Origin: Rhodococcoides fascians NBRC 12155 = LMG 3623
GTDB lineage: Bacteria; Actinomycetota; Actinomycetes; Mycobacteriales; Mycobacteriaceae
Direction: 5' to 3'
DNA: 64,000 bases
NCBI RefSeq assembly: GCF_001894785.1
Contig: NZ_BCWW01000002.1
Span: 186,001 to 250,000, forward strand
The translations under genes were made by a program, and so were the position numbers. The stretch's first letter is position 1; each line of letters starts with the position of its first letter. The notes under the pieces are model-generated. The model was not told the origin of the DNA, did no database searches, and saw nothing but the letters and a program-made list of their open reading frames with translations. Of the stretch, positions 1 to 64,000 are shown one piece after another.

Positions 1-366
1 TTCGGCAATCCGGCGCTGAAACACACCACCCGGCAGGTGGCGATGGACGGATCGCAGAAGCTCGGACCGCGCCTACTCGGAACCGTGCGGGACGCCACAG
101 ACGCCGGTGGTTCGACGGACATGCTCGCCCTTGCCGTCGCAGCCTGGTGCGCCTTCGTTCTCGCCGAGACGGAAGCCGGACGTGCACTAGACGATCCGTT
201 GTCGGCGCAGTTGACCCGGGCCGGGTCGGCGTCGGACCTGCTCGCTGTCGAGTCCATCTTCGGGTCCGATCTCGGGCCCACGTCACCGTTCGGCACGCAG
301 GTCGTTGCGTGGACCGACTTCCTACGGACCAACTCGCTCGGCGAGTGGAAACGAGTACTCGTATGA
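1..366 (+). CDS. Mannitol dehydrogenase-family oxidoreductase (fructuronate/mannonate type), C-terminal fragment
   Basis: Only the last 121 codons lie in the window; the gene enters from the left. The reading frame opens with FGNPALKHTTRQVAMDGSQK, the signature of the C-terminal domain of long-chain mannitol dehydrogenases, whose lysine in the DGSQKL stretch is catalytic in the family. Members reduce fructuronate, tagaturonate or fructose with NAD(P)H in the cytoplasm. The stop overlaps the start of the KDPG aldolase gene (ATGA), so the two are translationally coupled; this favours a D-mannonate oxidoreductase (UxuB-like) role in hexuronate breakdown over mannitol oxidation. Substrate is inferred from the neighbour only. 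Confidence 0.85.
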   Translation, partial: FGNPALKHTTRQVAMDGSQKLGPRLLGTVRDATDAGGSTDMLALAVAAWCAFVLAETEAGRALDDPLSAQLTRAGSASDLLAVESIFGSDLGPTSPFGTQVVAWTDFLRTNSLGEWKRVLV

Positions 367-1022
367 CCTTCGAACCCACTATTTCTGGCGAAAGCCTTAC
401 CGCTCGCGACGTATTGCGCGTGAGCCCGGTGATTCCTGTGGTGGTCATCGATCGGGTCGAGGACGCAGTGCCGCTGGCGCGTGCACTCTATGCGGGCGGT
501 ATCGGCATCATCGAGATGACGTTGCGGTCCGAGGCCGGGCTCGGTGCCATTGCGGCGATCGCTGCGGACGTGCCGGAAGTGGTCATCGGCGCGGGAACGG
601 TGTTGAACCGCGACGATGCCATGAGATCGGTGGATGCCGGCTCTAGGTTCCTGGTCTCACCCGGATCGTCGAAGGGTCTTCTCGACGCGGTACGCACGCT
701 ACCGGTGCCTGCTCTGTCAGGCGTGTCGACTGCGACCGAGGCGATGACCGTTGCCGAGGCCGGATCGACCGAGATGAAGTTCTTCCCGGCCGAGTTCTCG
801 GGTGGCGCAGCGGCACTGGGCGCGCTGGCAGGCCCGTTGCCGCACTTGACGTTCTGCCCCACCGGCGGGATCACTCCGCAGAACGCTGTCGACTACCTGG
901 CATTGCCGAATGTGGTGTGCGTCGGCGGTAGCTGGCTCACGCCGCGCTCACTGGTGCAGGCGGGGGACTGGGCCGCGATAGAGGAACTGGCCCGTTCTGC
1001 GAGTGCGCTCGGCACCGCGTAG
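363..1022 (+). CDS. eda: 2-dehydro-3-deoxy-phosphogluconate (KDPG) aldolase
   Basis: A 219-aa class I aldolase of the KDPG/KHG family, which cleaves KDPG to pyruvate and glyceraldehyde 3-phosphate in the last step of Entner-Doudoroff and hexuronate catabolism. The Schiff-base lysine is visible in EMKFFPAE (K139), and the conserved glutamate in IEMTLR is E51. Length is normal for the family. The ATG at 363 overlaps the stop of the upstream dehydrogenase; a much longer in-frame extension starting at 147 is rejected because it would lie inside that gene. Together the two enzymes cover the reduction and aldol steps of a uronate pathway. Confidence 0.93.
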   Translation: MTFEPTISGESLTARDVLRVSPVIPVVVIDRVEDAVPLARALYAGGIGIIEMTLRSEAGLGAIAAIAADVPEVVIGAGTVLNRDDAMRSVDAGSRFLVSPGSSKGLLDAVRTLPVPALSGVSTATEAMTVAEAGSTEMKFFPAEFSGGAAALGALAGPLPHLTFCPTGGITPQNAVDYLALPNVVCVGGSWLTPRSLVQAGDWAAIEELARSASALGTA

Positions 1023-1048
1023 TTCGGTTCGCGAAGGGTCATTGACGT

Positions 1049-1078
1049 ATTGGTATAACAGTGCTTGTATATCACTGT
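1049..1078. promoter_or_regulatory. Candidate GntR/UxuR-type operator and inverted repeat upstream of the transporter
   Basis: The 12-mer ATTGGTATAACA (1049-1060) resembles half-symmetric boxes bound by FadR/UxuR-type GntR regulators (core TGGTATACCA in enterobacterial UxuR). A second, overlapping dyad pairs ACAGTG (1058-1063) with CACTGT (1073-1078). Both lie between the aldolase stop and the transporter start. The uronate-type enzymes upstream fit such a regulator, but no regulator gene is in view. Confidence 0.35.
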
Positions 1079-1180
1079 GGCGAGCGCCACCAACCCTCCT
1101 CGATGAGGCACAGGTCTCGCGGAGGCCGCGGCGAACTCGCATCATGAACTCATCGATCATCACCAGCAATGGAGCTTCGG

Positions 1181-2578
1181 ATGTCACAGGACACCAACGA
1201 GTCGACGGACGATCGCGGTAACACCGCCGTCCCGACTCGCAGCACTAAAGACCTCACCAAGGCGGCGATGTCCGGTTGGCTGGGTACGGCAATGGAGTTC
1301 ATGGACTTCCAGCTGTATTCGCTCGCCGCCGCGATCGTTTTCAATCGCATCTTCTTCCCCGACGTGAGCCCGGCGATCGGCTTGATCGCGGCCATGGCCA
1401 CTTATGGAGTCGGCTACGTGGCCCGCCTGGTCGGTGCCATCTACTTCGGCCGGATGGGCGATCGGATCGGTCGAAAGAAGGTCCTGTTCATCACCATTGC
1501 GATGATGGGCGCATCCACCACCCTCATCGGCGCACTGCCGACGTACGACGCGATCGGCATCATGGCACCGATCCTGCTCGTTGCCCTCCGCCTGATCCAG
1601 GGATTCGGTGCCGGAGCCGAAATCGCCGGTGCGACGGTCATGTTGGTCGAGTACGCACCGGACAAGCGTCGAGGCCTCATCGCATCGCTGGTCTCTCTGG
1701 GAACCAACTCCGGAACCCTTGCGGCCTCGGCTATCTGGGCCCTGCTGCTCGCTGTCCTGTCCGAGGATCAGTTGCTGAGCTGGGGCTGGCGAGTGCCGTT
1801 CCTCGCGAGCTTCTTCCTGATGATCTTCGCAGTGTGGTTGCGCTCGAACCTGAAGGAAAGCCCGGTCTTCGAGGAGCGTGCCGACGTGGTCGACGGTGTG
1901 GCTCTCTCGCGCGACGAGATCGAGAAGACCGACGAGGACGTGAAGGTCAGCGTTCTCGAGTCCGGTCTCAAGCAGAAGAAGGGGCGCGCGTTCTTCATCG
2001 CGCTGGGTCTGCGGTTCGGTCAGGCGGGCAACTCCGGACTGATTCAGACGTTCCTGGTCGGTTACATCGCGTCGACGCTGCTGATCGATCGTTCCATCGC
2101 CACCAGCGCGATCGTCTACGGCTCGCTCATCGGATTCGCCACCATTCCGCTCATCGGAATCCTGGGCGACAAGTTCGGCCGCCGTCCGATGTACATGGTG
2201 CTCAGCGCCCTCACCATGATTCTGGCGTTCCCGCTGATGCTGATGGTCACCAGCGGCAACACCGTAGCCCTCGTCGTCGCAATGGTTCTTGCTCTGAACC
2301 TCGGTGTGCTGGGCCTGTTCTCGCTCGAAAGCGTGACGATGGCGGAGCTGTTCGGCGCACGTACCCGCTTCACGCAGCTCGCGCTGTCCAAGGAGATCGG
2401 CGGCATCCTCGCCACTGCCATCGGACCGCTGCTCGCGGCCAGTCTCACCGCGTGGACCGGTAGCTGGTGGCCCATCGCGGCAATGCTCGTGATCTACTCC
2501 GCGATCACCCTGGTGTCGGCCTACCTGGCACCGGAAACCAAGGGGCGCGATCTCGTCAGACTGGCCGACGCAGCCTGA
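1181..2578 (+). CDS. MHS-family MFS transporter (metabolite:H+ symporter)
   Basis: An inner-membrane major facilitator of about 465 aa. It has the MHS hallmark N-terminus (GWLGTAMEFMDFQLYS) and the loop-2 signature GRMGDRIGRKKVL; a second copy, GDKFGRRPM, lies after the sixth helix, giving two six-helix halves. MHS members carry organic acids such as shikimate, citrate, ketoglutarate or proline/betaine. I chose the ATG at 1181, not 1169, because GGAG at 1171-1174 gives a good ribosome binding site six bases upstream. Position after uronate enzymes suggests a sugar acid or uronate as substrate; this is inference. Confidence 0.88.
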   Translation: MSQDTNESTDDRGNTAVPTRSTKDLTKAAMSGWLGTAMEFMDFQLYSLAAAIVFNRIFFPDVSPAIGLIAAMATYGVGYVARLVGAIYFGRMGDRIGRKKVLFITIAMMGASTTLIGALPTYDAIGIMAPILLVALRLIQGFGAGAEIAGATVMLVEYAPDKRRGLIASLVSLGTNSGTLAASAIWALLLAVLSEDQLLSWGWRVPFLASFFLMIFAVWLRSNLKESPVFEERADVVDGVALSRDEIEKTDEDVKVSVLESGLKQKKGRAFFIALGLRFGQAGNSGLIQTFLVGYIASTLLIDRSIATSAIVYGSLIGFATIPLIGILGDKFGRRPMYMVLSALTMILAFPLMLMVTSGNTVALVVAMVLALNLGVLGLFSLESVTMAELFGARTRFTQLALSKEIGGILATAIGPLLAASLTAWTGSWWPIAAMLVIYSAITLVSAYLAPETKGRDLVRLADAA

Positions 2579-2585
2579 GATGTCC

Positions 2586-2621
2586 GCAGTGGTGCAGTTG
2601 AGCCCACAGCTGCACCACTGC
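2586..2621. repeat. Intergenic inverted repeat, family A copy 1 (short loop)
   Basis: Perfect 12-bp arms GCAGTGGTGCAG (2586-2597) and CTGCACCACTGC (2610-2621) around a 12-base loop, eight bases after the transporter stop. A transcript would form a strong hairpin, but no T-run follows. The arm core GCAGTGGTGC recurs at 3206 and 12552. Confidence 0.8.
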
Positions 2622-2656
2622 AACACAATTGGACACAAAAAAATCGAACTACCCTA

Positions 2657-2683
2657 TTGGCACTCTCCGGTGGAGAGTGCTAA
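2657..2683. promoter_or_regulatory. CIRCE element (HrcA operator)
   Basis: TTGGCACTC (2657-2665), nine bases, then GAGTGCTAA (2675-2683). This matches the CIRCE consensus TTAGCACTC-N9-GAGTGCTAA with one mismatch in the left arm and exact spacing. CIRCE is bound by the heat-shock repressor HrcA. It lies 70 bases before the small heat-shock gene, so that gene is probably HrcA-controlled. Confidence 0.9.
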
Positions 2684-2753
2684 TTTGGGTTCTGCACAGT
2701 GAAGGGCGGCCCGCCACAGGGGCGGACGCTTCGTCGTACAGGAGGTGGTTGCT

Positions 2754-3194
2754 GTGCTTCGCTTCGATCCGTTCCGTGACCTCGACTCGATTGCTGCCGG
2801 CATGCTCGGCGCGACCAGTGGTTCGGACCGTGCGCCCAGATTCATGCCGATGGATCTGTACAAGCTCGACGACCATTACGTACTCAACGCCGACCTACCC
2901 GGCGTCGATCCCGGCTCCATCGACGTCGACATCGACCGCGGCACCCTCACTCTGACGGCACATCGCACCGCTCCGAGTAGTGATGGTGTGCAGTGGCTTT
3001 CGTCGGAGCGGTTCGCCGGAACGTACCGTCGGCAACTCTCCTTGGGAGACGGCGTCGACGCGGAGAAGATCTCGGCCTCCTACGACAACGGGGTCCTGAC
3101 GGTCACCATCCCGCTGGCGGAGCGGGCGAAGCCGCGCAAGATCGAGATCGCTCACGACAACACGCAGAAGACCATCGAGCCGCAGAAGAGCTGA
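2754..3194 (+). CDS. Hsp20/alpha-crystallin small heat-shock protein
   Basis: A 146-aa cytosolic holdase of the alpha-crystallin family. The N-terminus LRFDPFRDLD and the segment PMDLYKLDDHYVLNADLPG open the crystallin domain, and the closing YDNGVLTVTIPLAE holds the conserved GVL turn. These proteins oligomerise and bind unfolding clients without ATP. GGAGG at 2741-2745 sits eight bases before the GTG at 2754, so that start is preferred over the in-frame GTG at 2745, which overlaps the Shine-Dalgarno. The CIRCE element upstream predicts heat induction through loss of HrcA repression. Confidence 0.93.
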   Translation: MLRFDPFRDLDSIAAGMLGATSGSDRAPRFMPMDLYKLDDHYVLNADLPGVDPGSIDVDIDRGTLTLTAHRTAPSSDGVQWLSSERFAGTYRRQLSLGDGVDAEKISASYDNGVLTVTIPLAERAKPRKIEIAHDNTQKTIEPQKS

Positions 3195-3205
3195 GTGCGC
3201 TTCGC

Positions 3206-3253
3206 GCAGTGGTGCGGCAATGCGCCGCCCAGGGCACATAACCGCACCACTGC
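3206..3253. repeat. Intergenic inverted repeat, family A copy 2 (long conserved loop)
   Basis: Arms GCAGTGGTGCGG (3206-3217) and CCGCACCACTGC (3242-3253) enclose a 24-base loop ending AGGGCACATAA. The loop matches that of the copy at 12552 at 20 of 24 positions. It lies between the convergent ends of the hsp20 and TenA-like genes, where it could stop transcription from both sides. Confidence 0.85.
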
Positions 3254-3262
3254 CGCAGGCAC

Positions 3263-3883
3263 TCACACTGCGTTGTGAAATTTGTTCTCGGCGGCCAGCA
3301 TCCCCTCGAACCACCTGTCGAGTGTCTCGTCGTCCACGGCGGCCATCCGGTCGACTTCTCGGGCCAGAGCGTCGACCTGAGCGGCAAACGCTGATCGAGT
3401 GTGCATCGCAATCCATTCTTGAAGTGCCGGTTCGCGTTCGGTGGAGAACCTCATCGCAGTTCGGCACCACGACAAGTACAGAGTCTCGGCGGCGAACATC
3501 GCTACCAGAGCGGCACTTCTACCTTCTCGCTGCGTGAGTCCGAAGGCATAGTCCGACAGCGCCGAGGAACTCGCGATCAACTCTTCGGTATTGCCGTCGA
3601 ACGGAAACTTCTCGCGGAGACCGGCGAAGTACGCTCGCTGTTCTCCGACGAGGTTCGACATCGACATCACATGATCCGACGCGTCGTCCAATGACGTCGA
3701 CTCCGCGACGACCAGCCCCAGAATGCGGACTGCAGTGAGTACGAACGCCTCCTCGATCACCAGGTACCTTCGAAAGTCCTCATCGGAGAGTGATCCGTCC
3801 GTCGATTGCACGATGAACCGAACTTGCTGAGCAGCAGCGAGGTTGGGCTGTTGACGCTCGACGAGTTGCTGCGAGCGGGTCAC
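3263..3883 (-). CDS. TenA-like (thiaminase II fold) protein, likely Cys-less type
   Basis: A 206-aa all-helical protein of the TenA/PQQC superfamily. TenA enzymes hydrolyse thiamin breakdown products such as aminopyrimidines. The helix FRRYLVIEEAFVL corresponds to the TenA segment that normally carries an active-site Asp; here it has EE (44-45). The classical catalytic Cys region reads AMFAAETLYLSW with no Cys at the expected site, as in the TenA_E subclass, which uses Glu. The GTG at 3883 overlaps the stop of the upstream gene (GTGA). It is the last gene of the eight-gene sugar operon, so its substrate may be a pathway intermediate and not thiamin. Function is uncertain. Confidence 0.75.
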   Translation of the reverse strand: MTRSQQLVERQQPNLAAAQQVRFIVQSTDGSLSDEDFRRYLVIEEAFVLTAVRILGLVVAESTSLDDASDHVMSMSNLVGEQRAYFAGLREKFPFDGNTEELIASSSALSDYAFGLTQREGRSAALVAMFAAETLYLSWCRTAMRFSTEREPALQEWIAMHTRSAFAAQVDALAREVDRMAAVDDETLDRWFEGMLAAENKFHNAV

Positions 3884-4632
3884 GCGCCGGCAACCCACGT
3901 GATCAAGCCGTCGAACAGGTCGGTGTAACCGGGCCATAGTTCGCAGAACTCGGGCGGGGCCCAGTGCGGCGAGCAATCGGAGGTGAAGACCGCGGATCGG
4001 CCCGAGCCGTATTCGCCGACCGCGACGAGCGGATCTCCATTGATGGTGGCGGGCACGGCAGCGCCCTCCTTCGGTACCACTCGGTTGTAACCGAGCAAGG
4101 CGGGCCACTGTGTTCCGCTGGCACCCAGTGCGGCGTGCGTGCTGTCGACGACATCGGGAACCATTCCGCCGGGAGCCTCGACTCGGTCGTCTTCGGCCAG
4201 CAGTGTCACCGGCAATACGTCGGCGAGCACAGTCTGCCGATACGCGGCGCGCGCTTGGAAACCGGAGAACGACAGGTACCCGCCGATCATGATCAGTCCT
4301 CCTCCGCTGCTCACCCACTCACGCAGTGCGGCAAGCCTGTCGTCGCCGGCCTGGAAGCGGTCGAACACGTTGGGCGCGAGCTGAATCGAATTGGCTCCGA
4401 TATCCGACAGCACGATTACGTCGAACTCGGACAGGGCCTCGGCCGTGCCGGGGAATTGTGTGGGAACGAGGTGCGCGGGCATGTGAACCACTTCGTGCCC
4501 GCGCGAGGTGAGTGCGTCACGCAGGGGTCCGACCCCTTCGACGTAGGAATGGACGGTGAATTCGTCGACGCCTTTGACGTGGGTGGACGAGGTCATCCAG
4601 CTTTCGCCGGCGATCAGAACTTTCTTACCCAT
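3880..4632 (-). CDS. GATase1-like protein (PF07090/DUF1355 family)
   Basis: A 250-aa cytosolic protein of the putative glutamine amidotransferase-like family formerly DUF1355. The start (GKKVLIAGESWMTSSTHVKG) and the middle segment VLSDIGANS are typical, and GGGLIMIGGYLSFSG matches the class-I amidotransferase-like fold. I see no nucleophilic Cys in the usual elbow position (GGYLSF), so amidotransferase activity is doubtful. It is between the phosphotriesterase-like and TenA-like genes and overlaps the latter by four bases, so it should be made in step with them. No reaction is known to me for this family. Confidence 0.8.
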   Translation of the reverse strand: MGKKVLIAGESWMTSSTHVKGVDEFTVHSYVEGVGPLRDALTSRGHEVVHMPAHLVPTQFPGTAEALSEFDVIVLSDIGANSIQLAPNVFDRFQAGDDRLAALREWVSSGGGLIMIGGYLSFSGFQARAAYRQTVLADVLPVTLLAEDDRVEAPGGMVPDVVDSTHAALGASGTQWPALLGYNRVVPKEGAAVPATINGDPLVAVGEYGSGRSAVFTSDCSPHWAPPEFCELWPGYTDLFDGLITWVAGA

Positions 4633-4641
4633 GGTGGTTCT

Positions 4642-5667
4642 CTATCCTTTTCCGGCGCTCTCGAAGAGCGACCTGGGGTTGTCCTGCATGAGCGAGGAGA
4701 CGTGGTGTGCGTCCATTCCGCTGCGGACCAGCCGCGCTGCGAAAGAGACTGGAACGTAGGCCAATCCGTTGCCACCGAACTTGCGGAGCATCGACTTGAG
4801 AAAGAGATCGTGACTGAGCAGCAACTGGGATCGATAGCCGCCACCGACGAGGCCGCAGATCGCGAACGCCGTATCGGCGGGCGACGGCGACTGGCCCTCG
4901 CCTGCGAACTCGAAGGGCATGCCGATCATGTCGAACTCGAGGAAGACTCCGCGATCGGCGAGGGCGCACTGATAGTCGGGGTCGTCGCCCGAGGGGTCCA
5001 TGTGGCAGAGCACCACAGCTGCCGGGTCGACACCCATCTCGTCCACGACGATGTCGAGGACTTGATGCCCTCTGCGTTGCCAGCCCGGGAGATGGACGAA
5101 CAAGGGTACGTAGGTTTCTCTTTGGGCGATGCAGGCGGCTCTCAGCGCTTTGGCCTCGGCGTCGGTGAACGACGGCGAAACGCCGATCTCACCGATCACC
5201 CCCGGCCGCGGCCCGTCGCCGGTGAATTCGGCGATGAGCCGGGCCGCGAGGTTGTCGATACCGAGCGCGGTGACCTCGGGCGGGTGCGTGGGTTCGAGAT
5301 ACCAGCCCGAACCCATGACGACGCGTACTCCGGTCTCGCGTGAGTAGTGCTCGAGGATCTCGGGTCGCCGCCCGATGCCCGGCGGCGTGAGGTCGACGAC
5401 CGTGGTACCGCCGTTGTCCGCGAACACTTTCAGGTCGTCGAGTACGGCCGCCGCGTCGTCCACTCGGCAGTTGTCTGCGCTGTGGTACGGGTTGTCGTGC
5501 AGCAGCCAGGCGCGGTCCGCCGATACCGGACCGGACAGCAACTGCGCCAGAGCCGGGTCGGCAGCTTCGGAATACGCGGTCGAGGCGTCGTTGTGCAGAT
5601 GCTCGTGCGGTAGCACCAGTCCCAGTTCGCTGGAGTCGATCGGCCCGGTGACGGTCTGGACGATCAT
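4642..5667 (-). CDS. Phosphotriesterase-related protein (PTE/PHP family hydrolase or lactonase)
   Basis: A 341-aa TIM-barrel amidohydrolase. The metal-binding HxH is in LPHEHLHND near the N-terminus; later metal or shell residues are visible in VIGEIGVSP, FVHLPG, LCHMDPSGDD and LLLSHDLFLKS. Most bacterial PHP homologues are not phosphotriesterases: some characterised members hydrolyse phosphorylated sugar lactones. In an operon with a PfkB kinase and a sugar importer, a sugar-phosphate lactonase is the most economical guess. The start overlaps the permease stop (ATGA). Product class is firm; the substrate is inference. Confidence 0.85.
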   Translation of the reverse strand: MIVQTVTGPIDSSELGLVLPHEHLHNDASTAYSEAADPALAQLLSGPVSADRAWLLHDNPYHSADNCRVDDAAAVLDDLKVFADNGGTTVVDLTPPGIGRRPEILEHYSRETGVRVVMGSGWYLEPTHPPEVTALGIDNLAARLIAEFTGDGPRPGVIGEIGVSPSFTDAEAKALRAACIAQRETYVPLFVHLPGWQRRGHQVLDIVVDEMGVDPAAVVLCHMDPSGDDPDYQCALADRGVFLEFDMIGMPFEFAGEGQSPSPADTAFAICGLVGGGYRSQLLLSHDLFLKSMLRKFGGNGLAYVPVSFAARLVRSGMDAHHVSSLMQDNPRSLFESAGKG

Positions 5668-6698
5668 TGCTTACCCGGTGCGCTCTGCAGGTGCTTGAAC
5701 AGCGAAGCCAGAGAGTGCCCGCGCATGTTGATCCAGATGGCAACGAGCAGAACGACACCGGTGATGATCGGTGTCAGGAACGGGCTCACACCGAGTAGCG
5801 TCAGACCGTTGGCGATGATGCCGGTCAACACTGCACCGATGACGGTGCCGATGACCGTTCCCCGGCCGCCGAACAGGTTGGTGCCTCCCAACACCACTGC
5901 GGTGATGACGGTGAGCTCGAAACCATTGGCGGAGTTGGCCGATCCCGAACCGAGTCGTGCAGCGATCAATAGGCCCGCGATGCCCGCGGCGAGCCCGGTG
6001 AAGACCAGGGTCATCATCAGCACGCGACGGGTGTTGACGCCGGAGCGTCGGACGGATTCGACGTTCGAGCCGATTCCGGTGACGTAGCGGCCGAATCGTG
6101 TGCGATTGAGCGCAACAGCGCCGACGATCACGACGGCCAGAGCGATCCAAGCGCTTGCCGAAAAGCCCAGCCACGACGCCGTACCCAGTTTCGCGAAGGC
6201 GGTACCGGGAGTGATCGGCACCGAGAAGCCCTCGGTCCTGTACAACGCGATGCCGCGGATGATGGACAGGGTTGCCAGGGTGACGATGAACGGCGGAATG
6301 CCCTGATACGCGGCGAGCCAGCCGTTGACCAGGCCCCATGCTGCGCCCATCAGTGGTGCCGCGACGAACACCACCGAGGAGTCGACGCCGGCTTGGATGA
6401 GTTCGGCACTCATCGCGGCGACGAAGGCAACGGTCGCTCCGACCGACAGATCGATCTGACCGGTGGTGATCACGAACGTCATGGCAACGGCGATGATGAG
6501 CACCGGAGCAATCTGCGTCGCGAGATTCGAGATGTTGGTGAAGGTCAAGAACGAGGACGTCGTCACCGAGAACACCAGGGCCACTGCGACGGTGACCGCC
6601 AGCATGGCCAGGGTGGGTTTGTTGGTCTGCTGCCACAGAGTCGGGCGAGCCGCGAGTTTCTCCACGGTCGGCTGGGCTTTCTTGTCCACGGTGATCAT
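5664..6698 (-). CDS. Ribose/xylose-type sugar ABC transporter permease
   Basis: A 344-aa membrane protein of the RbsC/XylH class (BPD_transp_2). The signatures TGQIDLSVGATVAFVAAMSA, GIPPFIVTLATLSIIRG and VVLGGTNLFGGRGTVIGT are all present, with about ten hydrophobic segments. It forms the membrane channel for the adjacent ATPase and lipoprotein. The ATG at 6698 overlaps the ATPase stop. A much longer in-frame extension to 7190 runs through the ATPase gene and is not credible. Confidence 0.92.
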   Translation of the reverse strand: MITVDKKAQPTVEKLAARPTLWQQTNKPTLAMLAVTVAVALVFSVTTSSFLTFTNISNLATQIAPVLIIAVAMTFVITTGQIDLSVGATVAFVAAMSAELIQAGVDSSVVFVAAPLMGAAWGLVNGWLAAYQGIPPFIVTLATLSIIRGIALYRTEGFSVPITPGTAFAKLGTASWLGFSASAWIALAVVIVGAVALNRTRFGRYVTGIGSNVESVRRSGVNTRRVLMMTLVFTGLAAGIAGLLIAARLGSGSANSANGFELTVITAVVLGGTNLFGGRGTVIGTVIGAVLTGIIANGLTLLGVSPFLTPIITGVVLLVAIWINMRGHSLASLFKHLQSAPGKQ

Positions 6699-7480
6699 GG
6701 GCGGCCTTCCGGCGAGGAGGGTGAACGCTGGGGAACCGGCGTGCGCGTGATCAATCCGACGAGCGACTCGATGTTCAGATCGCCGATCGGAACATCGTCG
6801 ACGCTCTGCCCCTCGTACATGACGGTGATGCGGTCGCAGACCCGGAACAGGTCCTGTAGGCGGTGCGTCACCAGGATGACTCCGACGCCTTGGGCTGCGA
6901 CGTCGGTGATGAGCTTCAGAACCGATTCCACCTCTGCCACAGCAAGAGCGGCGGTGGGTTCGTCCAGAATCAACACGTCCGGTCGAAACGAGACCGCGCG
7001 TGCGATGGCTACCGTCTGGCGTTGCCCACCGGAGAGTTGCCCGATCTCCTGGTAGGTCGACTTCACCTTCACGTGCAGGTCCGCCAGAATCTTGGCGGAA
7101 CGTTCGTGCATCCCGTGGCGATCGAGGAACGGCCCCTTGCGTGGCTCGCGGCCGAGGAACAGATTGCTTGCGACGTCCAGGGTGTCGCACAGGGCGAGGT
7201 CTTGGTAGACGATGCCGATTTTCTTCTGTTGTGCGTCCAGCGGTGTCGAGAAGCGCACGGGTTCTCCGTTGACGCGCATCTCGCCACCGTCGTGTTGGAC
7301 GGCACCGGCAAGGATTTTCATGAGCGTCGACTTGCCGGCGCCGTTGTCTCCGACGACGCCGAGTACTTCGCCGCGGGCGAGTCGAAGGTCGACTCCGCGA
7401 AGCGATTTCACCGGGCCGTACGATTTGGTGATTCCCGAGAGTTCGATCAGTGGCGCGACCGTCAGGTCTTGTTGTGCCAT
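6695..7480 (-). CDS. Sugar ABC transporter ATP-binding protein (single-domain)
   Basis: A 261-aa ATPase with Walker A GDNGAGKST, signature LSGGQRQ, Walker B VLILDEPTA and switch His in VTHRL. Ribose-type importers often use a fused double ATPase of about 500 aa; this is the single-domain form, as in fructose FrcA-like systems, and would work as a homodimer. The chosen start at 7480 (AQQDLTVAPLIELSG) lies four bases from the upstream lipoprotein stop; extension to 7597 would enter that gene. It energises import by the 5664-6698 permease. Confidence 0.92.
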   Translation of the reverse strand: MAQQDLTVAPLIELSGITKSYGPVKSLRGVDLRLARGEVLGVVGDNGAGKSTLMKILAGAVQHDGGEMRVNGEPVRFSTPLDAQQKKIGIVYQDLALCDTLDVASNLFLGREPRKGPFLDRHGMHERSAKILADLHVKVKSTYQEIGQLSGGQRQTVAIARAVSFRPDVLILDEPTAALAVAEVESVLKLITDVAAQGVGVILVTHRLQDLFRVCDRITVMYEGQSVDDVPIGDLNIESLVGLITRTPVPQRSPSSPEGRP

Positions 7481-7484
7481 AGGG

Positions 7485-8498
7485 CTACTTCTCCAGGTAG
7501 TACATGTAGTCGCCGACGTTCTCCGGAGTGACGATCTGGGTCGGTACCGGGATGTCAGCGAGTGCGGTCCGTCCGCAGCCGAGGTCGATGGCGGCATTCA
7601 TGGCCTCGTAGCCGAACTCGAAGGTGTTCTGCTGCACGACGCCTTTCAGCCACCCTGCGTTGAGAGCGGAGACGGCCTGATCGGACAGATCCCAGCCGAC
7701 GGCCTGAATTCGGTCCTGCGCGTTCTGACTGTTCACGGCGGCGACCAACCCGATCAGAGCAGGCTCCCCGGTGGCGTACACGTACTGCATGTCCGGGTTG
7801 CCGGTGAGCAGGTTCTCGGCTGCGGTCTGCGCGTTCTCCTGGATGTTGCGGCCGTCGACCACGGTGCCGACGGTCATCCCGGCCGCCGAGACGGTATCGG
7901 TGAAGCCCTTCTGACGTTCGAGCTGGATGGTGCTGTTGAGTGCGCCGACGATTCCTACGGTGCCGGTGTTGTTCGCCAACGCAGTGAGGGTGTCGCCGAT
8001 CTGAACGCCGCCTTCGGCGTTGGCGGTGCCGACCTGCGTGTCCACGGCAGGATCGTCGACGGTCGCGTCGACTGCGACGACCGGAATGCCCGCAGCATCG
8101 GCCTTGACGATCGAGGGCTTGATGCCGTCCGTGTCGATGGCATCGACGATGATCGCGTCGACGCCCGAGGCGATGAGATTGTCGAAAGCGTTGGCCTGGC
8201 TGACCGAGTCGTCGTTACCGCTGATGATCTGCAGCTCTACGCCGGTCTGGTCCGCGATCTTCTGGGCAGCATTGTTGATCTGATTGAAGAACAGCGCCTG
8301 GAGGTTGATGGTGACGAGGCCGACCTTGAGGGCACCGTTCTTACCGTCGCACGAATCGGCGACGCGGCTCGGATCCGGGATGCTCGACGCGGCTGCGTCG
8401 GTTCCGCCCGCGGTGTCGCTGCTGGATGCGGAGTCGCACGAGGTGAGGGTGAGCGCGAGTGCGGCACCGAGAACGAGGGGGAGTGCGCGTTTGATCAT
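7485..8498 (-). CDS. Periplasmic-type sugar-binding lipoprotein (RbsB-like)
   Basis: A 337-aa type I periplasmic-binding protein. The signal peptide MIKRALPLVLGAALALTLTS ends at a lipobox Cys (C21), so it is a membrane-anchored receptor outside the cell. LKVGLVTINLQALFFNQI and LIASGVDAIIVDAIDTDG are standard RbsB-fold strands. An AGGAG motif precedes the ATG at 8498, which overlaps the stop of the PfkB gene. It captures the operon's substrate; the sequence alone does not say which sugar or nucleoside. Confidence 0.92.
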   Translation of the reverse strand: MIKRALPLVLGAALALTLTSCDSASSSDTAGGTDAAASSIPDPSRVADSCDGKNGALKVGLVTINLQALFFNQINNAAQKIADQTGVELQIISGNDDSVSQANAFDNLIASGVDAIIVDAIDTDGIKPSIVKADAAGIPVVAVDATVDDPAVDTQVGTANAEGGVQIGDTLTALANNTGTVGIVGALNSTIQLERQKGFTDTVSAAGMTVGTVVDGRNIQENAQTAAENLLTGNPDMQYVYATGEPALIGLVAAVNSQNAQDRIQAVGWDLSDQAVSALNAGWLKGVVQQNTFEFGYEAMNAAIDLGCGRTALADIPVPTQIVTPENVGDYMYYLEK

Positions 8499-9391
8499 CG
8501 GGTCTCCTGAAGGTCGACAGTGGCGAGCGTGGTCGTGAAGTCGGTGAGTTCGGTCGGCGTGGGGCATCCGCGTGGTCCGGCTGTGGCGCAGGCGAGTGCT
8601 GCCGAGATTCCCGCCATTCGGGCTGCGTGGATCGGGGGTTCGCCCGCGTCGATGAAGGCGATGTAGGTGCCGCAGAAGCAGTCTCCGGCTCCGACGGCAT
8701 CTATGACGTCGACCGGTACTGCCGGTTCGGTGATGGTCTCACCCGAGGGTGTGACCAGGGTCCACCCGCGTTCGCCGTCGGTGACGACGAGGTGGGTGTC
8801 GTGCTCGGCGGTCAGTATCGGCCACCGTTCGGCTGGGATGCCGAAGCTGTTCTGCCACAGACTGCGTCCGACGATGACGTGGTCGGCAAGGGCGAATGCG
8901 TGCAGTGCGGCGTCGAGGTCGTCACAGCCGTCGAGGTCGATGGCGAGGCCTACGTTGTCGGGGAGTGTGGGTGGGAGCATCGATGCGCGGTAGCCGTCGA
9001 GGAACACGCGTCCGCCGTCGACAGAGAGCTTGTCGAGGACCGTGCGTAGTCTGCCTGCGTCGTTGGCGTCGTCTTGGCTGATGATCGATCGGTCCCCGCC
9101 GTCGGCGATGAGAACCACTGCGGTGGAGAGGAATGCGTCGCGCGGTGCCCAGCTGGTGTCGACTCCGTCGCGTTCGAGGGCCGCGAGGAATTCGGAGGAT
9201 CGGATGTCCGGGCCCACCGCGCCGGCGAACGCGACGCGGGCTCCCATGCGGGCTGCCGACACTGCGGCGTTGGCATTCATGCCGCCGTCGATCGACTCGA
9301 TCGTCGTGGCCTGCACCCTCTCTCCGAGGGTCGGAACATGCGGAACATGAACCGTCACATCGTTGTTGGCGTAGCCGAAAAATACGATCAT
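8495..9391 (-). CDS. PfkB-family carbohydrate kinase
   Basis: A 298-aa ribokinase-like kinase. It has the early glycine-rich sugar-binding segment ESIDGGMNANAAVSAARMG and the C-terminal anion-hole motif DAVGAGD (231-237), whose last Asp (D237) is the catalytic base. It transfers phosphate from ATP to a sugar or nucleoside hydroxyl in the cytoplasm. It sits three bases after the BtpA-like gene and overlaps the lipoprotein gene, so kinase and importer are co-made; it presumably phosphorylates the imported substrate. Confidence 0.9.
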   Translation of the reverse strand: MIVFFGYANNDVTVHVPHVPTLGERVQATTIESIDGGMNANAAVSAARMGARVAFAGAVGPDIRSSEFLAALERDGVDTSWAPRDAFLSTAVVLIADGGDRSIISQDDANDAGRLRTVLDKLSVDGGRVFLDGYRASMLPPTLPDNVGLAIDLDGCDDLDAALHAFALADHVIVGRSLWQNSFGIPAERWPILTAEHDTHLVVTDGERGWTLVTPSGETITEPAVPVDVIDAVGAGDCFCGTYIAFIDAGEPPIHAARMAGISAALACATAGPRGCPTPTELTDFTTTLATVDLQETR

Positions 9392-9394
9392 CGT

Positions 9395-10261
9395 CTACTT
9401 CCCGGCTGCGCGGGACACGTCGCGAACCTTCTCGCCGGAGACCCGGCCCCACCAGCGTGCGTTCTCCTTCACCGAAGAAGCGATGATGGCACCGTCGCAT
9501 TCGTTCATCAGGTCGGCGACGTTGGCCGCCGTGATTCCCGATCCGATGATGACGGGGAGGACCGTGTTGTTCTTGATGACCGACACCTCGTCGACCGAGG
9601 CGGCGTCACCGGTTCTCGAGCCGGTTGCGATGAGCACGTCTGCGTCGAAGAATTCTGCGTCCTCGGTCTGTTCGGCGATGGTGCGATCGGCAACGATGGC
9701 GTGGGCACCGTGCTTGACGTGCACGTCGGCGAAGATCTTGACCGGGTCGGCACCGATGCGATGGCGAAAGCGGGTGGTCTTGGCTGCCTGGCCTTCGATG
9801 AATCCCTCGTTGGCGATGTAGGCGTTTGCCCACTGGTTGACCCGCACGAAGCTCGCTCCGGCGGCCCACGCTGCGGCCACGCCGCATTCGCCCGCGTTGG
9901 ACAGGATTGATACTCCGACTCTGCTGCCGAACTCACCGACGACGGAGGCGGTGACGACGCCCATGCTGGCCGCTGTTTCGTATCCGTGCTCTCCGGGCTT
10001 GAGGAAGGGTATGTCCCAATGATTTTCGACGATGACGCCATCGAATCCGTTGTCGATGTACGCGTGCGCCTCCTCCACGGCGAAGCCTGCGATCTCGGAG
10101 ACGGGCTGGCCCTTGTAGTGCGGGCTGCCCGGCAGTGCGGGTAGGTGGATCGCGCCGATGAGTGCGGGTGCGGAGGTGAACATCTCGGCCAGCGCCGACG
10201 GCTTTGTCGGAAATACCCCCAGCGAAGCTGAGGGGTTCGGATCCGACGGGGACGTACTCAC
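9395..10261 (-). CDS. BtpA/SgcQ-family protein
   Basis: A 288-aa predicted TIM-barrel protein of the BtpA family (PF03437). Typical segments are ALIGAIHLPALPGSP, NGFDGVIVENHWDIPF, VRVNQWANA, KIFADVHVKH and VIIGSGITAANVADL. The founding BtpA affects photosystem I stability, while SgcQ lies in an E. coli sugar operon; no reaction is established to my knowledge. The GTG at 10261 follows AGGAG at suitable spacing; an in-frame start at 10327 would place the N-terminus across the LacI operator and promoter and is rejected. It is the first gene of the operon, so it probably acts on the substrate or its phosphate. Confidence 0.85.
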   Translation of the reverse strand: MSTSPSDPNPSASLGVFPTKPSALAEMFTSAPALIGAIHLPALPGSPHYKGQPVSEIAGFAVEEAHAYIDNGFDGVIVENHWDIPFLKPGEHGYETAASMGVVTASVVGEFGSRVGVSILSNAGECGVAAAWAAGASFVRVNQWANAYIANEGFIEGQAAKTTRFRHRIGADPVKIFADVHVKHGAHAIVADRTIAEQTEDAEFFDADVLIATGSRTGDAASVDEVSVIKNNTVLPVIIGSGITAANVADLMNECDGAIIASSVKENARWWGRVSGEKVRDVSRAAGK

Positions 10262-10299
10262 GTAAGGAGCTCCTCTGGTGTGGGCGTCGACCAAGGCGA

Positions 10300-10313
10300 T
10301 GTAATCGATTGCC
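10300..10313. promoter_or_regulatory. LacI-type operator O1, downstream of the operon promoter
   Basis: TGTAATCGATTGCC, with symmetric core AATCGATT, matches the second site at 10376 at 12 of 14 positions in the same orientation. It lies just past the expected transcription start of the minus-strand operon, a position suited to repression. Confidence 0.7.
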
Positions 10314-10325
10314 TCGTATGTATGC

Positions 10326-10356
10326 ACCGTAGGCGATCGGCACCGGGTCGTGTCAA
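10326..10356 (-). promoter_or_regulatory. Promoter of the BtpA-PfkB-ABC operon
   Basis: On the minus strand TTGACA (10356-10351) is a perfect -35 box, followed after 19 bases by TACGGT (10331-10326), which fits the actinobacterial TANNNT -10 pattern. It lies between the two LacI-type operators. Confidence 0.5.
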
Positions 10357-10375
10357 GGAATTCTTGAGTCGTTTA

Positions 10376-10389
10376 TGTAAACGATTACC
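10376..10389. promoter_or_regulatory. LacI-type operator O2, upstream, near lacI-type gene promoter
   Basis: TGTAAACGATTACC, an imperfect palindrome with GTAA/TTAC ends, centred 76 bases from the first site. LacI-family operators commonly have a central CG and this length. A pair on both sides of the promoter would allow looping and autoregulation. Confidence 0.65.
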
Positions 10390-10463
10390 TCTACTGTGTA
10401 AACAGCATCGCAAGCGACCGTGCGGTTCGCTAGCCTCGGTTCACACGCGAGAGTAGGAGTTGG

Positions 10464-11489
10464 ATGCGCAAAGCAACCATTCGTGACGTCGCGGAGCGCG
10501 CGGGCGTCTCGACAGCCACGGTGTCTCGGGCGCTCTCGGGGTCACGTCCGGTGTCGGACGACGTTGCCGCGAGTATTCGGCAGGCGGCGGCCGATCTCGG
10601 CTATTCGGGCAACATCATCGCCAGTTCGCTGCGCCGCAACCGCACGGACACGGTTGGGATGGTGGTGCCCAGTATTGCCAACCCGTTCTTCACCTCGCTC
10701 GTCGTCAACGTCGAACATGTTCTCTCGCAGCGTGGACTGCAGTTGTTCCTGTGCGATTCGCGATCGGATCCGGAAGTCGAGGCGCAACGGCTGCGTAGTC
10801 TGGTCTCGCGTCAGGTCGACGGCATCATCATCAGCCCGTGCCATGGAGAACGTTCTGCCGAGGCGGTTCGTGCGTCGGCCCGTGCGATCCCCGTGGTCCA
10901 GCTCGACCGCTTCGCTCTCGATACTCATACCGATTGGGTCGGCGTCGATGATGATGCCGCTCAGGGCCTGATCATGGATCACCTTGCTGCACAGGGTGTT
11001 CGGAGTGCCGCGTTCATCAGTTCCGAGCTGACCAATTCGTCGACGGAGTTGCGGCGGGCCGGCTTCTTCCGCCATGCCGAGCGCGTGGGGATTCGGACGC
11101 GGGACGAGTGGACGTTGTTGGGTGATTATTCGATCGACTGGGGGCGTGAGTCGTCGCGCTCGATCCTCGCTTCTCCCACGCGGCCCGATGCGGTGGTGGG
11201 TGCGGACGACCTGATCGCCCTCGGGGTGCTGCAGAGCTGCCAGGCTCTGGGATTGTCGGTCCCGGGCGATGTGATGGTCACCGGGTTCGACGACATTCCG
11301 TTCTCTGCATTGAGCAATCCGCCGCTGACCACCATCCGGCAACCGCAGGAACGAATCGCTGAAGAGGCCACTCGCCTACTGGATCAGGCCATGAACAGCG
11401 ATCACACCGGCACTGCGCACATCGCGTTGCAGCCGGAGTTGGTGGTCCGTCAGTCGACGGTCGGCCACGCACGCGTCGCCGCGGTGTAG
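10464..11489 (+). CDS. LacI-family transcriptional regulator
   Basis: A 341-aa repressor with the LacI N-terminal HTH (IRDVAERAGVSTATVSRALSG), the hinge helix region NIIASSLRRNRTDTVG, and a ribose-binding-like sensor domain (VVPSIANPFFTSLV ... VTGFDDIPFSALSNPPLTTI). The ATG follows AGGAG. It is transcribed away from the eight-gene sugar operon and lies next to two near-identical operators, so it is the likely local repressor, released by the imported sugar or its phosphate. Its 3' end overlaps the convergent M20 peptidase gene by 40 bases. Confidence 0.93.
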   Translation: MRKATIRDVAERAGVSTATVSRALSGSRPVSDDVAASIRQAAADLGYSGNIIASSLRRNRTDTVGMVVPSIANPFFTSLVVNVEHVLSQRGLQLFLCDSRSDPEVEAQRLRSLVSRQVDGIIISPCHGERSAEAVRASARAIPVVQLDRFALDTHTDWVGVDDDAAQGLIMDHLAAQGVRSAAFISSELTNSSTELRRAGFFRHAERVGIRTRDEWTLLGDYSIDWGRESSRSILASPTRPDAVVGADDLIALGVLQSCQALGLSVPGDVMVTGFDDIPFSALSNPPLTTIRQPQERIAEEATRLLDQAMNSDHTGTAHIALQPELVVRQSTVGHARVAAV

Positions 11490-12532
11490 GCCACGATCGC
11501 CGCATCGAGTTCGTCGAGCGTGACGGTTTCGTCGGCGGCGTGCATCAGTGCCGGCGTCCCCGGCCCCCACACGACAATAGGGGCACCGGGGGCAGCGGAT
11601 CCGATGATGGACGCGTCGGTGAAGTACGTGACCGGTTCTGTAGCAACGGTATGCGGAAGGCCATCCACCCATCGGTCGCCTTGGGGTGTGCGAACTCCGG
11701 GCAGATCGATGCGAGCGTCGGCGTGATCGACCTCGGGTTGATCGCGCCACCAGGACAGCAGTGCCGAACCGTCCCCGACGGTGCGATGGTCGACGACGAC
11801 GTGTGCGGTGTCAGGAACGATGTTGGGTGCCGAGCCGCCGTCGATCAATCCCACGTTGAACGTTTCGGCGCCCAGGAACTGATCCGTAGACAGCGGGAGC
11901 TCGGTGCGGGCTCGTGCCAACACGTCGACCAGTTTCATGATTGCACTCTCACCCCGATGCGGAGTACTTCCATGTGCTGCAATGCCTTTGGTGGTCACAT
12001 CGACCCACAACGCACCTCGATGCCCCAGATGGACGCGATTTCCCGTTGCCTCGGGAACCACGACCGCTCCTACGGCGCACTCGGCGACGGCGTGGCGAGC
12101 GGCACGCGCACCGAGTGACCCGATCTCTTCGTCGCTGGTGAGCAACAGGGCGGCAGGAACCCCGTTGTCGAAGGCGTCCATCACCGCAGCGGTGGCGGCA
12201 ACAAGCCCGGCCTTCATGTCCGAGGTGCCGCGGCCACGGAGAACACCGTGTTCGATATCTGCAGCGAAGGGATCGAACTGCCAATTCGACAGATCACCCG
12301 CCGGCACGGTGTCCACGTGGCACGCGAACATCAACCGCGTCGACGTCGGCGGGGAGGGATTGGTGATCAACAGCCATGGGTGGGGACCATCCGGATCGCC
12401 GTCGATGGCAAGGTCACCGACGCGGGCCCTGAGCACGGACACGATTTCGTCCATCGACGAGCGCTGGGGGCGGGGATCACCCGACACAGTGGGCTGGGTG
12501 ACCAGTTCGGTGAGAAGTCCGACGGAATCCAT
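11450..12532 (-). CDS. M20-family metallopeptidase/deacylase (ArgE/DapE-like)
   Basis: A 360-aa di-zinc hydrolase. Metal ligands can be read in FACHVDTVP (His), GTSDMKAG (Asp), TSDEEIGS (the Glu pair: base and ligand), VVPEATG (Glu) and the C-terminal LMHAADE (His). A lid domain (GIAAHGSTPHRGESAI) separates the halves. Family members remove N-acyl or succinyl groups from amino acids or cleave dipeptides in the cytoplasm; 360 aa fits DapE or ArgE. A dapE role cannot be decided without context, as no lysine-pathway gene is near. The start at 12532 precedes the family A repeat. Confidence 0.87.
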   Translation of the reverse strand: MDSVGLLTELVTQPTVSGDPRPQRSSMDEIVSVLRARVGDLAIDGDPDGPHPWLLITNPSPPTSTRLMFACHVDTVPAGDLSNWQFDPFAADIEHGVLRGRGTSDMKAGLVAATAAVMDAFDNGVPAALLLTSDEEIGSLGARAARHAVAECAVGAVVVPEATGNRVHLGHRGALWVDVTTKGIAAHGSTPHRGESAIMKLVDVLARARTELPLSTDQFLGAETFNVGLIDGGSAPNIVPDTAHVVVDHRTVGDGSALLSWWRDQPEVDHADARIDLPGVRTPQGDRWVDGLPHTVATEPVTYFTDASIIGSAAPGAPIVVWGPGTPALMHAADETVTLDELDAAIVAYTAATRAWPTVD

Positions 12533-12551
12533 GACTCCAGTATGCCCGTGG

Positions 12552-12615
12552 TGCCTGCGGCAGTGGTGCGGCAGAGCGCCGCAGAGGGCACATAACCGCA
12601 CCACTGCCGCAGGCA
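12552..12615. repeat. Intergenic inverted repeat, family A copy 3 (longest arms)
   Basis: Perfect 20-bp arms: TGCCTGCGGCAGTGGTGCGG at 12552-12571 pairs with its reverse complement at 12596-12615. The 24-base loop ends GGGCACATAA and is 20/24 identical to the loop at 3206. It lies between two minus-strand genes. Conservation of both arms and loop is more than a terminator needs. Confidence 0.88.
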
Positions 12616-12616
12616 T

Positions 12617-13450
12617 CTATGAGGCGTTGGCGATGATTGCCTGCGCGGCTTCGGTCGGTGCCTGAGTCGGGATCCAATGTGTCACTCCGGCAAGCACAGT
12701 CAGGGTGTAGCGGGCATCGACGTACTGTTGTGCGCGTTCGATGGCCGAGCGGCCGATGAAGGTGTCGCCGTCACTCCACACCATCGATGTCGGGACTGTG
12801 ATGCGCAGACGGCCGATACCAGGGTTGGAGAACGGCAGTCCGCGATACCAAGTGACAGCGAAGGGAAGTGCGCCGTAGTCGACGACGTCCCTGCGCGTGC
12901 GCTCCAGGTCGTCCGCATTCATACCGCTTTTCTCATACCACTTTTCGGCCCTCTGGCCAGGCCGTGTCATCCATTTCTCGGGGAGCACCGGCAGTTGGAA
13001 GAATGCGAAGTACCAGGAGTGCAGAATTTGTCGTGAGGTGAGCAGAGCCGTCATGAACGACCCGGGATGCGGGACGGAGAATGCCGTCAGCGACGACACC
13101 AGATCGGGGCGTCGGCCTGCGGTGACCCACGCGATCATCGCTCCCCAGTCGTGGCCGACCACATGCACCGGGGCACCGATTTCGTCGATGAGGGCCACGA
13201 CGTCGTTGACGAGCGCACCGACGCGATAGTCGCGTCGGCGTTTGGGTCGGGCACCCGGCGAGTACCCGCGTTGATCGGGCGCGATTGTTCGGAACCCCGC
13301 CTCGTTCAGCTCGTTCATCACGGCGGACCACGACGCGGCACGTTCGGGAAAGCCGTGCAGCAGCAACACAATCGGTCCGTCCAGAGGTCCCTGGTCGAGG
13401 ACGTCGAACTCGAGTCCGTCATGGGTGTAGCGTGCGATCCTCCCGCTCAC
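12617..13450 (-). CDS. Alpha/beta hydrolase, epoxide hydrolase-like
   Basis: A 277-aa alpha/beta-hydrolase. The oxyanion HGFPE, the DQRGYSPG strand and the nucleophile elbow GHDWGAM (Asp, not Ser) mark the epoxide hydrolase or dehalogenase branch; the acid and base are in VWSDGDTF and GVTHWIP. The lid stretch PEKWMTRPG and later tyrosines fit an epoxide hydrolase. It should convert an epoxide to a vicinal diol in the cytoplasm. The GTG at 13450 has AAAGGA upstream; an in-frame start at 13495 would overlap the lipase gene. It ends two bases from the family A repeat. Confidence 0.87.
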   Translation of the reverse strand: MSGRIARYTHDGLEFDVLDQGPLDGPIVLLLHGFPERAASWSAVMNELNEAGFRTIAPDQRGYSPGARPKRRRDYRVGALVNDVVALIDEIGAPVHVVGHDWGAMIAWVTAGRRPDLVSSLTAFSVPHPGSFMTALLTSRQILHSWYFAFFQLPVLPEKWMTRPGQRAEKWYEKSGMNADDLERTRRDVVDYGALPFAVTWYRGLPFSNPGIGRLRITVPTSMVWSDGDTFIGRSAIERAQQYVDARYTLTVLAGVTHWIPTQAPTEAAQAIIANAS

Positions 13451-13469
13451 CGAAGAATCCTTTCGTTGG

Positions 13470-14687
13470 TCAGCACGTGCTGGGAACCGATGCACCGGCG
13501 AATTCGGCGGCGAGGAATTGCATGGCCGAGTCGTCGCTCACGTTGTGTCCCTGCTCTGTTTGTTCCTGAGCGACGACCCGATCGCCGAGCGCACACGCTG
13601 CGCGGACGGCGTCGGCCGTCCACTGCGGTAGCACGATGTCGTCGCGCGCACCGTAGGCGACGAACATCGGCACGGTGGTTCGTACCTGAGGGAGGGTGTA
13701 GCGGCCGATCAGATCGAACAGCTTCTGTTCTGCCTCGGGGGATCTCGGCGCGAACTCCGTCGGTGCCATCTCGCTGACAGCGCGCTCCTTGGTTGCGGTG
13801 TTCGTGCCCTGGCACGCGAGTAGTAGTTCTGTGTTGGTCTGAGCGACCGTGCCGCTGTAGTCCCGAGGGTCGAGGGTGGGATCGACCTGTTGCGCCCCGT
13901 AGAGCAGGTACGGCAGCAGCCCTTTCTGCGGTGTGGTCAGGGTGCCGTCCCTGGCGGCACGCGCAAGCGGTGCCAGATCCGTGGGCGGGGACAGTGAGAC
14001 CGAGGCGATCAGTTCCAGCCCTTGCCCATAGCTGGAGTTCAATTCGTTTGCGGCCCAGGCTGCTTGCCCGCCCTGCGACAGTCCGACGGCTGCCCACCGA
14101 GCAGAGGTCTCGGGCAGGGCGTTGTGGACGGCGCGAGCCGCGTCGATCATGTTGTGGCCCGCAGTGCGCGGCTCCAGGTACGGGTGGGTGCCGTCTCCGC
14201 TGCCGAGTCCTTGATAGTCGGGTAGCACCGTGACGTAGCCGAGTTCGGTGAAAGCCTCGACCGTGGAGTCCAATCCGAGTAGGTCGGGGTACAGGGAGGG
14301 CCCGCAGTCGGCTTGTACGCCGGTGGTGCCGTGGCCGTAGACGACGATCGGCCATCCACCTGCCGGAGGTGTACCGGGCGGAACAGCGGCGACGCCGGAG
14401 ACCGCCGTCGCAGAATCATCGACACCGGATGTCGATTCGTACACGAAGCGATAGACGGTCGCACCTGTCGCAGTGAGCCTGGCCGACCGGGACCCGAAAT
14501 CCTCCGATTCGAGCAGCGTCCCCGCAGTGCCCGTCAGCTCGTACTGCGACTGTGCTGCAGACGTACTTGCGGGCGCGGGCGAGTCGGGTCCAGCGGGCGA
14601 CGAACTGCATCCGACGGCCGTCAGCAGCGTGAGCCCGCACGCAATTGCGAAGACTCGGCGAGACGGCAGGGCAATGGATGCGGGCAT
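13470..14687 (-). CDS. Secretory lipase-family lipoprotein
   Basis: A 405-aa exported alpha/beta hydrolase of the LIP family (PF03583), related to fungal secretory lipases and common in mycolic-acid bacteria. The signal peptide ends at a lipobox (LTAVGCSSS, Cys 27), so it is lipid-anchored at the cell surface. The nucleophile elbow is GLSQGGQA, the acid lies in YGARDDIV and the His in EQGHNVSDD. It presumably cleaves acylglycerols or other esters. It lies 19 bases upstream of the epoxide-hydrolase-like gene and may share its transcript. Two unanchored relatives occur at 36070 and 59445. Confidence 0.88.
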   Translation of the reverse strand: MPASIALPSRRVFAIACGLTLLTAVGCSSSPAGPDSPAPASTSAAQSQYELTGTAGTLLESEDFGSRSARLTATGATVYRFVYESTSGVDDSATAVSGVAAVPPGTPPAGGWPIVVYGHGTTGVQADCGPSLYPDLLGLDSTVEAFTELGYVTVLPDYQGLGSGDGTHPYLEPRTAGHNMIDAARAVHNALPETSARWAAVGLSQGGQAAWAANELNSSYGQGLELIASVSLSPPTDLAPLARAARDGTLTTPQKGLLPYLLYGAQQVDPTLDPRDYSGTVAQTNTELLLACQGTNTATKERAVSEMAPTEFAPRSPEAEQKLFDLIGRYTLPQVRTTVPMFVAYGARDDIVLPQWTADAVRAACALGDRVVAQEQTEQGHNVSDDSAMQFLAAEFAGASVPSTC

Positions 14688-14696
14688 ATCGCGTGT

Positions 14697-15569
14697 CTAC
14701 CAGAACGCAGCCAACAACTCGTCGGTCGCCTGCAGCGGCGCATACCCGTCGGGAATGGCGCGACGGCATCCGTCGAGTTCGATGGTGAAATTGCGAATGT
14801 TCGACGGCCATCCAGCAGCATATGTCGTCACCGCCGTCCGCGTCGCAGACATCGTGCAGGGTCCGGCGGGTGCCAAGTCCTCGATCGATATCCCGATCTC
14901 GCCGGTGACTCCGGTGAATTCGGTGCCGGAGAACAAGCAGTACGTGTAGCCGATGGTCAGACCCGCTGCGCGCTCACTGCCGAGGAGAACCTCGGAGTAG
15001 TGAGGGGAGCAGCTCGAGACTCGTTGCCGGTCGTAGCTGATCACCGATACGTCGTGTTCGAATTCGGTAACCATATCGAGTGCCCGAATTTCGGCGATGG
15101 CGCTGTAATTCAGCAGCCCGCATTCCCCAGTAGGGAGAGTCGGTTCCATTGCGCGCCCTCGGTTGTCGACGAGCCATATCTGCGGCGGCTCGACGACGCT
15201 GTATGTCGGGCAATAGCCGCGGATCAGCGTGCTTTCGGACGGCGCGTTGAGTAGGCGGATCACCTCGGTGAGGTCACCTTCGTATCTGTGCTCGCGGTAG
15301 GGCACGGTGTCGGGGGCGACCCCCTCGTCGATTTGGTCGCAGACGATCGCCGCGACTGGAACGAAATCGTCCGGCACCGTCCCAGGTGTGGGCCGAGGGA
15401 ATCTCGGCCGCGGCTCGTCTATCTGGGGCCCTCGGTCGCACCGAAATGCCTCTGCAGATCCGATTTCGGCGACGACCCGGTGGGGACTCAGCGACGCCGG
15501 CGACGCACAGGTGACCGCGGTGATGGCGACGAGCATCAGTCCCACCGTCCATCGCCATGTCATCAGCAC
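14697..15569 (-). CDS. Secreted protein of unknown function
   Basis: A 290-aa protein with an N-terminal hydrophobic segment (WTVGLMLVAITAVTCASP) that looks like a lipoprotein or secretion signal. The mature part is polar with eight to ten cysteines, several paired in short range, which suggests disulfides outside the cell. I recognise no domain. An in-frame ATG two codons later (15563) is equally possible. It ends nine bases before the lipase lipoprotein gene and is probably cotranscribed with it. Confidence 0.7.
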   Translation of the reverse strand: MLMTWRWTVGLMLVAITAVTCASPASLSPHRVVAEIGSAEAFRCDRGPQIDEPRPRFPRPTPGTVPDDFVPVAAIVCDQIDEGVAPDTVPYREHRYEGDLTEVIRLLNAPSESTLIRGYCPTYSVVEPPQIWLVDNRGRAMEPTLPTGECGLLNYSAIAEIRALDMVTEFEHDVSVISYDRQRVSSCSPHYSEVLLGSERAAGLTIGYTYCLFSGTEFTGVTGEIGISIEDLAPAGPCTMSATRTAVTTYAAGWPSNIRNFTIELDGCRRAIPDGYAPLQATDELLAAFW

Positions 15570-15629
15570 AACGTAGCGGCATTGCAGTTCAGGGTTTGTC
15601 GCTTCTGTTTTTCGGGGACTATCGCAGCC

Positions 15630-16391
15630 ATGAGGATTGGCGTCGTTGTCAGTGCGGTCGTTGCGGTTGTGGTGTCGTTTCTCGGCTCCGGCGCGTGGAT
15701 AGGGACGCCCATTGCCGAGGCGGTCGGCGGGGCGCTCAGTGCGACGTCGACGCTGGTGGCTCCCGCTGGTCCCGCGTTCTCGATCTGGTCGGTGATTTAC
15801 ACCGGTCTCGTCGTCTATGCCGTCTGGCAGTTCCTACCCGGTCGAACTGCCCGTCATGACGCCTTGCGGGCACCGGTCATCGCGTCGATGTTGCTCAATC
15901 CGGCGTGGATTCTCGCGATTCAGTTCGGGCAGGTGTGGCTCAGCGTGGTGGTCATCGTCGCGCTGTTGGCCGCTCTCGTGCGAGTCTTCGTACTCCTGCA
16001 ACAGCAGCGCCCGGAATCCGTGGTCGACGCGGTGATCACCGACGGCACGATGGGTCTCTATCTCGGGTGGGTGTGCGTGGCCACCATCGCGAACATCTCG
16101 GCGTGGCTGGTCGATCTCGGAGTCACCGGTGGCGCGACGGTCTGGGCGGTCGTTGTACTGGCCGTCGCAGCACTGGTCGGGGTGACTCTGGCGCGTTACT
16201 CGAACGGAGCGATCGCTCCGATGTTCGCCATCGTGTGGGGACTGGGATGGCTGGCACAGGGGCGCCTCGGCGGCGAGCTGACGAACGCCATGGTCGGATG
16301 GACGGCAGTATCTGCCGCAGTGATCGTCGCCGTCGTGACGGTGGGAATCAGGCTCCGATCACGGCGGTCGACGGTCCGTCAGGCGGCGTAG
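15630..16391 (+). CDS. TspO/MBR-related membrane protein
   Basis: A 253-aa integral membrane protein with about seven hydrophobic segments. The motif PAGPAFSIWSVIYTGLVVYAV corresponds to the Trp/Pro-rich region after the first helix of tryptophan-rich sensory proteins, and NPAWILAIQ also fits. Classical TspO has five helices and about 160 aa, so this belongs to the longer TspO-related group with no assigned role. Start ATG at 15630 is the first methionine of the hydrophobic frame. It converges on the FAD hydroxylase gene with a 13-base overlap. Confidence 0.72.
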   Translation: MRIGVVVSAVVAVVVSFLGSGAWIGTPIAEAVGGALSATSTLVAPAGPAFSIWSVIYTGLVVYAVWQFLPGRTARHDALRAPVIASMLLNPAWILAIQFGQVWLSVVVIVALLAALVRVFVLLQQQRPESVVDAVITDGTMGLYLGWVCVATIANISAWLVDLGVTGGATVWAVVVLAVAALVGVTLARYSNGAIAPMFAIVWGLGWLAQGRLGGELTNAMVGWTAVSAAVIVAVVTVGIRLRSRRSTVRQAA

Positions 16392-18148
16392 TACTTCCTC
16401 CAGTGCGTTTCGAGGAAGTCGGACAGCGAACTCCCCGAATCGTTGGTACGCCAGGCGACGTGACCGTCGGGTCGGACGAGTACTGCTCCGGACTCACCTA
16501 CCTCGTACAGCGATATCAGTTCGTTGCGATCGACGCCGACGGGTGCGTCCAGTACGACGAGCGACATACCCGGGCGTACATCACGCATACCAGCAATCAA
16601 CGGTTCCCACGCAGAACCGTCGAAGGTGAACAGCGTCAACATGTTCGGGTCCAGCACGTCGTGCGGCGAGACGAGTTGCCCGTCGACCGAGACGAGCGCG
16701 TGAGGCAATCGCGCACCGGGGTACGTGGTGGGCACGTAATCGACAACATCTTCCACGGGCTTCGTCGACGCGTCTTGGGCGATCAGTGGACTGTCGTAGA
16801 GGAAGCCGAATTGCAGGCCGGTGGAGACGAAATGCTCCAACTGCAGTGGAATCGCGGCTGCGATTTCGGCGCGCAGTTCCGCCGACCCGGGGGCATCCGG
16901 GCGCAGGCTTCGTGATCGGCTCATCTGCTTGCGGGTTGCTGCAGCCGCGATGGGCGCGATCAGTCGGCCCGGAAGTTTGTTCAGTGGTGCCCGCCCCATG
17001 GCCTGAGTTGCCTTGGCCAGCATGGCGTTGGTGATCCCGATCCGCTTGCCGATGTCGTCCATGCGGAAGTGGTTGGCCACGCTCTGTTCGGCGAACTTCT
17101 CCACCACCGGGCGGCGCTCGGTGTCGTAGGTGTCCAGCAGCTCCGGGCCTGCCGCACCGGAGAGCACGGCATCGAGCTTCCACGCGAGGTTGTGGGCATC
17201 CTGCACTCCGGAATTGAGCCCGAAGCCGCCGGTATGCGGAAAGCGGTGAGCGGCATCGCCCAGCAACAGGAGCCGATCGTGGCGGAAGGTGTCGGCCGTC
17301 TGAGACGTCATCACCCACGTGCCCGTCGACTCAAGCGTGAAGTCGTTCGTACCCAACGCCTTCGGTAGCGTCTTCTCCCAGAATCGGCGGCCATTCCTGG
17401 CGATCTCCTGCGCTGGGTGCAGATAGGCCGTCATCAGGATGTAGCGGTGATACGCGTGCGAGATGAGCACTCCGCACAGGTCCGGGGTGTAGATCCAACT
17501 CAACAGCGGACGCGCGTCGTCAGGAAACAGTGTGTTCGACGTGAAGAACGCACTGCCCATGTTGGCGAGTACCGGTCCGGTCAGCGATATCCCGGCTGCG
17601 TCGCGGGTCGCGCTGTTGGCACCGTCGCAAGCGAGGACGTACGGCGCACGTACTTCGGCGGCGTCACCAGTGAGGCTGCGGAAGGCGACGCGCGCGTCAC
17701 CGGAGTTCGATTCGACCGATTCGACGGAGACTCCGCGGCGAAATTCGATCAGCGGTTCGGCGTCCACGGCGTCCCACAGCACGGGCATCAGAATGTGCTG
17801 GCCGATGTGCGACACCATGTACGGGCTCTGGCTTTCCACGATGGCTTTGCGTTCGGGATCGGACAGCAGATCGATCGACCCGATGGCGTCACCGGCCAGG
17901 TCGCCGTACCAGCTGATCAGATTCACCTGTTCGTGCGGAGGCGACATCGCCGCTATCGACTTGGCCAGTTCGGGGCTGTACTCGTTCCAGATCTCCAGTG
18001 TCCGAGCATTGATCACGTGAGCCGCCGGATGGAACAGTGGACTGGTTCGACGCTCGAGCATTACCGTTCGAATACCCCTGCGCGCCAGCAGAAGCGCTGC
18101 AGTGGTACCCGCCGGGCCGGCACCGATGATGACGACGGGAGTGCTCAT
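16379..18148 (-). CDS. FAD-dependent aromatic hydroxylase (PheA/TfdB/MhpA-like)
   Basis: A 589-aa single-component flavin monooxygenase. The N-terminal Rossmann motif is VIIGAGPAG, the FAD ribityl motif GDAAHRFPHTGGFGLNSG lies mid-protein, and the last 170 residues form the thioredoxin-like C-terminal domain usual in phenol hydroxylase-type enzymes. It should add an ortho hydroxyl to a phenolic ring using NAD(P)H and O2. Its start overlaps the stop of the FAH gene (ATGA). With the upstream extradiol dioxygenase and FAH hydrolase it makes a hydroxylation, ring opening and hydrolysis set; the substrate is not identifiable from sequence. Confidence 0.9.
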   Translation of the reverse strand: MSTPVVIIGAGPAGTTAALLLARRGIRTVMLERRTSPLFHPAAHVINARTLEIWNEYSPELAKSIAAMSPPHEQVNLISWYGDLAGDAIGSIDLLSDPERKAIVESQSPYMVSHIGQHILMPVLWDAVDAEPLIEFRRGVSVESVESNSGDARVAFRSLTGDAAEVRAPYVLACDGANSATRDAAGISLTGPVLANMGSAFFTSNTLFPDDARPLLSWIYTPDLCGVLISHAYHRYILMTAYLHPAQEIARNGRRFWEKTLPKALGTNDFTLESTGTWVMTSQTADTFRHDRLLLLGDAAHRFPHTGGFGLNSGVQDAHNLAWKLDAVLSGAAGPELLDTYDTERRPVVEKFAEQSVANHFRMDDIGKRIGITNAMLAKATQAMGRAPLNKLPGRLIAPIAAAATRKQMSRSRSLRPDAPGSAELRAEIAAAIPLQLEHFVSTGLQFGFLYDSPLIAQDASTKPVEDVVDYVPTTYPGARLPHALVSVDGQLVSPHDVLDPNMLTLFTFDGSAWEPLIAGMRDVRPGMSLVVLDAPVGVDRNELISLYEVGESGAVLVRPDGHVAWRTNDSGSSLSDFLETHWRKYYAA

Positions 18149-19071
18149 CGGACGACGGTTTCCTGGGTCCCCAGGTCGATCGACCCGTCCGGAGTGCGAA
18201 TGGTGGCAGTGACGACGTCGTCGACCGAAAGGTACTTCGGGTTCTTGGCTTGGCGTGCGAAGAAGAACTTCCACTTCAGCGCAGGCGGGATGAGTTCACC
18301 GATCTTCTGGATCGCTTTGGGCGGCGCGGAGATTGCCGTGCCGATCGGAGTTCCGGTCAACAGGACGTCGCCTGCGGTCATGTTCTGAAAACGGGCCAGT
18401 CTGGTGAAGGCCTCGGCGGGCGGCGTGATGAGGTCGTCGCCGACGGTCTGGTCCTGACGGATCTCCCCGTTGACCGCCAGTGTCATGCGTAGCTCTGGCA
18501 GTCGTCGCAGCTCGTCGTTGTCGAGCAGCACCAGCCGAGGGCCGAGTGGAGTGAAGGTGGGATACGACTTGCTCTCGTACACCTGCACTTTCGTCAACTG
18601 GATCTCCCGAGCCGACACATCGTTGGCCACGACGAAGCCGGCCACGTAGGACGCGAGGTTGTCGTCGGTGACGGTTGTCCCGATGGGGATATCGGCACCG
18701 ACCACCACGCCCAGCTCGATCTCGTAGTCGAGCAGGGCTACCTCCGGCGGTTGCCGAATGTGATCGTTCGGGCCGCTGATCGACGCGGACGACTTACGAA
18801 AGAACGTCGGCTGCAGGGTCTTCGGGTCCGAGCCGGCGTCGATCGCATGGGATCGGTAATTGAGCAACTGCGCCACCACTCGGCACGGTGCGGTGATAGG
18901 TGAGAGGAGTTCGAGCTCGGCGACATTCGTGCCTGTCCCCGATGCGGCGTCGATGGCCGACCGGTCGGCCAGTAGCTGATGGGTGGTCTGCGCAGTGGTG
19001 TCGATCCTGACGGCCTGGTCGCCGTCGAGACGCCACCAGCCGTCCGTGGTTCGAATGATGTTGATGGGCAT
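18145..19071 (-). CDS. Fumarylacetoacetate hydrolase-family protein
   Basis: A 308-aa FAH-fold enzyme. The metal-binding acidic residues are in LLDYEIELGVVVG, and the segments VVANDVSAREIQL and AGDVLLTGTPIGT are family signatures. Members include acylpyruvases, 2-hydroxypentadienoate hydratases and 4-oxalocrotonate decarboxylases, all acting on products of extradiol ring cleavage. It sits between the dioxygenase and the hydroxylase of one operon and probably processes the ring-opened product. An N-terminal extension of about 70 residues before the catalytic domain fits the longer FAH class. Confidence 0.9.
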   Translation of the reverse strand: MPINIIRTTDGWWRLDGDQAVRIDTTAQTTHQLLADRSAIDAASGTGTNVAELELLSPITAPCRVVAQLLNYRSHAIDAGSDPKTLQPTFFRKSSASISGPNDHIRQPPEVALLDYEIELGVVVGADIPIGTTVTDDNLASYVAGFVVANDVSAREIQLTKVQVYESKSYPTFTPLGPRLVLLDNDELRRLPELRMTLAVNGEIRQDQTVGDDLITPPAEAFTRLARFQNMTAGDVLLTGTPIGTAISAPPKAIQKIGELIPPALKWKFFFARQAKNPKYLSVDDVVTATIRTPDGSIDLGTQETVVR

Positions 19072-19097
19072 AGCTTTCGATCCCCCCTAGCAATCGG

Positions 19098-19733
19098 TCA
19101 CAGAGTTTTCGGTGTGATGGTCTTCTTGTTGGCGATCACCGGCCGGCCGGGCCTGGTTCCGGCCTCACGCTGCCGCAGTTCCTCGTGGGTCGCTCCGTTG
19201 CGGAGTCGGCTGAGGAGGTAGTCGGGGTCGATGTTGACGCCGATGGGATTGCGCGCGAATTCCTCGGTGAAGAAGAAGGCCGCAGTGTGGTCGGAATCGA
19301 AGTTCTCCACTTGGAACTCGAGCCGAATACCGTCCGGGTCCTCGTAGTACAGCGAGATCGTCGGCCCGTGGTTGATGGACCACACCGGAAGGATGCCCTG
19401 GCGCTTGAGCCGCACGTAGTTCTCCAGCAGTCGTTCCAGCGATCGGAACGTCAGGGCGATGTGATCGATGCCGTAGGCCTTGCGCCGCAGCTTGGCGAAG
19501 GGGAACAGGAACTTCACCGGCTTGGGCACGGCGATGATCGCGAGTCGATGCGACTCGTCGTCCCAGGTCAAGAACGTGATCTCGTCGTCCTGGTAGGCGA
19601 TCTCGGCCCCGAACACCGTGCCGTACCAGCGCACCATCTCCTCGGTTCGCGCAGATTTGACGACCCAATGCGCGATGTAGTCGGGCGCGACCCGTTGCGT
19701 CTCGATCGTCGGTGCATCGTGCGTTGCGCTCAT
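19098..19733 (-). CDS. VOC-family extradiol ring-cleavage dioxygenase
   Basis: A 211-aa vicinal-oxygen-chelate protein. The likely Fe(II) ligands of a type I extradiol dioxygenase can be read in YIAHWVV (His), GIDHIALTF (His) and IRLEFQVE (Glu). With one pair of beta-alpha-beta modules it resembles the smaller single-domain enzymes, not the 300-residue BphC type. It should open a catechol meta to its hydroxyls. ATG 19733 has AAAGGT upstream; an in-frame start at 19796 would begin inside a regulatory palindrome. First gene of the three-gene operon. Confidence 0.83.
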   Translation of the reverse strand: MSATHDAPTIETQRVAPDYIAHWVVKSARTEEMVRWYGTVFGAEIAYQDDEITFLTWDDESHRLAIIAVPKPVKFLFPFAKLRRKAYGIDHIALTFRSLERLLENYVRLKRQGILPVWSINHGPTISLYYEDPDGIRLEFQVENFDSDHTAAFFFTEEFARNPIGVNIDPDYLLSRLRNGATHEELRQREAGTRPGRPVIANKKTITPKTL

Positions 19734-19781
19734 GAATCGACCTTTCGTCGCGATCGGAGTGTGATCCAGATTAAGTGCAGT

Positions 19782-19796
19782 TTGACTGTCAGTCAA
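19782..19796. promoter_or_regulatory. Palindromic operator (TTGACTG-T-CAGTCAA)
   Basis: Perfect 15-base palindrome, 48 bases before the ring-cleavage operon. Its size fits a TetR-family site. A second, similar dyad is centred 21 bases away, two helical turns. Confidence 0.75.
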
Positions 19797-19799
19797 TAA

Positions 19800-19820
19800 T
19801 TTGACTGATGGTCAGTCGAA
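19800..19820. promoter_or_regulatory. Second palindromic operator (TTTGACTGA-TGG-TCAGTCGAA)
   Basis: Arms TTTGACTGA and TCAGTCGAA around TGG pair at 8 of 9 positions. Spacing and sequence match the first dyad, so both are probably bound by one regulator on the same helix face. Confidence 0.7.
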
Positions 19821-19854
19821 AATCCGGAATGGGTGCGGTGCCGAGCGTGTCGTT

Positions 19855-19878
19855 GTAACAGAGCATTTGCTCTGTTAC
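19855..19878. promoter_or_regulatory. Distinct 24-base palindrome before the TetR gene
   Basis: Perfect arms GTAACAGAGCA (19855-19865) and TGCTCTGTTAC (19868-19878) around TT. It ends nine bases before the TetR start and is unrelated to the TTGACTG sites, suggesting autoregulation by the adjacent gene product. Confidence 0.78.
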
Positions 19879-19887
19879 GGTCACGTC

Positions 19888-20511
19888 ATGCCCCGCCCAC
19901 GCGTGCACGATCTCGATCACCTACTGGATGTGGCCGAGGCGTTGGCCGTCGAGTCGGGCCCGGCCGCGGTCACCATTCGCGCGTTGTCTGAGCTGACCTC
20001 GGTGTCCAACGGGGCGATCTACCACGCGTTCGGGTCGCGGGCCGGACTCCTCGGCCGAGTGTGGTTGCGCGGCGCGCAGCGCATGCTCACCGTGCAGCGA
20101 GGGTCCGTGGACGACGCATTGGCGACGGGCACCGCGGTGGACGCAATAGTGGCTGCTGCGGATGCGCCGGCGCGCTTTCTACTCGATCATCCGACGGCCG
20201 GGCAGTTTCTCATGATTGTGTCGCGTCGAGAGTTGTTGGGCTCGAACGATATTCCGGACGCGCTTGCCGACGACCTTCGTATGCTCGATTCGACGCTCGT
20301 CGAGTTGTTCGTGCGGTTGTCGACCGAGATGTGGAACCGAGCGGATCGCACGGCCGTAGCCGTGATCAAGGATTGCACCGTCGAGCTCCCTGCCGCGTTG
20401 CTCCTGCGGGGTCGCCGTGCGCCAGACGCATCGGTGCGCGAACGACTCGCTGCCGCCGTGCGCGGCGTCCTCACTCTTCCTCCGCCCCCTCCACCGCCGA
20501 AGTCTTCATAG
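19888..20511 (+). CDS. TetR-family regulator
   Basis: A 207-aa regulator. The N-terminal HTH reads VTIRALSELTSVSNGAIYHAFGSR and is followed by a helical ligand-binding domain; the C-terminus is a proline run (LPPPPPPPK). The ATG at 19888 directly follows a 24-base palindrome, which is probably its own operator; no good Shine-Dalgarno is seen, so translation may be leaderless or weak. It is divergent from the ring-cleavage operon and lies 28 bases before the enoyl-CoA hydratase gene, with which it may be cotranscribed. Confidence 0.87.
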   Translation: MPRPRVHDLDHLLDVAEALAVESGPAAVTIRALSELTSVSNGAIYHAFGSRAGLLGRVWLRGAQRMLTVQRGSVDDALATGTAVDAIVAAADAPARFLLDHPTAGQFLMIVSRRELLGSNDIPDALADDLRMLDSTLVELFVRLSTEMWNRADRTAVAVIKDCTVELPAALLLRGRRAPDASVRERLAAAVRGVLTLPPPPPPPKSS

Positions 20512-20539
20512 CCTCGGCACCCTCGAAAGGTAGCTCACG

Positions 20540-21199
20540 ATGACTCCTACGCTAGAAATTCGCAGTGACATAGCGATTTTGACGCTCGGCTCGGACGAGA
20601 ATCGATTCTCACCGGACTGGCTCGATGCGGTCGACGCCCACTTGGACCAGATAGAGCGGTCGGCGCGCGGGCTGATCACGGTAGGAGCGGGCAAGTTCTA
20701 CTCCAACGGACTGGACCTCGACTGGCTGATGGCCCATGGTGATCGCGCCGATTGGTACGTCGATCGAGTGCAGACGCTGTTCGCCCGAATACTCACGTTT
20801 TCGATACCCACCGCCGCGGCGGTCAACGGGCACAGTTTCGGTGCCGGAGCGATGTTCGCCATTGCCCATGACTACCGCTTCATGCGCGAGGATCGTGGCT
20901 ACTACTGCTTTCCGGAAGCGGATATCAACATCCCTTTCACTCCCGGCATGTCCGCTCTGATTCAGGCGAAGCTCTCTCCGCAGACGGCCATGGTCGCAAT
21001 GACCACGGGACATCGGTACGGGAGCGCGGAGGCCCTCACTGCAGGTCTCGTCGACGGCGTAGCGGCCGAGGACTCGGTGATCGATGCTGCGCTGGAGCGG
21101 CTCTCGGCAATTGCCGGTAAGGACAAAGCCACCATCGGAGCCATCAAGACGACCATGTTCGCGTCGGTCACCGCTGCGCTGCGTCACGGCCGACAGTGA
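20540..21199 (+). CDS. Enoyl-CoA hydratase/isomerase-family protein
   Basis: A 219-aa crotonase-fold protein. The oxyanion-hole segments can be seen in KFYSNGLDLDWL and AVNGHSFGAGAMFAIAHDYR. The second segment has HSFGAG where hydratases carry a catalytic Glu region, and YCFPEADINIPFTPG carries PEADI in place of the usual PE-x-x-x-G, so it resembles Delta3,Delta2-enoyl-CoA isomerases (ECI/PEC type). Probably acts in beta-oxidation of an acyl-CoA. It follows the TetR gene closely and converges on the next TetR with a 32-base overlap. Confidence 0.85.
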   Translation: MTPTLEIRSDIAILTLGSDENRFSPDWLDAVDAHLDQIERSARGLITVGAGKFYSNGLDLDWLMAHGDRADWYVDRVQTLFARILTFSIPTAAAVNGHSFGAGAMFAIAHDYRFMREDRGYYCFPEADINIPFTPGMSALIQAKLSPQTAMVAMTTGHRYGSAEALTAGLVDGVAAEDSVIDAALERLSAIAGKDKATIGAIKTTMFASVTAALRHGRQ

Positions 21200-21938
21200 C
21201 GTCGTAGTCGGTCGCGTCGCGCCGCGCAGGCGGGATCAGAAGGTGAATACGGCCGACGAGGGTCAGAGCCGTGTCGGCGTCGGCACCGTCGAACACCGCT
21301 GTGTGGATGCCGCGCATGGCACCCGTGAGCAGTCGGGCTGAGGCAGGGAGGTCTGTGGCACTGTCGATCTGCCCTGCTTCGGCAGCGGCGCGGAGTAGTT
21401 CGGTGATGGCATCGACGAAGCTGTCGTGCCAACGCTCGGCTGTGCCTTCGGATTTGGGGACTCCGAGATTGCGGAACAGCACGTGCGTGCGCGGTGTCTC
21501 GTAGATGCTCTCGGCAGCTATTCGCAGAAATGTCTGCAGCTGCTCGAGTGGGGTGCTCGGCCAGCCGGCGTCCGCAGACCGTTCACGGATGCGTTCGATC
21601 AGAACGGTGGCGGCGTCGTCGACGGCGGCGTGAAAGAGTTGGCGTTTGTTGGGGAAGTGGTGGAAGGCCGTTCGGGGTGCCAGACCGCATTGCGCAGCGA
21701 CACTTTCGATCGTGATGTCTGCGTAGTCGGCGTGCCGAAGCAGCTCCTGGGTGGCCTCGATGAGGCGTGTCGGTGCGGGCCCGGGTTCGTCAGTGGTGGA
21801 CGACCCGGCCCAGCGGTACAGCGTGGTGGTGTGGATGCCCAAGTCCGTGGCTACGGCTGTCGGGCTTTCGGAACCCCCGAATGCCCGTGCCACCGCCTCT
21901 CGGCGATCGGCGAGTGTGAATCTCGAGACCCTGGCCAT
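21168..21938 (-). CDS. TetR-family regulator with an extra N-terminal HTH
   Basis: A 256-aa protein. Residues 57-101 form a normal TetR HTH (ITIESVAAQCGLAPRTAFHHFP) followed by an acyl-binding-size helical domain. In front, residues 6-43 form a second HTH like that of transposase or Psq-type proteins (RFTLADRREAVARAF ... VATDLGIHTTTLYRW). Two DNA-binding motifs in one TetR protein are unusual. It is the last gene of the NmrA-SDR operon, twelve bases after the SDR gene, and probably regulates it. Whether the first HTH binds DNA is untested. Confidence 0.85.
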   Translation of the reverse strand: MARVSRFTLADRREAVARAFGGSESPTAVATDLGIHTTTLYRWAGSSTTDEPGPAPTRLIEATQELLRHADYADITIESVAAQCGLAPRTAFHHFPNKRQLFHAAVDDAATVLIERIRERSADAGWPSTPLEQLQTFLRIAAESIYETPRTHVLFRNLGVPKSEGTAERWHDSFVDAITELLRAAAEAGQIDSATDLPASARLLTGAMRGIHTAVFDGADADTALTLVGRIHLLIPPARRDATDYDVTVGRDAAQR

Positions 21939-21950
21939 GATCGTGACAGT

Positions 21951-22736
21951 CTAGTGCAGCATTCGTGCGAGGGCCGGGAGTAAAACTCGTGCGGGGACGA
22001 TACCCGCCATCGCCGCCTGCAGAGCATTGCGGCGACCCGAAATGACATGTGGCCGTGACCGTTTGGCGTCGAGTTCCTTCATGGCGGTGGCGACGACGTC
22101 GGCCGGTGTCTGGTAGGTACCGGTGGCTGTGGCCGAATCGCCTATGACGTCGAAGAATTCGGTGTGGGTGGGGCCGGGGTTGAGTGCGAACACTCTGACT
22201 CCGTGTTGCGCTGCTTCGTACCACAGCGACTGGCTGAAGCTCAGCACGAAGGCTTTGGCGGCCGCATACACGGCAAGAGTCGGGACAGGTTGGAATGCCG
22301 TCGTGCTGGCCACATTGACGATGGTGCCTGCTGTGCGGGCGATCATGTCCGGCAGGAACGCCGAGCAGATGTCCACGACCGCGCGGATGTCGACGGCGAC
22401 GAGCCGCTCGAAATCGTCGGCGTCGCCGTCGACGAACGGTCCCTGGACCGCAAATCCTGCGTTGTTGACGATGAGGTCGATGCGCTCGGGAACGATGGCG
22501 CGGAGCCGGCGACCACTGGCCTCCTCCGACAAGTCCCAGGGCACTGTTCGGCAGCGCACACCGTAGGTCGATTCGACCTCGTCCGCCAGCGCTGTCAGAC
22601 GATCTTCCCGTCGGGCGACGAGCACCAGATCGGAGCCGCGGGCGGCCAGCACGCGCGCGAACTCGGCGCCTATTCCGGAACTCGCGCCGGTGACCAGCGA
22701 GCGGCCTGGACTGTAGCGAAAAGCCCTGCGGCTCAT
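21951..22736 (-). CDS. Short-chain dehydrogenase/reductase
   Basis: A 261-aa classical SDR. The NAD(P)-binding motif is TGASSGIG, followed by VARRE, which suggests NADP preference; LIVNNAGFA is the NNAG motif. The catalytic residues are in NVASTTAFQPVPTLAVYAAAKAF (Ser, Tyr, Lys). The start overlaps the stop of the NmrA-like gene (ATGA). The C-terminus is extended and hydrophobic (AAMAGIVPARVLLPALARM), as in membrane-associated DltE/YqjQ-like SDRs. Substrate unknown. Confidence 0.9.
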   Translation of the reverse strand: MSRRAFRYSPGRSLVTGASSGIGAEFARVLAARGSDLVLVARREDRLTALADEVESTYGVRCRTVPWDLSEEASGRRLRAIVPERIDLIVNNAGFAVQGPFVDGDADDFERLVAVDIRAVVDICSAFLPDMIARTAGTIVNVASTTAFQPVPTLAVYAAAKAFVLSFSQSLWYEAAQHGVRVFALNPGPTHTEFFDVIGDSATATGTYQTPADVVATAMKELDAKRSRPHVISGRRNALQAAMAGIVPARVLLPALARMLH

Positions 22737-23713
22737 CGTTCCGTGCGTCCGAGTTCAGCGGCCGAGCGCCGGGCGAACTGTTCGTACGAGGTGGGTGTGC
22801 GTCCGAGCAGAGTCGGAAGAACCGTCAGGTCACCTGCGGGTAGGCCATGGCCGTCGTAGTGGGTCATCATCGTGCGGTACGCCTGACGTGCATCTTCCGG
22901 CCAGTTCTTCATATCGCGGGGATTCGACGCGGCCTGCGCGCCGCGAACGATATGTCCGAGCGAACGCAGCTTCGTCGATCGCACGGCGTGACCGATGACG
23001 GCAGGAAGTGCAGGCACCACATCGAGGGTATTCGTCAGCGACGAGGGCGGGATTCGGATGGCGGTCACCGGATGCCCCAGCACGCGTGACCAGATCTCGG
23101 CCATCTGGTGTCGGGTGAGTTCGACCGCGGACAGGTCGTAGGTGCGGCCGGTGTGCGGCGACGGGTCGATCAGTACGTTCGCCGCGGCCTCGGCGACGTC
23201 GGCGAGATCGACGACACCCATCACACTGTCCGGCGACACCGGGTACGGCATGACGCCCGCCTGCAGGAACTCCCACACTTCCAGGTAGTTCTGCATGTAG
23301 TGCGACGGCCTGAGCACCGTGGTGGGGATCCCGCTGTTTCGGAGCAGACCCTCGGCGATGTCCTTCTGGTGATGGTGTGTCAGCTGATGCAGGTCCGGAT
23401 GGATGACCGAGTGAAACACGATGTGCTGCAATCCACTTGCCGGAGTCGTCGCGATCAGGTGCTCGATGATCGGTCTTTCGTCGATGACCTGGGTCGGTGC
23501 CGCGTGATAGAGCACGTCGGCTCCGGCCAGAGCTCTGTCGAGCGTGTCGGGCGACCGCAGATCGCCCACGACGACCTCGGCTGCCCCGTCTCGACGGGTG
23601 GTCGCAGCCTGACTGTCGTTCTTCACGACAGCGCGGACGGGCATCTTCTGCGCGGTCAGCTGCCGGACGAGCAACCGTCCGATCCCGCCTGCGGCACTGG
23701 TCACTGTGATCAT
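22733..23713 (-). CDS. NmrA-like NAD(P)-binding protein
   Basis: A 326-aa atypical SDR. The N-terminal motif is TSAAGGIGRLLVRQL and the strand VLYHAAPTQ replaces the classical NNAG. It lacks the YxxxK pair, so it may be a redox sensor like NmrA or an atypical reductase. ATG 23713 has GGAGG upstream. First gene of a three-gene minus operon (NmrA-like, SDR, double-HTH TetR), divergent from another TetR at 23832. Confidence 0.85.
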   Translation of the reverse strand: MITVTSAAGGIGRLLVRQLTAQKMPVRAVVKNDSQAATTRRDGAAEVVVGDLRSPDTLDRALAGADVLYHAAPTQVIDERPIIEHLIATTPASGLQHIVFHSVIHPDLHQLTHHHQKDIAEGLLRNSGIPTTVLRPSHYMQNYLEVWEFLQAGVMPYPVSPDSVMGVVDLADVAEAAANVLIDPSPHTGRTYDLSAVELTRHQMAEIWSRVLGHPVTAIRIPPSSLTNTLDVVPALPAVIGHAVRSTKLRSLGHIVRGAQAASNPRDMKNWPEDARQAYRTMMTHYDGHGLPAGDLTVLPTLLGRTPTSYEQFARRSAAELGRTER

Positions 23714-23831
23714 CGGACCTCCTCGATGGTGAGCGCGGCAACTCCGGCTCGGTTGCATATATTGCAGATGAGCCGCAAATAACGCAAGAGGTCGACGCAA
23801 ATGCCGGCTCGATCTGCATTAGTCTCGGACG

Positions 23832-24461
23832 GTGCCCTCGAACGACGTCGACGATGCAGAGCAGTCGCGGCGTGCCCGCCCACGTCGCGATCGCCGTCAG
23901 GCGTTGATCGACGCCGCGATCGAGATGATCTCCGAAGGTGCCAGCGCAGACATCAGTGCGGCGGCGATCTCGCGCAGAGCGGGTGTGGCGCACGGGTTGC
24001 TCTTCTACTACTTCACCGACAAGCAGGGCCTGGTGCAGGCTGCGCTGGCCGACGTTCTGGGCAAGTTGTCCGACGCGCAGGGGCCGCAGTCCGAAGAGCG
24101 GACCGTCCGAGCGCGGCTGGAAGGATTCGTCCGACGGCACATCGAGTTTCTGCGGGATCACCGAGCGCTCTACTTGCGCGTGGTGCGGGAGGAGGAGTTC
24201 GGTGAGGCAGGCGTCGAGAGCGCCCTCCGGCAGGCTCGCGCCGAGGGTGAGCGTCAGGTCGCGGCCCTGGCCGAACTTCCGGATCCGTTGCCGCCGCTGG
24301 TCGCTGTTGCGATTTCGGGGTGGACAGGCTTTCTCGATCGAACCGCCGATGCCTTCTTCGAGACGGCGGATCTCGATCTGGACGAGTCGGTCGCGCTGAT
24401 CGTCGACGCATTCGAAGCTGTCATCGATTCCGCGACTCGCCGAGGTGCCGGGCCGCGGTGA
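23832..24461 (+). CDS. TetR-family regulator
   Basis: A 209-aa regulator starting at GTG 23832. An unusually basic N-terminal arm (RRARPRRDRRQ) precedes the HTH (ISAAAISRRAGVAHGLLFYYF). It is divergent from the NmrA operon with 118 bases between, and 237 bases upstream of the E1-like dehydrogenase on its own strand. The interval to the NmrA gene contains repeated GCAAAT/TGCAT words but no clean dyad that I would call an operator. It could control either neighbour. Confidence 0.87.
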   Translation: MPSNDVDDAEQSRRARPRRDRRQALIDAAIEMISEGASADISAAAISRRAGVAHGLLFYYFTDKQGLVQAALADVLGKLSDAQGPQSEERTVRARLEGFVRRHIEFLRDHRALYLRVVREEEFGEAGVESALRQARAEGERQVAALAELPDPLPPLVAVAISGWTGFLDRTADAFFETADLDLDESVALIVDAFEAVIDSATRRGAGPR

Positions 24462-24698
24462 TCAGGTCGACCAGAAACCGCAAAGGCCGATTCCGAAAAT
24501 TGCGCAGATTGCTCAATGTCGATGACTTCTATTGCGCAGCCCGCCGGGTTCTGGTCGACTGACGCCGGTTGCATCACAGACGCGACTGACTCGGCGCTTC
24601 GCAATCCGAACGCTTGCCTCATGGAGTGACGGGACCCATCCGGTCCCGCCACGTCCACTCGATGCAATCTTTCGTCGCCTATTTCAGGAGTGCTCGCC
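24462..24698. other. Long leader before the E1-like dehydrogenase gene
   Basis: No coding potential seen. It holds two copies of the word ATTGCGCAG (near 24499 and 24531) with an intervening TTGCTCAAT, and an AGGAG ribosome binding site at 24686-24690. No clear -35/-10 pair or terminator was found. Confidence 0.5.
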
Positions 24699-27056
24699 AT
24701 GACCAGCCTCAGCTCGACCTCCGGCAATTCGACCGACGGTGATTCGGTCACCGGAGGGCGCGAAACCCTGCACGACATTTCCGAGCGGGTGCTGTGGCTG
24801 TCGACGTCGATGATCCATCACGCCAACCGAATCCGACCCAATCCGACGGGTCTCAAGGTGGGCGGTCATCAGGCGTCGTGCGCGTCGATGGTCACCATCA
24901 TGACCTCGCTGTGGTTCGAGCAGCTCGAAGCGGGCGACCGAGTGTCGGTCAAGCCGCACGCGTCGCCGGTGCTGCACGCCATCAACTACCTTCTCGGTGA
25001 GTTGGACGAGAAGTATTTGACGACGCTGCGCTCGTACGGTGGGCTGCAGTCCTACCCGTCGCGCGCCAAGGATCCCGATACCGTCGACTACTCCACGGGG
25101 TCGGTGGGTATCGGTGCGACGGCACCTATTTGGGGCGCGATGTCGCGTCGTTTCGTCGACTCCGCATTTTCCGCGGACACCCCGAGTGGGTTTCGCGGCC
25201 GGCAGTATTCGCTCGTCGGAGACGCCGAGCTCGACGAGGGTGCCGTGTGGGAAGCCGTCATCGATCCGGGCATCGGTGAGTTGGGCGAGATCGTTTGGAT
25301 CGTCGACCTCAACCGGCAGTCCCTCGACCGAGTGGTGCCGAACATCGCCGCGCGTCGCCTCGAGAAGATGTTCGACGCGGCAGGCTGGCAGGTCATCACC
25401 GTGCGTTTCGGTCGGCTGCTCGAGAACCTGTTCGCGCGTACCGGTGGTGACGCCTTGCGGCGTCGCATTCTCGACATGCCCAATCCCGAGTATCAGCGGC
25501 TGTTGCGGTGCTCGGCGTCCGAATTGCGTGATCGGCTGCCCGGCAACGGTTCCGATGCCGCGGCGATCACCGCGCTCATCGGTGACCTCGACGATCTGAT
25601 TCTCACCGAGTCGATTCGCAATCTCGGCGGCCATGATCTCGACGCGCTGCGCGAGGCCTACGCGCAGATCGACGACACCCGGCCCACAGTGATCATCGCC
25701 TACACGGTCAAAGGCTTCGGGCTCCCTACACAAGGGCACCCGCAGAACCATTCCTCCCTGTTGACGATCGAGGAATATGCCTCACTCGCAGAGACTCTCG
25801 GCACGGATGCAGACTCGCCCTGGGGCCGCTTCGACGACGCCACAGCTGCCGGGCAGTTGTGCGCCGATGTCGCCGAACGGCTGCGCCGCGAGCCGGTGCC
25901 CGTCTCGGCACCGCCTGCAGTTCCCGCCGACATCGGTCGTACTCCCAAGGGCACGGCCACGACGCAGGCCGCGCTCGGCCGCACCCTGATCGACCTGACG
26001 CGTGAGGCCCCGGATGCGGCGCGGCGCGTGGTCACGGTCAGTCCCGACGTCAGCTCCACCACCAATCTCGGCGGTTGGGTCAACAAGGTCGGTGTCTGGT
26101 CGTCGTCGGAGCGGCACGATTGGTTCGGCGACGATGCCGAAACCATCATGCACTGGCGTGAGGGTCCCACCGGTCAACACATGGAACTCGGTATCGCAGA
26201 GACCAATCTGGTCGGATTGATGGGTGAGCTCGGGGCGACGTGGAGCCGGTGGGGAGAGCCGCTGTTCCCCATCGGGGTGATGTACGACCCGTTCGTCGAA
26301 CGCGCTCTCGAACCGTGGTCGTACGGCATCTACGCGGGTGGTCAGTCGATTCTGGTCGGTACGCCGTCGGGTGTCACGTTGGCCGCGGAAGGTGGTGCGC
26401 ACCAGTCGATCAAGACTCCGTCGATCGGTCTGGAGCAGCCCGGGTGCATCTCGTACGAGCCGGCGTTCGCCATCGACGTCGAGTGGACGCTCCTCGCCAG
26501 CATCGCCAAGTTGGGTCGTCCCGACGGCACCTCGGCATACCTGCGCCTGTCGACCCGTCCGGTCGATCAGACGTTGGCCGACGTGCCCAGCGATCCGGCG
26601 GCCCGCGAACGAAGGCGCAAGCAGGTGGTGGCCGGCGGCTACCCGCTCGTCCGACGTGACGGTGCCACCGTCACCATCGCGGCGATGGGTGCGCTCATGC
26701 CCGAAGCTCTCGACGCCGCAGCACGATTGGAACGCATCGGCATTCATGCGGACGTCCTGTGCATCACGAGTCCGGGCCAGCTCTATCGAGCCGTCCAGGC
26801 TCGACAGGGACACGGCGACGCGGAGTCGTGGATTCTCGATCAGCTGTTGCCGGCCGATCGGGCGACACCGATGGTGACCGTCCTCGACGGCCATCCGCAC
26901 ACGCTGGCGTTCCTGGCCACGGTGAACCGTGTGGCGTCGACGTCGTTGGGCGTCAGCAACTTCGGTCAGGTGGGCTCTCTGGACGAGGTGTACAAGCATC
27001 ATCACGTCGACACCGATTCGATCGTCGGTGCCGCTCTGGATGTCACCGGGCAGTAG
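24699..27056 (+). CDS. Homodimeric E1-type 2-oxoacid dehydrogenase/transketolase-like protein (AceE-like)
   Basis: A 785-aa thiamin-diphosphate enzyme of the AceE class. AceE-like landmarks: HASPVLHAINYLLG (near 85), GLQSYPSRAK, the TPP motif GDAELDEG (174-181) with its Asn in VDLNRQSLD (N205), and EGPTGQHMELGIAE in the pyrimidine domain. AceE proper is about 890-930 aa; this is about 100 shorter and no E2 or E3 gene is near. It may use a 2-oxoacid other than pyruvate or act as a stand-alone transketolase-like enzyme. ATG 24699 is chosen over GTG 24690, which overlaps the AGGAG. Confidence 0.85.
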   Translation: MTSLSSTSGNSTDGDSVTGGRETLHDISERVLWLSTSMIHHANRIRPNPTGLKVGGHQASCASMVTIMTSLWFEQLEAGDRVSVKPHASPVLHAINYLLGELDEKYLTTLRSYGGLQSYPSRAKDPDTVDYSTGSVGIGATAPIWGAMSRRFVDSAFSADTPSGFRGRQYSLVGDAELDEGAVWEAVIDPGIGELGEIVWIVDLNRQSLDRVVPNIAARRLEKMFDAAGWQVITVRFGRLLENLFARTGGDALRRRILDMPNPEYQRLLRCSASELRDRLPGNGSDAAAITALIGDLDDLILTESIRNLGGHDLDALREAYAQIDDTRPTVIIAYTVKGFGLPTQGHPQNHSSLLTIEEYASLAETLGTDADSPWGRFDDATAAGQLCADVAERLRREPVPVSAPPAVPADIGRTPKGTATTQAALGRTLIDLTREAPDAARRVVTVSPDVSSTTNLGGWVNKVGVWSSSERHDWFGDDAETIMHWREGPTGQHMELGIAETNLVGLMGELGATWSRWGEPLFPIGVMYDPFVERALEPWSYGIYAGGQSILVGTPSGVTLAAEGGAHQSIKTPSIGLEQPGCISYEPAFAIDVEWTLLASIAKLGRPDGTSAYLRLSTRPVDQTLADVPSDPAARERRRKQVVAGGYPLVRRDGATVTIAAMGALMPEALDAAARLERIGIHADVLCITSPGQLYRAVQARQGHGDAESWILDQLLPADRATPMVTVLDGHPHTLAFLATVNRVASTSLGVSNFGQVGSLDEVYKHHHVDTDSIVGAALDVTGQ

Positions 27057-27068
27057 TGCCGCGGGTGC

Positions 27069-27275
27069 TCATTCGTCCACCCATTCCAGGAGGTCTCCGG
27101 GTTGGCAGTGCAGCACCCGGCACATGGCGTCGAGGGTGCTCAGTCGTACGGCTTTGGCCCGTCCGTTCTTGAGGACTGCGATGTTGGCGGGCGTCAGCCC
27201 CACGCGTTCGGCAAACTCGCCGACGCTCATCTTTTGCTTGGCCAACTGAACATCGATGCGCACCACGATGGCCAT
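27069..27275 (-). CDS. Small XRE/Cro-type regulator (YozG-like)
   Basis: A 68-aa protein that is almost wholly one HTH domain (MSVGEFAERVGLTPANIAVLKNG ... LDAMCRVLHCQPGDLLEW). Such single-domain regulators are typically encoded beside DUF2975 membrane proteins, as here; the start overlaps the DUF2975 stop by one base (TGATG). It likely represses the pair by binding the dyad at 27777-27797. Confidence 0.9.
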   Translation of the reverse strand: MAIVVRIDVQLAKQKMSVGEFAERVGLTPANIAVLKNGRAKAVRLSTLDAMCRVLHCQPGDLLEWVDE

Positions 27276-27757
27276 CAGATGACCGCGTCCATGTCGCTGC
27301 GCAGTTCCGTGGCCTGACTGAGCAGGGTCCTCATGACGACCATCAACAATGCGGCGACGGCGACGATGACGACGAGCAGGAAGAGCAGTAGCGGCAGGCC
27401 TGGGTCGTCGGCTCCGAATCCGACGTAAAGGAATACCGCGACCAGCACCACCCAGGCCGCGACGATCGACCACGTGATCGTGTCGACCCACACCAACGAG
27501 GTGCGGGTGAAGATGGCATTGCGGTTCACCATCGTCAGCAGCTTCCATGTCGCGACCACGACCACCTGAATGCACAGCACCCAGAAGATCGACACGATGG
27601 TCAGCGGCCATCGCAGGTACGCGGATTCGGGAGATTCCTGGGCCATGTGGGCGAACTGGCCGGGCAACGACATGACTTGCATCAGCACCAGCACCGCGAA
27701 CAACGCGGCGAGAAACAGGCGAAGCAACAGGACTACCGCTCGATATCCACTCAGCAT
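27275..27757 (-). CDS. DUF2975 membrane protein
   Basis: A 160-aa inner-membrane protein with four predicted helices: roughly residues 7-28, 52-72, 92-112 and 122-142. Its size, topology and pairing with a YozG-type regulator identify the DUF2975 family, whose function is unknown. The predicted transcription start coincides with the ATG, so the mRNA may be leaderless. The pair is divergent from the GAF-ANTAR gene. Confidence 0.87.
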   Translation of the reverse strand: MLSGYRAVVLLLRLFLAALFAVLVLMQVMSLPGQFAHMAQESPESAYLRWPLTIVSIFWVLCIQVVVVATWKLLTMVNRNAIFTRTSLVWVDTITWSIVAAWVVLVAVFLYVGFGADDPGLPLLLFLLVVIVAVAALLMVVMRTLLSQATELRSDMDAVI

Positions 27758-27763
27758 GGAGCG

Positions 27764-27797
27764 AGTATCGACAGTAATCTATCGAAAGTCAATAGAT
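27764..27797 (-). promoter_or_regulatory. Promoter and overlapping operator of the DUF2975/XRE pair
   Basis: Minus strand: TTGACT (27792-27787), 17 bases, GATACT (27769-27764), placing the start about seven bases on, at the ATG (27757). The dyad ATCTAT (27777-27782) and ATAGAT (27792-27797) overlaps the -35 box and spacer, a natural site for the small XRE regulator. Confidence 0.65.
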
Positions 27798-27885
27798 CAA
27801 TGTGGTGTCCGATTCATCCAGTTCGGGTTGACAGCGGGCGTACGGTTGTAACATTCGGTGAAGGTCATCACCGCTGACAGGCCTC

Positions 27886-28779
27886 GTGCACGCCAACAGG
27901 TGTAATGACTGCACCATCTGGGACGCGATCTACTTGACCGATTCCACATCCAACGGCCCCAAACGAAGTGCCGCTACCGAAGCCACGGCTGCAGCCGCAT
28001 TCGACGAAGAAATTTCGGCTGCTCTGCCTGTCCGGCGACGTCGGTATGCAGGCGAAGACTATTTTGCCGAGGACACCTTCGATGCTCTCGACATATTTCG
28101 CGGAATACTGCTCGAACACAAACGTTTTGACACCCTCTTGCAGGGCCTGTGTGAACAGGTGGTCGCTGCCATTCCGTGGGCTGACATGGCGGGAGTGACT
28201 TTGCTCCGACATGATTCCGACAATCCCGCGACGGCGGCATGTTCGGATGCGCGTGTGATCGATGTCGACACCGATCAGTACGCCGCAGACGAGGGCCCGT
28301 GTCTCGAAGCGGCGAGAACCAACCAGATCGTCAGTGTTCGGATCGACGAGGTCGTAACCCGCTGGCCGACTTTCGCGTCTGCAGCCGCCGCGATCGGAGT
28401 GAAAAGTTATCTGTCTGCTCCGCTGGCTGTCGACTCGGGTCATGCCGGTTCGCTGAATCTGTACGGATTCGACTGCGAGGGCTTCAGCGATGTCGACGAG
28501 GTTCTCGTCAAGATGTTCGTCACGTCGGTCGAAGCTGCGGTGTGGAATTCGCGACATGCAGCAGAAGCGAGAACGGAAGCGGCCGGTCTTCGTGAGGCGA
28601 TGAAGACCCGTGGAACAATCGAGCAGGCCAAAGGAATCTTGATAGCCTTGCGCGGCATCTCGCCCGAAGCGGCATTCGCGGTTCTGGCGGAGCAGTCGCA
28701 GCGTGAGAACGTCCGTGTTGCCGTACTGGCAGCTCGGGTGGTGAACTCGGCGGTCTCGCAGGCCGTAGGGTCGCATTGA
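27886..28779 (+). CDS. GAF-ANTAR transcription antiterminator-type protein
   Basis: A 297-aa protein with a GAF sensor domain (about 95-225) and a C-terminal ANTAR RNA-binding domain (about 237-290; IEQAKGILIALRGISPEAAF). ANTAR proteins bind paired hexanucleotide hairpins in mRNA leaders and prevent termination. No kinase is adjacent, so the GAF domain may sense its signal directly. It is a close paralogue of the protein at 60649. The start is uncertain: GTG 27886 gives an N-terminus with CNDC; TTG 27934 is possible. TTGACA followed by TAACAT at 15-base spacing lies upstream. Confidence 0.88.
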   Translation: MHANRCNDCTIWDAIYLTDSTSNGPKRSAATEATAAAAFDEEISAALPVRRRRYAGEDYFAEDTFDALDIFRGILLEHKRFDTLLQGLCEQVVAAIPWADMAGVTLLRHDSDNPATAACSDARVIDVDTDQYAADEGPCLEAARTNQIVSVRIDEVVTRWPTFASAAAAIGVKSYLSAPLAVDSGHAGSLNLYGFDCEGFSDVDEVLVKMFVTSVEAAVWNSRHAAEARTEAAGLREAMKTRGTIEQAKGILIALRGISPEAAFAVLAEQSQRENVRVAVLAARVVNSAVSQAVGSH

Positions 28780-28858
28780 CGCCATCAACTCCTCTCCCAC
28801 TATGGTTCAGCGAAGCCGAACCGACCTGCGTTATCGAAGGTCGAGAAGGTCAAGGCCT

Positions 28859-29002
28859 ATGACGGACACACCGATTCACGACGAACTTCAGCATTTTCTC
28901 GACATCGATACCGGCGGCGGGAGCCGGAAGGCTGCGGCCGTCGATCGGGCGGTCCCGGCCCCGGTACCCACGCATGTCCGGCCCCGGCATCACAGGGCCT
29001 GA
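28859..29002 (+). CDS. Small hypothetical protein (47 aa)
   Basis: Begins MTDTPIHDELQHFLDID with GAAGGTCAAGG upstream as a possible ribosome binding site. No family recognised. It overlaps the next small frame by 29 bases in another phase; the two might be one gene split by a frameshift, or a coupled pair. Confidence 0.4.
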   Translation: MTDTPIHDELQHFLDIDTGGGSRKAAAVDRAVPAPVPTHVRPRHHRA

Positions 29003-29219
29003 CGACGTGGCCACAGCCCGAGAGAAACAAGACGTAGCCCTCGCCGACTATCGACGCGCGAAGGAACACGAGCAAGGGCTCGCGGATGTGCGTGGGCAGA
29101 CCGACGCCGATGTTCCCCTGGTTGTCGACGTCGACGATGCCGAATTGCAGGTCGCGGTCGATGCCGACGTGTCGGCACAGGAGGCTCTCAGTGTGGCTCT
29201 GAGGGCCGTCGACGACTAG
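28974..29219 (+). CDS. Small acidic hypothetical protein (81 aa)
   Basis: Composition is strongly acidic with Ala/Val-rich helices (AREKQDVALADYRRAKEHEQ, then repeated VDVDDAELQVAVDADV). The first half could form a coiled coil. No family recognised. It lies downstream of the GAF-ANTAR gene and converges on the TetR gene at 29232. Confidence 0.45.
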   Translation: MSGPGITGPDDVATAREKQDVALADYRRAKEHEQGLADVRGQTDADVPLVVDVDDAELQVAVDADVSAQEALSVALRAVDD

Positions 29220-29231
29220 AGCTGGACGCGA

Positions 29232-29912
29232 TCAGCTTTCGTTGCCGTGCCGGACGGACGCAGTGGGTGCGACGGCCGCGTGGACGTCGCCGCTGTAGGA
29301 CGCAGGCAAGGGACTACTGCACAGTGTGCGTGCCTCGTCGGTCGAAATGCCGAGTGCGCGGAGCACTCGCTCGGTGGTGCCGTCGACCGTCGCCGCTTCG
29401 TCGCGGTCGGGCTGTGCAAGGAGCAGACGGCCCATGGAGAGCAGCGAACCGGCGACGATCGCGAGCGCGAGATCCGGGTCGTCGACGTCGAATCTCCCTT
29501 GCGCTGCGGCCGATTCGATATCGCGACGCGACCGTGGTGCCAGGCCACCGGCCGCGGCGAACGCGGCGGCCTCGGAGTTGAGCAGGACGCGGCTCAATTG
29601 CGGTTCGAGGCGGAACAGGCGTCCGGACAGTCTGAACGATTGGGTGAACTTCTCGACCGGATCCTCGAACCCGACGGTGAGCGAATCGAGGTAGTCGCCG
29701 ACGGACTCGAGAGCGGCGTCGATGGCGGCCTGCCACAGTTCTTCTTTGCTCTCGAAGTAGTTGTAGAACGATCCGTTGCTGACGTCGGCGGCCTGCGTTA
29801 TTTCGAGCACGGGTGCGTTGGTGTTCCCGTTGGCGAGTAACCCTTGGGCGGCCTGGATCAGCGCGGCTCTGGTGCGTGCCTTGCGGCGCTCGACGCGGTT
29901 GCCTTCGGTCAC
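29232..29912 (-). CDS. TetR-family regulator of the P450 operon
   Basis: A 226-aa regulator with a standard HTH (VLEITQAADVSNGSFYNYFESKEELW without the final residues quoted in full elsewhere) and a helical ligand domain. It is divergent from the P450-ferredoxin operon, with two perfect 14-base palindromes of one consensus in the 159-base gap, which makes it the likely repressor of that operon and of itself. The inducer is presumably the P450 substrate. Confidence 0.88.
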   Translation of the reverse strand: MTEGNRVERRKARTRAALIQAAQGLLANGNTNAPVLEITQAADVSNGSFYNYFESKEELWQAAIDAALESVGDYLDSLTVGFEDPVEKFTQSFRLSGRLFRLEPQLSRVLLNSEAAAFAAAGGLAPRSRRDIESAAAQGRFDVDDPDLALAIVAGSLLSMGRLLLAQPDRDEAATVDGTTERVLRALGISTDEARTLCSSPLPASYSGDVHAAVAPTASVRHGNES

Positions 29913-29961
29913 GATCTGCTCCTGCTCTGCGTGGTCCGTGCAGCCTATCGCGAATCAATGA

Positions 29962-29975
29962 TGACGAATTCGTCA
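29962..29975. promoter_or_regulatory. Perfect palindrome TGACGAATTCGTCA (operator 1)
   Basis: Fourteen-base perfect palindrome, 49 bases before the TetR start. Shares TGACGA-NN-TCGTCA with the second site, centred 44 bases away, about four helical turns. Confidence 0.8.
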
Positions 29976-30005
29976 AAAAGCCTTGACGTACAGCCGTGCC
30001 ATGAG

Positions 30006-30019
30006 TGACGATATCGTCA
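30006..30019. promoter_or_regulatory. Perfect palindrome TGACGATATCGTCA (operator 2)
   Basis: Second perfect 14-base palindrome with the same arms, 52 bases before the P450 start. I could not place a convincing -35/-10 pair between the two sites. Confidence 0.8.
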
Positions 30020-30071
30020 ACACCTTGCGACGGCAGGGGAATCGACTTCCGGCGGCACACCGAAGGACCTC

Positions 30072-31274
30072 ATGACGACGAACGCGACGATCCCGCAGTA
30101 CCGCACCGATCTGTACTCCACCGATGCGATTCTCGATCCGTACCCCCACTACGCCCGGCTACGCGCCCTCGGCCCGGTGGTGTGGCTGCCGCGCCAGCAG
30201 GTGTTCGCCGTCTCGCGTTACGCGGATTGCAAGGCGGTGCTGCTCGACGACGAGACCTTCATCTCGGGGGACGGCGTGGCACTCAATCCCGTCGCCAATC
30301 GGCTCGGCCGCGGAACGACACTGAACAGTGACGGCGACGAGCATGCGACCAAGCGATCGGTGCTGGCGCATCGACTCACGCCGAAGGCCGTCCGAAAGAT
30401 GAAGGCGGCGGTGGAGGAGAAAGCCGAGACCATCGTCGACGCGGCACTGAAGAAACAATTTGTCGACGGCGTGGACGATCTCGCGACAGCGCTGCCGATG
30501 TCGATCGTGCCCGATCTCGTCGGGTGGCCGGAGGACGGCCGCGAGGATCTACTCCGCTGGGCTGGTGCGACATTCGACTCCCTCGGCCCCGTGAATCGAC
30601 ACTCGATCACCGCTGTCAAGGGTGCCGCAGAGATGCTTGCGTTCTCGCGGCGCGTGGTGCGAGATCGATCGGTGATTCCCGGGAGCATGGGCGACGACGT
30701 TCTGAAGGCCGCCGACGACAACAAGATTGAGAAGTCGACGTGTCCTGCGCTGATGATCGACTACCTCGGTCCCTCGCTCGATACCACCATCGGAGCGATT
30801 TCCGGTGCCCTCGACCTGTTCGCGCGGCACCCCGAGCAGTGGCAGGCGATCAGGCAGGACCCGGACCTGATACCCAATGCGATCAACGAGGTCGTTCGAT
30901 ACGAGTCGCCGATCAGAGCATTCTCGCGTCGAGCGGTCCGTGACGTCGAGATCGACGGATCACGAATCCCGAAAGGTGCTCGCGCACTGGTGGTCTACGC
31001 GTCGGCGAACCGCGACGAGCGTGAATGGGACAACCCCGATGCCTTCGACATCACCCGTGACGCGGCGCGTCAACTCGGCTTCGGTTCCGGCGTGCACGGG
31101 TGCGCCGGCCAGGGGCTTGCTCGTCTGGAAGCCCAGACCATGCTCCGAGTGCTGGCGCAGCGGGTAGAGAAGTTCGTTCCCGCAGGTACACCCGTACGCG
31201 CTGTCAACAACGTCATTCATCGATACGAACGGTTGCCGCTCAAATTGGTGGCAGCAGAAGGGGCACAGCCATGA
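30072..31274 (+). CDS. Cytochrome P450 monooxygenase
   Basis: A 400-aa soluble bacterial P450. The heme-binding loop is FGSGVHGCAGQGLARLE with the thiolate Cys at 344; the K-helix ExxR lies in NEVVRYESPIRAFSRRA; the I-helix reads DYLGPSLDTTIGA, keeping the acid-Thr pair DTT. It inserts one oxygen into an organic substrate using electrons from the ferredoxin and reductase encoded immediately downstream (ATGA and GTGA overlaps). The I-helix style resembles CYP199/CYP255-like aryl-acid or aryl-ether P450s, but I would not name a family. Confidence 0.93.
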   Translation: MTTNATIPQYRTDLYSTDAILDPYPHYARLRALGPVVWLPRQQVFAVSRYADCKAVLLDDETFISGDGVALNPVANRLGRGTTLNSDGDEHATKRSVLAHRLTPKAVRKMKAAVEEKAETIVDAALKKQFVDGVDDLATALPMSIVPDLVGWPEDGREDLLRWAGATFDSLGPVNRHSITAVKGAAEMLAFSRRVVRDRSVIPGSMGDDVLKAADDNKIEKSTCPALMIDYLGPSLDTTIGAISGALDLFARHPEQWQAIRQDPDLIPNAINEVVRYESPIRAFSRRAVRDVEIDGSRIPKGARALVVYASANRDEREWDNPDAFDITRDAARQLGFGSGVHGCAGQGLARLEAQTMLRVLAQRVEKFVPAGTPVRAVNNVIHRYERLPLKLVAAEGAQP

Positions 31275-31468
31275 GGATCGACGTCGATTGGGATCGCTGC
31301 GAGGGCCACGGCATCTGTGCCGAACAGGCACCCAAGGTGTTCAGCCTCGATGACGAGGGTGAACTGCACTACGCCTTCGATGGCAACGACATTCCCGACG
31401 ACCTCGCGGCCTCGGCCCGGTCTGCGGTCGGCGTGTGTCCGGTGGCGGCACTGCGAGAACAGGCGTGA
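31271..31468 (+). CDS. [3Fe-4S] ferredoxin (CxxHxxC type)
   Basis: A 65-aa single-cluster ferredoxin. The cluster motif CEGHGIC has His where four-iron ferredoxins have Cys, and the last ligand lies in VGVCPVAAL, so a [3Fe-4S] or a His-ligated cluster is expected. Such ferredoxins serve actinobacterial P450s. It overlaps both the P450 and the reductase genes and is therefore their dedicated electron carrier. Confidence 0.93.
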   Translation: MRIDVDWDRCEGHGICAEQAPKVFSLDDEGELHYAFDGNDIPDDLAASARSAVGVCPVAALREQA

Positions 31469-32607
31469 GCTCTCTCGAGAGCAGGATCGTCGTCGTCGGA
31501 GACTCCATAGCCGCGTGCACCGCTGTCCGCGAACTGCGGGCCCGCGGACACGAAGGTCCGCTGACGATGATCGGGGCCGATGCCGACGGTTGCTACGCGC
31601 GGCCGCCGTTGTCCAAGCACGTGCTCAAAGGCGAAGCAGCCGAGGCAGAAACGTGGGATCTGTCGGACCTCGGGATCGAGGCGATCGGCGATCGGGCCGT
31701 ATCGGTGAATGTCGAGGCCCACACAGTCACGACCGCCGCCGGTACCGATGTTCCGTACGATCGGTTGATCGTCGCCACCGGAGCGGCTGCACGTCGCATC
31801 GCGGATCCCGGGCAAAGGGGCGAGACGGTGCTGCGGACCTTCGACGATGTTCGGGCACTGCGTCCGAAACTCGATGCGGCGCAAACGGCGATCGTCGTCG
31901 GTGCCGGATTTCTCGGCATGGAGTTAGCCAGTGCGTGCGTCTCGCGCGGAATCGCAGTCACTGTCGTGGACGTCGACCCTCCGTTGAAACGCCTACTGGG
32001 TACTTACCTGTCCGACGCGATTTCCGCGCGTGCCGAGGCCGCGTCGGTCGAGTTTCTCCGCGCGGACAGCCCGGTTACGTTGACGGGCAACCCCGTTACC
32101 GGGATCCAGTTCGCGGGCCGCACCCTCGACGCCGATGTGGTGGTCACCTGTGCCGGTGATGTGCCCGAGACCGAGTGGTTGAACGGCACCGGAATTGCCG
32201 ACGATCGAGGTGTTGCCATCGACGAGCGCTGCGCCACAGCAGTTCCCGACGTGTTTGGCGCAGGCGACGTCGCGTATTCACGTGCCGGTTCCGGTCGAGC
32301 GCCGTTCTGGTCCAATGCCGTCGCGCAGGGCAAGGTCGCAGCGGCCTCCGCGCTCGGTCTCGAACCCACCTGTGCGCCCGCCGACGACTACTTCTGGACC
32401 GAGATTCTGGGACTGTCCATCAAGGTCGCCGGTCCTCTTCCGCTGCTGGGTAATCCGACCGTGCTCGAGGGTTCCGTCGACGACGGATCGGCGCTGCTGC
32501 AGTGGAACCACGAGGACGGCCGCACGACCATCGTTGCCTACGGCATGAAGAAGGCCGTCGGACTGCTCCGACGGCTTGCTCGCGACTCCGCTGTTCCCAC
32601 TACGTAA
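31465..32607 (+). CDS. FAD/NAD(P)H-dependent ferredoxin reductase
   Basis: A 380-aa class of rubredoxin/ferredoxin reductase. FAD-binding N-terminus IVVVGDSIAACTAVREL (the usual third Gly is replaced, GDSIAA), the active-site stretch YARPPLSKHVL, the NAD-binding motif VVGAGFLGMEL, and the second FAD contact DVFGAGDVA. It passes electrons from NAD(P)H to the upstream ferredoxin. The GTG start overlaps the ferredoxin stop (GTGA). Together these three genes form a complete class I P450 system. Confidence 0.92.
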   Translation: MSSLESRIVVVGDSIAACTAVRELRARGHEGPLTMIGADADGCYARPPLSKHVLKGEAAEAETWDLSDLGIEAIGDRAVSVNVEAHTVTTAAGTDVPYDRLIVATGAAARRIADPGQRGETVLRTFDDVRALRPKLDAAQTAIVVGAGFLGMELASACVSRGIAVTVVDVDPPLKRLLGTYLSDAISARAEAASVEFLRADSPVTLTGNPVTGIQFAGRTLDADVVVTCAGDVPETEWLNGTGIADDRGVAIDERCATAVPDVFGAGDVAYSRAGSGRAPFWSNAVAQGKVAAASALGLEPTCAPADDYFWTEILGLSIKVAGPLPLLGNPTVLEGSVDDGSALLQWNHEDGRTTIVAYGMKKAVGLLRRLARDSAVPTT

Positions 32608-32615
32608 GGAATTTC

Positions 32616-33008
32616 ATGGCTTTCGGCTCTGCGTCCGGTCTGGTTCGTCGTCTTCCCGAGGCGGTCGGGCTCGGCCGGGCCGCGATCGGCATCGCCCACA
32701 TGGTTGCGCCCACTCGCGCCAACGAACTCCTCGCTGGGCCCGACGCGGCGGTGGCGACGACGCGAGCTGCGGCTCGCACCTTCGGAATTCGTGAAATCTA
32801 CATCGGCGGCGGCCTGTATGCGGCAACTCGGTACGCGCCGAAGGCCGTGCGCACTCTGCTGCGAGCAGGTGTGGCCGTCGACGTCTGGGACACCGCGGCG
32901 TTCGCGCTCACCGCTCACCTGCCGCAACGAACGAGAACAGCCGGCTGTGCAATTGCCGGAGGCTTCGTGATCGCCGGAGCGCTGGCAGACCTGCAACTGG
33001 ACCGGTAG
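32616..33008 (+). CDS. Small membrane-associated hypothetical protein
   Basis: A 130-aa, Ala/Gly-rich protein with two to three hydrophobic stretches (EAVGLGRAAIGIAHMVAP, AVDVWDTAAFALTA, GGFVIAGALADLQ). TAAGGA precedes ATG 32616. It lies eight bases after the ferredoxin reductase and is probably part of the P450 operon. No function is known to me. Confidence 0.7.
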   Translation: MAFGSASGLVRRLPEAVGLGRAAIGIAHMVAPTRANELLAGPDAAVATTRAAARTFGIREIYIGGGLYAATRYAPKAVRTLLRAGVAVDVWDTAAFALTAHLPQRTRTAGCAIAGGFVIAGALADLQLDR

Positions 33009-33014
33009 TCGGCG

Positions 33015-33773
33015 GTGGACAACATCGCTCGAGTCGTTCGCGCGGCGAGCATCAGTGCTGTTCGCCTCTACAATCGACTGGAAGTGACGGTAGCGCAACC
33101 GGTTCCGGATACCCCGGTGCTGTTCGTCGCCAACCACGGGTTCGGCGGAGTCATCGATCTCAATGGCTTCGCATTCTCGGCCGCATACGACGAGCTCGGT
33201 ATCGACCGCGAGCTGATCACGTTGACCCACCAGATCGCGTGGACTCTGCATGCCGAGAAGCTGATCGAACCCTTCGGTGCCAGGCCCGCCGGGCGACATA
33301 CGGCCCTGGACGCTTTTGCGGAGGGTAGCAATGTCCTGGTCTTCCCGGGCGGTGACGTCGATGCATTGAAATCGTGGCGGCATCGCAACGACATAGTGTT
33401 CTCGGGTCGGACCGGGTTCGCCCGGTTGGCAATCGAGGCGGGGGTGCCGGTCGTCCCCGTCGTCACAGCAGGAGCGGGGGAGTCCCTGCTGGTACTCAGC
33501 AGTGGTAAGCGGTGGGCGAAGGCGCTGAGGTTGGACAAGGTGCTGCGGCTCAAAACTTTTCCGCTGTCGGTGTCCATACCGTGGGGCGTCAATCTCGGTC
33601 TGGTTGGGCTTCTTCCGTACCTGCCGCTTCCCACCAAACTCGAGACCTCGGTGCTCGCTCCCATGCACGCCGAGGCCGACGAGACGGCGGAGGAGTTCGC
33701 GGGGCGGGTGCACGGGGCGATGCAGGCCGAGCTCGAAAAATTGACAAAGAATCGGCGGCCTCTCATCGGATGA
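33015..33773 (+). CDS. PlsC-like lysophospholipid/acylglycerol acyltransferase
   Basis: A 252-aa acyltransferase-fold protein. The block I motif is NHGFGGVIDLNGF: the His is present but the Asp follows seven residues later instead of five, as in the DGAT/TMEM68-like branch. VFPGGDVDAL is the block III (FPxG) motif and VPVVPVVTAGAGE block IV. It would transfer an acyl chain from acyl-CoA to a glycerolipid at the membrane. GTG 33015 lies six bases after the upstream gene, so it is in the P450 operon; lipid as the P450 substrate is one reading. Confidence 0.83.
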   Translation: MDNIARVVRAASISAVRLYNRLEVTVAQPVPDTPVLFVANHGFGGVIDLNGFAFSAAYDELGIDRELITLTHQIAWTLHAEKLIEPFGARPAGRHTALDAFAEGSNVLVFPGGDVDALKSWRHRNDIVFSGRTGFARLAIEAGVPVVPVVTAGAGESLLVLSSGKRWAKALRLDKVLRLKTFPLSVSIPWGVNLGLVGLLPYLPLPTKLETSVLAPMHAEADETAEEFAGRVHGAMQAELEKLTKNRRPLIG

Positions 33774-33807
33774 CTCGCCGAGCCGGCGATGCAGTCATAC
33801 TCGGACC

Positions 33808-34353
33808 ATGCGCTCGAAGCAGAAGATTCTCGACGCCACCCTCGGGCTCATCGTCCAGGGTGGGTTCGAGGATGTCACCATTGCCGCGGCTGCGCGGGCT
33901 GCGGGCGTGACGCGCCAGACGGTGTATTCGATCTTCAGCACGCGCGAGGACATGATTTCGGAGGCCATGGTCGGCCTTGTCGTCGGCATCATCGGTGGCA
34001 TCCGAGAGGAGGCCGATCGAGCCGAAACGCCATCGGAGTTCATCGTCGAGATGATCGTGTCCGCACGCAACCTCGTTCGCAGCGAGCCTGTGCTCAACTC
34101 GCTGCTACGTTCCGGCAACGCAAATCCGTTGTTCGATCCGGACGTCGTGGATCGGGCCGAGCCGGTGGCGCGTCAATTCCTCGATGGCTACATCGAACGG
34201 AACCCACAATTCGATTCGACTCGGTTTGAAGGTATCGAGCGAGTGCTGGTTCGAGTGGCGCTGTCCGTCATCCTGTTCGACGACGCGCAGATCCACGACG
34301 ACGACGGTTTGCGGTCATACCTGCGGCGCTGGCTGATTCCGCTCCTGTTCTGA
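33808..34353 (+). CDS. TetR-family regulator
   Basis: A 181-aa regulator with HTH VTIAAAARAAGVTRQTVYSIFSTR and a short ligand domain. It is 34 bases after the acyltransferase and may be the last gene of the P450 operon. It is also the nearest regulator upstream of the cholesterol oxidase gene on the same strand, so it could act on either. Confidence 0.85.
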   Translation: MRSKQKILDATLGLIVQGGFEDVTIAAAARAAGVTRQTVYSIFSTREDMISEAMVGLVVGIIGGIREEADRAETPSEFIVEMIVSARNLVRSEPVLNSLLRSGNANPLFDPDVVDRAEPVARQFLDGYIERNPQFDSTRFEGIERVLVRVALSVILFDDAQIHDDDGLRSYLRRWLIPLLF

Positions 34354-34368
34354 CGGACCCCCAAAAAC

Positions 34369-34396
34369 TTGACACCATAAGCCGCATCTGTCTAGT
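34369..34396 (+). promoter_or_regulatory. Candidate promoter of the cholesterol oxidase gene
   Basis: TTGACA (34369-34374), 16 bases, TCTAGT (34391-34396). The -35 box is perfect and the -10 matches TATAAT at four of six positions. The start codon is about 60 bases on. Confidence 0.5.
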
Positions 34397-34459
34397 TTTG
34401 CTTCGCACGTGCACGTGACACAGGTCTCGTGCGCGCTGCTGCACACCATTGGGGGGTAC

Positions 34460-36049
34460 GTGTCGAATTTGAATCGCCGGTCGTTTCTCGGCGCGACTGC
34501 GGTTGCGGGATTGGCCGCACTATCGGGCCCGGGAGTGGCGCGAGCAGCGGGCGGGCGACGCGTCCAGATCCCGCTGACCCGCGAGGATCATCGTGTGGTG
34601 ATCATCGGATCGGGGTTCGGCGGTGGCGTCGCCGCATTGCGCCTGGCCGAAGCCGGGGTGCCGGTTCTGGTGCTCGAGCGCGGAAGACGTTGGAACACAG
34701 GACCGAACGCAGACACGTTTCCCGATGCCACGTCACCGGACAAGCGAATGCTGTGGCACGGTTCGAGTCCCAACCTGTTCGGCAGGCCAGTTCCGTTCGA
34801 TCCGTACGTCGGCCTCCTCGAGGCGGTGCCCGGAGACAACATGACTGCGCTGTGCGCGGCCGGTGTCGGAGGCGGATCCCTGATCTACCAGGGAATGACA
34901 CTGCAGCCATCGCAGCCGGTGTTCGAGGAACACTTTCCGGCCGGACTGGATTGGCCGACTCTGAATCGGGTGCACTACCCACGCGTGGCGCGGATGTTGC
35001 AGCTCCAGCAGGCCCCCGACGAGTTGATCGGTACGCCCAATTATCAAGCAGCACGGGTGTTTGCGGCCAATGCTCGTCGAGCGGGTCTGCCGGTGTCCAA
35101 GATCCCGATGCCGATCGACTGGAACTTCGCCCTCGACGAGACGCGCGGGGTGATGGCACCGTCGTACACCGATGGGTCCGGTGCATTCGGAGTCAACAAC
35201 GGCGGCAAGCACTCCGTGGACGTCACCTACATCGCCGCCGCCGAGGCGACGGGACTGGCCACGGTCGCGACGCAGCACGATGTCACGAGTGTCGAGCGGC
35301 GTGCCGACGGCCGTTGGACGGTCTATGTCGATCGAATCGATTCCGACGGAACGGTTCTGGAGAACAAGGTTCTGACCGCCGGCACGCTGATCATGGCAGC
35401 CGGAAGCCTGAACACCACCAAACTGCTCGTACGCGCCGGAGCGACCGGAGGCATTCCCGATCTCCCGAACGAGTTGGGGCAGGGCTGGGGCACCAATGCC
35501 GATCGCATCTACGTGTGGTCGAGCATCGAGCAGCAATTCGGTGCACCCCAAGGCGGACCGGTGGTGTTCGGCAGCCTGAACTGGGACGACCCGAACACTG
35601 CACACACCGTCATCCAGGCCTCGATACCGCCGTTGTCGTTCGATGCCCACAGCACAATGCTCGTCGGGTACGGAGTCAGCAGCGGCCGCGGCCATTTCGG
35701 CTACGACTCCTCCATGGACCAGGTGCGACTACATTGGCCGGCCAACGGCGACAGCCTGATTCAGGACGGTTCGATCGATCCGACGGTGCGTCGTATCGCC
35801 GGATCGGGCAGTGTTCTCACCGATACCAATGCACTGTTCCCGTCCACCTGGCATCCGTTGGGTGGGGCCAACATGGGCGCAGTATGTGATCTTGACGGTC
35901 GTGTCCACGGCCAGCGAGGACTGTATGTCCTCGACGGGGCACTCATGCCCGGCACCACCGCAGCGTGCAACCCATCCATGACCATCGCCGCACTGGCCGA
36001 ACGTGCGCTGGACAACATCGTTGCCGACGACATCGGCACCGTTATCTGA
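34460..36049 (+). CDS. choD: Cholesterol oxidase, GMC family, Tat-exported
   Basis: A 529-aa flavoenzyme. A twin-arginine signal (NRRSFLGATAVAGLAALSG) is followed by the FAD motif VIIGSGFGGGVAALRLAEAG and GVGGGSLIYQG. Catalytic His is in WHPLGGANMG (H465) and the Asn in ACNPSMTIA (N504), spaced like His447/Asn485 of Streptomyces ChoA. It oxidises the 3-beta-hydroxyl of cholesterol and isomerises the double bond to give cholest-4-en-3-one, outside the membrane. GTG 34460 follows GGGGGG. The secreted lipase gene starts 20 bases downstream. Confidence 0.9.
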   Translation: MSNLNRRSFLGATAVAGLAALSGPGVARAAGGRRVQIPLTREDHRVVIIGSGFGGGVAALRLAEAGVPVLVLERGRRWNTGPNADTFPDATSPDKRMLWHGSSPNLFGRPVPFDPYVGLLEAVPGDNMTALCAAGVGGGSLIYQGMTLQPSQPVFEEHFPAGLDWPTLNRVHYPRVARMLQLQQAPDELIGTPNYQAARVFAANARRAGLPVSKIPMPIDWNFALDETRGVMAPSYTDGSGAFGVNNGGKHSVDVTYIAAAEATGLATVATQHDVTSVERRADGRWTVYVDRIDSDGTVLENKVLTAGTLIMAAGSLNTTKLLVRAGATGGIPDLPNELGQGWGTNADRIYVWSSIEQQFGAPQGGPVVFGSLNWDDPNTAHTVIQASIPPLSFDAHSTMLVGYGVSSGRGHFGYDSSMDQVRLHWPANGDSLIQDGSIDPTVRRIAGSGSVLTDTNALFPSTWHPLGGANMGAVCDLDGRVHGQRGLYVLDGALMPGTTAACNPSMTIAALAERALDNIVADDIGTVI

Positions 36050-36069
36050 CCCCCACCAGAAAGAGACCG

Positions 36070-37362
36070 ATGCATCTGTACCGCAACATGATCGGCGTCG
36101 CAGTCACCGCCGTGCTCGCGTCTTCCCTGACCGTGCTTGGAGGCTCGGCAGCGAATGCCGACCCCGTCGACGACTTCTACGTCCCTCCGGCTCAGGTCGT
36201 CGACGACCCGGGGGCCGTGTTGCGGACGCAGCCGATGTCACTGTTCGCGGCTCTGCCCGGTGCGGACGGTGCCTACCCCGTTCAGGCGCAGCGGGTGCTG
36301 TACACGTCACGGACGCAGGACGATACGCCGGTGGGCGTGTCGGGCACGTTCATCGAGACCGAGGTGCCCTGGCGTGGTGCAGGCCCGCGGCCGACCATCG
36401 TCGTCGCGCCCGGCACGGTGGGTCAAGCCGATCAGTGCGCTCCTTCTCGTGCGTTTCCGACGACTGTCAACGCTGTGACACAACCATTGTCGATCTCGTT
36501 CAATCAGGAGTTGTTGTCTTCCACTCTGTGGGGATCGATGGGTGCCAACGTGTTCGTGACCGACTACATCGGGTTGGGAACGCCCGGTGTGCACACCTAT
36601 GTCAATCGTGTCGAGCAGGCTCATGCGGTGCTCGACGGTGCTCGTGCCGCGAACGAGCTTCTCGGTGATACCGATGCACCCGTTGGTATCTGGGGGTACT
36701 CCCAGGGCGGTGGGGCGGCAGCCGCGGCGGCCGAACTCGCCTCGGAGTACGCACCAGGTCTGAATGTGAAGGGTACGTGGGCCGGTGCTCCCACAGCGGA
36801 CTTGCTCGAGGTGTTGAAGACCGTCGACGGGACGCTGATCGGAGGGGTGATCGGCTATGCCCTCAACGGGTTCGTAGAGCGGGATCCGAGCTTGCTGCCG
36901 CTCGTCGAAGAGCGACTCACCGATCACGGCAAGGCAGTGCTGAACGATCTGTCGACGCAGTGCATCGGCGACACCATTCTGAAGTACCCGTTCCTGCGAA
37001 CCGAATCGTTGACCGCGGACGGCAAGTCGATGCTCGAGAACTTGGGCACCATTCCGCAGGCGGGTCGCATCCTCGAGGCTCAGCGGATCGGTCGCAGTAC
37101 TCCGAACGCACCGGTGATGATCACCAGCGGACTCAACGACGACACCGTGCCGTACGGTCAGGCCCGGCAGTTGGCTCAGGATTGGTGTGGGCGAGGTGCC
37201 ACGGTCGAGTTCCGAACCAACCCGTTGCCGCCGATCCTGCAGGGTGCGGTGTTGCCCAACCACTTCGGGCCACAGCTGATCGACGGGTACGGCGGCGCCG
37301 CTGCAGCGTTCCTGATGGATCGGTTCGCCGACGTCCCCATGGCACCATGCTCCATGGGTTGA
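36070..37362 (+). CDS. Secreted LIP-family lipase
   Basis: A 430-aa alpha/beta hydrolase. A Sec signal peptide (MIGVAVTAVLASSLTVLGGS, cleaved near ANA-DP) exports it. Nucleophile elbow GYSQGGGAA, a conserved VAPGTVGQADQC near residue 120, acid in SGLNDDTVPYG and His in LPNHFGPQ. It belongs to the same PF03583 family as the proteins at 13470 and 59445. Close spacing after choD suggests joint expression, for example release of sterols from esters before oxidation; this is inference. Confidence 0.88.
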   Translation: MHLYRNMIGVAVTAVLASSLTVLGGSAANADPVDDFYVPPAQVVDDPGAVLRTQPMSLFAALPGADGAYPVQAQRVLYTSRTQDDTPVGVSGTFIETEVPWRGAGPRPTIVVAPGTVGQADQCAPSRAFPTTVNAVTQPLSISFNQELLSSTLWGSMGANVFVTDYIGLGTPGVHTYVNRVEQAHAVLDGARAANELLGDTDAPVGIWGYSQGGGAAAAAAELASEYAPGLNVKGTWAGAPTADLLEVLKTVDGTLIGGVIGYALNGFVERDPSLLPLVEERLTDHGKAVLNDLSTQCIGDTILKYPFLRTESLTADGKSMLENLGTIPQAGRILEAQRIGRSTPNAPVMITSGLNDDTVPYGQARQLAQDWCGRGATVEFRTNPLPPILQGAVLPNHFGPQLIDGYGGAAAAFLMDRFADVPMAPCSMG

Positions 37363-37634
37363 TCGGCGGCCGCAGGCGCTGGCGGCTGGTGCGAGGATTT
37401 GTACTGCGAAATCGTTGTCCCGCAGCCTCGACCGTCGAGCAGCGTGCCCATGACTATGTGGCGATAGCAGACGCGTTCGGGCTGTGCTGGCCGCCGGATG
37501 GACAGCGTGCCAGGGCACTGCTGACCAGTTTCGGCGACCGGGATCCGGATGCCGTCCTTGCCACGATGCGCCCGGTTGCGGCTCCTGTTCGGCTCCACCC
37601 GGTGGTTCGGGTGTGGAATCGTGCCGTTGGCTAG
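37347..37634 (+). CDS. Small hypothetical protein (95 aa) bridging lipase and EAL genes
   Basis: An Arg-rich protein (GGRRRWRLVRGFVLRNR at the start) with a regular central helix pattern (VEQRAHDYVAIADAFGLCWP). It overlaps the lipase stop by 16 bases and the EAL start by 14, an arrangement expected of coupled genes. No family recognised. The codon pattern looks protein-like, but the support is only context. Confidence 0.5.
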   Translation: MLHGLIGGRRRWRLVRGFVLRNRCPAASTVEQRAHDYVAIADAFGLCWPPDGQRARALLTSFGDRDPDAVLATMRPVAAPVRLHPVVRVWNRAVG

Positions 37635-38364
37635 GGCCGCGTCGACACCGCTGCGCTCGACACTGCTGCGGTCGCGGCGTCGGGTGGAGGTTGTCATTGC
37701 CGGCGGTGGTCCGGACATTGTCTTTCAGCCGATCGTCCGTGCACGCGATGGGGTCGTCGAGGGATACGAGGCCCTGTCGCGTTTCCCGGCGGGCGGCGGT
37801 GACACCGAGGCGTGGTTCGCGGATGCAGCGCAGTGCGGCCTCGGTCCTGCTCTGGACAGATCTGCGGCCGTCAAGGCATTGGGCGAATCAGCGCGTCTGC
37901 CGGATGGTTGCTTCGTTGCGGTGAACCTCAGTGCTGCAACGCTACTGGTCGATGCCGCCCTCGTGGATGTGCTGCTCGACTTCGGCCGACGACGGTCACT
38001 GGTAATCGAGCTCACCGAACATGCCGCCCAGGACGACGAGGATGCGGTGATCGCAGTGTTGGCCGAACTTCGACGCGGCGGCGTCGCTGTCGCAGTGGAC
38101 GATGTGGGATCCGGATACGCAGGTATGCGGCAGCTCGTCGTGCTCGAGCCGCAGATCGTCAAACTCGACGCGTTCGTCGTTCACGGCATGAAAGGCAATC
38201 GCGTGAAGTCGGCCTTGGCCGAACTGGTCCTCGAGTTCGCGCGAAAAACGGAGGCCAGGTGCGTGTTCGAGGGCATCGAGACCGACGACGACCTCGAAGC
38301 GGCCACGTCGATCGGGGCCGACCTGCTGCAGGGCTTCCGAGTGGGCCGTCCTGCGACGGTGTGA
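37621..38364 (+). CDS. EAL-domain protein (c-di-GMP phosphodiesterase-like)
   Basis: A 247-aa protein that is almost entirely an EAL domain. Catalytic features are present: EALSRF (E50), VNLS (Asn), IELTEH (Glu), VDDVGSGYAGM (the Asp pair), IVKLD (Lys), FEGIET (Glu) and LLQGF (Gln). It should therefore be able to cut c-di-GMP to pGpG. No sensor domain is attached. The GTG at 37621 overlaps the preceding small gene; an upstream GTG at 37549 would run further into it. Confidence 0.85.
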   Translation: MPLARAASTPLRSTLLRSRRRVEVVIAGGGPDIVFQPIVRARDGVVEGYEALSRFPAGGGDTEAWFADAAQCGLGPALDRSAAVKALGESARLPDGCFVAVNLSAATLLVDAALVDVLLDFGRRRSLVIELTEHAAQDDEDAVIAVLAELRRGGVAVAVDDVGSGYAGMRQLVVLEPQIVKLDAFVVHGMKGNRVKSALAELVLEFARKTEARCVFEGIETDDDLEAATSIGADLLQGFRVGRPATV

Positions 38365-38381
38365 TCCGATCTGACCAGCAG

Positions 38382-38407
38382 GTTGAGTACCGCCCAACTG
38401 TGGGTAT
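38382..38407 (+). promoter_or_regulatory. SigB/SigF-type promoter before the DUF3140 gene
   Basis: GTTG (38382-38385), 16 bases, then GGGTAT (38402-38407). The -10 is a perfect match to the actinobacterial SigB/SigF pattern GTTT-N15-16-GGGTAT; the -35 has one mismatch. The start codon is about 90 bases downstream. Confidence 0.5.
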
Positions 38408-38504
38408 GCGGCGGATTAGGAACGAGACGAGTTCCGAAGGCCGATGCGGTCGAACGGGAGACACGCGGCACCACCACCGAGGGTGAATCGAAGGAGACGG
38501 ATCG

Positions 38505-38837
38505 ATGGCCGATGACGACAGTGACATCAAGACGGAGTTCGATGACCTCGTCAACATGACGGCGAAGGAACTCGACGAGTTTCTCGGCACCGACGACTCG
38601 AAGGACGTCGGGCAAAAGAAGGACGGCGGCGAGTCGACGGGCCACGAGAGCGGCCGCCGCATCGTCGAAATCCTGAAGACGAAGAAGGCGGACCTGTCCG
38701 ACGACGACTACGAGCACATGCGAAAGGTCGTCGGCTACTGCAAACGACACCTTGCGCAGCGGCCCGACGGGGACATCACCGACACCAAATGGCGCTACTC
38801 ACTGATGAACTGGGGCCACGACCCGAAGAAGAAATGA
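38505..38837 (+). CDS. DUF3140 protein
   Basis: A 110-aa, highly charged cytosolic protein. The pattern FDDLVNMTAKELDEFL, then ESGRRIVEILKTKKADLSDDDYEHMRKV in pieces, then a C-terminal WRYSLMNWGHDP is characteristic of DUF3140. GAAGGAG lies eight bases before the ATG. Function unknown; members are often near stress genes, and the SigB/SigF-type promoter upstream agrees. Confidence 0.88.
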   Translation: MADDDSDIKTEFDDLVNMTAKELDEFLGTDDSKDVGQKKDGGESTGHESGRRIVEILKTKKADLSDDDYEHMRKVVGYCKRHLAQRPDGDITDTKWRYSLMNWGHDPKKK

Positions 38838-38857
38838 TCTCGCTTCGCTGGCGGGAG

Positions 38858-38921
38858 GTCTGCTCCACTCGGGGCCCCGGCTGCGGGAATCCCGCCACCG
38901 GGGCTCAGGAGTGGAGCAGAC
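38858..38921. repeat. Intergenic nested palindrome, family B copy 1
   Basis: Outer arms GTCTGCTCCACTC (38858-38870) and GAGTGGAGCAGAC (38909-38921); inside, GCCCCGG pairs with CCGGGGC (38874-38880 and 38898-38904), and GCGGGA pairs with TCCCGC at the centre (38883-38895). It separates convergent genes and could terminate both. The outer core GCTCCACTC/GAGTGGAGC recurs at 44834. Confidence 0.85.
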
Positions 38922-38955
38922 ATTGCTCACGCCGTGGAGGACCTGGCTAGCGCAT

Positions 38956-39558
38956 CTACGGCGAGAAGCTCGCTCGCTTCGAGGCCTCGCGCGCCACCAC
39001 TTCCTCGGCCGCGACGATGACGTCGTCCACATCGGCACTCTTGACGACGACCACTCCGTCGGCGTCGGCGACGATGAGGTCACCGGGAGAGACGACGACT
39101 CCTCCGAGCGCGACCGGCTCGTTCAGTCGGCCCGGCCCGTTCTTGTAGGGACCCGCCGGTGTGACACCGCGTGCGAATACGGGCAGACCCAACTCGGCCA
39201 AGGCGTCGGCATCGCGCACGGCACCGTCGATGACGAAGCCGGCGATGCCGAGCGATTTGGCGCGAATACCGATGAGATCGCCGATGAGGGCGCGTGTGTC
39301 GTCACCTGAGCCGTTGACCACGATGACGTCGCCGGGGCGGGCGTCGTCGAGAGCCTTGTGAATGTAAAGGTTGTCGCCCGATCGAGTCCAGACGGTGTAC
39401 GCCCGGCCGGTGACTGCTGCTCCGGCCCAGATGGGCCGCAGTCCGGCGATGATGCCGAAGCGCTCCTGGGCATCGCCTACGTTGGCTGCGGGCACTCGAG
39501 AGAAGCGTTCGATCATGTCGTCGGATACGGCAGTAGCGGAATAGGTTTCGGTACTCAT
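38956..39558 (-). CDS. RraA-family protein (HMG/CHA aldolase or oxaloacetate decarboxylase type)
   Basis: A 200-aa member of the RraA/demethylmenaquinone methyltransferase-like fold. The metal-site motif is visible as IDGAVRDADAL with the GDVIVVNGSGDD strand. Metal-dependent relatives cleave 4-hydroxy-4-methyl-2-oxoglutarate or 4-carboxy-4-hydroxy-2-oxoadipate and decarboxylate oxaloacetate. It follows the tripartite carboxylate transporter genes, so an aldolase or decarboxylase for the imported di- or tricarboxylate is more likely than an RNase E inhibitor role. AAAGG precedes the ATG. Confidence 0.85.
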   Translation of the reverse strand: MSTETYSATAVSDDMIERFSRVPAANVGDAQERFGIIAGLRPIWAGAAVTGRAYTVWTRSGDNLYIHKALDDARPGDVIVVNGSGDDTRALIGDLIGIRAKSLGIAGFVIDGAVRDADALAELGLPVFARGVTPAGPYKNGPGRLNEPVALGGVVVSPGDLIVADADGVVVVKSADVDDVIVAAEEVVAREASKRASFSP

Positions 39559-39581
39559 GAGATCAATGCCTTTCGGGTGAC

Positions 39582-40574
39582 TTATTGCTGGTCGGCGAGC
39601 AGTTCGGCGATGATCGGTTCGATCTCGGTTTCACGCTGTTCCCACAAGGTCGCGACGTCTGCACCGGAGACCCAATCGGGCTGCGTCGCTGCGCCGGTCA
39701 GCTTCTCAGCGACCGCCGGATCGGCCAGTGCAGTCTCGAGGGCATTCTGCAGCGTGGTCATCGTCGCGTCCGGGGTGCCCGCGGGAGCGCTGATGGCGAA
39801 GTTGTTGGTCATGAACGGGGCGTCGTATCCCTCGCTCGCCAGCGTCGGTACCTCGGGGATGAGCTTGTTCTGCTCCTCGGTGAGTACCGAGAGGATGTTC
39901 ACCTCCCCCGAGGCGAACTGGCCGTAGAAGCTCGAGACTCCGCCGAGGGCGAAGTCGGTCTCACCCGAGACCAGGGCCGAGATCTTGTCGGCACCACTGT
40001 TGTAGTGGACGATGTTGAAGTCCAGGCCGAGGGTGTCTTCGAGGGTGCGGAGGTTGACGTGGTCGTCGCCGGCCCTGGAATCGGTGCCCACGGTGATGGA
40101 CCCCGGGTTGGCCTTCACGGCGTCGAAGAGCTCGGCAATGTCTTTGTACGGGCTGGACTTGTTGACCCCGATCACGATGTCGTTCGATGCGAACGACCCG
40201 ATGGGCGAGAAGCTTTCGCGATCGAACCCGGCTTTCTTGCTCGGGTCGAGGTATCGCCCGAGGATCGACGGGATGTTGGTGAAGCCGATGGTCTCACCGT
40301 CCGGCTTGGCGTTGGCCAGGTAGTTCAGTCCGACGACCTGGCTGCCGCCCTCCTTGTTGACGACCTTGACCGGCACGCCAAGTTCGTTCTCCATGGCGGG
40401 GGCCATGATTCGGGCCAGGATGTCGTTGCCTGCGCCTGCGGCGGACGGGACGACCCATTCGACGGTGGCACCGTTCCGTGGGAACGGCGCTCCGGAATCG
40501 GTTGTGCTCGAGCCGCATCCGGCAATCAGGGCGGCAGCGGAGATGGCCGCGACCAGGGTGGGCAGTGTTCTCAT
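39582..40574 (-). CDS. tctC: TTT-system substrate-binding lipoprotein (TctC)
   Basis: A 330-aa solute receptor. The signal ends at a lipobox (ALIAGCGSS, Cys 20). EWVVPSAAGAGNDILARIM is the conserved carboxylate-binding loop of TctC/Bug proteins, and VGTDSRAGDDHVNL the second contact. It presents carboxylates to TctAB at the cell surface. Its start overlaps the tctA stop by four bases. Confidence 0.92.
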   Translation of the reverse strand: MRTLPTLVAAISAAALIAGCGSSTTDSGAPFPRNGATVEWVVPSAAGAGNDILARIMAPAMENELGVPVKVVNKEGGSQVVGLNYLANAKPDGETIGFTNIPSILGRYLDPSKKAGFDRESFSPIGSFASNDIVIGVNKSSPYKDIAELFDAVKANPGSITVGTDSRAGDDHVNLRTLEDTLGLDFNIVHYNSGADKISALVSGETDFALGGVSSFYGQFASGEVNILSVLTEEQNKLIPEVPTLASEGYDAPFMTNNFAISAPAGTPDATMTTLQNALETALADPAVAEKLTGAATQPDWVSGADVATLWEQRETEIEPIIAELLADQQ

Positions 40575-42094
40575 GAGACGGGCTCCTTGATGGGCTGGGT
40601 TCGGGTGGCGCGGCGGGAGAGGATGCGAGCGAGGACGGGGCGCAGCATTCCGAACAGAACGGCTGCGATGAAGACGAGCAGGAGAACCTTGTTGATGGGA
40701 CCTTCGACGAAGACGCCGTAGTCCCCGCGAGACAGCGAGAGTGAACGCTGAAAGTTCTCCTCGAGCAGAGGCCCGAGGATCAGGGCCAGCACCAGTGGAG
40801 TCAGTGGAATCTTGGTGAGGTGGAACAGGTATCCGATGACGCCTGCGCCGAGCATGATGAAGATGTCGAAGACGCTGCCGTTGATGCTGTAGACGCCCAG
40901 GAACATGAAGGCCAGGATCATCGCCATCAGGTAGTGGAACGGGATCTTCAGTACGGCAATCCACAGGCGAACCAGTGGCACGTTGAGAATCAGCAGGATG
41001 ATGTTGCCGACGAGGAAGCTGGCGATGATGGTCCAGGCCACTTCAGGGTTGTCGCGGAACAACAGTGGGCCGGGGATCAGACCGTTGATGGTGAAGGCGC
41101 TGGCCATGATGGCTACGGTCGCGGAGGTGGGGATGCCGAGGGTGAACAGTGGAATCATCGACGACAGTGCGAGTGCGTTGTTGGCCGATTCCGGTCCGGC
41201 GACACCCTCGACGGCACCCTTACCGAATTGCCCGGGACGCTTGGTGAGCTTCTTCTCCATCGCATAGGACGCCAATGAGGTTGCAGCACCCGGAGATCCG
41301 GGGAGCAGGCCCATGAAGAAGCCGATAACGGAGCCGCGCATCGTGGGGCCTGCAGACCTGGTGATGTCGGTCTTGGTGGGCAGCAGCTTACCGACGGCGA
41401 GTGGTCGTCGGCCGGCACCGCCTGCCGAGCGGGCTTGGATTAGGATTTCGGTGAGGCCGAAGCAGCCCATCACGACGGCCACGAGTGCGACGCCGTCGAA
41501 CAGTTCCGGCATGCCGAACGTGAATCGCTGGATGCCTTGGCCGGAGTCGATACCCACCGACGCGATGGCCAGGCCGAGCCCGACGCTGATCAGTGCTTTC
41601 GCGGGGTTGTTGCCCGAGAAGCTGGTGATCAGGGCCATGCCGAGTAGTGCGACGAGAAACAGTTCGGGAGCACCGAATTCGAGTGCGAATCGGCTGAACG
41701 GGGCGACGACGACGAATCCGACGACGCCGACCAGTCCGCCGACGAACGACGCGAGTGCGGCAACGACGAGGGCGGGACCGCCGCGTCCGCTCTTGGCCAT
41801 CTCGTAGCCGTCGAGTGTCGTTGCAATGGACGACGCCTCACCGGGAATGCGCAGTAGGACCGCGGTGACAGTGCCGCCGAATGCTGCGCCGTAGAGGATG
41901 GCGGCGAGCATGATCAGCGCCGTGGTGGCGTCGAGGCCGAAGGTGATCGGGATCAGCAGCGACACCGCAGCGGCGGGGCCGAACCCAGGGAGGACGCCGA
42001 CGAGCATGCCCAGTACGCAGCCGAGGAGTGCGAAGAGCAGATGCGTCGGAGTGAGGACGTTGACGAAACCTGCCATCAGATCGGGAAATCCCAT
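40571..42094 (-). CDS. tctA: TTT-system large membrane subunit (TctA)
   Basis: A 507-aa protein with about twelve helices. LPGFGPAAAVSLL near the N-terminus and LLPGSPGAATSLASYAMEK mid-protein are the two inverted-repeat family motifs. It forms the transport channel of a tripartite tricarboxylate transporter, driven by ion gradients. It begins three bases after tctB. Confidence 0.93.
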   Translation of the reverse strand: MGFPDLMAGFVNVLTPTHLLFALLGCVLGMLVGVLPGFGPAAAVSLLIPITFGLDATTALIMLAAILYGAAFGGTVTAVLLRIPGEASSIATTLDGYEMAKSGRGGPALVVAALASFVGGLVGVVGFVVVAPFSRFALEFGAPELFLVALLGMALITSFSGNNPAKALISVGLGLAIASVGIDSGQGIQRFTFGMPELFDGVALVAVVMGCFGLTEILIQARSAGGAGRRPLAVGKLLPTKTDITRSAGPTMRGSVIGFFMGLLPGSPGAATSLASYAMEKKLTKRPGQFGKGAVEGVAGPESANNALALSSMIPLFTLGIPTSATVAIMASAFTINGLIPGPLLFRDNPEVAWTIIASFLVGNIILLILNVPLVRLWIAVLKIPFHYLMAMILAFMFLGVYSINGSVFDIFIMLGAGVIGYLFHLTKIPLTPLVLALILGPLLEENFQRSLSLSRGDYGVFVEGPINKVLLLVFIAAVLFGMLRPVLARILSRRATRTQPIKEPVS

Positions 42095-42097
42095 GAC

Positions 42098-42673
42098 TCA
42101 CAACCCCCAATCGGCGAGGAACGGAATGGAGGAAGCCGGCAGTGCGGTGCCGAGCCAGACGTCGAACACCAGTCGGGTGGCGAGTGTGGTGGCCACTGCG
42201 ACGCCGATGGCAACCACTGGGGTGCGCTTCCCGACGAACGTCAACACGACGGCGAGCATCAGCGCCATCGAGAGCGTGTAGCCGAGGGTGGGGAGGACCA
42301 GTGCCGCGCCGGCAATCGCGGCGACGACCACTCCGATTCTGATCCAGCCTGCGCGGTCGGGGAGTTCGGTCTCGTCGGCGTCCTCCTCGTTGTCGCTGGA
42401 GAGGAACGCGACGGCCGCAGAGGTGGCGGGTTCTAGCTCCAGTTCCGGTTCGGGTGCCGTCACCCGCGGCGCTCGGACGAGCTGTATCGCCCACATCGCG
42501 CCGCCGAGGATCATTCCGAGGCCGCCCACCAAAGGCAGGAAGCCCGCCCCGACGCCGGGTTCGGCGGCGATGCCGTACCCGGTTGCCATGGTGACCGTCG
42601 CCAAGCCGACGACCAGCGTCGCGCCGAGCACGATCCATTCGATCGTGTGTTGTGTGCCGAGCAGTATCTTCAC
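42098..42673 (-). CDS. tctB: TTT-system small membrane subunit (TctB)
   Basis: A 191-aa membrane protein with four hydrophobic segments and a charged central loop (RVTAPEPELELEPATSA). Size, topology and position before tctA identify it as TctB despite the weak conservation typical of this subunit. It opens the operon tctB-tctA-tctC-rraA-like. Confidence 0.85.
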   Translation of the reverse strand: MKILLGTQHTIEWIVLGATLVVGLATVTMATGYGIAAEPGVGAGFLPLVGGLGMILGGAMWAIQLVRAPRVTAPEPELELEPATSAAVAFLSSDNEEDADETELPDRAGWIRIGVVVAAIAGAALVLPTLGYTLSMALMLAVVLTFVGKRTPVVAIGVAVATTLATRLVFDVWLGTALPASSIPFLADWGL

Positions 42674-42763
42674 GGCCGGCTGCCTTTCTGACGATATGTT
42701 CGATGTGGCCTGGAGGGGTCGGCCGGATTGCTGTGCTTCACGTCACTTGCAATCTTGCACAGG

Positions 42764-42799
42764 TTTACAGGATTGTGGTTGAGTGTGTCAACAGACACA
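42764..42799 (-). promoter_or_regulatory. tct promoter with overlapping palindrome, shared with the RpiR gene
   Basis: Minus strand: TTGACA (42791-42786), 16 bases, TGTAAA (42769-42764). The palindrome TGTGTC-AACA-GACACA (42784-42799) overlaps this -35 box and lies 16 bases before the RpiR start, so one bound dimer could affect both genes. Confidence 0.6.
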
Positions 42800-42815
42800 G
42801 TGGAAAGTGGAGGGT

Positions 42816-43655
42816 ATGAGCTTCCGAACAGTGGTTGCCAGCAGCGGGAAATCGCTCAGCGCATCCGAAAAACGTGTCATCGCAGTACTTCTCGGTGAGC
42901 CCGAACCGTCGAGTCTGCGGGCGGCCCCGGTCGCAGCCCGTGCGCAGACGCATGAGTCGACGGTAGTGCGTCTTGCGCAGAAGCTCGGTTACAGCGGCTT
43001 CCCCGACCTTCGTGCCGACCTGGAGCGCGACAGCCTCGAACCGGTTGCGGCATCGGCACTGATGAGGAGCGACACCGGTCACGAGCTTGCCGTGTTCGCT
43101 CGCGACGAAGCGCGTGCTCTCGAACGATTGTCGAGTTTCATCCCACAGGAGCAGTTGGTGGAGGTGGCTACAGCCATTCACCGTTCGCGGGTGGTCTACC
43201 TGTTTTCCAAGGCCGACGAGCGGCCCGCGTTGGACATGCTGGCACGACGGCTCCGCAGACTCGGCCTGGTGGTCGTCGAGCTCGGGCTCGGAGGGAAGGA
43301 CCTCGCCGAGCGGTTCGTCAGCTTCACCGAGGGCTCCGTTCTTATCGCATTCGCACTGCGCGAGGCACCGTCGCAGCTGCCTGCGCTGGTCCGGGAAGCG
43401 GAACGACGCGGCGGCACGTCGATTCTGATCAGCGACGCGCCGGGATATCACTTTCGCCCCGCGCCGACGCATCTGCTCGTCGCCCAACGTGGTGACGATT
43501 CGGAATACAACACCCTCATCATTCCCATTGCCATTGCGTACGCGCTGCAGTTGGCCATCTTCCACCTCGATCCCGATCGGTACGGGGCGGTGCGCGACGA
43601 CATCAACGACGTGTCGAGGTTGGTCGGAGGAACCGACGAAATTCCCTTGCGCTGA
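42816..43655 (+). CDS. RpiR-family transcriptional regulator
   Basis: A 279-aa regulator with an N-terminal HTH_6 domain (LSASEKRVIAVLL ... ARAQTHESTVVRLAQKLGYSGF) and a C-terminal SIS sugar-phosphate-like domain (YLFSKADERPALDML ... ILISDAPGY). RpiR proteins usually sense phosphosugars. It is divergent from the tct operon with a palindrome over the shared promoter. It overlaps the MFS gene by one base (TGATG), so regulator and exporter or importer are coupled. Confidence 0.9.
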   Translation: MSFRTVVASSGKSLSASEKRVIAVLLGEPEPSSLRAAPVAARAQTHESTVVRLAQKLGYSGFPDLRADLERDSLEPVAASALMRSDTGHELAVFARDEARALERLSSFIPQEQLVEVATAIHRSRVVYLFSKADERPALDMLARRLRRLGLVVVELGLGGKDLAERFVSFTEGSVLIAFALREAPSQLPALVREAERRGGTSILISDAPGYHFRPAPTHLLVAQRGDDSEYNTLIIPIAIAYALQLAIFHLDPDRYGAVRDDINDVSRLVGGTDEIPLR

Positions 43656-44824
43656 TGCCTTCTCGTGACTCCATTGCTCTGACCGTTCAGGCGACGACTG
43701 CGCAGGCCGGGTGGGTCGGGGTGCGGTTGATGATCGGCTATCGGGCGATCGCCGAGGGTGCCGACACTCGAACGCTTGCGGTGATTGCGGCACTCTTCGC
43801 TGCGCCCGCAGTATTGGCGGCCCTGCCGATCGGGCGCATCGCCGACAGGTTCGGCGGGCCGGTGGTGATCGTTTCGGGAATCGTGTTGTGCTCGATCGCA
43901 ACCGGTGTACTCGTCACGTTTTCGGCAATGTGGGCGTTGCTCGTGTGCACGGCTGCGTTCGGACTGGGCAATCTGCTCATCATGATCGGGCAGCAGGCGT
44001 TCGTTGCACACGTCCACGTCGACGGCAAGAACGAAAGTGCCTTCGGCGCACTGACTGCCGCCGCGTCGATGGGTCAGTTGGTGGGGCCGCTCGCCGTGAC
44101 GGCCGTCGCGTCGAGATTTGGCGGCGCGAGCATCGAGAGCCCGAACACGACGGCAGGCATCCTCACTGCCGGTGCCTTCACCGCGGTCGCGCTCCCCACC
44201 GCACTGTTCTTGATGCTCGGCCGCAACCACATTCGTGCCGAGAAGCCTGCCGAAGGGGAAGCGTCGGGGCTGAAATTGCTGAAGCTGCCGGGTATGTGGC
44301 AATCGTTGACGGTCAGCGGCGCGGTGCTCGTGACGGTCGATCTGCTCTATGCCTTCGTGCCCGCGTGGGCCGTCGAGCGTGGGGTGTCGGTGACGACGGT
44401 GGGGTGGCTGCTGGCGTTGCGTGCCGGGGTGTCGGTGGTCAGCCGAGTGGGGCTGGGCAGACTCGACGCGAAGTTCGGTCGCACTGTGCTGCTGAATGTT
44501 TCGCTGGCGGCGGGCGCGACCGCTCTCGCCGTGCTGCCATTCGTACAGGCCGTCGGAGCCATCGGAGTCATGATTGCACTCGGCATCGCGTTGGGTATTC
44601 CGCAGCCACTGACCATGTCGTGGGTGGTGTCGATCGTGCCGAAATCCACGCAGGGAGAGGCGTTGGGATTGCGGATGTCGGCCAACAGATCGGCCCAGAT
44701 CCTCATCCCACTGACGGTCGGCGCACTCGCCGGCCCGTTCGGGGTGACGGGCATTCTGCTCGGCAATGCACTGGTGCTCGGGGGATCGATCGTCGCGGCC
44801 TCGCACCCACGGAGCCGACCCTGA
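43655..44824 (+). CDS. MFS transporter
   Basis: A 389-aa protein with eleven to twelve hydrophobic helices. The loop-2 motif is GRIADRFGGPVV and a second-half counterpart is GRLDAKFGRTVL. Substrate unknown; drug-efflux-like and sugar-acid types are both possible. Coupling to the RpiR regulator suggests it handles a compound linked to the tct operon. It ends ten bases before a family B palindrome. Confidence 0.87.
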   Translation: MPSRDSIALTVQATTAQAGWVGVRLMIGYRAIAEGADTRTLAVIAALFAAPAVLAALPIGRIADRFGGPVVIVSGIVLCSIATGVLVTFSAMWALLVCTAAFGLGNLLIMIGQQAFVAHVHVDGKNESAFGALTAAASMGQLVGPLAVTAVASRFGGASIESPNTTAGILTAGAFTAVALPTALFLMLGRNHIRAEKPAEGEASGLKLLKLPGMWQSLTVSGAVLVTVDLLYAFVPAWAVERGVSVTTVGWLLALRAGVSVVSRVGLGRLDAKFGRTVLLNVSLAAGATALAVLPFVQAVGAIGVMIALGIALGIPQPLTMSWVVSIVPKSTQGEALGLRMSANRSAQILIPLTVGALAGPFGVTGILLGNALVLGGSIVAASHPRSRP

Positions 44825-44833
44825 GCAATTGAC

Positions 44834-44889
44834 GCTCCACTCGACGCCTCGGTCGCGAGGATTCCCCGACTCGGGGCACAGAGTGGAGC
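44834..44889. repeat. Intergenic nested palindrome, family B copy 2
   Basis: Outer arms GCTCCACTC (44834-44842) and GAGTGGAGC (44881-44889) enclose two hairpins: CCTCG/CGAGG (44846-44859) and CCCCGA/TCGGGG (44864-44876). The outer core equals that of the copy at 38858 while the interior differs. Like it, this copy lies between convergent genes. Confidence 0.82.
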
Positions 44890-44921
44890 ACAAGTTGCAC
44901 ACGAACCGACACTGGGCTGAT

Positions 44922-45356
44922 TCAGCTGGGATGGGTGGACATCTTCACGTGCGGGATTCCCGCTTCCAGGTATTGCTCTCCCACTCGAGTGAATCCGAAT
45001 CGGCCGTACCATTTTTCGAGGTGTGCTTGCGCGGACATCTCGACCACCCCGGGGTATGCCTCGAGGGCGGCCTCGACGAGCTGTCCGGCATATCCGCGGC
45101 CACGGCCGGCAGTCGCGGTCGCGACGCGGCCGATGTGGACCGTGTCGTCGACGAGCACTCGGAGAGTGGCCAACACCTCGCTGTTCTCGTCCTGGATCCA
45201 GAACAGTTCGGTCGTCGGAAGTAGGTCCGCGCCATCGAGTTCGGCCTCGTCGACGATCTTCTGTTCGTGTACGAATACCGCGACTCGAAGGGCCAAGATG
45301 CGGTACAGAGTGCTCGGATCGACGCGTGAGAGCGGTGCGTGATGGAGGGTGGTCAT
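44922..45356 (-). CDS. GNAT-family N-acetyltransferase (ElaA-like)
   Basis: A 144-aa acetyltransferase. LYRILALRVAVFVHEQKI is the ElaA-type opening, and the acetyl-CoA loop is TATAGRGRGYAGQLVEAAL. The C-terminal EKWYGRFGFTRVGEQYLEAGIPH ends typically with the substrate-side His. AAAAGGA precedes ATG 45356. Substrate unknown. Confidence 0.88.
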   Translation of the reverse strand: MTTLHHAPLSRVDPSTLYRILALRVAVFVHEQKIVDEAELDGADLLPTTELFWIQDENSEVLATLRVLVDDTVHIGRVATATAGRGRGYAGQLVEAALEAYPGVVEMSAQAHLEKWYGRFGFTRVGEQYLEAGIPHVKMSTHPS

Positions 45357-45387
45357 CGGGTCCTTTTCGTGGTTTCGGTTTCGCGAT

Positions 45388-45807
45388 TCACACCGCGAGC
45401 GGCACAACGGTTCCCGGCGGTACGTCGTTGTATCGGGCCGTGATCTTGTTCAGTTCCAGCTGGTAGTACAGGGACTGCAGGCCGAAGACGAACGTGAGCA
45501 GAAGTCCGACGACCGAGCTGCACGTCGGCTGAAGGCCGGCCGCGCGTTGGGCGTCGGCGATGCGGTTTCCTGTGTTGTAGTAGCTGATCAACGGCGCGAT
45601 GATGGTCCAGCCGAGGAGGAGTAGAACCAGCAGTGGTCCGACGACCGGCGGGTCGACCTTGCGTCGGTCGAAGTCCGCCATCTCACGGTGGATGAGGTAG
45701 TACCAGACGAAGTGGTAGATGCCGAGAGTGATGAGCGGCAACAGGATCCACACGACAACGGGGTTTCGCCGCTTCATCGCACTACCTTGAGCAACCGGAC
45801 CGGTCAT
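45388..45807 (-). CDS. DUF4234 membrane protein
   Basis: A 139-aa protein with the DUF4234 motif KRRNPVVVWILLPLITLGIY-HFVWYY followed by two more hydrophobic segments. GGGGGGAG gives a strong ribosome binding site for ATG 45807. The function is unknown. It lies 31 bases before the acetyltransferase gene and may share its transcript. Confidence 0.82.
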   Translation of the reverse strand: MTGPVAQGSAMKRRNPVVVWILLPLITLGIYHFVWYYLIHREMADFDRRKVDPPVVGPLLVLLLLGWTIIAPLISYYNTGNRIADAQRAAGLQPTCSSVVGLLLTFVFGLQSLYYQLELNKITARYNDVPPGTVVPLAV

Positions 45808-45916
45808 GATGCTCCCCCCAACCTTGTCGGACGCGACAGACGCCGCATGTCCGTGGACCACACGATTCTCCCACGTCGTTGGGTCCGTACGCGAGGTCTC
45901 GCTCCGTGCACGGCAC

Positions 45917-46675
45917 TCACGCAGTCGCTGGTAGCACGTCGAACCCCATCCCGCACAACACCGTCCGGAGGTGTGAGTCGTAGAGCGCGTCCACACTCGA
46001 GACCAGGCGTGGCAAATTGCCGAACTGTTCGGAGACGAGAAAACCCAAGATCGACGCCCAGGCGTTGAGTCCTACCGCCGCTATGCGCAGAAGATGTTGG
46101 CGATCGATATCTTTCGCCAGAGCGGTCTCCTGCAAATCGAGTAAGTAGGCCCCGAGATCTCCGGGCGCGAGCAGTTCGGGGATCTGACACCGAGTCAGGT
46201 CTGCCGATCCGTTCTCGACCGCAGCGAGATAGACCACCATCGGTGAAAGTAGTGCGCGGCTTGCTGCCGGGCCGGTCACTGCGGCGTCGGCGTGAAAGCC
46301 GGCGATGGGGGTGCCGAAGATCAGCGCGAAATCGTGGGGGTGTGCGAGCGTCCACTGTCTGATTGCGTGGCCCATGGCCCACCACTGGGCCTGCAGATCA
46401 TGTGAGTCTACGTCGGTTCGAGCGGCGTCGATGGCGTCGCCCAGCGCGGTGTATGCGTCGATGCAGAGCGCTCCGATCAAGGCCGATTGGTTGTCGAAGT
46501 ACCGGTAGATCGCCGCCGAGGACATTCCCATTTCCCGTGCGACAGCACGTAGGGACAACCCGCCTGGCCCGTGTTCGGCCAGATGCGTACGAGCCCGCGT
46601 CTTGATCTCGTCGACGGTCTCCCGACGCCGTGCTTCTCGACGCGATGGTGCAGCTGCTCCGCCCACTGTGACCAC
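45917..46675 (-). CDS. TetR-family regulator of the AhpD-like/GMC operon
   Basis: A 252-aa regulator with a basic N-terminus (RREARRRETVDEIKTRAR), HTH LSLRAVAREMGMSSAAIYRYF and a TetR_C (WHG-type) ligand domain. It is divergent from the 46803 operon; a 9-9-9 palindrome covers that operon's predicted start site. It is the probable repressor. Confidence 0.88.
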   Translation of the reverse strand: MVTVGGAAAPSRREARRRETVDEIKTRARTHLAEHGPGGLSLRAVAREMGMSSAAIYRYFDNQSALIGALCIDAYTALGDAIDAARTDVDSHDLQAQWWAMGHAIRQWTLAHPHDFALIFGTPIAGFHADAAVTGPAASRALLSPMVVYLAAVENGSADLTRCQIPELLAPGDLGAYLLDLQETALAKDIDRQHLLRIAAVGLNAWASILGFLVSEQFGNLPRLVSSVDALYDSHLRTVLCGMGFDVLPATA

Positions 46676-46704
46676 TCCTCCCGATCCTGTCTTCCCGTGC
46701 CCCG

Positions 46705-46764
46705 TTGACAGTCTAGGCAGGCAGCGCCTACTGTGCGATCACCGATCAAAATGTTATCGGTGAT
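46705..46764 (+). promoter_or_regulatory. Promoter and operator of the AhpD-like/GMC operon
   Basis: TTGACA (46705-46710), 18 bases, TACTGT (46729-46734), so transcription should start near 46741. The palindrome ATCACCGAT (46738-46746), nine bases, ATCGGTGAT (46756-46764) begins at that point, an arrangement expected for a TetR repressor. Confidence 0.7.
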
Positions 46765-46802
46765 TACATTTCGCTTCACATCGATCGAAGGAAGTGGCGA
46801 AC

Positions 46803-47495
46803 ATGGAAGCTCAACCCGGTCGGCACACCGATGCAGTGCCCCCTTTCCGTAAACGCACGTTCACTGCGGCCGCCATGACGCGTGATGTCGGCACTCTGCT
46901 CAGGCGCGGACGCAGCCTTGTCACCGTCTGGACACCGACCCGCGTCGATCCGCTGCTGCGTGAGCAGGTCATGTTCGCCGTTGCGATGGTCAACGACTGC
47001 AAGTTCTGCGCTTTCATGCACGACGACGCCGCGATCACCTCCGGTGCCGACCGCGACGGATTGGCGCGGCTGGTCGGCTTGGATCCGGCCGACGCGACCG
47101 ACGATGTCTTGATCGCGGTGGTGTGGGCGCAGAGCAGAGCGGCGAACGGTCTCGGTCGTGCCGACGAGGTGCTCGAACGTCGGATGGAAAACCGGTACAG
47201 CCCACAGCAAATCCGTGACCTCGATACCGTCGTTCGATTCATGACGCTGCTGAACGTATCCGGCAACACCGCAGAAGCGCTGATTCGCCGGATGCGCGGG
47301 CACTCGGTACCGGGAAGTCGCGTGGTCGACGAACTGATTGTCGGGGGAACCTACTTGGTCGGGGCCGTTGTCTCGGCGTTGTCGTTGGCACTGCGACGGC
47401 GGGTGTCCCCGAAGAAGGTGTGGCACGAGTTCGATCGATTCGACGGTCGTGCTCTCACCGCGCAGGGCAGCGTGAACGGTCGTGTGGGTTCATGA
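46803..47495 (+). CDS. AhpD/carboxymuconolactone decarboxylase-like protein
   Basis: A 230-aa all-helical protein of the AhpD-like fold. The active-site motif CKFCAFMHDD gives Cys 66, Cys 69 and His 73, the CxxC-xxxH arrangement of AhpD, so thiol redox or peroxide-reducing activity is plausible. GAAGGAAG precedes ATG 46803. The stop overlaps the GMC oxidoreductase start (ATGA), so the two proteins are made together; removal of H2O2 formed by a partner oxidase is an attractive reading but is inference. Confidence 0.85.
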   Translation: MEAQPGRHTDAVPPFRKRTFTAAAMTRDVGTLLRRGRSLVTVWTPTRVDPLLREQVMFAVAMVNDCKFCAFMHDDAAITSGADRDGLARLVGLDPADATDDVLIAVVWAQSRAANGLGRADEVLERRMENRYSPQQIRDLDTVVRFMTLLNVSGNTAEALIRRMRGHSVPGSRVVDELIVGGTYLVGAVVSALSLALRRRVSPKKVWHEFDRFDGRALTAQGSVNGRVGS

Positions 47496-48907
47496 CGAAG
47501 CCCACGTGGGACGCCATAGTCGTCGGGTCTGGATTCGGCGGTGCGGTCACTGCAGCACGACTGGCAGAAGGCGGCCACCGGGTTCTGATTCTCGAACGTG
47601 GGGCATGGTGGGATGGCGACCGGGTTCCCACATCGGGTCGGACGGGCCCATTGCATATGGTGCGAGGGATCCGATATTCCACTCGGTCACGCAGTATGTC
47701 TGTCGGAGTCCGCCGTCACGGACTGTACGAGCTACATCAGTTCGACCGGTTGACCTGTGTGGTGTCCAGCGGGGTCGGCGGCGGATCTCTCGTCTACACC
47801 GACATGCAGGTGCCACCACCGGACGCCTACCTCGACGCTTTCCCCGACTGCATCGACGCAGCCGAGATGCGGCCACATATCGACGCGGTCCGAACAATGC
47901 TCGCCCCACGTCCGGTTGCGCCGATTCCGCAGAAGGCGCGCGCATTCGACCGCGCCGTGACCGCAGCGGGACTGGGCCCGGTGCATTTTCCCGATCTGGC
48001 TCTCACGAGCCATCCCCATGGCAAACCGAGTAGGGCGACGATGGGAACGACCTATCTGCCGATGGCGCTGCGTCACGGAGCCGAGTTGCGGGCCATGAGT
48101 GAGGTCGTCGCCATGTCGCAGACACCCGACGGCGGATGGCAGGTGCGGTACCGAGACCACGAACGCGGTCGCAGCTATGTCGAATCTGCACCTCGATTGA
48201 TCCTGTCGGCGGGAACGCTGGGAACGATGCGGCTCCTGTTCGACGCTCGCGACCGGCTCGGAACGCTGCCCCTTGTCAGCTCCGCCCTGGGACGTGGCTT
48301 CACCCCCAACGGGGACATGGTGACCGTGGTTCATCGGACCGCGCAGCGAGTCGATTCCGTTGCAGGACCGCCGATCACTGCGTATCTGACCGCGGAGGGC
48401 CGACGTGATTTCCTCACTGCCGAGGTGGGGCTTCGCCTGCACCACATGGCCCCGTCCGCCGCGGTGGCGAGATTGCTGCCACGAACTGCCCTGCTGATCG
48501 GTATGGGCGCGGACCGTATCGCGTCGGAGGCCACCTACGACGGGCGCAATCTTCACCTCGGCACCAACCGCGACGACGATTCCGAATTGTTCGAGAGACT
48601 CGCCGAGCACGCCACGGCGATCGCGTCGGGCTACCGGGCGAAACGCACGATCGTCAATGCGCCTTTCGGTCGCGGCAGCACGCGTCTGGCTTCGGTCCAC
48701 CCACTCGGTGGAGTACCGATGGCCGAGTCGCCGACGAACGGCGTGGTCGACACCTCCGGGCAGGTTCACAACTATCCCGGACTTTTCGTCGCCGACGGGT
48801 CGATACTGCCGTCCGCGCCGGGCATTCCGCCCGCCATGACCATCGCCGCAATGGCCGAACGCATCAGCCACCAGATCCACCGATGCCCAGAAACCTCTGG
48901 GCTCTAG
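47492..48907 (+). CDS. GMC-family oxidoreductase (cholesterol oxidase-like)
   Basis: A 471-aa flavoprotein with FAD motif IVVGSGFGGAVTAARLAEGG, GVGGGSLVYTDM and catalytic His in SVHPLGGVPM (H403). Unlike the ChoD at 34460 it has no export signal, and the position of the catalytic Asn reads PGIPPAMTIA (Pro in its place). It may thus be a dehydrogenase with another substrate or another second residue. It overlaps the AhpD-like gene by four bases and is followed by an unknown 167-aa gene. Confidence 0.87.
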   Translation: MTKPTWDAIVVGSGFGGAVTAARLAEGGHRVLILERGAWWDGDRVPTSGRTGPLHMVRGIRYSTRSRSMSVGVRRHGLYELHQFDRLTCVVSSGVGGGSLVYTDMQVPPPDAYLDAFPDCIDAAEMRPHIDAVRTMLAPRPVAPIPQKARAFDRAVTAAGLGPVHFPDLALTSHPHGKPSRATMGTTYLPMALRHGAELRAMSEVVAMSQTPDGGWQVRYRDHERGRSYVESAPRLILSAGTLGTMRLLFDARDRLGTLPLVSSALGRGFTPNGDMVTVVHRTAQRVDSVAGPPITAYLTAEGRRDFLTAEVGLRLHHMAPSAAVARLLPRTALLIGMGADRIASEATYDGRNLHLGTNRDDDSELFERLAEHATAIASGYRAKRTIVNAPFGRGSTRLASVHPLGGVPMAESPTNGVVDTSGQVHNYPGLFVADGSILPSAPGIPPAMTIAAMAERISHQIHRCPETSGL

Positions 48908-48928
48908 AACACCTGTCAGGAGAATCCG

Positions 48929-49432
48929 ATGAAAGACAACACAATTCGCTTGCACAGCCTCGTCGACGCCACTGCTCCGATACCGACATCTCGTGACGGT
49001 CTCGGCTTCGCCGATCTGGCGTCGCTGATGAACGCCTCGCCGTCACCCGTCGTCCTTGCCGGCGACTACACCGGAAGAATAGTGTCTTTGATTGCTCTGC
49101 AACGACTTCCGGGCATGCTGCGCACTCCGATCACCTCCATCGTCGCGATGCTCGCGCGCCCGATATGGCGCGGCAAGAGATTCGACGGCAACACTGGAAC
49201 CAACCTGTGGATCGGTCGCCGACGACCCCGCACATTCGGTGACTTCGCGATCACGACCGCCCAGGACGGGCACCACGCAGCACTGGACTACGACCAGCGT
49301 ACGAACCCTCGGCCGGTTCGGCTCATCACCGGCGAAGCAGCTGCGATGGGGCCCGGGGTGTTCATTGCCGCGATGTACCTCACTGTCATGCGGCGACGCA
49401 TCACGCTGATGTACTTCACTTTGGACCGGTGA
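48929..49432 (+). CDS. Hypothetical protein (167 aa) of the GMC operon
   Basis: A basic protein with no domain I recognise. The central part (GMLRTPITSIVAMLARPIWRGKRF) is amphipathic, then comes DGNTGTNLWIGRR. The C-terminus has a hydrophobic stretch (MGPGVFIAAMYLTVMRR). AGGAG lies near the start. It follows the GMC gene by 21 bases and overlaps the next gene by four, so it belongs to this operon and may bind lipid or membrane. Confidence 0.72.
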   Translation: MKDNTIRLHSLVDATAPIPTSRDGLGFADLASLMNASPSPVVLAGDYTGRIVSLIALQRLPGMLRTPITSIVAMLARPIWRGKRFDGNTGTNLWIGRRRPRTFGDFAITTAQDGHHAALDYDQRTNPRPVRLITGEAAAMGPGVFIAAMYLTVMRRRITLMYFTLDR

Positions 49433-49905
49433 CCACGATGCGTGCCGTTCACCGTCGACTTGGATCGGACGATGCCTCGGTTGAATCTCGTCGCTCGGGG
49501 AATCATGTGTTGGTGGACGACGACGATGTTCTGGCTGTGTTTCGGCATGCATTCGACTGCGCGCGCAGCGGTGACGCTTCGTGGTTGCAGTCGTTTTTCG
49601 AGGCCGGAGGGTCCGTCGACCTGACCAACGACAAGGGCGACACACTGTTGATTCTGGCGGCGTATCACGTACAACCAGGTGCGGTGAGCATGCTTCTGAC
49701 GCTGGGGGCTGCGGTGGATCGCGTGAACGACAACAGCCAAACAGCGTTGGCGGCCGCGGTTTTTCGTCGGTCGACGTCCATTGTGAGGATGCTGCTGGAG
49801 GCAGGCGCAGACCCCGCAGCCGGAGCTCGATCGGCACACGCAATCGCCCAGTACTTCGAGTTGGACGACATGGCAGCGATGCTGACCGAGCCCCAGCCGG
49901 GCTAG
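49429..49905 (+). CDS. Ankyrin-repeat protein next to catalase
   Basis: A cytosolic protein of up to 158 aa with three ankyrin repeats (WLQSFFEAGGSVDLTNDKGDT-type units from about residue 50; later LLTLGAAVDRVNDNSQTALAAAV and LLEAGADPAA). The GTG at 49429 overlaps the upstream stop, but the first 27 residues look non-homologous; GTG 49507 is a good alternative. It ends two bases from the convergent catalase gene. Ankyrin proteins adjacent to catalase, such as AnkB with KatB in Pseudomonas, support catalase activity, so a similar role is likely. Confidence 0.82.
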   Translation: MTTMRAVHRRLGSDDASVESRRSGNHVLVDDDDVLAVFRHAFDCARSGDASWLQSFFEAGGSVDLTNDKGDTLLILAAYHVQPGAVSMLLTLGAAVDRVNDNSQTALAAAVFRRSTSIVRMLLEAGADPAAGARSAHAIAQYFELDDMAAMLTEPQPG

Positions 49906-49907
49906 CC

Positions 49908-52040
49908 CTACTTCTTGGCCTTGGCTGCCCGCTTACGAGCAGGCTTGTCGGGGACCGAAGGCGGGATGTTCGAGGCCATCACCGCGGGGGCACGATCCCA
50001 GGCCCGGTGCAATCCGACCGCAGCGAGCAACGCGTCGTTGAACGCTTTCACCGCTGTCTCGCCGATGACGACGCCTGCGTCGTCGGCACCGATTCCGGCC
50101 TGCTCGAGCAGTGCCGCTCCGTCGCCCCAGGCACCCATCGCTTTGCAATGACGGAATGCTTCCTGTAGCAGCAGGATCAGCTTGATGTCGTTCGTCGGTG
50201 TTGTTCCGCCCGCGACGACGAAGGCGTCGAACTCGATCGAACGAACTGTCAGGAATGTTCGCTCGACCACCTGAGTGCGCATGCCCTTGCCGAGGATGCC
50301 GCCGGCCGCAGCGATGACGTGCACTGTGGCACCGCGGCGCGCGGCTGCCGTCCGTAGCTTGCCGATTCCGGACAGGTCCGATCCGGCGTCGGCGATGACG
50401 CCCATCTTTCGTCCGGCAATCGGTCCCGGAGCCTCGACGATTTGAGACAGTGCGGGGGAGAGCAATACGTCCTCAGCGGGTGTGCCGACGGGTGCAGGCA
50501 GGCCGAGGCCGGCGGCGACGCGCTCGCACAGATCGGCGTCGACGTTCGAGAGAACCTCGAGCTCACGTTCTTTGATCGATTGCTCGAACACTTTGCCCAA
50601 CTCGAACGTGAATGCCTCGACGAGGTGATCCTGCTCGACGGCACTGAGGCTGCGATAGAACATGGTGGGCTGGGTGAAGTGATCGTCGAAGGATGCGGGA
50701 TTCGCTCGTACTGCGCGGCCCTCGATGAGGCGTTCGGTTTGCACGTAACCGTGGTCCTTCTCACCTGCTACCGATGGTTCTCCGTCGTCGACGGAGTTGC
50801 TGAGGTACGGGGCAAGGCCGGTGTGAACGGCGGTCTGGTGCATACCGTCTCGCAGCATGTCGTTGACAGGTGCATGCGGTCGATTGATCGGCAGTTGCGA
50901 AAAATTGGGGCCGCCGAGACGCGTGATCTGGGTGTCCAGGTAGGAGAACAGACGCGCCTGCATCAGCGGGTCGTTGGTGACTTCGATGCCCGGCACCAGG
51001 TGGCCCGTGTGGAACGCGACCTGCTCGGTTTCGGCGAAGTAGTTCGTGGGGTTCGCGTCGAGGGTGAGCTTGCCGATGGGTTGCACCGGAACCAGTTCTT
51101 CGGGAACGATTTTCGTGGGATCGAGCAGATCGATGCCCTCGTAGGTCTCGGTGCCGTCGTCGGGCATGACCTGGATTCCGAATTCGTATTCCAGTGGGGC
51201 ACCGGCCTTGATGCCGTCGGACATGTCGCGTCGATGGAAGTCCGGATCGACGCCGGCTGCGATCTGGGCTTCCTCCCACACCAGCGAGTGCACTCCGGCA
51301 AGCGGCTTCCAATGAAATTTGACGAGCCTGGTCTCGCCGTTCTCGGCGACGAGGCGGAACGTGTGGACGCCGAAGCCTTCCATCGTGCGATACGAGCGCG
51401 GGATTCCTCGATCGCTCATGTTCCACATGACGTGGTGAGTTGCCTCGGTGTGCAGCGAGACGAAGTCCCAGAACGAGTCGTGTGCCGACTGCGCTTGCGG
51501 CAGTTCGATATCGGGCTGCGGTTTGCCGGCGTGAATGATGTCCGGGAACTTGATGCCGTCCTGGATGAAGAAGACGGGCATGTTGTTCCCGACCAGGTCG
51601 AAGGTTCCTTCGTCGGTGTAGAACTTGACCGCGAAACCGCGGGTGTCGCGGACCGTGTCGGCGGAACCACGCGATCCGAGAACGGTCGAGAATCGCACGA
51701 AAACCGGTGTCCGCTTACCCTTCTGGGCGAGAAATCCTGCCTTGGTCACGGTCTTCGCCGACCCGTAGGACTCGAACGTTCCATGTGCGGCGGCACCGCG
51801 TGCGTGCACGACGCGCTCCGGAATTCGCTCGTGATCGAAGTGGGTGATCTTCTCGCGGAGGTGGAAGTCCTCGAGCAACGTCGGGCCGCGATCGCCCGCC
51901 TTGAGCGAATGATCGGTGTCGGGGAGACGTACGCCTTGCGCAGTCGTCAGGAAATCACCGGTCTGGGCTCTCGTATCGCGAGCTCCGGTCGGGCCGTTGG
52001 GTGCCGGCGACGATTGATCCGGGCGAGGGATGGGTGGCAT
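49908..52040 (-). CDS. katE: Large-subunit monofunctional heme catalase (clade 2, HPII-like)
   Basis: A 710-aa catalase that breaks down H2O2. Distal His region [13 protein letters not shown], substrate channel [20 protein letters not shown], and the proximal heme Tyr in RLFSYLDTQ are all seen. The C-terminal 150 residues form the flavodoxin-like domain ([15 protein letters not shown] ... [13 protein letters not shown]) that separates clade 2 from small catalases. A Lys/Ala tail ends the protein. AGAAGG precedes ATG 52040. It converges on the ankyrin gene and follows a GAF/ANTAR gene by 70 bases. Confidence 0.95.
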
Positions 52041-52110
52041 GTTCGGCCTTCTTTCGTTGTTGGAGCTGTCAACTCGGACGTTCGTGGTCGATGGACGGTG
52101 GGCTTCGATG

Positions 52111-52875
52111 TCACGCGCTCCCCGGGTCGTCGTAGAACAGGCCGTCCCCGCGGACGATGTCGAACGCGAGGGCGGAGATCGAGCGGGCGTCGGCGTAGGC
52201 ACGGGCACGCAGCCGCGCGGTTGCCTCGTCGAGCGACACATGCAGACGTTCGGCCAACACACCGACTGCGATGTTGATGTCGGACTGAGCGAAGCGGAAT
52301 GGGCCGTCGGGTGGGCGAAGTGTCGACTCGTCGAAGAAGTCCGGTCGGGCTGCGACTTCACTGACGACGATGTCACCGAGGGTCGAGGCTGCGGCCTGGG
52401 CAGCAGTGATCTGTTGTGCCGTCATAGTTCCGGACTTCTGGGTGTAGAGCTCGAGGACCCCGAGTCGAGCACCGCCACTGAACAATGGGAACGCATACAC
52501 CCCGTGCACGCCGAGCTCCTGAAGAACTTCCGACGCGAACGATGGCCATCCCGTGGTATCGGGCCGATTACCGATGTCCGGGTGCAGTTGCGGCACCCCG
52601 GTGACGAAGGCATCGATACAGGGGCCCTCGCCGGTGGTGAATTGGAGCTCGTCGATGCGGGCAGCTTCGGAATTCGTGGCGTACAGCAGATCCCGAGCAT
52701 CGGCATCGTCGGTGAGGATGGCGACCGCGGCTCCGTCCACGCCAGCGTCGGTCACACACCTCTTGCTGACTCGTGCAACCCCCTCCAGATGGTGTCCGTA
52801 CATCGATGCGCTGAAGCTATCGGAGTCCGGGGCGTGGGCGCGTCGGGACTCTTCCGTATTTTCTTCCTCGGCCAC
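52111..52875 (-). CDS. GAF domain protein with C-terminal ANTAR-like domain
   Basis: A 254-aa protein: GAF domain (about 35-175; FTTGEGPCIDAFVTG ... VYAFPLFSGGARLGVLELY) then a C-terminal ANTAR-like helical unit (INIAVGVLAERLHVSLDEATARLRARAYADARSI in part). It is more divergent than the GAF-ANTAR proteins at 27886 and 60649. The GTG at 52875 has GAGAGGCAAGG upstream. Placed just before the catalase on the same strand, it may regulate that gene at RNA level. Confidence 0.83.
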   Translation of the reverse strand: MAEEENTEESRRAHAPDSDSFSASMYGHHLEGVARVSKRCVTDAGVDGAAVAILTDDADARDLLYATNSEAARIDELQFTTGEGPCIDAFVTGVPQLHPDIGNRPDTTGWPSFASEVLQELGVHGVYAFPLFSGGARLGVLELYTQKSGTMTAQQITAAQAAASTLGDIVVSEVAARPDFFDESTLRPPDGPFRFAQSDINIAVGVLAERLHVSLDEATARLRARAYADARSISALAFDIVRGDGLFYDDPGSA

Positions 52876-52969
52876 GTTGCCTTGCCTCTCTGTGTCATTC
52901 GCACCGCCACACCGGATCAGCGCACCACGCGGATCTGTTTCATCGATCGGTCGGTGGCGTCCGGGATGT

Positions 52970-54022
52970 TCACGGAGTCCGGTTGTGTTCCTCCCGCAAT
53001 TTGCGACCCTCTTCGACAGCCTGCGCATCCTTTTCGTCGTTCTTGTCCGATACCCGGGTATCGCGGGGCGGCAGTTGCAGGCGTTCTTCGGCGACGATTC
53101 CGGCCTGGAGCTGGCGGCCGCGTTCGAGTTCGGAATCCAGTTCGGCACCGAACAGCAAGGCCAAGTTGGTGATCCACAGCCACAGCAAGAACACGATGGC
53201 TCCGGCAAGGGAGCCGTAGGTCTTGTTGTAGCTGGAGAAGTTGGCGACGTAGAAGCCGAACGCGACGGTGGCGAGAATCCATACGATGATGCCGACCGCG
53301 GCACCGGAACTGATCCATTTGAACTTGGGCTGCTGCACATTCGGTGTTGCGTAGTACAGAATCGCGACCGCGAGTACCACCACGATCAGGACCAGCGGCC
53401 AGCGTGCGATGTTCCAGATCGTCAGTGCGGTGTCGCCCAGTCCGACGGCGTCGCCCACAGCTTTGGCCACTGGGCCACTGATGGCCAGCATGACCGCGGC
53501 GAGCGCAATCAGGGTCAGGGCGATGAGCGTGACCAGAAGCATCACGGGGCGCAGCTTCCAGATGGGCCGTCCCTCGTCCACCTCGTACATGCGGTTCATC
53601 GCGCGGCCGAATGCGCCGACGTAGCCGGATGCAGACCACAGTGCGCCTGCGACACCGATGATCAACGCGAATCCGGCAGTGGGCGCTTGGACCAGCTGTT
53701 CGATGGTGGGACGCAACGTGTCGACAGCGGATTGCGGGCCGAGATCGCCGACGATCTGCAGCACGCCGTCGACCGTGGCCTGTCCCTGGCCGAACACACC
53801 CAGCAACGACACGATGGCCAGGATGGCGGGGAAGAGCGAGAGCACGGCGTAGTAGGTCAAAGCAGCTGCAAGGTCGGTGCACTGATCCCGGGAGAACTCA
53901 CGGGCGGTTTTCTTCAGTACATAGATCCACGACGGCTTGGTCAGATCGGCGGGTGAATCCGCTTTGCGCGGATCGTCCGGATCTGCCTCGGTGGGTGCGG
54001 GTGATGCTGCTGAATCGGCCAT
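52970..54022 (-). CDS. YihY/BrkB-family membrane protein
   Basis: A 350-aa inner-membrane protein with six helices and charged ends. The conserved CTDLAAALTYYAVLSLFPAIL near the start and the ALWSASGYVGAFGRAMNRMY stretch define the family (its first part is quoted here only in outline). Members were once called RNase BN; their function is still unclear. The C-terminal tail is acidic and polar. A SigB/SigF-type promoter ends about ten bases before the ATG, so it is probably a general-stress gene with a very short leader. Confidence 0.92.
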   Translation of the reverse strand: MADSAASPAPTEADPDDPRKADSPADLTKPSWIYVLKKTAREFSRDQCTDLAAALTYYAVLSLFPAILAIVSLLGVFGQGQATVDGVLQIVGDLGPQSAVDTLRPTIEQLVQAPTAGFALIIGVAGALWSASGYVGAFGRAMNRMYEVDEGRPIWKLRPVMLLVTLIALTLIALAAVMLAISGPVAKAVGDAVGLGDTALTIWNIARWPLVLIVVVLAVAILYYATPNVQQPKFKWISSGAAVGIIVWILATVAFGFYVANFSSYNKTYGSLAGAIVFLLWLWITNLALLFGAELDSELERGRQLQAGIVAEERLQLPPRDTRVSDKNDEKDAQAVEEGRKLREEHNRTP

Positions 54023-54031
54023 GGCGATCGC

Positions 54032-54056
54032 ATACCCGGGGTTTTTCGGTGGAAAC
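54032..54056 (-). promoter_or_regulatory. SigB/SigF-type promoter of the brkB-like gene
   Basis: Minus strand: GTTT (54056-54053), 15 bases, GGGTAT (54037-54032), a full match to the actinobacterial SigB/SigF pattern. The ATG is nine bases beyond the -10, so the transcript would be nearly leaderless. Confidence 0.7.
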
Positions 54057-54096
54057 CGGGAAATGCGACCGCCATGACGGTCGTTCGATTCGGCCG

Positions 54097-54249
54097 TCAG
54101 TTCACTTCGTTGCGCTCGTGCTCGGTACGCGCGTCGAGGTCGCCGTCGTCGAGATGCTTCGGCGTCTTGGCGTGCTCTTTGTGGTCGGGGTGAGCTTCCT
54201 CGGTGGGGATCATGACGTCGTCGAGGGTCGGTTCGTTGTTTTCACTCAT
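54097..54249 (-). CDS. Small hydrophilic stress-type protein (50 aa)
   Basis: A 50-aa, His/Glu/Asp-rich protein (EEAHPDHKEHAKTPKHLDDG) without hydrophobic segments; it is likely disordered. No family recognised. There is no Shine-Dalgarno, but a SigB/SigF-type promoter lies so close that the mRNA would begin almost at the ATG, which explains the missing site. It lies between the brkB-like gene and the divergent epimerase gene. Confidence 0.6.
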   Translation of the reverse strand: MSENNEPTLDDVMIPTEEAHPDHKEHAKTPKHLDDGDLDARTEHERNEVN

Positions 54250-54258
54250 GGTGATTCG

Positions 54259-54284
54259 ATGCCCGGGAGAATGGCGGCTCAAAC
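54259..54284 (-). promoter_or_regulatory. SigB/SigF-type promoter of the 50-aa gene
   Basis: Minus strand: GTTT (54284-54281), 16 bases, GGGCAT (54264-54259), one mismatch to GGGTAT. Nine bases separate the -10 from the ATG. Confidence 0.6.
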
Positions 54285-54299
54285 TCCTGAGCCGGTGTG

Positions 54300-54324
54300 G
54301 TTTCGATCGATGTGCAGGGGGCAC
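54300..54324 (+). promoter_or_regulatory. Possible SigB/SigF-type promoter of the epimerase gene
   Basis: GTTT (54300-54303), 15 bases, GGGCAC (54319-54324). The spacing is right and the -10 has two mismatches. The start codon is about 30 bases further, after GGAGG. Confidence 0.4.
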
Positions 54325-54354
54325 TTCGACTGTGGTCGATTTTCGGAGGTAGAG

Positions 54355-55425
54355 ATGCGAACTGTAGTGATCGGCGCGACCGGCAATGTCGGCACCGCCC
54401 TGCTACGAAGGCTCACCGACGAGCATCCGGGCAATTCCATTCTCGCCGTAGCGAGGCGTCCGCCGAGCCTCAATCCTTTTGCCGAGCAGGTCGACTGGGT
54501 TCCGCTGGATCTCACCGGCGAACACGCACCGTACGAGCTACGCGCGTTGTGCCGCGGCGCAGACGCAGTGGTTCATCTGGCCATCGCCTTCCAGCCGATG
54601 CGTGATCGCGATTATCTGCGGGCAGTCAATGTCGACGCAGTGCGCACGGTGGCAACTGCCTGTGCGGACGCCGGAGTTCCTCATCTGGTGCACATGTCTT
54701 CCGGCGGGGTGTACGCACCGGGGTCGTACGGCGAGAAGGTGGACGAGTCGTGGCCGAGAACGGGGGTGTCTTCGTCGACCTACAGCATGGACAAGGCCGC
54801 CGCCGAGGATGTGCTCGACGAGTTCGAGGCAGCGCATCCCGATGTCGCGGTCGCTCGAATCAGGCCGGGCCTGATCGGGCAGTACGAGTTCGGAAGTGCG
54901 CTGTTGCGTTACGCCCTACCCGATCTCGTGCCGTCGGCAATCGTCGATCATCTTCCGATCCTGCCCATCGACAGGTCGTTCGCCGTTCCCGCCGCCCACA
55001 GCGACGATGTCGCCGATGCCATCGTGCGAGTGCTGGATAGGCGTGCAACCGGGCCCTACAACCTCGGCGGCCCGACGCCCGTGCGAGCCCACGACGTGGC
55101 CGACGCGTTCGGTGCGCGCATCGTGCCCGTGCCCTCTCGGGTGTTGTCTGCTGCTGCGCGCCTCGGCTTCGAGACCCACGTGTCCGCAGTCCATCACGGT
55201 TGGGTCGATCTCGCGTTCGCCACCCCGATGTTGAACACCGACCGCGCTCGACGGGACCTGGACTGGACTCCGCGAATCGATGGTCCGGACGTGGCCCGAG
55301 AGGTCATTCAGGGTATGCGCGACAACGCGGGTGCGTCCACCACGTCCCTGCGCTCGCGTACTGCGAAGGACCGCCTGCGAGCCTTCGGTCGACGGGGATT
55401 CATTTCTCGCGCGAAAAGGCCGTGA
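54355..55425 (+). CDS. NAD-dependent epimerase/dehydratase-family protein
   Basis: A 356-aa extended SDR. The dinucleotide motif is VVIGATGNVGTALLRRL; the catalytic elements are HMSSGGVYA (Ser) and STYSMDKAAAE (Tyr-xxx-Lys); VARIRPGLIGQ is the following strand. The C-terminal half (GPYNLGGPTPVRAHDVA) binds an unknown substrate. GGAGG lies upstream. It may be a sugar-nucleotide epimerase or a reductase. Position and a possible SigB/SigF promoter put it in the stress island. Confidence 0.88.
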   Translation: MRTVVIGATGNVGTALLRRLTDEHPGNSILAVARRPPSLNPFAEQVDWVPLDLTGEHAPYELRALCRGADAVVHLAIAFQPMRDRDYLRAVNVDAVRTVATACADAGVPHLVHMSSGGVYAPGSYGEKVDESWPRTGVSSSTYSMDKAAAEDVLDEFEAAHPDVAVARIRPGLIGQYEFGSALLRYALPDLVPSAIVDHLPILPIDRSFAVPAAHSDDVADAIVRVLDRRATGPYNLGGPTPVRAHDVADAFGARIVPVPSRVLSAAARLGFETHVSAVHHGWVDLAFATPMLNTDRARRDLDWTPRIDGPDVAREVIQGMRDNAGASTTSLRSRTAKDRLRAFGRRGFISRAKRP

Positions 55426-55467
55426 ACACGACATGTCCGACGCCGGGGCAGGTGTAAATTCCCGCCC

Positions 55468-55848
55468 ATGGCATGTCGAATCAGTGAACTCGTACTCGAA
55501 GGCCGCGATCCCGAGGCCTTGGCGACGTTCTGGTGTGAGGTGTTGGACTTCGTCGTATTGGACAGGGAGGGTGACGGTTCCGTCGAGATCGGTGCGCGCG
55601 ACGGTTTCGGCGGCTCGCAGCCGACCATCATCTTCATCCCTAGCGAGAATCCCGAGCCGGCGAAACCTCGACTGCACATCGACGTCAATGCAACCGATCG
55701 AGATCAGGACGCCGAGCTCGAACGACTGCTCACCCTCGGTGCCAGACGAGTGGATATCGGCCAAACCGGCCAGGAATCGTGGCACGTGCTGGCGGATCCG
55801 GAAGGCAACGAATTCTGTTTGCTGCGTCCAAGACTCAGTCCTGTGTGA
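55468..55848 (+). CDS. VOC-superfamily (glyoxalase-like) protein
   Basis: A 126-aa protein with one pair of VOC modules (ISELVLEGRDPEALATFWCEVL ... RLHIDVNATDRD, and a closing WHVLADPEGNEFCLLRP, each only outlined). Such glyoxalase_6 proteins are common in actinobacteria and mostly unassigned; some confer resistance to natural products. It converges on the transporter gene with a 14-base overlap. Confidence 0.85.
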   Translation: MACRISELVLEGRDPEALATFWCEVLDFVVLDREGDGSVEIGARDGFGGSQPTIIFIPSENPEPAKPRLHIDVNATDRDQDAELERLLTLGARRVDIGQTGQESWHVLADPEGNEFCLLRPRLSPV

Positions 55849-56800
55849 CGGTACTGTCCTGGCGGTGATCGGCACCCGTCGACCGTCTGGACCAGTAGCT
55901 GGCCAGCAGCGATCCGGATACGTTGTGCCACACCGAGAAGATCGCCGCGGGGAGTGCTGCAGCGGGTGAGAAGTGTACCGAGGCCAGTGCCGCTGCCAAG
56001 CCCGAGTTCTGCATACCGACTTCGATGCTGATCGCGCGGCGGCTGGCCACATCGAGTCCGCATGCTCTGCCGATTCCGTAACCCACCGCGAGCCCGAGCG
56101 AGTTGTGCAGCACGACGGCAACGACGATGAGGGCACCGATCGACAGCAGGGTCGGCGCGCTGGCGGACACCACGAGGACAACCACAGCGGTGATTCCGGC
56201 GACCGAGACGAGCGGCAAGGCGTCGAGCATACGATCGATGATCCTCGGGAACAGAAGTCGCAGTACAACTCCCAGTACGACGGGCACCAGCACGATCTGC
56301 AGGATCGAGACGAACAATCCGCCTGCATCGACCGGCAGGTATTCGCCCGCGAGCCATAGAACCAGCAGTGGTGTGAGTATGGGCGCGAGGAGTGTGGACA
56401 CCGATGTCATCGCCACCGACAGTGCGGTGTCACCCTTGGCGAGGTAGACCATCACGTTCGACGCCGTACCTCCGGGGGCGGAGCCGACGAGCACCATCCC
56501 GGCAGTGAGCGCAGCGGACAGACCCAGGACATTCGCGATACCGAGACCGAGGAGCGGCATCGCGACGAACTGCGCTGCGACGCCGAGCAGCAGTGCCCAC
56601 GGGCGACGTGCCACCACGGCGAAGTCGGAGAGCCGCAACGTCATTCCCATGCCGAGCATGATGATCGACAACAACCACGGAACCGCGGGTGTCCCGCCGC
56701 TGAACGTGTCGGGGGTGATCAAGGCCAGAGCCCCCGCCGCGACGACGATCAGGGCAAACCATTTGCCGGTGAATTCGCTGACGGACTTCAGCTGGGGCAT
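55835..56800 (-). CDS. Bile acid:sodium symporter-family (BASS) transporter
   Basis: A 321-aa membrane protein with about ten helices. The substrate-site crossover motifs are visible as GSAPGGTASNVMVYLAKGD and EVGMQNSGLAAALA. Bacterial members carry pantoate, bile acids or organic anions with Na+. GGAG lies before ATG 56800. It is 97 bases downstream of the GntR gene and may be regulated by it. Substrate unknown. Confidence 0.92.
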   Translation of the reverse strand: MPQLKSVSEFTGKWFALIVVAAGALALITPDTFSGGTPAVPWLLSIIMLGMGMTLRLSDFAVVARRPWALLLGVAAQFVAMPLLGLGIANVLGLSAALTAGMVLVGSAPGGTASNVMVYLAKGDTALSVAMTSVSTLLAPILTPLLVLWLAGEYLPVDAGGLFVSILQIVLVPVVLGVVLRLLFPRIIDRMLDALPLVSVAGITAVVVLVVSASAPTLLSIGALIVVAVVLHNSLGLAVGYGIGRACGLDVASRRAISIEVGMQNSGLAAALASVHFSPAAALPAAIFSVWHNVSGSLLASYWSRRSTGADHRQDSTVTQD

Positions 56801-56897
56801 GTGGAGACTCCAAAGGTGGTGGTCGAGGCGTCGGAAGTCTAGCCCGATTCTGTACTCGGACTGTTCCAGTAACCGAAAAGCCTTGACCGGCCGGTGC

Positions 56898-57578
56898 TCA
56901 CGTCGGTGGAGCGATGGTCGTCGACAACTCCCGCAGATGTGTGCGGGTGAGCGTGTGTGCGCGGTGCTCATCTCGTGCGGCGATAGCCTCGACGACGTGT
57001 GTGTGGGCGTCGTGGTCTGCGTCCTCTCCGAACACGCCCTTGATCTTCAGCATGTCGATCATGGCGGTCCGTAGCCGCGGAGCCATGGAGTCGAAGAGTT
57101 CGAGCAGGATGTCGTTGTGCGACGCGACCACGATGGAGCGGTGAAAAGCCATGTCCGCCTCCACCAGATCGACCGCGTCGGCGCGGGCGGTGTTGCGTAG
57201 CTCGAGTGAGCGACGGATCGCGTCGAGGTCGGTGGGGGTGCGTCGGGCCGCGGCGAGAGCTGCCGCCTCACCTTCGATGGCGAGGCGGGCTTCGAGGACA
57301 GCGGTGATGTGAACCCGCTGCAACACTCGGTCCCATTCCGTCCGAGCCTCATCGAGTGATTCGACGAAGACTCCTGATCCCTGCCGGGTGACGAGAATTC
57401 CACGCCCCGCCAGTTGCCTGATGGCCTCGCGCATCGTCGATCGCCCGACGTCGAACATGGGGGCAAGGGTGGTTTCACCTGGCAGTTTGGTGCCGACCGG
57501 CCACTCGCCGGACTGAATTTTGGCAAGCAGCAGTTCGGCGGCCTGATCGGCCAAGGATGTTCGGCGTATTGCGGTCAC
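56898..57578 (-). CDS. GntR/FadR-family regulator (FCD domain)
   Basis: A 226-aa regulator. The N-terminal winged HTH (GTKLPGETTLAPMFDVGRSTMREAIRQL in outline) is followed by an FCD domain with likely metal ligands in EADMAFHRSIV (Asp, His), DAHTHVVEAI and the final TRTHLREL. FCD regulators often bind carboxylates. The GTG at 57578 lies eight bases from a long perfect palindrome that it shares with the divergent leuA-like gene, which it presumably represses. Confidence 0.9.
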   Translation of the reverse strand: MTAIRRTSLADQAAELLLAKIQSGEWPVGTKLPGETTLAPMFDVGRSTMREAIRQLAGRGILVTRQGSGVFVESLDEARTEWDRVLQRVHITAVLEARLAIEGEAAALAAARRTPTDLDAIRRSLELRNTARADAVDLVEADMAFHRSIVVASHNDILLELFDSMAPRLRTAMIDMLKIKGVFGEDADHDAHTHVVEAIAARDEHRAHTLTRTHLRELSTTIAPPT

Positions 57579-57585
57579 ACCGGAA

Positions 57586-57616
57586 CACTACTCCTCAGCT
57601 TGTCTGAGGAGTAGTG
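57586..57616. promoter_or_regulatory. Long palindrome between the GntR and leuA-like genes
   Basis: Perfect 13-bp arms CACTACTCCTCAG (57586-57598) and CTGAGGAGTAGTG (57604-57616) around CTTGT. It fills most of the 51-base gap and lies 14 bases before the leuA-like ATG. It is either the GntR operator or, given the leu context, a transcript hairpin; the divergent layout favours an operator. Confidence 0.75.
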
Positions 57617-57629
57617 CTACATTGCTCGC

Positions 57630-59444
57630 ATGCGCACAGATTTCCCCACTCTGTCCACTCCCGCCGGACCCGTTCCCGTCGGCGCGCCCACCTGGAATCG
57701 GCAGCGGCACTCCCAGATGCCGTCGCATCGTTACCGTGACGTCTACGCCAAGGTCGACATTCCGCTGACCCGGCGTCGCTGGCCGGAGCGACGGTTGACC
57801 GAGGCGCCGCTGTGGGTGCCGGTCGATCTGCGCGACGGCAACCAAGCGTTGCCCGAGCCGATGGATCCTGCCCGCAAAAAACAGTTCTTCGAGTTGATGG
57901 TCGCGATGGGATACAAGGAAATCGAAGTCGGGTATCCCTCGGCATCGCAGACCGATTTCGATTTCGTGCGGCTGCTGGCACACACCGATCTGGCACCCGA
58001 CGACGTCACCGTGGTCGTCTTCACCCCGGCTCGACGCGACCTGATCGAGCGAACCGTGGAGTCGATCCGCGGAATCACCAACGACGTCGTGATCCACATG
58101 TACACCGCCACGGCTCCGACGTGGCGCGAGGTCGTGCTCGGCAGGGAAGCCAACGAGCTTCGCTCACTCATACTTTCGGGCGCAGCCGACGTTCTCGAAC
58201 TCGCCGGCGACCTGCCCAACGTGCGATTCGAGTTCTCACCCGAGGTCTTCAATCTCACCGAACCCGACTACGTCCTCGATGTCTGCGATGCAGTGACGAC
58301 TCTGTGGGACGCGACGCAGCAGCGGCCGGTCATCCTGAATTTGCCTGCCACAGTGGAGGTCGCGACGCCGAATGTCTATGCGGACCAGATCGAGTACATG
58401 AACGACAACCTTGCGCGACGAGACAGCGTGATCCTGTCGGTGCATCCACACAACGACCGCGGGACGGGCATTGCCTGCGCCGAGCTGGCCGTCCTGGCCG
58501 GAGCACAGCGGGTGGAGGGCTGCGTATTCGGCAACGGCGAGCGCACCGGAAACGTCGACATCGCCACTCTCGCATTGAATTTGCACGCTCAGGGTGTCGA
58601 TCCGATGATCGACTTCTCCGACATCGATCAGATTCGACGCACCGTCGAATACTGCAACCAGCTCGAGATTCACCCGCGGCATCCGTATGTCGGCGACCTC
58701 GTACACACCGCCTTCAGCGGTACGCACCAGGACGCCATCAAGAAGGGTTTCGTCGAGCATCGCACTCGGGCGCTGAGCGAAGGCCGTTCCGAGCGGGACA
58801 TCGAATGGCGGGTGCCGTACCTGCCGATCGACCCCGACGACATCGGTCGCTCGTACGACGCGGTCATTCGCGTCAATTCGCAATCGGGCAAGGGCGGAAT
58901 CGCGTATCTCCTCGAAACCAACTACGGCATCGAACTTCCGCGTCGCCTGCAGATCGACCTCGCCCGGCACGTGCAGGCCCGCACGGATTCGATCGGTACC
59001 GAACTGACGGCCGAGCAACTCTGGGACATCTTCGAGCAGGTGTACATCGGTGCCGCCGAACCCGACGTAACCCTGATCGGTTTCGACTCTCACGACGACG
59101 ACGGGTCCGCCGACACCTGCATCACGTTGAAGATCGACGGCACGTCCTTCGAGACTTCACACACGGGAGTCGGACCCGTCGAGGCGCTCGTCGACGCGTT
59201 GTCTGCTCATGGCAGGCACGTGGACATCCTCGGTCTGACGCAGACGAGTGTGCGAGCCGGCAACGACAGTGATGCGGTGTCGATGCTCGAATATCGCACT
59301 GCCACCGGGTCTCGATGGGCGGCAGGGATCGATCGCTCCGTTCTGTCCGCCACCCTCGACGCAGTCCTTCGTGCCGCCGGCTCGGCGACCCAGCGGGACT
59401 ACGTGCTCGGTAGCGATCGGCGTCCGCCGCATGTCGGTGGCTGA
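57630..59444 (+). CDS. leuA: 2-isopropylmalate synthase
   Basis: A 604-aa enzyme joining acetyl-CoA and 2-oxoisovalerate, the first step of leucine synthesis. The DRE-TIM barrel starts with VDLRDGNQAL (R68, D69), metal ligands are in SVHPHNDRGTG, and GNGERTGNVD closes the barrel; the C-terminal LeuA dimer domain (about 470-585) would give leucine feedback. Mycobacterial LeuA-type length. No other leu gene is present and a GntR regulator is divergent, so this may be a second copy recruited to another 2-oxoacid. The name reflects family, not proven role. Confidence 0.88.
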   Translation: MRTDFPTLSTPAGPVPVGAPTWNRQRHSQMPSHRYRDVYAKVDIPLTRRRWPERRLTEAPLWVPVDLRDGNQALPEPMDPARKKQFFELMVAMGYKEIEVGYPSASQTDFDFVRLLAHTDLAPDDVTVVVFTPARRDLIERTVESIRGITNDVVIHMYTATAPTWREVVLGREANELRSLILSGAADVLELAGDLPNVRFEFSPEVFNLTEPDYVLDVCDAVTTLWDATQQRPVILNLPATVEVATPNVYADQIEYMNDNLARRDSVILSVHPHNDRGTGIACAELAVLAGAQRVEGCVFGNGERTGNVDIATLALNLHAQGVDPMIDFSDIDQIRRTVEYCNQLEIHPRHPYVGDLVHTAFSGTHQDAIKKGFVEHRTRALSEGRSERDIEWRVPYLPIDPDDIGRSYDAVIRVNSQSGKGGIAYLLETNYGIELPRRLQIDLARHVQARTDSIGTELTAEQLWDIFEQVYIGAAEPDVTLIGFDSHDDDGSADTCITLKIDGTSFETSHTGVGPVEALVDALSAHGRHVDILGLTQTSVRAGNDSDAVSMLEYRTATGSRWAAGIDRSVLSATLDAVLRAAGSATQRDYVLGSDRRPPHVGG

Positions 59445-60584
59445 TCAGTGCAGCATGTCGAGTATTCGAGGTAGGGCGTCGTCGACGGTTGCGGCAATGA
59501 CGTCGTAATGAGTGGCACCGGGCACGGGCAGGTAGGCCACGTCGCGGACGCCCTGTGCCACCAGTTCCGCAGCGAGGGCGGTCGTCAGAGCCGGCGGCAC
59601 AACGGTATCGGCCAGCCCCTGCTCGATGGTCACCGGCCGTGTGTAACCGGTGGTCGGCACGGATAGGTAGTCGCGGATAGCCGAGGTCATGGCGGGGTCG
59701 GAGAGCGATCGAGCGAGGAGCTGTTGTGGTGCAACGGCACTGGCCTTCTGTCGTAGGTCGCTGATGCAATTGTCCTCTGCATGCGCCAGGTAGTCGCGCC
59801 CCAGTTCGCTGAGATAGCTGTTCACGTCGAGATCCGGCCGAGAATCCCTGAGCCCGTGCAGGACGTAGATCAGGGTGGCCGTGATGTTGTCGAGAGGTGC
59901 GATTCGGGGAGTGGTGGGTGAGAGCAGTGGAAGGACGGCTTCGAGGTTCGACGACGGTGCAAACGACATCACCCCGCGAAAATCCGACCGTTCTCCGTAG
60001 ATGTCGGCGCGAGCCCCGGTGGTGAGTGCTGCTGCGCCGCCCTGAGAGTGTCCGGCGGCAACCCAGGTGCGCGACAGCTCGGGAAGTTCGTCTGCGGCAG
60101 CGCTGACGATGTCGGTGACGGCGTTCGCCTCCGAAATGCTGTTCAGGTAGTGGTGAACGTCGGTGGTTCCGAGTCCGATGTAATCCGTCGAGACAACGGC
60201 CGTGCCGCTTCGTAGCAGCTGGGTGAGCAGGGGCTTGGACAGCTCGACGGCCATGGGGTCCTCGGCGGCACCGTCGTCGAGTGCTGTGCTCAGGGCGCAT
60301 GAATCACCCACGCCGACGGTCCCTTTGGCCCACGACACGACCGGCCATCCTCCCGGTGGTGGTGTGCCGGAGGGGAGGTAGACCTGTCCGCGGGCAACCG
60401 CGGCGCGCCCGTGCTCGTCGGTGGTTGCGTAGGACAGTGCGTAACCCGCTGCGGCACCGTCGATCAGCCGCGGAAGCACATCGATGGACGTTGCCGGTGC
60501 CGCGTCGGCGATGGGCGTGAGAATGCTTGTGGCAGCGAGCAGTCCGGCAGCCAGCGTCGTAATCGCAGCGGATCGAGTCGTCAT
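59445..60584 (-). CDS. Secreted LIP-family lipase/esterase
   Basis: A 379-aa exported alpha/beta hydrolase. The signal peptide is AITTLAAGLLAATSILTPIADAA, cleaved after ADA-A. Nucleophile elbow GHSQGGAAA, acid in QGLADTVVPP, His in VPGATHYDVI. It belongs to the same family as 13470 and 36070 but is shorter. Its stop is adjacent to that of the convergent leuA-like gene with no gap. Confidence 0.87.
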   Translation of the reverse strand: MTTRSAAITTLAAGLLAATSILTPIADAAPATSIDVLPRLIDGAAAGYALSYATTDEHGRAAVARGQVYLPSGTPPPGGWPVVSWAKGTVGVGDSCALSTALDDGAAEDPMAVELSKPLLTQLLRSGTAVVSTDYIGLGTTDVHHYLNSISEANAVTDIVSAAADELPELSRTWVAAGHSQGGAAALTTGARADIYGERSDFRGVMSFAPSSNLEAVLPLLSPTTPRIAPLDNITATLIYVLHGLRDSRPDLDVNSYLSELGRDYLAHAEDNCISDLRQKASAVAPQQLLARSLSDPAMTSAIRDYLSVPTTGYTRPVTIEQGLADTVVPPALTTALAAELVAQGVRDVAYLPVPGATHYDVIAATVDDALPRILDMLH

Positions 60585-60648
60585 GTCTTCCTGAAGGTGC
60601 TCGGTGAGTGTTGTGGTGAGTCTGCCGGTCGAGGGGTATCGAATGGAG

Positions 60649-61431
60649 TCACGGATCTTCCGTACTGATCGAGGCGATCAATGTGGCGGCGATGTCGGCG
60701 ACTTTGATGTTGCTGCTCTGGGATTGTTCGGACAGAAATGCGAAGGCTTGTTCAGCGTCGATACCACGCATGGCCATGATGATTCCTTTGGCCTGTTCGA
60801 TCTGTGCACGGGTCTTCATCGCGGTCAGGAGCCCGTCGACTTCCACTTCTGCATGTCGCGCTCGTCGAGATATCGTCACGGCGGTTTCGATCGAGCTGAC
60901 GAACAGCCCTACCAGGGCCTCGTCTATTTCGCTGAAGCCGTGCGGGTCGTAACTGTAGATGTTCAGGGCCCCGAGGTGGCGGTCGTCGACAGTCAGAGGG
61001 GCCGACAGATAGCTCTCGACGCCGAGACCGGACACGTTGTTCGCAAACTGCGGCCAGCGATCTTCGACATCGCTGACCAACAGCCGGACCATCTGTTGGG
61101 TGCGTGCCGACTCCAGGCACGGTCCCTCGTTGCTGCGGTACTGATCGGCGTCGACGTCGTTGACGCGGGGATCTGTGGACGCGACTGTCTCCGGATGGCC
61201 GCCGTCCTCGTCGACCAGTGTGATTCCGGCGAGGTCCGCCGTGGTCAGGGCCTGAACCACTTCGGTGCACATGGCCTGCAGGATCTCGGACAGGTCCATC
61301 CGGGCCATCAGCTTCGATCTCAAATTCTCCAGCGCGTGTGCGTAGCCTGCGACCTCGGACGAGACGGCCGCTGCGTCGCGCAAGTGTGCGGGCTCGCTGC
61401 TGCTACCTCGATCTACCGATTCGGTTGTCAT
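60649..61431 (-). CDS. GAF-ANTAR protein (paralogue of 27886)
   Basis: A 260-aa protein: GAF domain (about 40-185) and ANTAR domain (about 200-255; IEQAKGIIMAMRGIDAEQAF). It shares long blocks with the protein at 27886, for example the DQY/EGPCLE-AR and ESYLSAPL-like segments, and so is a recent or conserved paralogue. ATG 61431 begins the recognisable protein; a longer in-frame extension to 61674 looks non-coding. It is predicted to bind leader RNAs as an antiterminator. Confidence 0.88.
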   Translation of the reverse strand: MTTESVDRGSSSEPAHLRDAAAVSSEVAGYAHALENLRSKLMARMDLSEILQAMCTEVVQALTTADLAGITLVDEDGGHPETVASTDPRVNDVDADQYRSNEGPCLESARTQQMVRLLVSDVEDRWPQFANNVSGLGVESYLSAPLTVDDRHLGALNIYSYDPHGFSEIDEALVGLFVSSIETAVTISRRARHAEVEVDGLLTAMKTRAQIEQAKGIIMAMRGIDAEQAFAFLSEQSQSSNIKVADIAATLIASISTEDP

Positions 61432-61728
61432 CACGCACCACTCACTTCCGTAGACCGACGCCACCGATGGTGATCGCACGGCCAAACGCGGCGCGGGCTC
61501 GGCCGTTCCCGCAAATTTACTTCGATACAAACCCAGCGGCAATCCCGCAGCGATAACCGTGCGCAGCGGCATTGCGTCGATCAACGGACCCGGTAGCCGT
61601 GGGCTGCAGTAGAAGAACAAGACCGATCGGCCCGATTCTGGCAGAATCAACGACCATACGTGCGGGCCCGTCACAACTCGGGTCGACGCTGCTCCCGCGA
61701 CCGAAGGACGACGAACGATGACGTCACC

Positions 61729-62136
61729 GTGAACAAGCTTTCGACGGTGGCACTGCTGATCCTGTTGGGTGCAGCCGGAACGTTCAATGGAATGTCGTTG
61801 ACCTCCGACCCCACCGGGCGGTCACTGGGCTTGGATGTCGACATGCTCCCTGCGTGGCATACCTGGGACTACCGCATCTCCGGGCTGTTCGTGTTGATTT
61901 TTCTCGGACTCGGATCGTTGATCTCGGTTGCTGCTGTGCTCGTCGATGCGTACGACGCTCCGACGTGTGTCGTGTTCGTGGGGTTGGTGACCATCGGGTG
62001 GGTGGTGTGGCAGATCCTCGTACTCGATATCGACGCGCCCAGCGCCCAAATCCCTCTCACCCTGTTGGGGGTCGCGTTGACCATCCTCGCGATCGGCCAA
62101 TTCCGCGCGCGTGCCCGCGACCGCGGCCGGCAGTAG
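61729..62136 (+). CDS. Small membrane protein of unknown function
   Basis: A 135-aa protein with four predicted helices (LSTVALLILLGAAGTF; ISGLFVLIFLGLGSLI; TCVVFVGLVTIGWVVW; LTLLGVALTILAI). The loop after the first helix (LDVDMLPAWHTWDY) is typical of small actinobacterial membrane proteins with no assigned role. The GTG start at 61729 is chosen because it precedes the first helix directly; no good ribosome binding site is seen. Its stop abuts that of the convergent gene. Confidence 0.65.
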   Translation: MNKLSTVALLILLGAAGTFNGMSLTSDPTGRSLGLDVDMLPAWHTWDYRISGLFVLIFLGLGSLISVAAVLVDAYDAPTCVVFVGLVTIGWVVWQILVLDIDAPSAQIPLTLLGVALTILAIGQFRARARDRGRQ

Positions 62137-62943
62137 TTACACGCCGACTGATCCGAGGAGCGCGTCTCCCGGATCGACGACCGCCACGACGGCAGCGACG
62201 AAAAGCAGCGCCATCCCGATCGTCATCAGCGCGCCGAGTGAACCGAGGGTGACGAACATTCGACGGTGAGCAGCGTCTGTCGTGTCCGTCGCCGCGTACC
62301 GACGGAACGCGATCACGGTTCCGGCACCGACAACGGCGATCACCACACCCGTCGCGACGATCACCGCCCAGTTGTAGTGCTCGACCTGCGTGAGCAGCTC
62401 GAGCAGAGGCGGCCTCGTATCTCCGCTCCGCACACCGTTGTCGATCAGTGACTGCGCCGCCTTGCCGTCCGCGTTGTCGTCGGAGAGCATCGGAAGCAGC
62501 GCGACGACGGGAGCGACCGTCGACTGGATGTTGATGACGGCCACGAACACCGAAAACAGCGACAGCACGGTCGAAGTACTCGCAGCGATCACGTAACCCA
62601 TGCCGGCAGCCAGGGATCGCCTCCACAGCGTCGCCGCCAGCAGGCCCAGAACGGCGGTCAGCAGTACCGAGATGACGATCTTGATGGCGTGCCACGCGAA
62701 CCAGTAGTCCACCATCTCCGCCAACCCGGGAGGAAAGGTGCGAACACCGCTGCCCCAGTACTCGACCAATCCACGGCCGAGCAGCTCGCTCATGGCGGAC
62801 TGATCCTGGAACTGGGGATAACTTCCGCGCAGCAGAGCAGCCGGTTCGAGAATGAACGCGGCTACCAATAGTGCCCCTGCACATGCCAACAGAACGATCG
62901 ACCAGCGGCCGCGGTGGATGGGCTTACTCATTGGGTGACTCAC
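62137..62943 (-). CDS. Membrane protein of unknown function
   Basis: A 268-aa protein with five to six hydrophobic segments and a large outer loop between the first and second (residues 35-85, containing YWGSGVRTFPPG). An in-frame ATG at 62931 is an alternative start. No family recognised. It is divergent from the next membrane protein with a 123-base gap. Confidence 0.7.
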   Translation of the reverse strand: MSHPMSKPIHRGRWSIVLLACAGALLVAAFILEPAALLRGSYPQFQDQSAMSELLGRGLVEYWGSGVRTFPPGLAEMVDYWFAWHAIKIVISVLLTAVLGLLAATLWRRSLAAGMGYVIAASTSTVLSLFSVFVAVINIQSTVAPVVALLPMLSDDNADGKAAQSLIDNGVRSGDTRPPLLELLTQVEHYNWAVIVATGVVIAVVGAGTVIAFRRYAATDTTDAAHRRMFVTLGSLGALMTIGMALLFVAAVVAVVDPGDALLGSVGV

Positions 62944-63066
62944 GGACGAGAGTCAATCATCGAGGGGCCGGGCGCACATCACTCTGTAGGACTGGATCGA
63001 GGAGCAGCGAGCCACCGATTGTCCCGAACTCCACCGAAACGGCGGCCTGTGGTCCATACTCTCGCT

Positions 63067-64000
63067 ATGGTCAATGTAAGTGTGACGACGGGTAACGTCA
63101 TTGCTCAGTCGGAAAGCGGAGGCGCGGCGCTGGACCAGGTCTTCGGTATGACGGCAGCCGCGGCCGTCGTGTCGTTATTTCTGCTGTACCTGGCATTCAT
63201 GCACCGCACTCGCCGCATCACGTGGTTGGCGAGGCTGGCGGACTACGCGGGATCGAAACTGAACTTGCCCGGCTGGGCTGCGCTGCCTTTGGTCCTGTTC
63301 GTCTCGACGATCCTGACGGCATTCTTCGGGTTCATCTGGGACGTCAGCCTGCACATCGGACGAGGGCGCGACGAGGGACCACTGGCCAACCCGGCCCACT
63401 ACTTCATCCTGGTCGGCTTGTTCTTCCTGTTCATCGCGGGCGCGCTGGCGATCATTCTGCCGCTCGACGAGAAGCCCGGTCGCGCGGCCGTCAAGATCAC
63501 CCGCACCTGGTACGCGCCCACGGGCGGTCTGCTGATCGCGGGCAGTGGACTGTATGCGCTCATCGGTTTTCCGTTGGACGACATCTGGCACCGCATCTTC
63601 GGCCAGGACGTCACGCTGTGGGGGCCGACTCACCTGATGCTCATCGGCGGTGCCGGACTGTCTCTCATCGGAGTCCTGCTGCTCGAGCACGAAGGCAGAC
63701 TGGCGCTCGCCGCCGCACAGCAGACGTCCCCCGACGAGGTGGACGAGACTGCGCAGGGGCCCAGACGCTCGGTGTTGTCCTGGATTCTCAAGGCCAGCGC
63801 CTTCGGTGGTCTCCTCATCGGACTGTCGGTGTTCCAGATCGAATTCGACTTCGGAGTCGAGCAGTTCCGGTTGGTGTTCCAACCGATGCTCATCGTCGGT
63901 GCCGGCGCGTTCGCACTCGTCGCCGCACGACTGGTCGTGGGACGGGGCGCGACTCTGTTCGTCGTCGCATTCGCCGCCGTCATTCGTGAGCTGACGGCAT
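63067..64000 (+). CDS. Multi-helix membrane protein, partial (runs past window end)
   Basis: An open frame from ATG 63067 to the end of the window (311 codons, no stop). It has about eight hydrophobic helices so far. Polar motifs facing the loops include FIWDVSLHIGRGRDEG, NPAHYFILVGLFF, DDIWHRIFG and WGPTHLM, with repeated D-x-x-x-H pairs that could bind metal or heme. I do not recognise the family. High coding character in this frame, with all other frames broken or shadowing. Confidence 0.8.
   Translation, partial: MVNVSVTTGNVIAQSESGGAALDQVFGMTAAAAVVSLFLLYLAFMHRTRRITWLARLADYAGSKLNLPGWAALPLVLFVSTILTAFFGFIWDVSLHIGRGRDEGPLANPAHYFILVGLFFLFIAGALAIILPLDEKPGRAAVKITRTWYAPTGGLLIAGSGLYALIGFPLDDIWHRIFGQDVTLWGPTHLMLIGGAGLSLIGVLLLEHEGRLALAAAQQTSPDEVDETAQGPRRSVLSWILKASAFGGLLIGLSVFQIEFDFGVEQFRLVFQPMLIVGAGAFALVAARLVVGRGATLFVVAFAAVIRELTA

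Follow-up and report, generated by a model that had tools for sequence, protein, structure and literature searches.

A LacI-controlled operon in the window, the whole stretch of 64,000 nucleotides of Rhodococcoides fascians DNA that was analysed, may serve the catabolism of a compound containing ribose, the likeliest being an N-riboside with amide- or ester-like bonds in its aglycone; this reading is given a probability of roughly 0.5. Homologous gene sets were found in actinobacteria, rhizobia, Paracoccus and Klebsiella, with neighbouring matches in Pantoea, and since they occur in several groups, the nutrient may be common. The eight operon reading frames were confirmed, all on the minus strand (window 3263-10261), and all eight pass their Pfam gathering scores. 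The tight packing reported in the first-pass annotation was confirmed, with 4-base overlaps at four of the seven junctions (PfkB/substrate-binding protein, ATPase/permease, permease/PTE and GATase/TenA) and gaps of 3, 4 and 9 bases at the other three. The features are:

9395..10261, minus strand: BtpA/SgcQ-family protein, 288 aa, the operon's first gene (PF03437, TIGR00259)
8495..9391, minus strand: PfkB-family kinase, 298 aa, ribokinase-like (PF00294)
7485..8498, minus strand: substrate-binding protein (SBP) of a sugar ABC importer; resembles RbsB but has a changed pocket (PF13407, Peripla_BP_4; 5HSG)
6695..7480, minus strand: ABC importer ATPase, single domain (PF00005, ABC_tran)
5664..6698, minus strand: ABC importer permease (PF02653, BPD_transp_2)
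4642..5667, minus strand: PTE-family metal hydrolase, 3K2G group, Glu at the bridging position (PF02126)
3880..4632, minus strand: GATase1_like protein without a conserved Cys (PF07090)
3263..3883, minus strand: TenA-like protein without the catalytic Cys (PF03070, TENA_THI-4)
10464..11489, plus strand: divergent LacI-family regulator (PF00356, PF13377), which adjoins the operon in sister loci
11450..12616, minus strand: M20 ArgE/DapE-like hydrolase (PF01546/PF07687)
10300..10313, no strand: LacI operator-like site 1, TGTAATCGATTGCC, in the divergent spacer
10376..10389, no strand: LacI operator-like site 2, TGTAAACGATTACC, in the divergent spacer

The proposed route would begin with uptake of the riboside by the ABC importer, of ribose type but with a distinct conserved pocket, followed by phosphorylation of the ribose part by PfkB. 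BtpA, a barrel of the phosphate-binding type, would then split or rearrange the phosphorylated riboside to yield ribose-5-phosphate, and the aglycone would be taken apart by the PTE-family, M20, GATase-like and TenA-like proteins. In sister operons, a nucleoside hydrolase and a ribokinase-like protein take the places that BtpA and PfkB (with TenA) occupy in the window.

These sister loci were compared using neighbour tables from tblastn, which replaced an ORF-calling table that was poor in GC-rich DNA. Of 571 confirmed relatives, one search kept the 80 best. Of the 128 distinct GATase loci covered (window not counted, loci with identical GATase DNA merged, and the short loci L001-L033, L133-L136, L145-L157 and L170-L199 left out), 53 have a core of SBP, permease, PTE and GATase. 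The last three genes, which the first-pass annotation had joined to the transporter, are thus found with it elsewhere, PTE and GATase in these 53 loci and TenA in 33 of them. The loci were collected through their resemblance to the GATase, retaining the top scorers, which by design makes the GATase constant and gives actinobacteria too large a share.

BtpA without a nucleoside hydrolase characterizes 32 of the core loci, with PfkB in all 32 (split by IS1 in one) and TenA in 28. A nucleoside hydrolase without BtpA is found in 14, accompanied by PfkB in 13 and by TenA in none. Both occur together in a single core locus (L216) and both are absent from six, three of which are cut by contig ends. 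The exchange can be seen in near-identical operons, for example in Coriobacteriia (M20 / LacI-SBP-ATP-PERM-PTE-GATase-hydrolase-PfkB), and in the window's own gene order at L143 and L210. On a PTE plus GATase tree of 65 rows (32 with BtpA, window included, 15 with the hydrolase, 17 with neither and 1 with both; L038, L089 and L122 were dropped for stops or short pieces), it takes two changes, of which the starred branches force one, for the hydrolase group; the independent events behind the exchange are few. The only core-locus hydrolase scored (L096) and that of a Clostridia-type cluster (L088) are matched first by pyrimidine-type NCBIfam models, below the equivalog cut-offs, and in Clostridia the GATase gene is also found with nucleoside hydrolases and BMP-type importers. 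M20 or M20-carbamoylase genes are linked in 24/32 BtpA-type and 12/14 hydrolase-type loci, and the M20 hydrolase of the window is likely a ninth pathway member.

LacI control, also part of the first-pass annotation, is supported by the divergent lacI-family gene and by two conserved palindromic sites predicted from sequence. The operator word KGYAAWCGWTTRCM occurs twice in the divergent spacer (10300-10313 and 10376-10389) and not once in 100 shuffles of the window. It is present at orthologous loci too, and was found at LacI genes of 25/30 BtpA-type, 11/14 hydrolase-type and 4/61 other loci. In the whole 5.77 Mb genome, the spacer pair constitutes the only zero-mismatch sites, so the genome-wide search for LacI targets at no mismatch gave no further genes. 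A promoter and terminator scan returned 0 promoter-like and 1 terminator-like sites, fewer than the 1.0 and 4.1 found on average in shuffles. The start of BtpA is most likely the GTG at 10261 rather than 10327, because the operator at 10300-10313 would fall within the longer frame, and because the aligned L041 frame (its start picked by script) has a start codon at the equal place.

The substrate-binding protein, which matches the solved structure 5HSG with an E-value of 4.3e-67, keeps 6 of the 12 residues that we take to form the RbsB pocket (S9, N13, F15, F16, D89, R90, R141, F164, N190, F214, D215 and Q235); it departs at S9, N13, R90, F164, N190 and F214, and does not class as the D-ribose-binding protein RbsB. 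At these 12 positions, the importers of the BtpA and hydrolase forms agree to 98.7%, versus 46.9% overall, and none of 20000 random column sets was as conserved. The fingerprint IAFFDARNGDWQ is shared by 46 of 53 importer sequences (window included), L208 being left out of the pocket comparisons for its weak importer match. It discriminates, as the importers of GATase operons L069 and L140 carry the exact RbsB fingerprint. The substrate suggested in the first-pass annotation, an N-glycoside or modified nucleoside, therefore gains support, since a hydrolase stands in BtpA's place in 14 of the 53 loci while the pocket residues are unchanged.

The other importer parts and the kinase are less distinctive. 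The ATPase aligns to the first half of the NCBIfam YtfR and RbsA models, and the permease is AraH/RbsC-like, scoring under the cut-offs of those models. The kinase belongs to the PfkB family (PF00294, 111.4 bits); its best NCBIfam model, ribokinase (TIGR02152), gives 103.7 bits, under the cut-off of 299.65, which does not place it among the ribokinases. An ordinary ribose uptake operon would fit the RbsB/RbsC/RbsA-like importer and the ribokinase-like PfkB, and the available text of PMC13432705 describes RikA, from a related set, as a ribokinase. It is nevertheless improbable, given the six pocket departures and a fingerprint that discriminates, and it offers no evident use for the BtpA, PTE, GATase-like, TenA-like and M20 proteins.

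BtpA belongs to the BtpA/SgcQ family (PF03437, 202.6 against a cut-off of 30; TIGR00259, 181 against 153.4 bits) and falls outside the photosystem I biogenesis model NF045918 (154.3 bits, cut-off 400). Its sequence finds only weak matches in the PDB (best E 0.023). The predicted structure (pLDDT 79, pTM 0.83) is a phosphate-binding-type TIM barrel whose nearest folds are MJ1099, ThiE, hexulose-6-phosphate synthase, HisF and PriA, with KDPGal aldolase also a neighbour. To our knowledge, no reaction is known for BtpA/SgcQ or PF07090, and the literature search turned up no publication treating either as an enzyme; the searched text of a haloarchaeal pentose bisphosphate paper (PMC9700705) does not mention BtpA. 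Some BtpA homologues lie near AAA_5, lysine-decarboxylase-like and MDMPI genes. A general BtpA-PfkB coupling across the family was not upheld: among 23 further actinobacterial BtpA loci that exceed the Pfam cut-off, only 5 have a PfkB match within 1.5 kb, and four of these matches are weak (43-47 bits). The 23 come from 25 BtpA matches, of which the one in the window itself and another that had no locus were set aside. The coupling is therefore valid for this branch rather than for the whole family.

Tentatively, BtpA could represent another type of enzyme that cleaves ribosides (or opens their ring) in partnership with a kinase: PfkB would phosphorylate the intact riboside and BtpA would free ribose-5-phosphate from it. 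Such a route would run parallel to that of PsuK/PsuG, and could be exchanged for nucleoside hydrolase plus ribokinase. If true, this would be, as far as we know, the first reaction assigned to a member of the BtpA/SgcQ family. The exchange in like operons with the same pocket makes BtpA's role assayable, by offering ribosides to kinase plus BtpA, and the binding protein constitutes a direct route to the substrate.

Several observations weigh against the riboside reading. The genome's only IU_nuc_hydro match, unlinked and on another contig (C4), could supply cleavage; Pfam found no nucleoside hydrolase among the 10 proteins scanned, and the operon does not class as one built around a linked hydrolase. 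L216 and Palleronia L036 combine BtpA with a hydrolase, in the latter within the following operon, and in Frigoribacterium L061 and L066 the core and TenA are present, but no BtpA or PfkB was found. In Microbacterium L050, L053 and L067, only LacI, M20, PTE, GATase and TenA were found among the gene types sought. It is possible, though doubtful, that ribosides are indeed catabolized and that BtpA takes the pentose phosphate released by cleavage as its substrate, as an isomerase, epimerase or aldolase. The aglycone bond would then be broken by one of the PTE, GATase-like and TenA-like proteins, or else by an unlinked nucleosidase such as the hydrolase on C4. Other BtpA genes adjoin genes of PF01008, which we take to include aldose-1-phosphate isomerases (L237-L240), or a ribulose-phosphate 3-epimerase-like gene (E. 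coli sgc and L220), and the modelled fold has the synthase and aldolase neighbours named above. The Salmonella rikA set, as given in the available text of PMC13432705, has neither BtpA nor hydrolase, which also counts against the riboside reading. Post-cleavage action, however, leaves unexplained both the rarity of BtpA and hydrolase together (1/47 core loci with either) and how hydrolase operons do without BtpA.

In the PTE-like protein, H21, H23, E160, H192, H222 and D287, presumably the metal-ligand positions (HxH, bridge, two His, Asp), are invariant across four orthologues, with Glu rather than Lys as the bridge; the alignment thus predicts the binuclear metal site of the PTE family. The closest solved structures are 3K2G (551 bits), 3RHG/4QSF Pmi1525 (432.8 bits for 3RHG) and 9EFA, a 'phosphotriesterase-related protein' (280.3 bits). 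The first-pass annotation took this protein as probably a phosphosugar lactonase, within a route where an oxidised phosphosugar lactone is opened. The sequence of steps it proposed, from import through PfkB, BtpA and the lactonase to the TenA-like and GATase-like proteins, is conjectural. The PTE family does include phospho-furanose lactonases, and NF045706 matches with an E-value of 1.5e-8, but its score is 34.1 bits where 630 are required, so the lactonase assignment was not borne out. No dehydrogenase is present among the 10 proteins scanned, the closest structures are those listed, and mouse PTER, whose own nearest structure is 3K2G, hydrolyses N-acetyltaurine according to the accessible part of PMC11374699; the lactone route is thus quite unlikely.

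The GATase-like protein (PF07090, 303 bits) has 2GK3 and 3SOZ (STM1381) as relatives. The nucleophile of class I glutamine amidotransferases is a Cys, but in an alignment of 11 sequences no column that is invariant or almost so holds one, which places the protein outside that class. The TenA-like protein (PF03070, 33.5 bits) was annotated as Cys-less, which holds for the position taken as catalytic, aligned to Ala132 against 2RD3 and 3IBX, but not for the protein as a whole, as Cys140 is present and conserved in most orthologues. Its invariant residues are E44, E133, H161, E199 and H203. The predicted structure (pLDDT 96) has a TenA fold, compatible with TenA_E, the Cys-less TenA using N-formyl-aminopyrimidine. 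In the structure comparison with this model, TenA structures come ahead of CADD and UndA, diiron heme-oxygenase-like oxidases whose metal-ligand set consists of Glu, His and Asp. Thiamin-pyrimidine salvage by an aminopyrimidine aminohydrolase would suit the modelled fold, with Arabidopsis AT3G16990 among the structure matches. It is very improbable, given the Ala at the catalytic position, a thiaminase II (TIGR04306) score of 20.8 against 130 bits that puts the protein outside TenA_C, the lack of any further thiamin gene in the set of 10 scanned proteins, and the linked importer of ribose type.

The view that no described pathway has this set stands in that the open-licence PMC literature searched yielded no paper on the full set and no route covering the operon. 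It must be qualified, as a related four-gene set of Salmonella, rikA-STM3548-STM3549-STM3550, had been published by June 2026 (PMC13432705). In the available text, this set shares a PfkB kinase, a GATase1_like protein, a PTE-family enzyme and a transporter with the window, but the latter is a DMT transporter instead of an ABC importer, and BtpA and TenA are absent. Only the kinase has demonstrated activity: RikA acts as a ribose kinase in vivo as well as in vitro, an activity that its authors consider may be off-target. By its name, 9EFA, the third-best solved profile relative of the PTE-like protein, is taken to be PTER. PTER has similar HxH and Glu metal ligands (H26, H28 and E169; PMC11374699), but is mammalian, with a substrate unrelated as far as known. 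Actinobacterial nucleoside hydrolase clusters for 2'-O-methylnucleosides carry ribokinase and aldolase genes (PMC6278475); a ribokinase-type gene is common to both, whereas in the window's operon BtpA is present and a linked hydrolase is absent. The E. coli sgc operon resembles the window in its BtpA-family SgcQ, M42 peptidase-type gene and sugar transport, and differs in using a PTS rather than an ABC importer, in its linked epimerase-like gene and in an SgcQ only 24% identical to the window's BtpA. In pseudouridine catabolism, as far as the available text of PMC9247573 describes it, PsuK acts on the intact riboside and PsuG, which is not a BtpA protein, frees ribose-5-phosphate, offering a precedent for the kinase-first order that the window operon would follow by analogy.

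The operon lies on the minus strand and consists of eight genes, running from BtpA (10261) through PfkB, the substrate-binding protein (SBP; 7485-8498), ATPase and permease of a sugar ABC importer, a PTE-like protein and a GATase-like protein (PF07090) to a TenA-like gene (3263); the window spans positions 186001-250000 of its contig, in a genome of 5.77 Mb. All eight proteins exceed their Pfam gathering scores, and the genes overlap by 4 bases at four of the seven junctions, with gaps of 3, 4 and 9 bases at the other three. The closest named relatives of the GATase-like protein among the matches listed are from Rhodococcus (83-85% identity). Left of the operon (363-3194), KDPG-aldolase-like, MFS-transporter-like and small heat-shock-like genes were named by eye, and the evidence here ties none of them to the operon. 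On its other side lie the following features:

10300-10313, spacer between the operon and the LacI gene: operator-like site TGTAATCGATTGCC
10376-10389, same spacer: operator-like site TGTAAACGATTACC
from 10464, divergent and adjoining the operon: LacI-family gene
beyond the LacI-family gene, minus strand: M20 hydrolase gene

Relatives were collected by an alignment-based search of genome contigs for the GATase-like protein, which gave at least 571 confirmed relatives, the best 80 being kept. Among the 80 are 21 clusters with BtpA, accompanied by PfkB and PTE in every one, by TenA in 20 and by a nucleoside hydrolase in none; the 13 clusters with a hydrolase are all devoid of BtpA. Plasmid records, among them one with an operon on pRL9 of Rhizobium johnstonii 3841, and further genomes extended the set to 128 distinct GATase loci, with BtpA alone in 35, hydrolase alone in 33, both in 2 (loci L036 and L216) and neither in 58. 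SBP, permease and PTE are also present in 53 of the 128 (core loci): BtpA stands alone in 32 (PfkB in 32/32, TenA in 28/32), the hydrolase alone in 14 (PfkB in 13/14, TenA in 0/14), both occur in 1 and neither in 6, three of them (L047-L049) truncated at the end of a contig. The 32 include Klebsiella locus L122, in which the kinase is split by IS1. This locus belongs to a Klebsiella pneumoniae strain 176 record of 5.37 Mb, labelled plasmid; besides the IS1-split PfkB gene, its GATase frame is broken, and the frames are open in the remaining operon genes.

The operator-like pattern KGYAAWCGWTTRCM had 0 matches in 100 shuffles of the window, and in the whole genome it occurs in exactly two places, which are the two spacer sites. 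Of the loci carrying a LacI gene, 25/30 of BtpA type, 11/14 of hydrolase type and 4/61 others have one or more of these sites near it, a count to be read as descriptive because the pattern was derived from BtpA-type and some other of the loci later counted. The genome-wide uniqueness of these putative operators is the stronger point.

In a 65-row tree of PTE+GATase, two changes are needed to explain the hydrolase group, just one of them forced by starred branches; the exchange of BtpA for the hydrolase therefore reflects few independent events. In Coriobacteriia, the gene order is M20 / LacI - SBP - ATPase - permease - PTE - GATase - hydrolase - PfkB, and similar hydrolase operons follow the window's own order at L143 (without PfkB) and L210. 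NCBIfam scoring covered two hydrolases. For that of core locus L096, UriH ranked first (364 bits, cut-off 450) and RihA second (350 bits, cut-off 433); for that of L088, a Clostridia-type cluster, ribosylpyrimidine nucleosidase ranked first (426.5, cut-off 459). From these two rankings, the hydrolases are likely, if not certainly, of the pyrimidine type.

At the 12 positions which we take to be the ribose contacts of E. coli ribose-binding protein (RbsB), the window SBP keeps F15, F16, D89, R141, D215 and Q235, and S9, N13, R90, F164, N190 and F214 are changed. Over 462 pairs of BtpA-type and hydrolase-type SBPs, agreement reaches 98.7% at the pocket versus 46.9% overall; random 12-column sets as conserved as the pocket numbered 0/20000, and the 16 importer sequences taken as controls from other GATase operons differ in fingerprint. 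As functional cores are conserved anyway, this match shows agreement rather than ligand identity. At L069 and L140, GATase and PfkB adjoin an importer with the exact RbsB ribose fingerprint, so PF07090 also accompanies seemingly ordinary ribose uptake. A third pocket type, IHFFDARDADFQ, is found in Clostridioides difficile (L076, L077, L082; order LacI-PfkB-SBP-ATPase-permease-M20-GATase); at L076, an M20 gene judged AbgB-like by eye also lies downstream.

The gene set and its conservation, the operator-like sites, the exchange pattern and the agreement at the pocket were all observed. Beyond these, we infer that the substrate would be a riboside, on which the kinase would act first; BtpA would provide a cleaving or ring-opening step, and the aglycone would be broken down by the PTE, M20, GATase-like and TenA-like proteins. 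PfkB is ribokinase-like, yet scores below the ribokinase cut-off, and the GATase-like protein is without a conserved Cys. The nearest structures to the PTE-like protein by profile are 3K2G, 3RHG/4QSF and 9EFA; since PTER is reported to hydrolyse N-acetyltaurine (PMC11374699), the PTE-like protein seems more likely to be a hydrolase of amides or esters than the lactonase proposed in the first-pass annotation. The BtpA model (288 residues, pLDDT 79, pTM 0.83) has phosphate-binding barrels as fold neighbours, the best being MJ1099 (Z 20.1), followed by ThiE, hexulose-6-phosphate synthase, HisF, KDPGal aldolase and PriA, many of them tied. BtpA is predicted to be one of these barrels; sharing a fold does not show function. 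The main rival reading is that BtpA acts on the freed pentose phosphate: in L237-L240 (two of which were also taken as longer stretches, L263 and L264), BtpA immediately follows a gene of the IF-2B family (PF01008), a hint of pentose-phosphate chemistry, and elsewhere BtpA genes adjoin an epimerase-like gene.

Among the proteins proposed to break down the aglycone of the riboside, the TenA-like protein has the TenA fold with the catalytic Cys absent. It is present with BtpA operons and absent from hydrolase operons; as it is kept at L050, L053, L061, L066 and L067, loci in which neither BtpA nor PfkB was found, it cannot be regarded simply as a partner of BtpA. Sagittula stellata E-37 carries a BtpA-linked TenA at L125:9891-10544; TenA_E A3K4E0 is listed for this strain, which is described as not growing on formyl-aminopyrimidine (PMC10470507). 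If A3K4E0 is this BtpA-linked TenA, its real role may be in the BtpA operon. BtpA is followed by a pair of hypothetical genes of about 240 and 105 aa, neither with a Pfam match, at L125:7933-9004 (Sagittula) and L132:9855-10870 (Acidisoma), and the Sagittula pair adjoins ureide genes (RidA, AllE, allantoate-amidohydrolase-like).

Further GATase clusters (L035, L037, L101, L102, L111, L201), from Rhodococcus and Arthrobacter plasmids, Pseudonocardia and an order-mate, hold varying mixes of nicotinate phosphoribosyltransferase, PRPP synthase, ribokinase-like kinase, HAD phosphatase, aldehyde dehydrogenases and LLM flavin enzyme, and some of them also PTE. These look like routes in which a ring compound is ribosylated before degradation and the ribose recycled.

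In a Salmonella kinase-GATase-DMT-PTE set, the kinase is reported to phosphorylate ribose and support growth on it, an activity that may be off-target according to the authors, who found no functional studies of the other three genes (PMC13432705). The open-licence PMC literature searched yielded no account of the route as a whole; the components of the operon are themselves members of known families.
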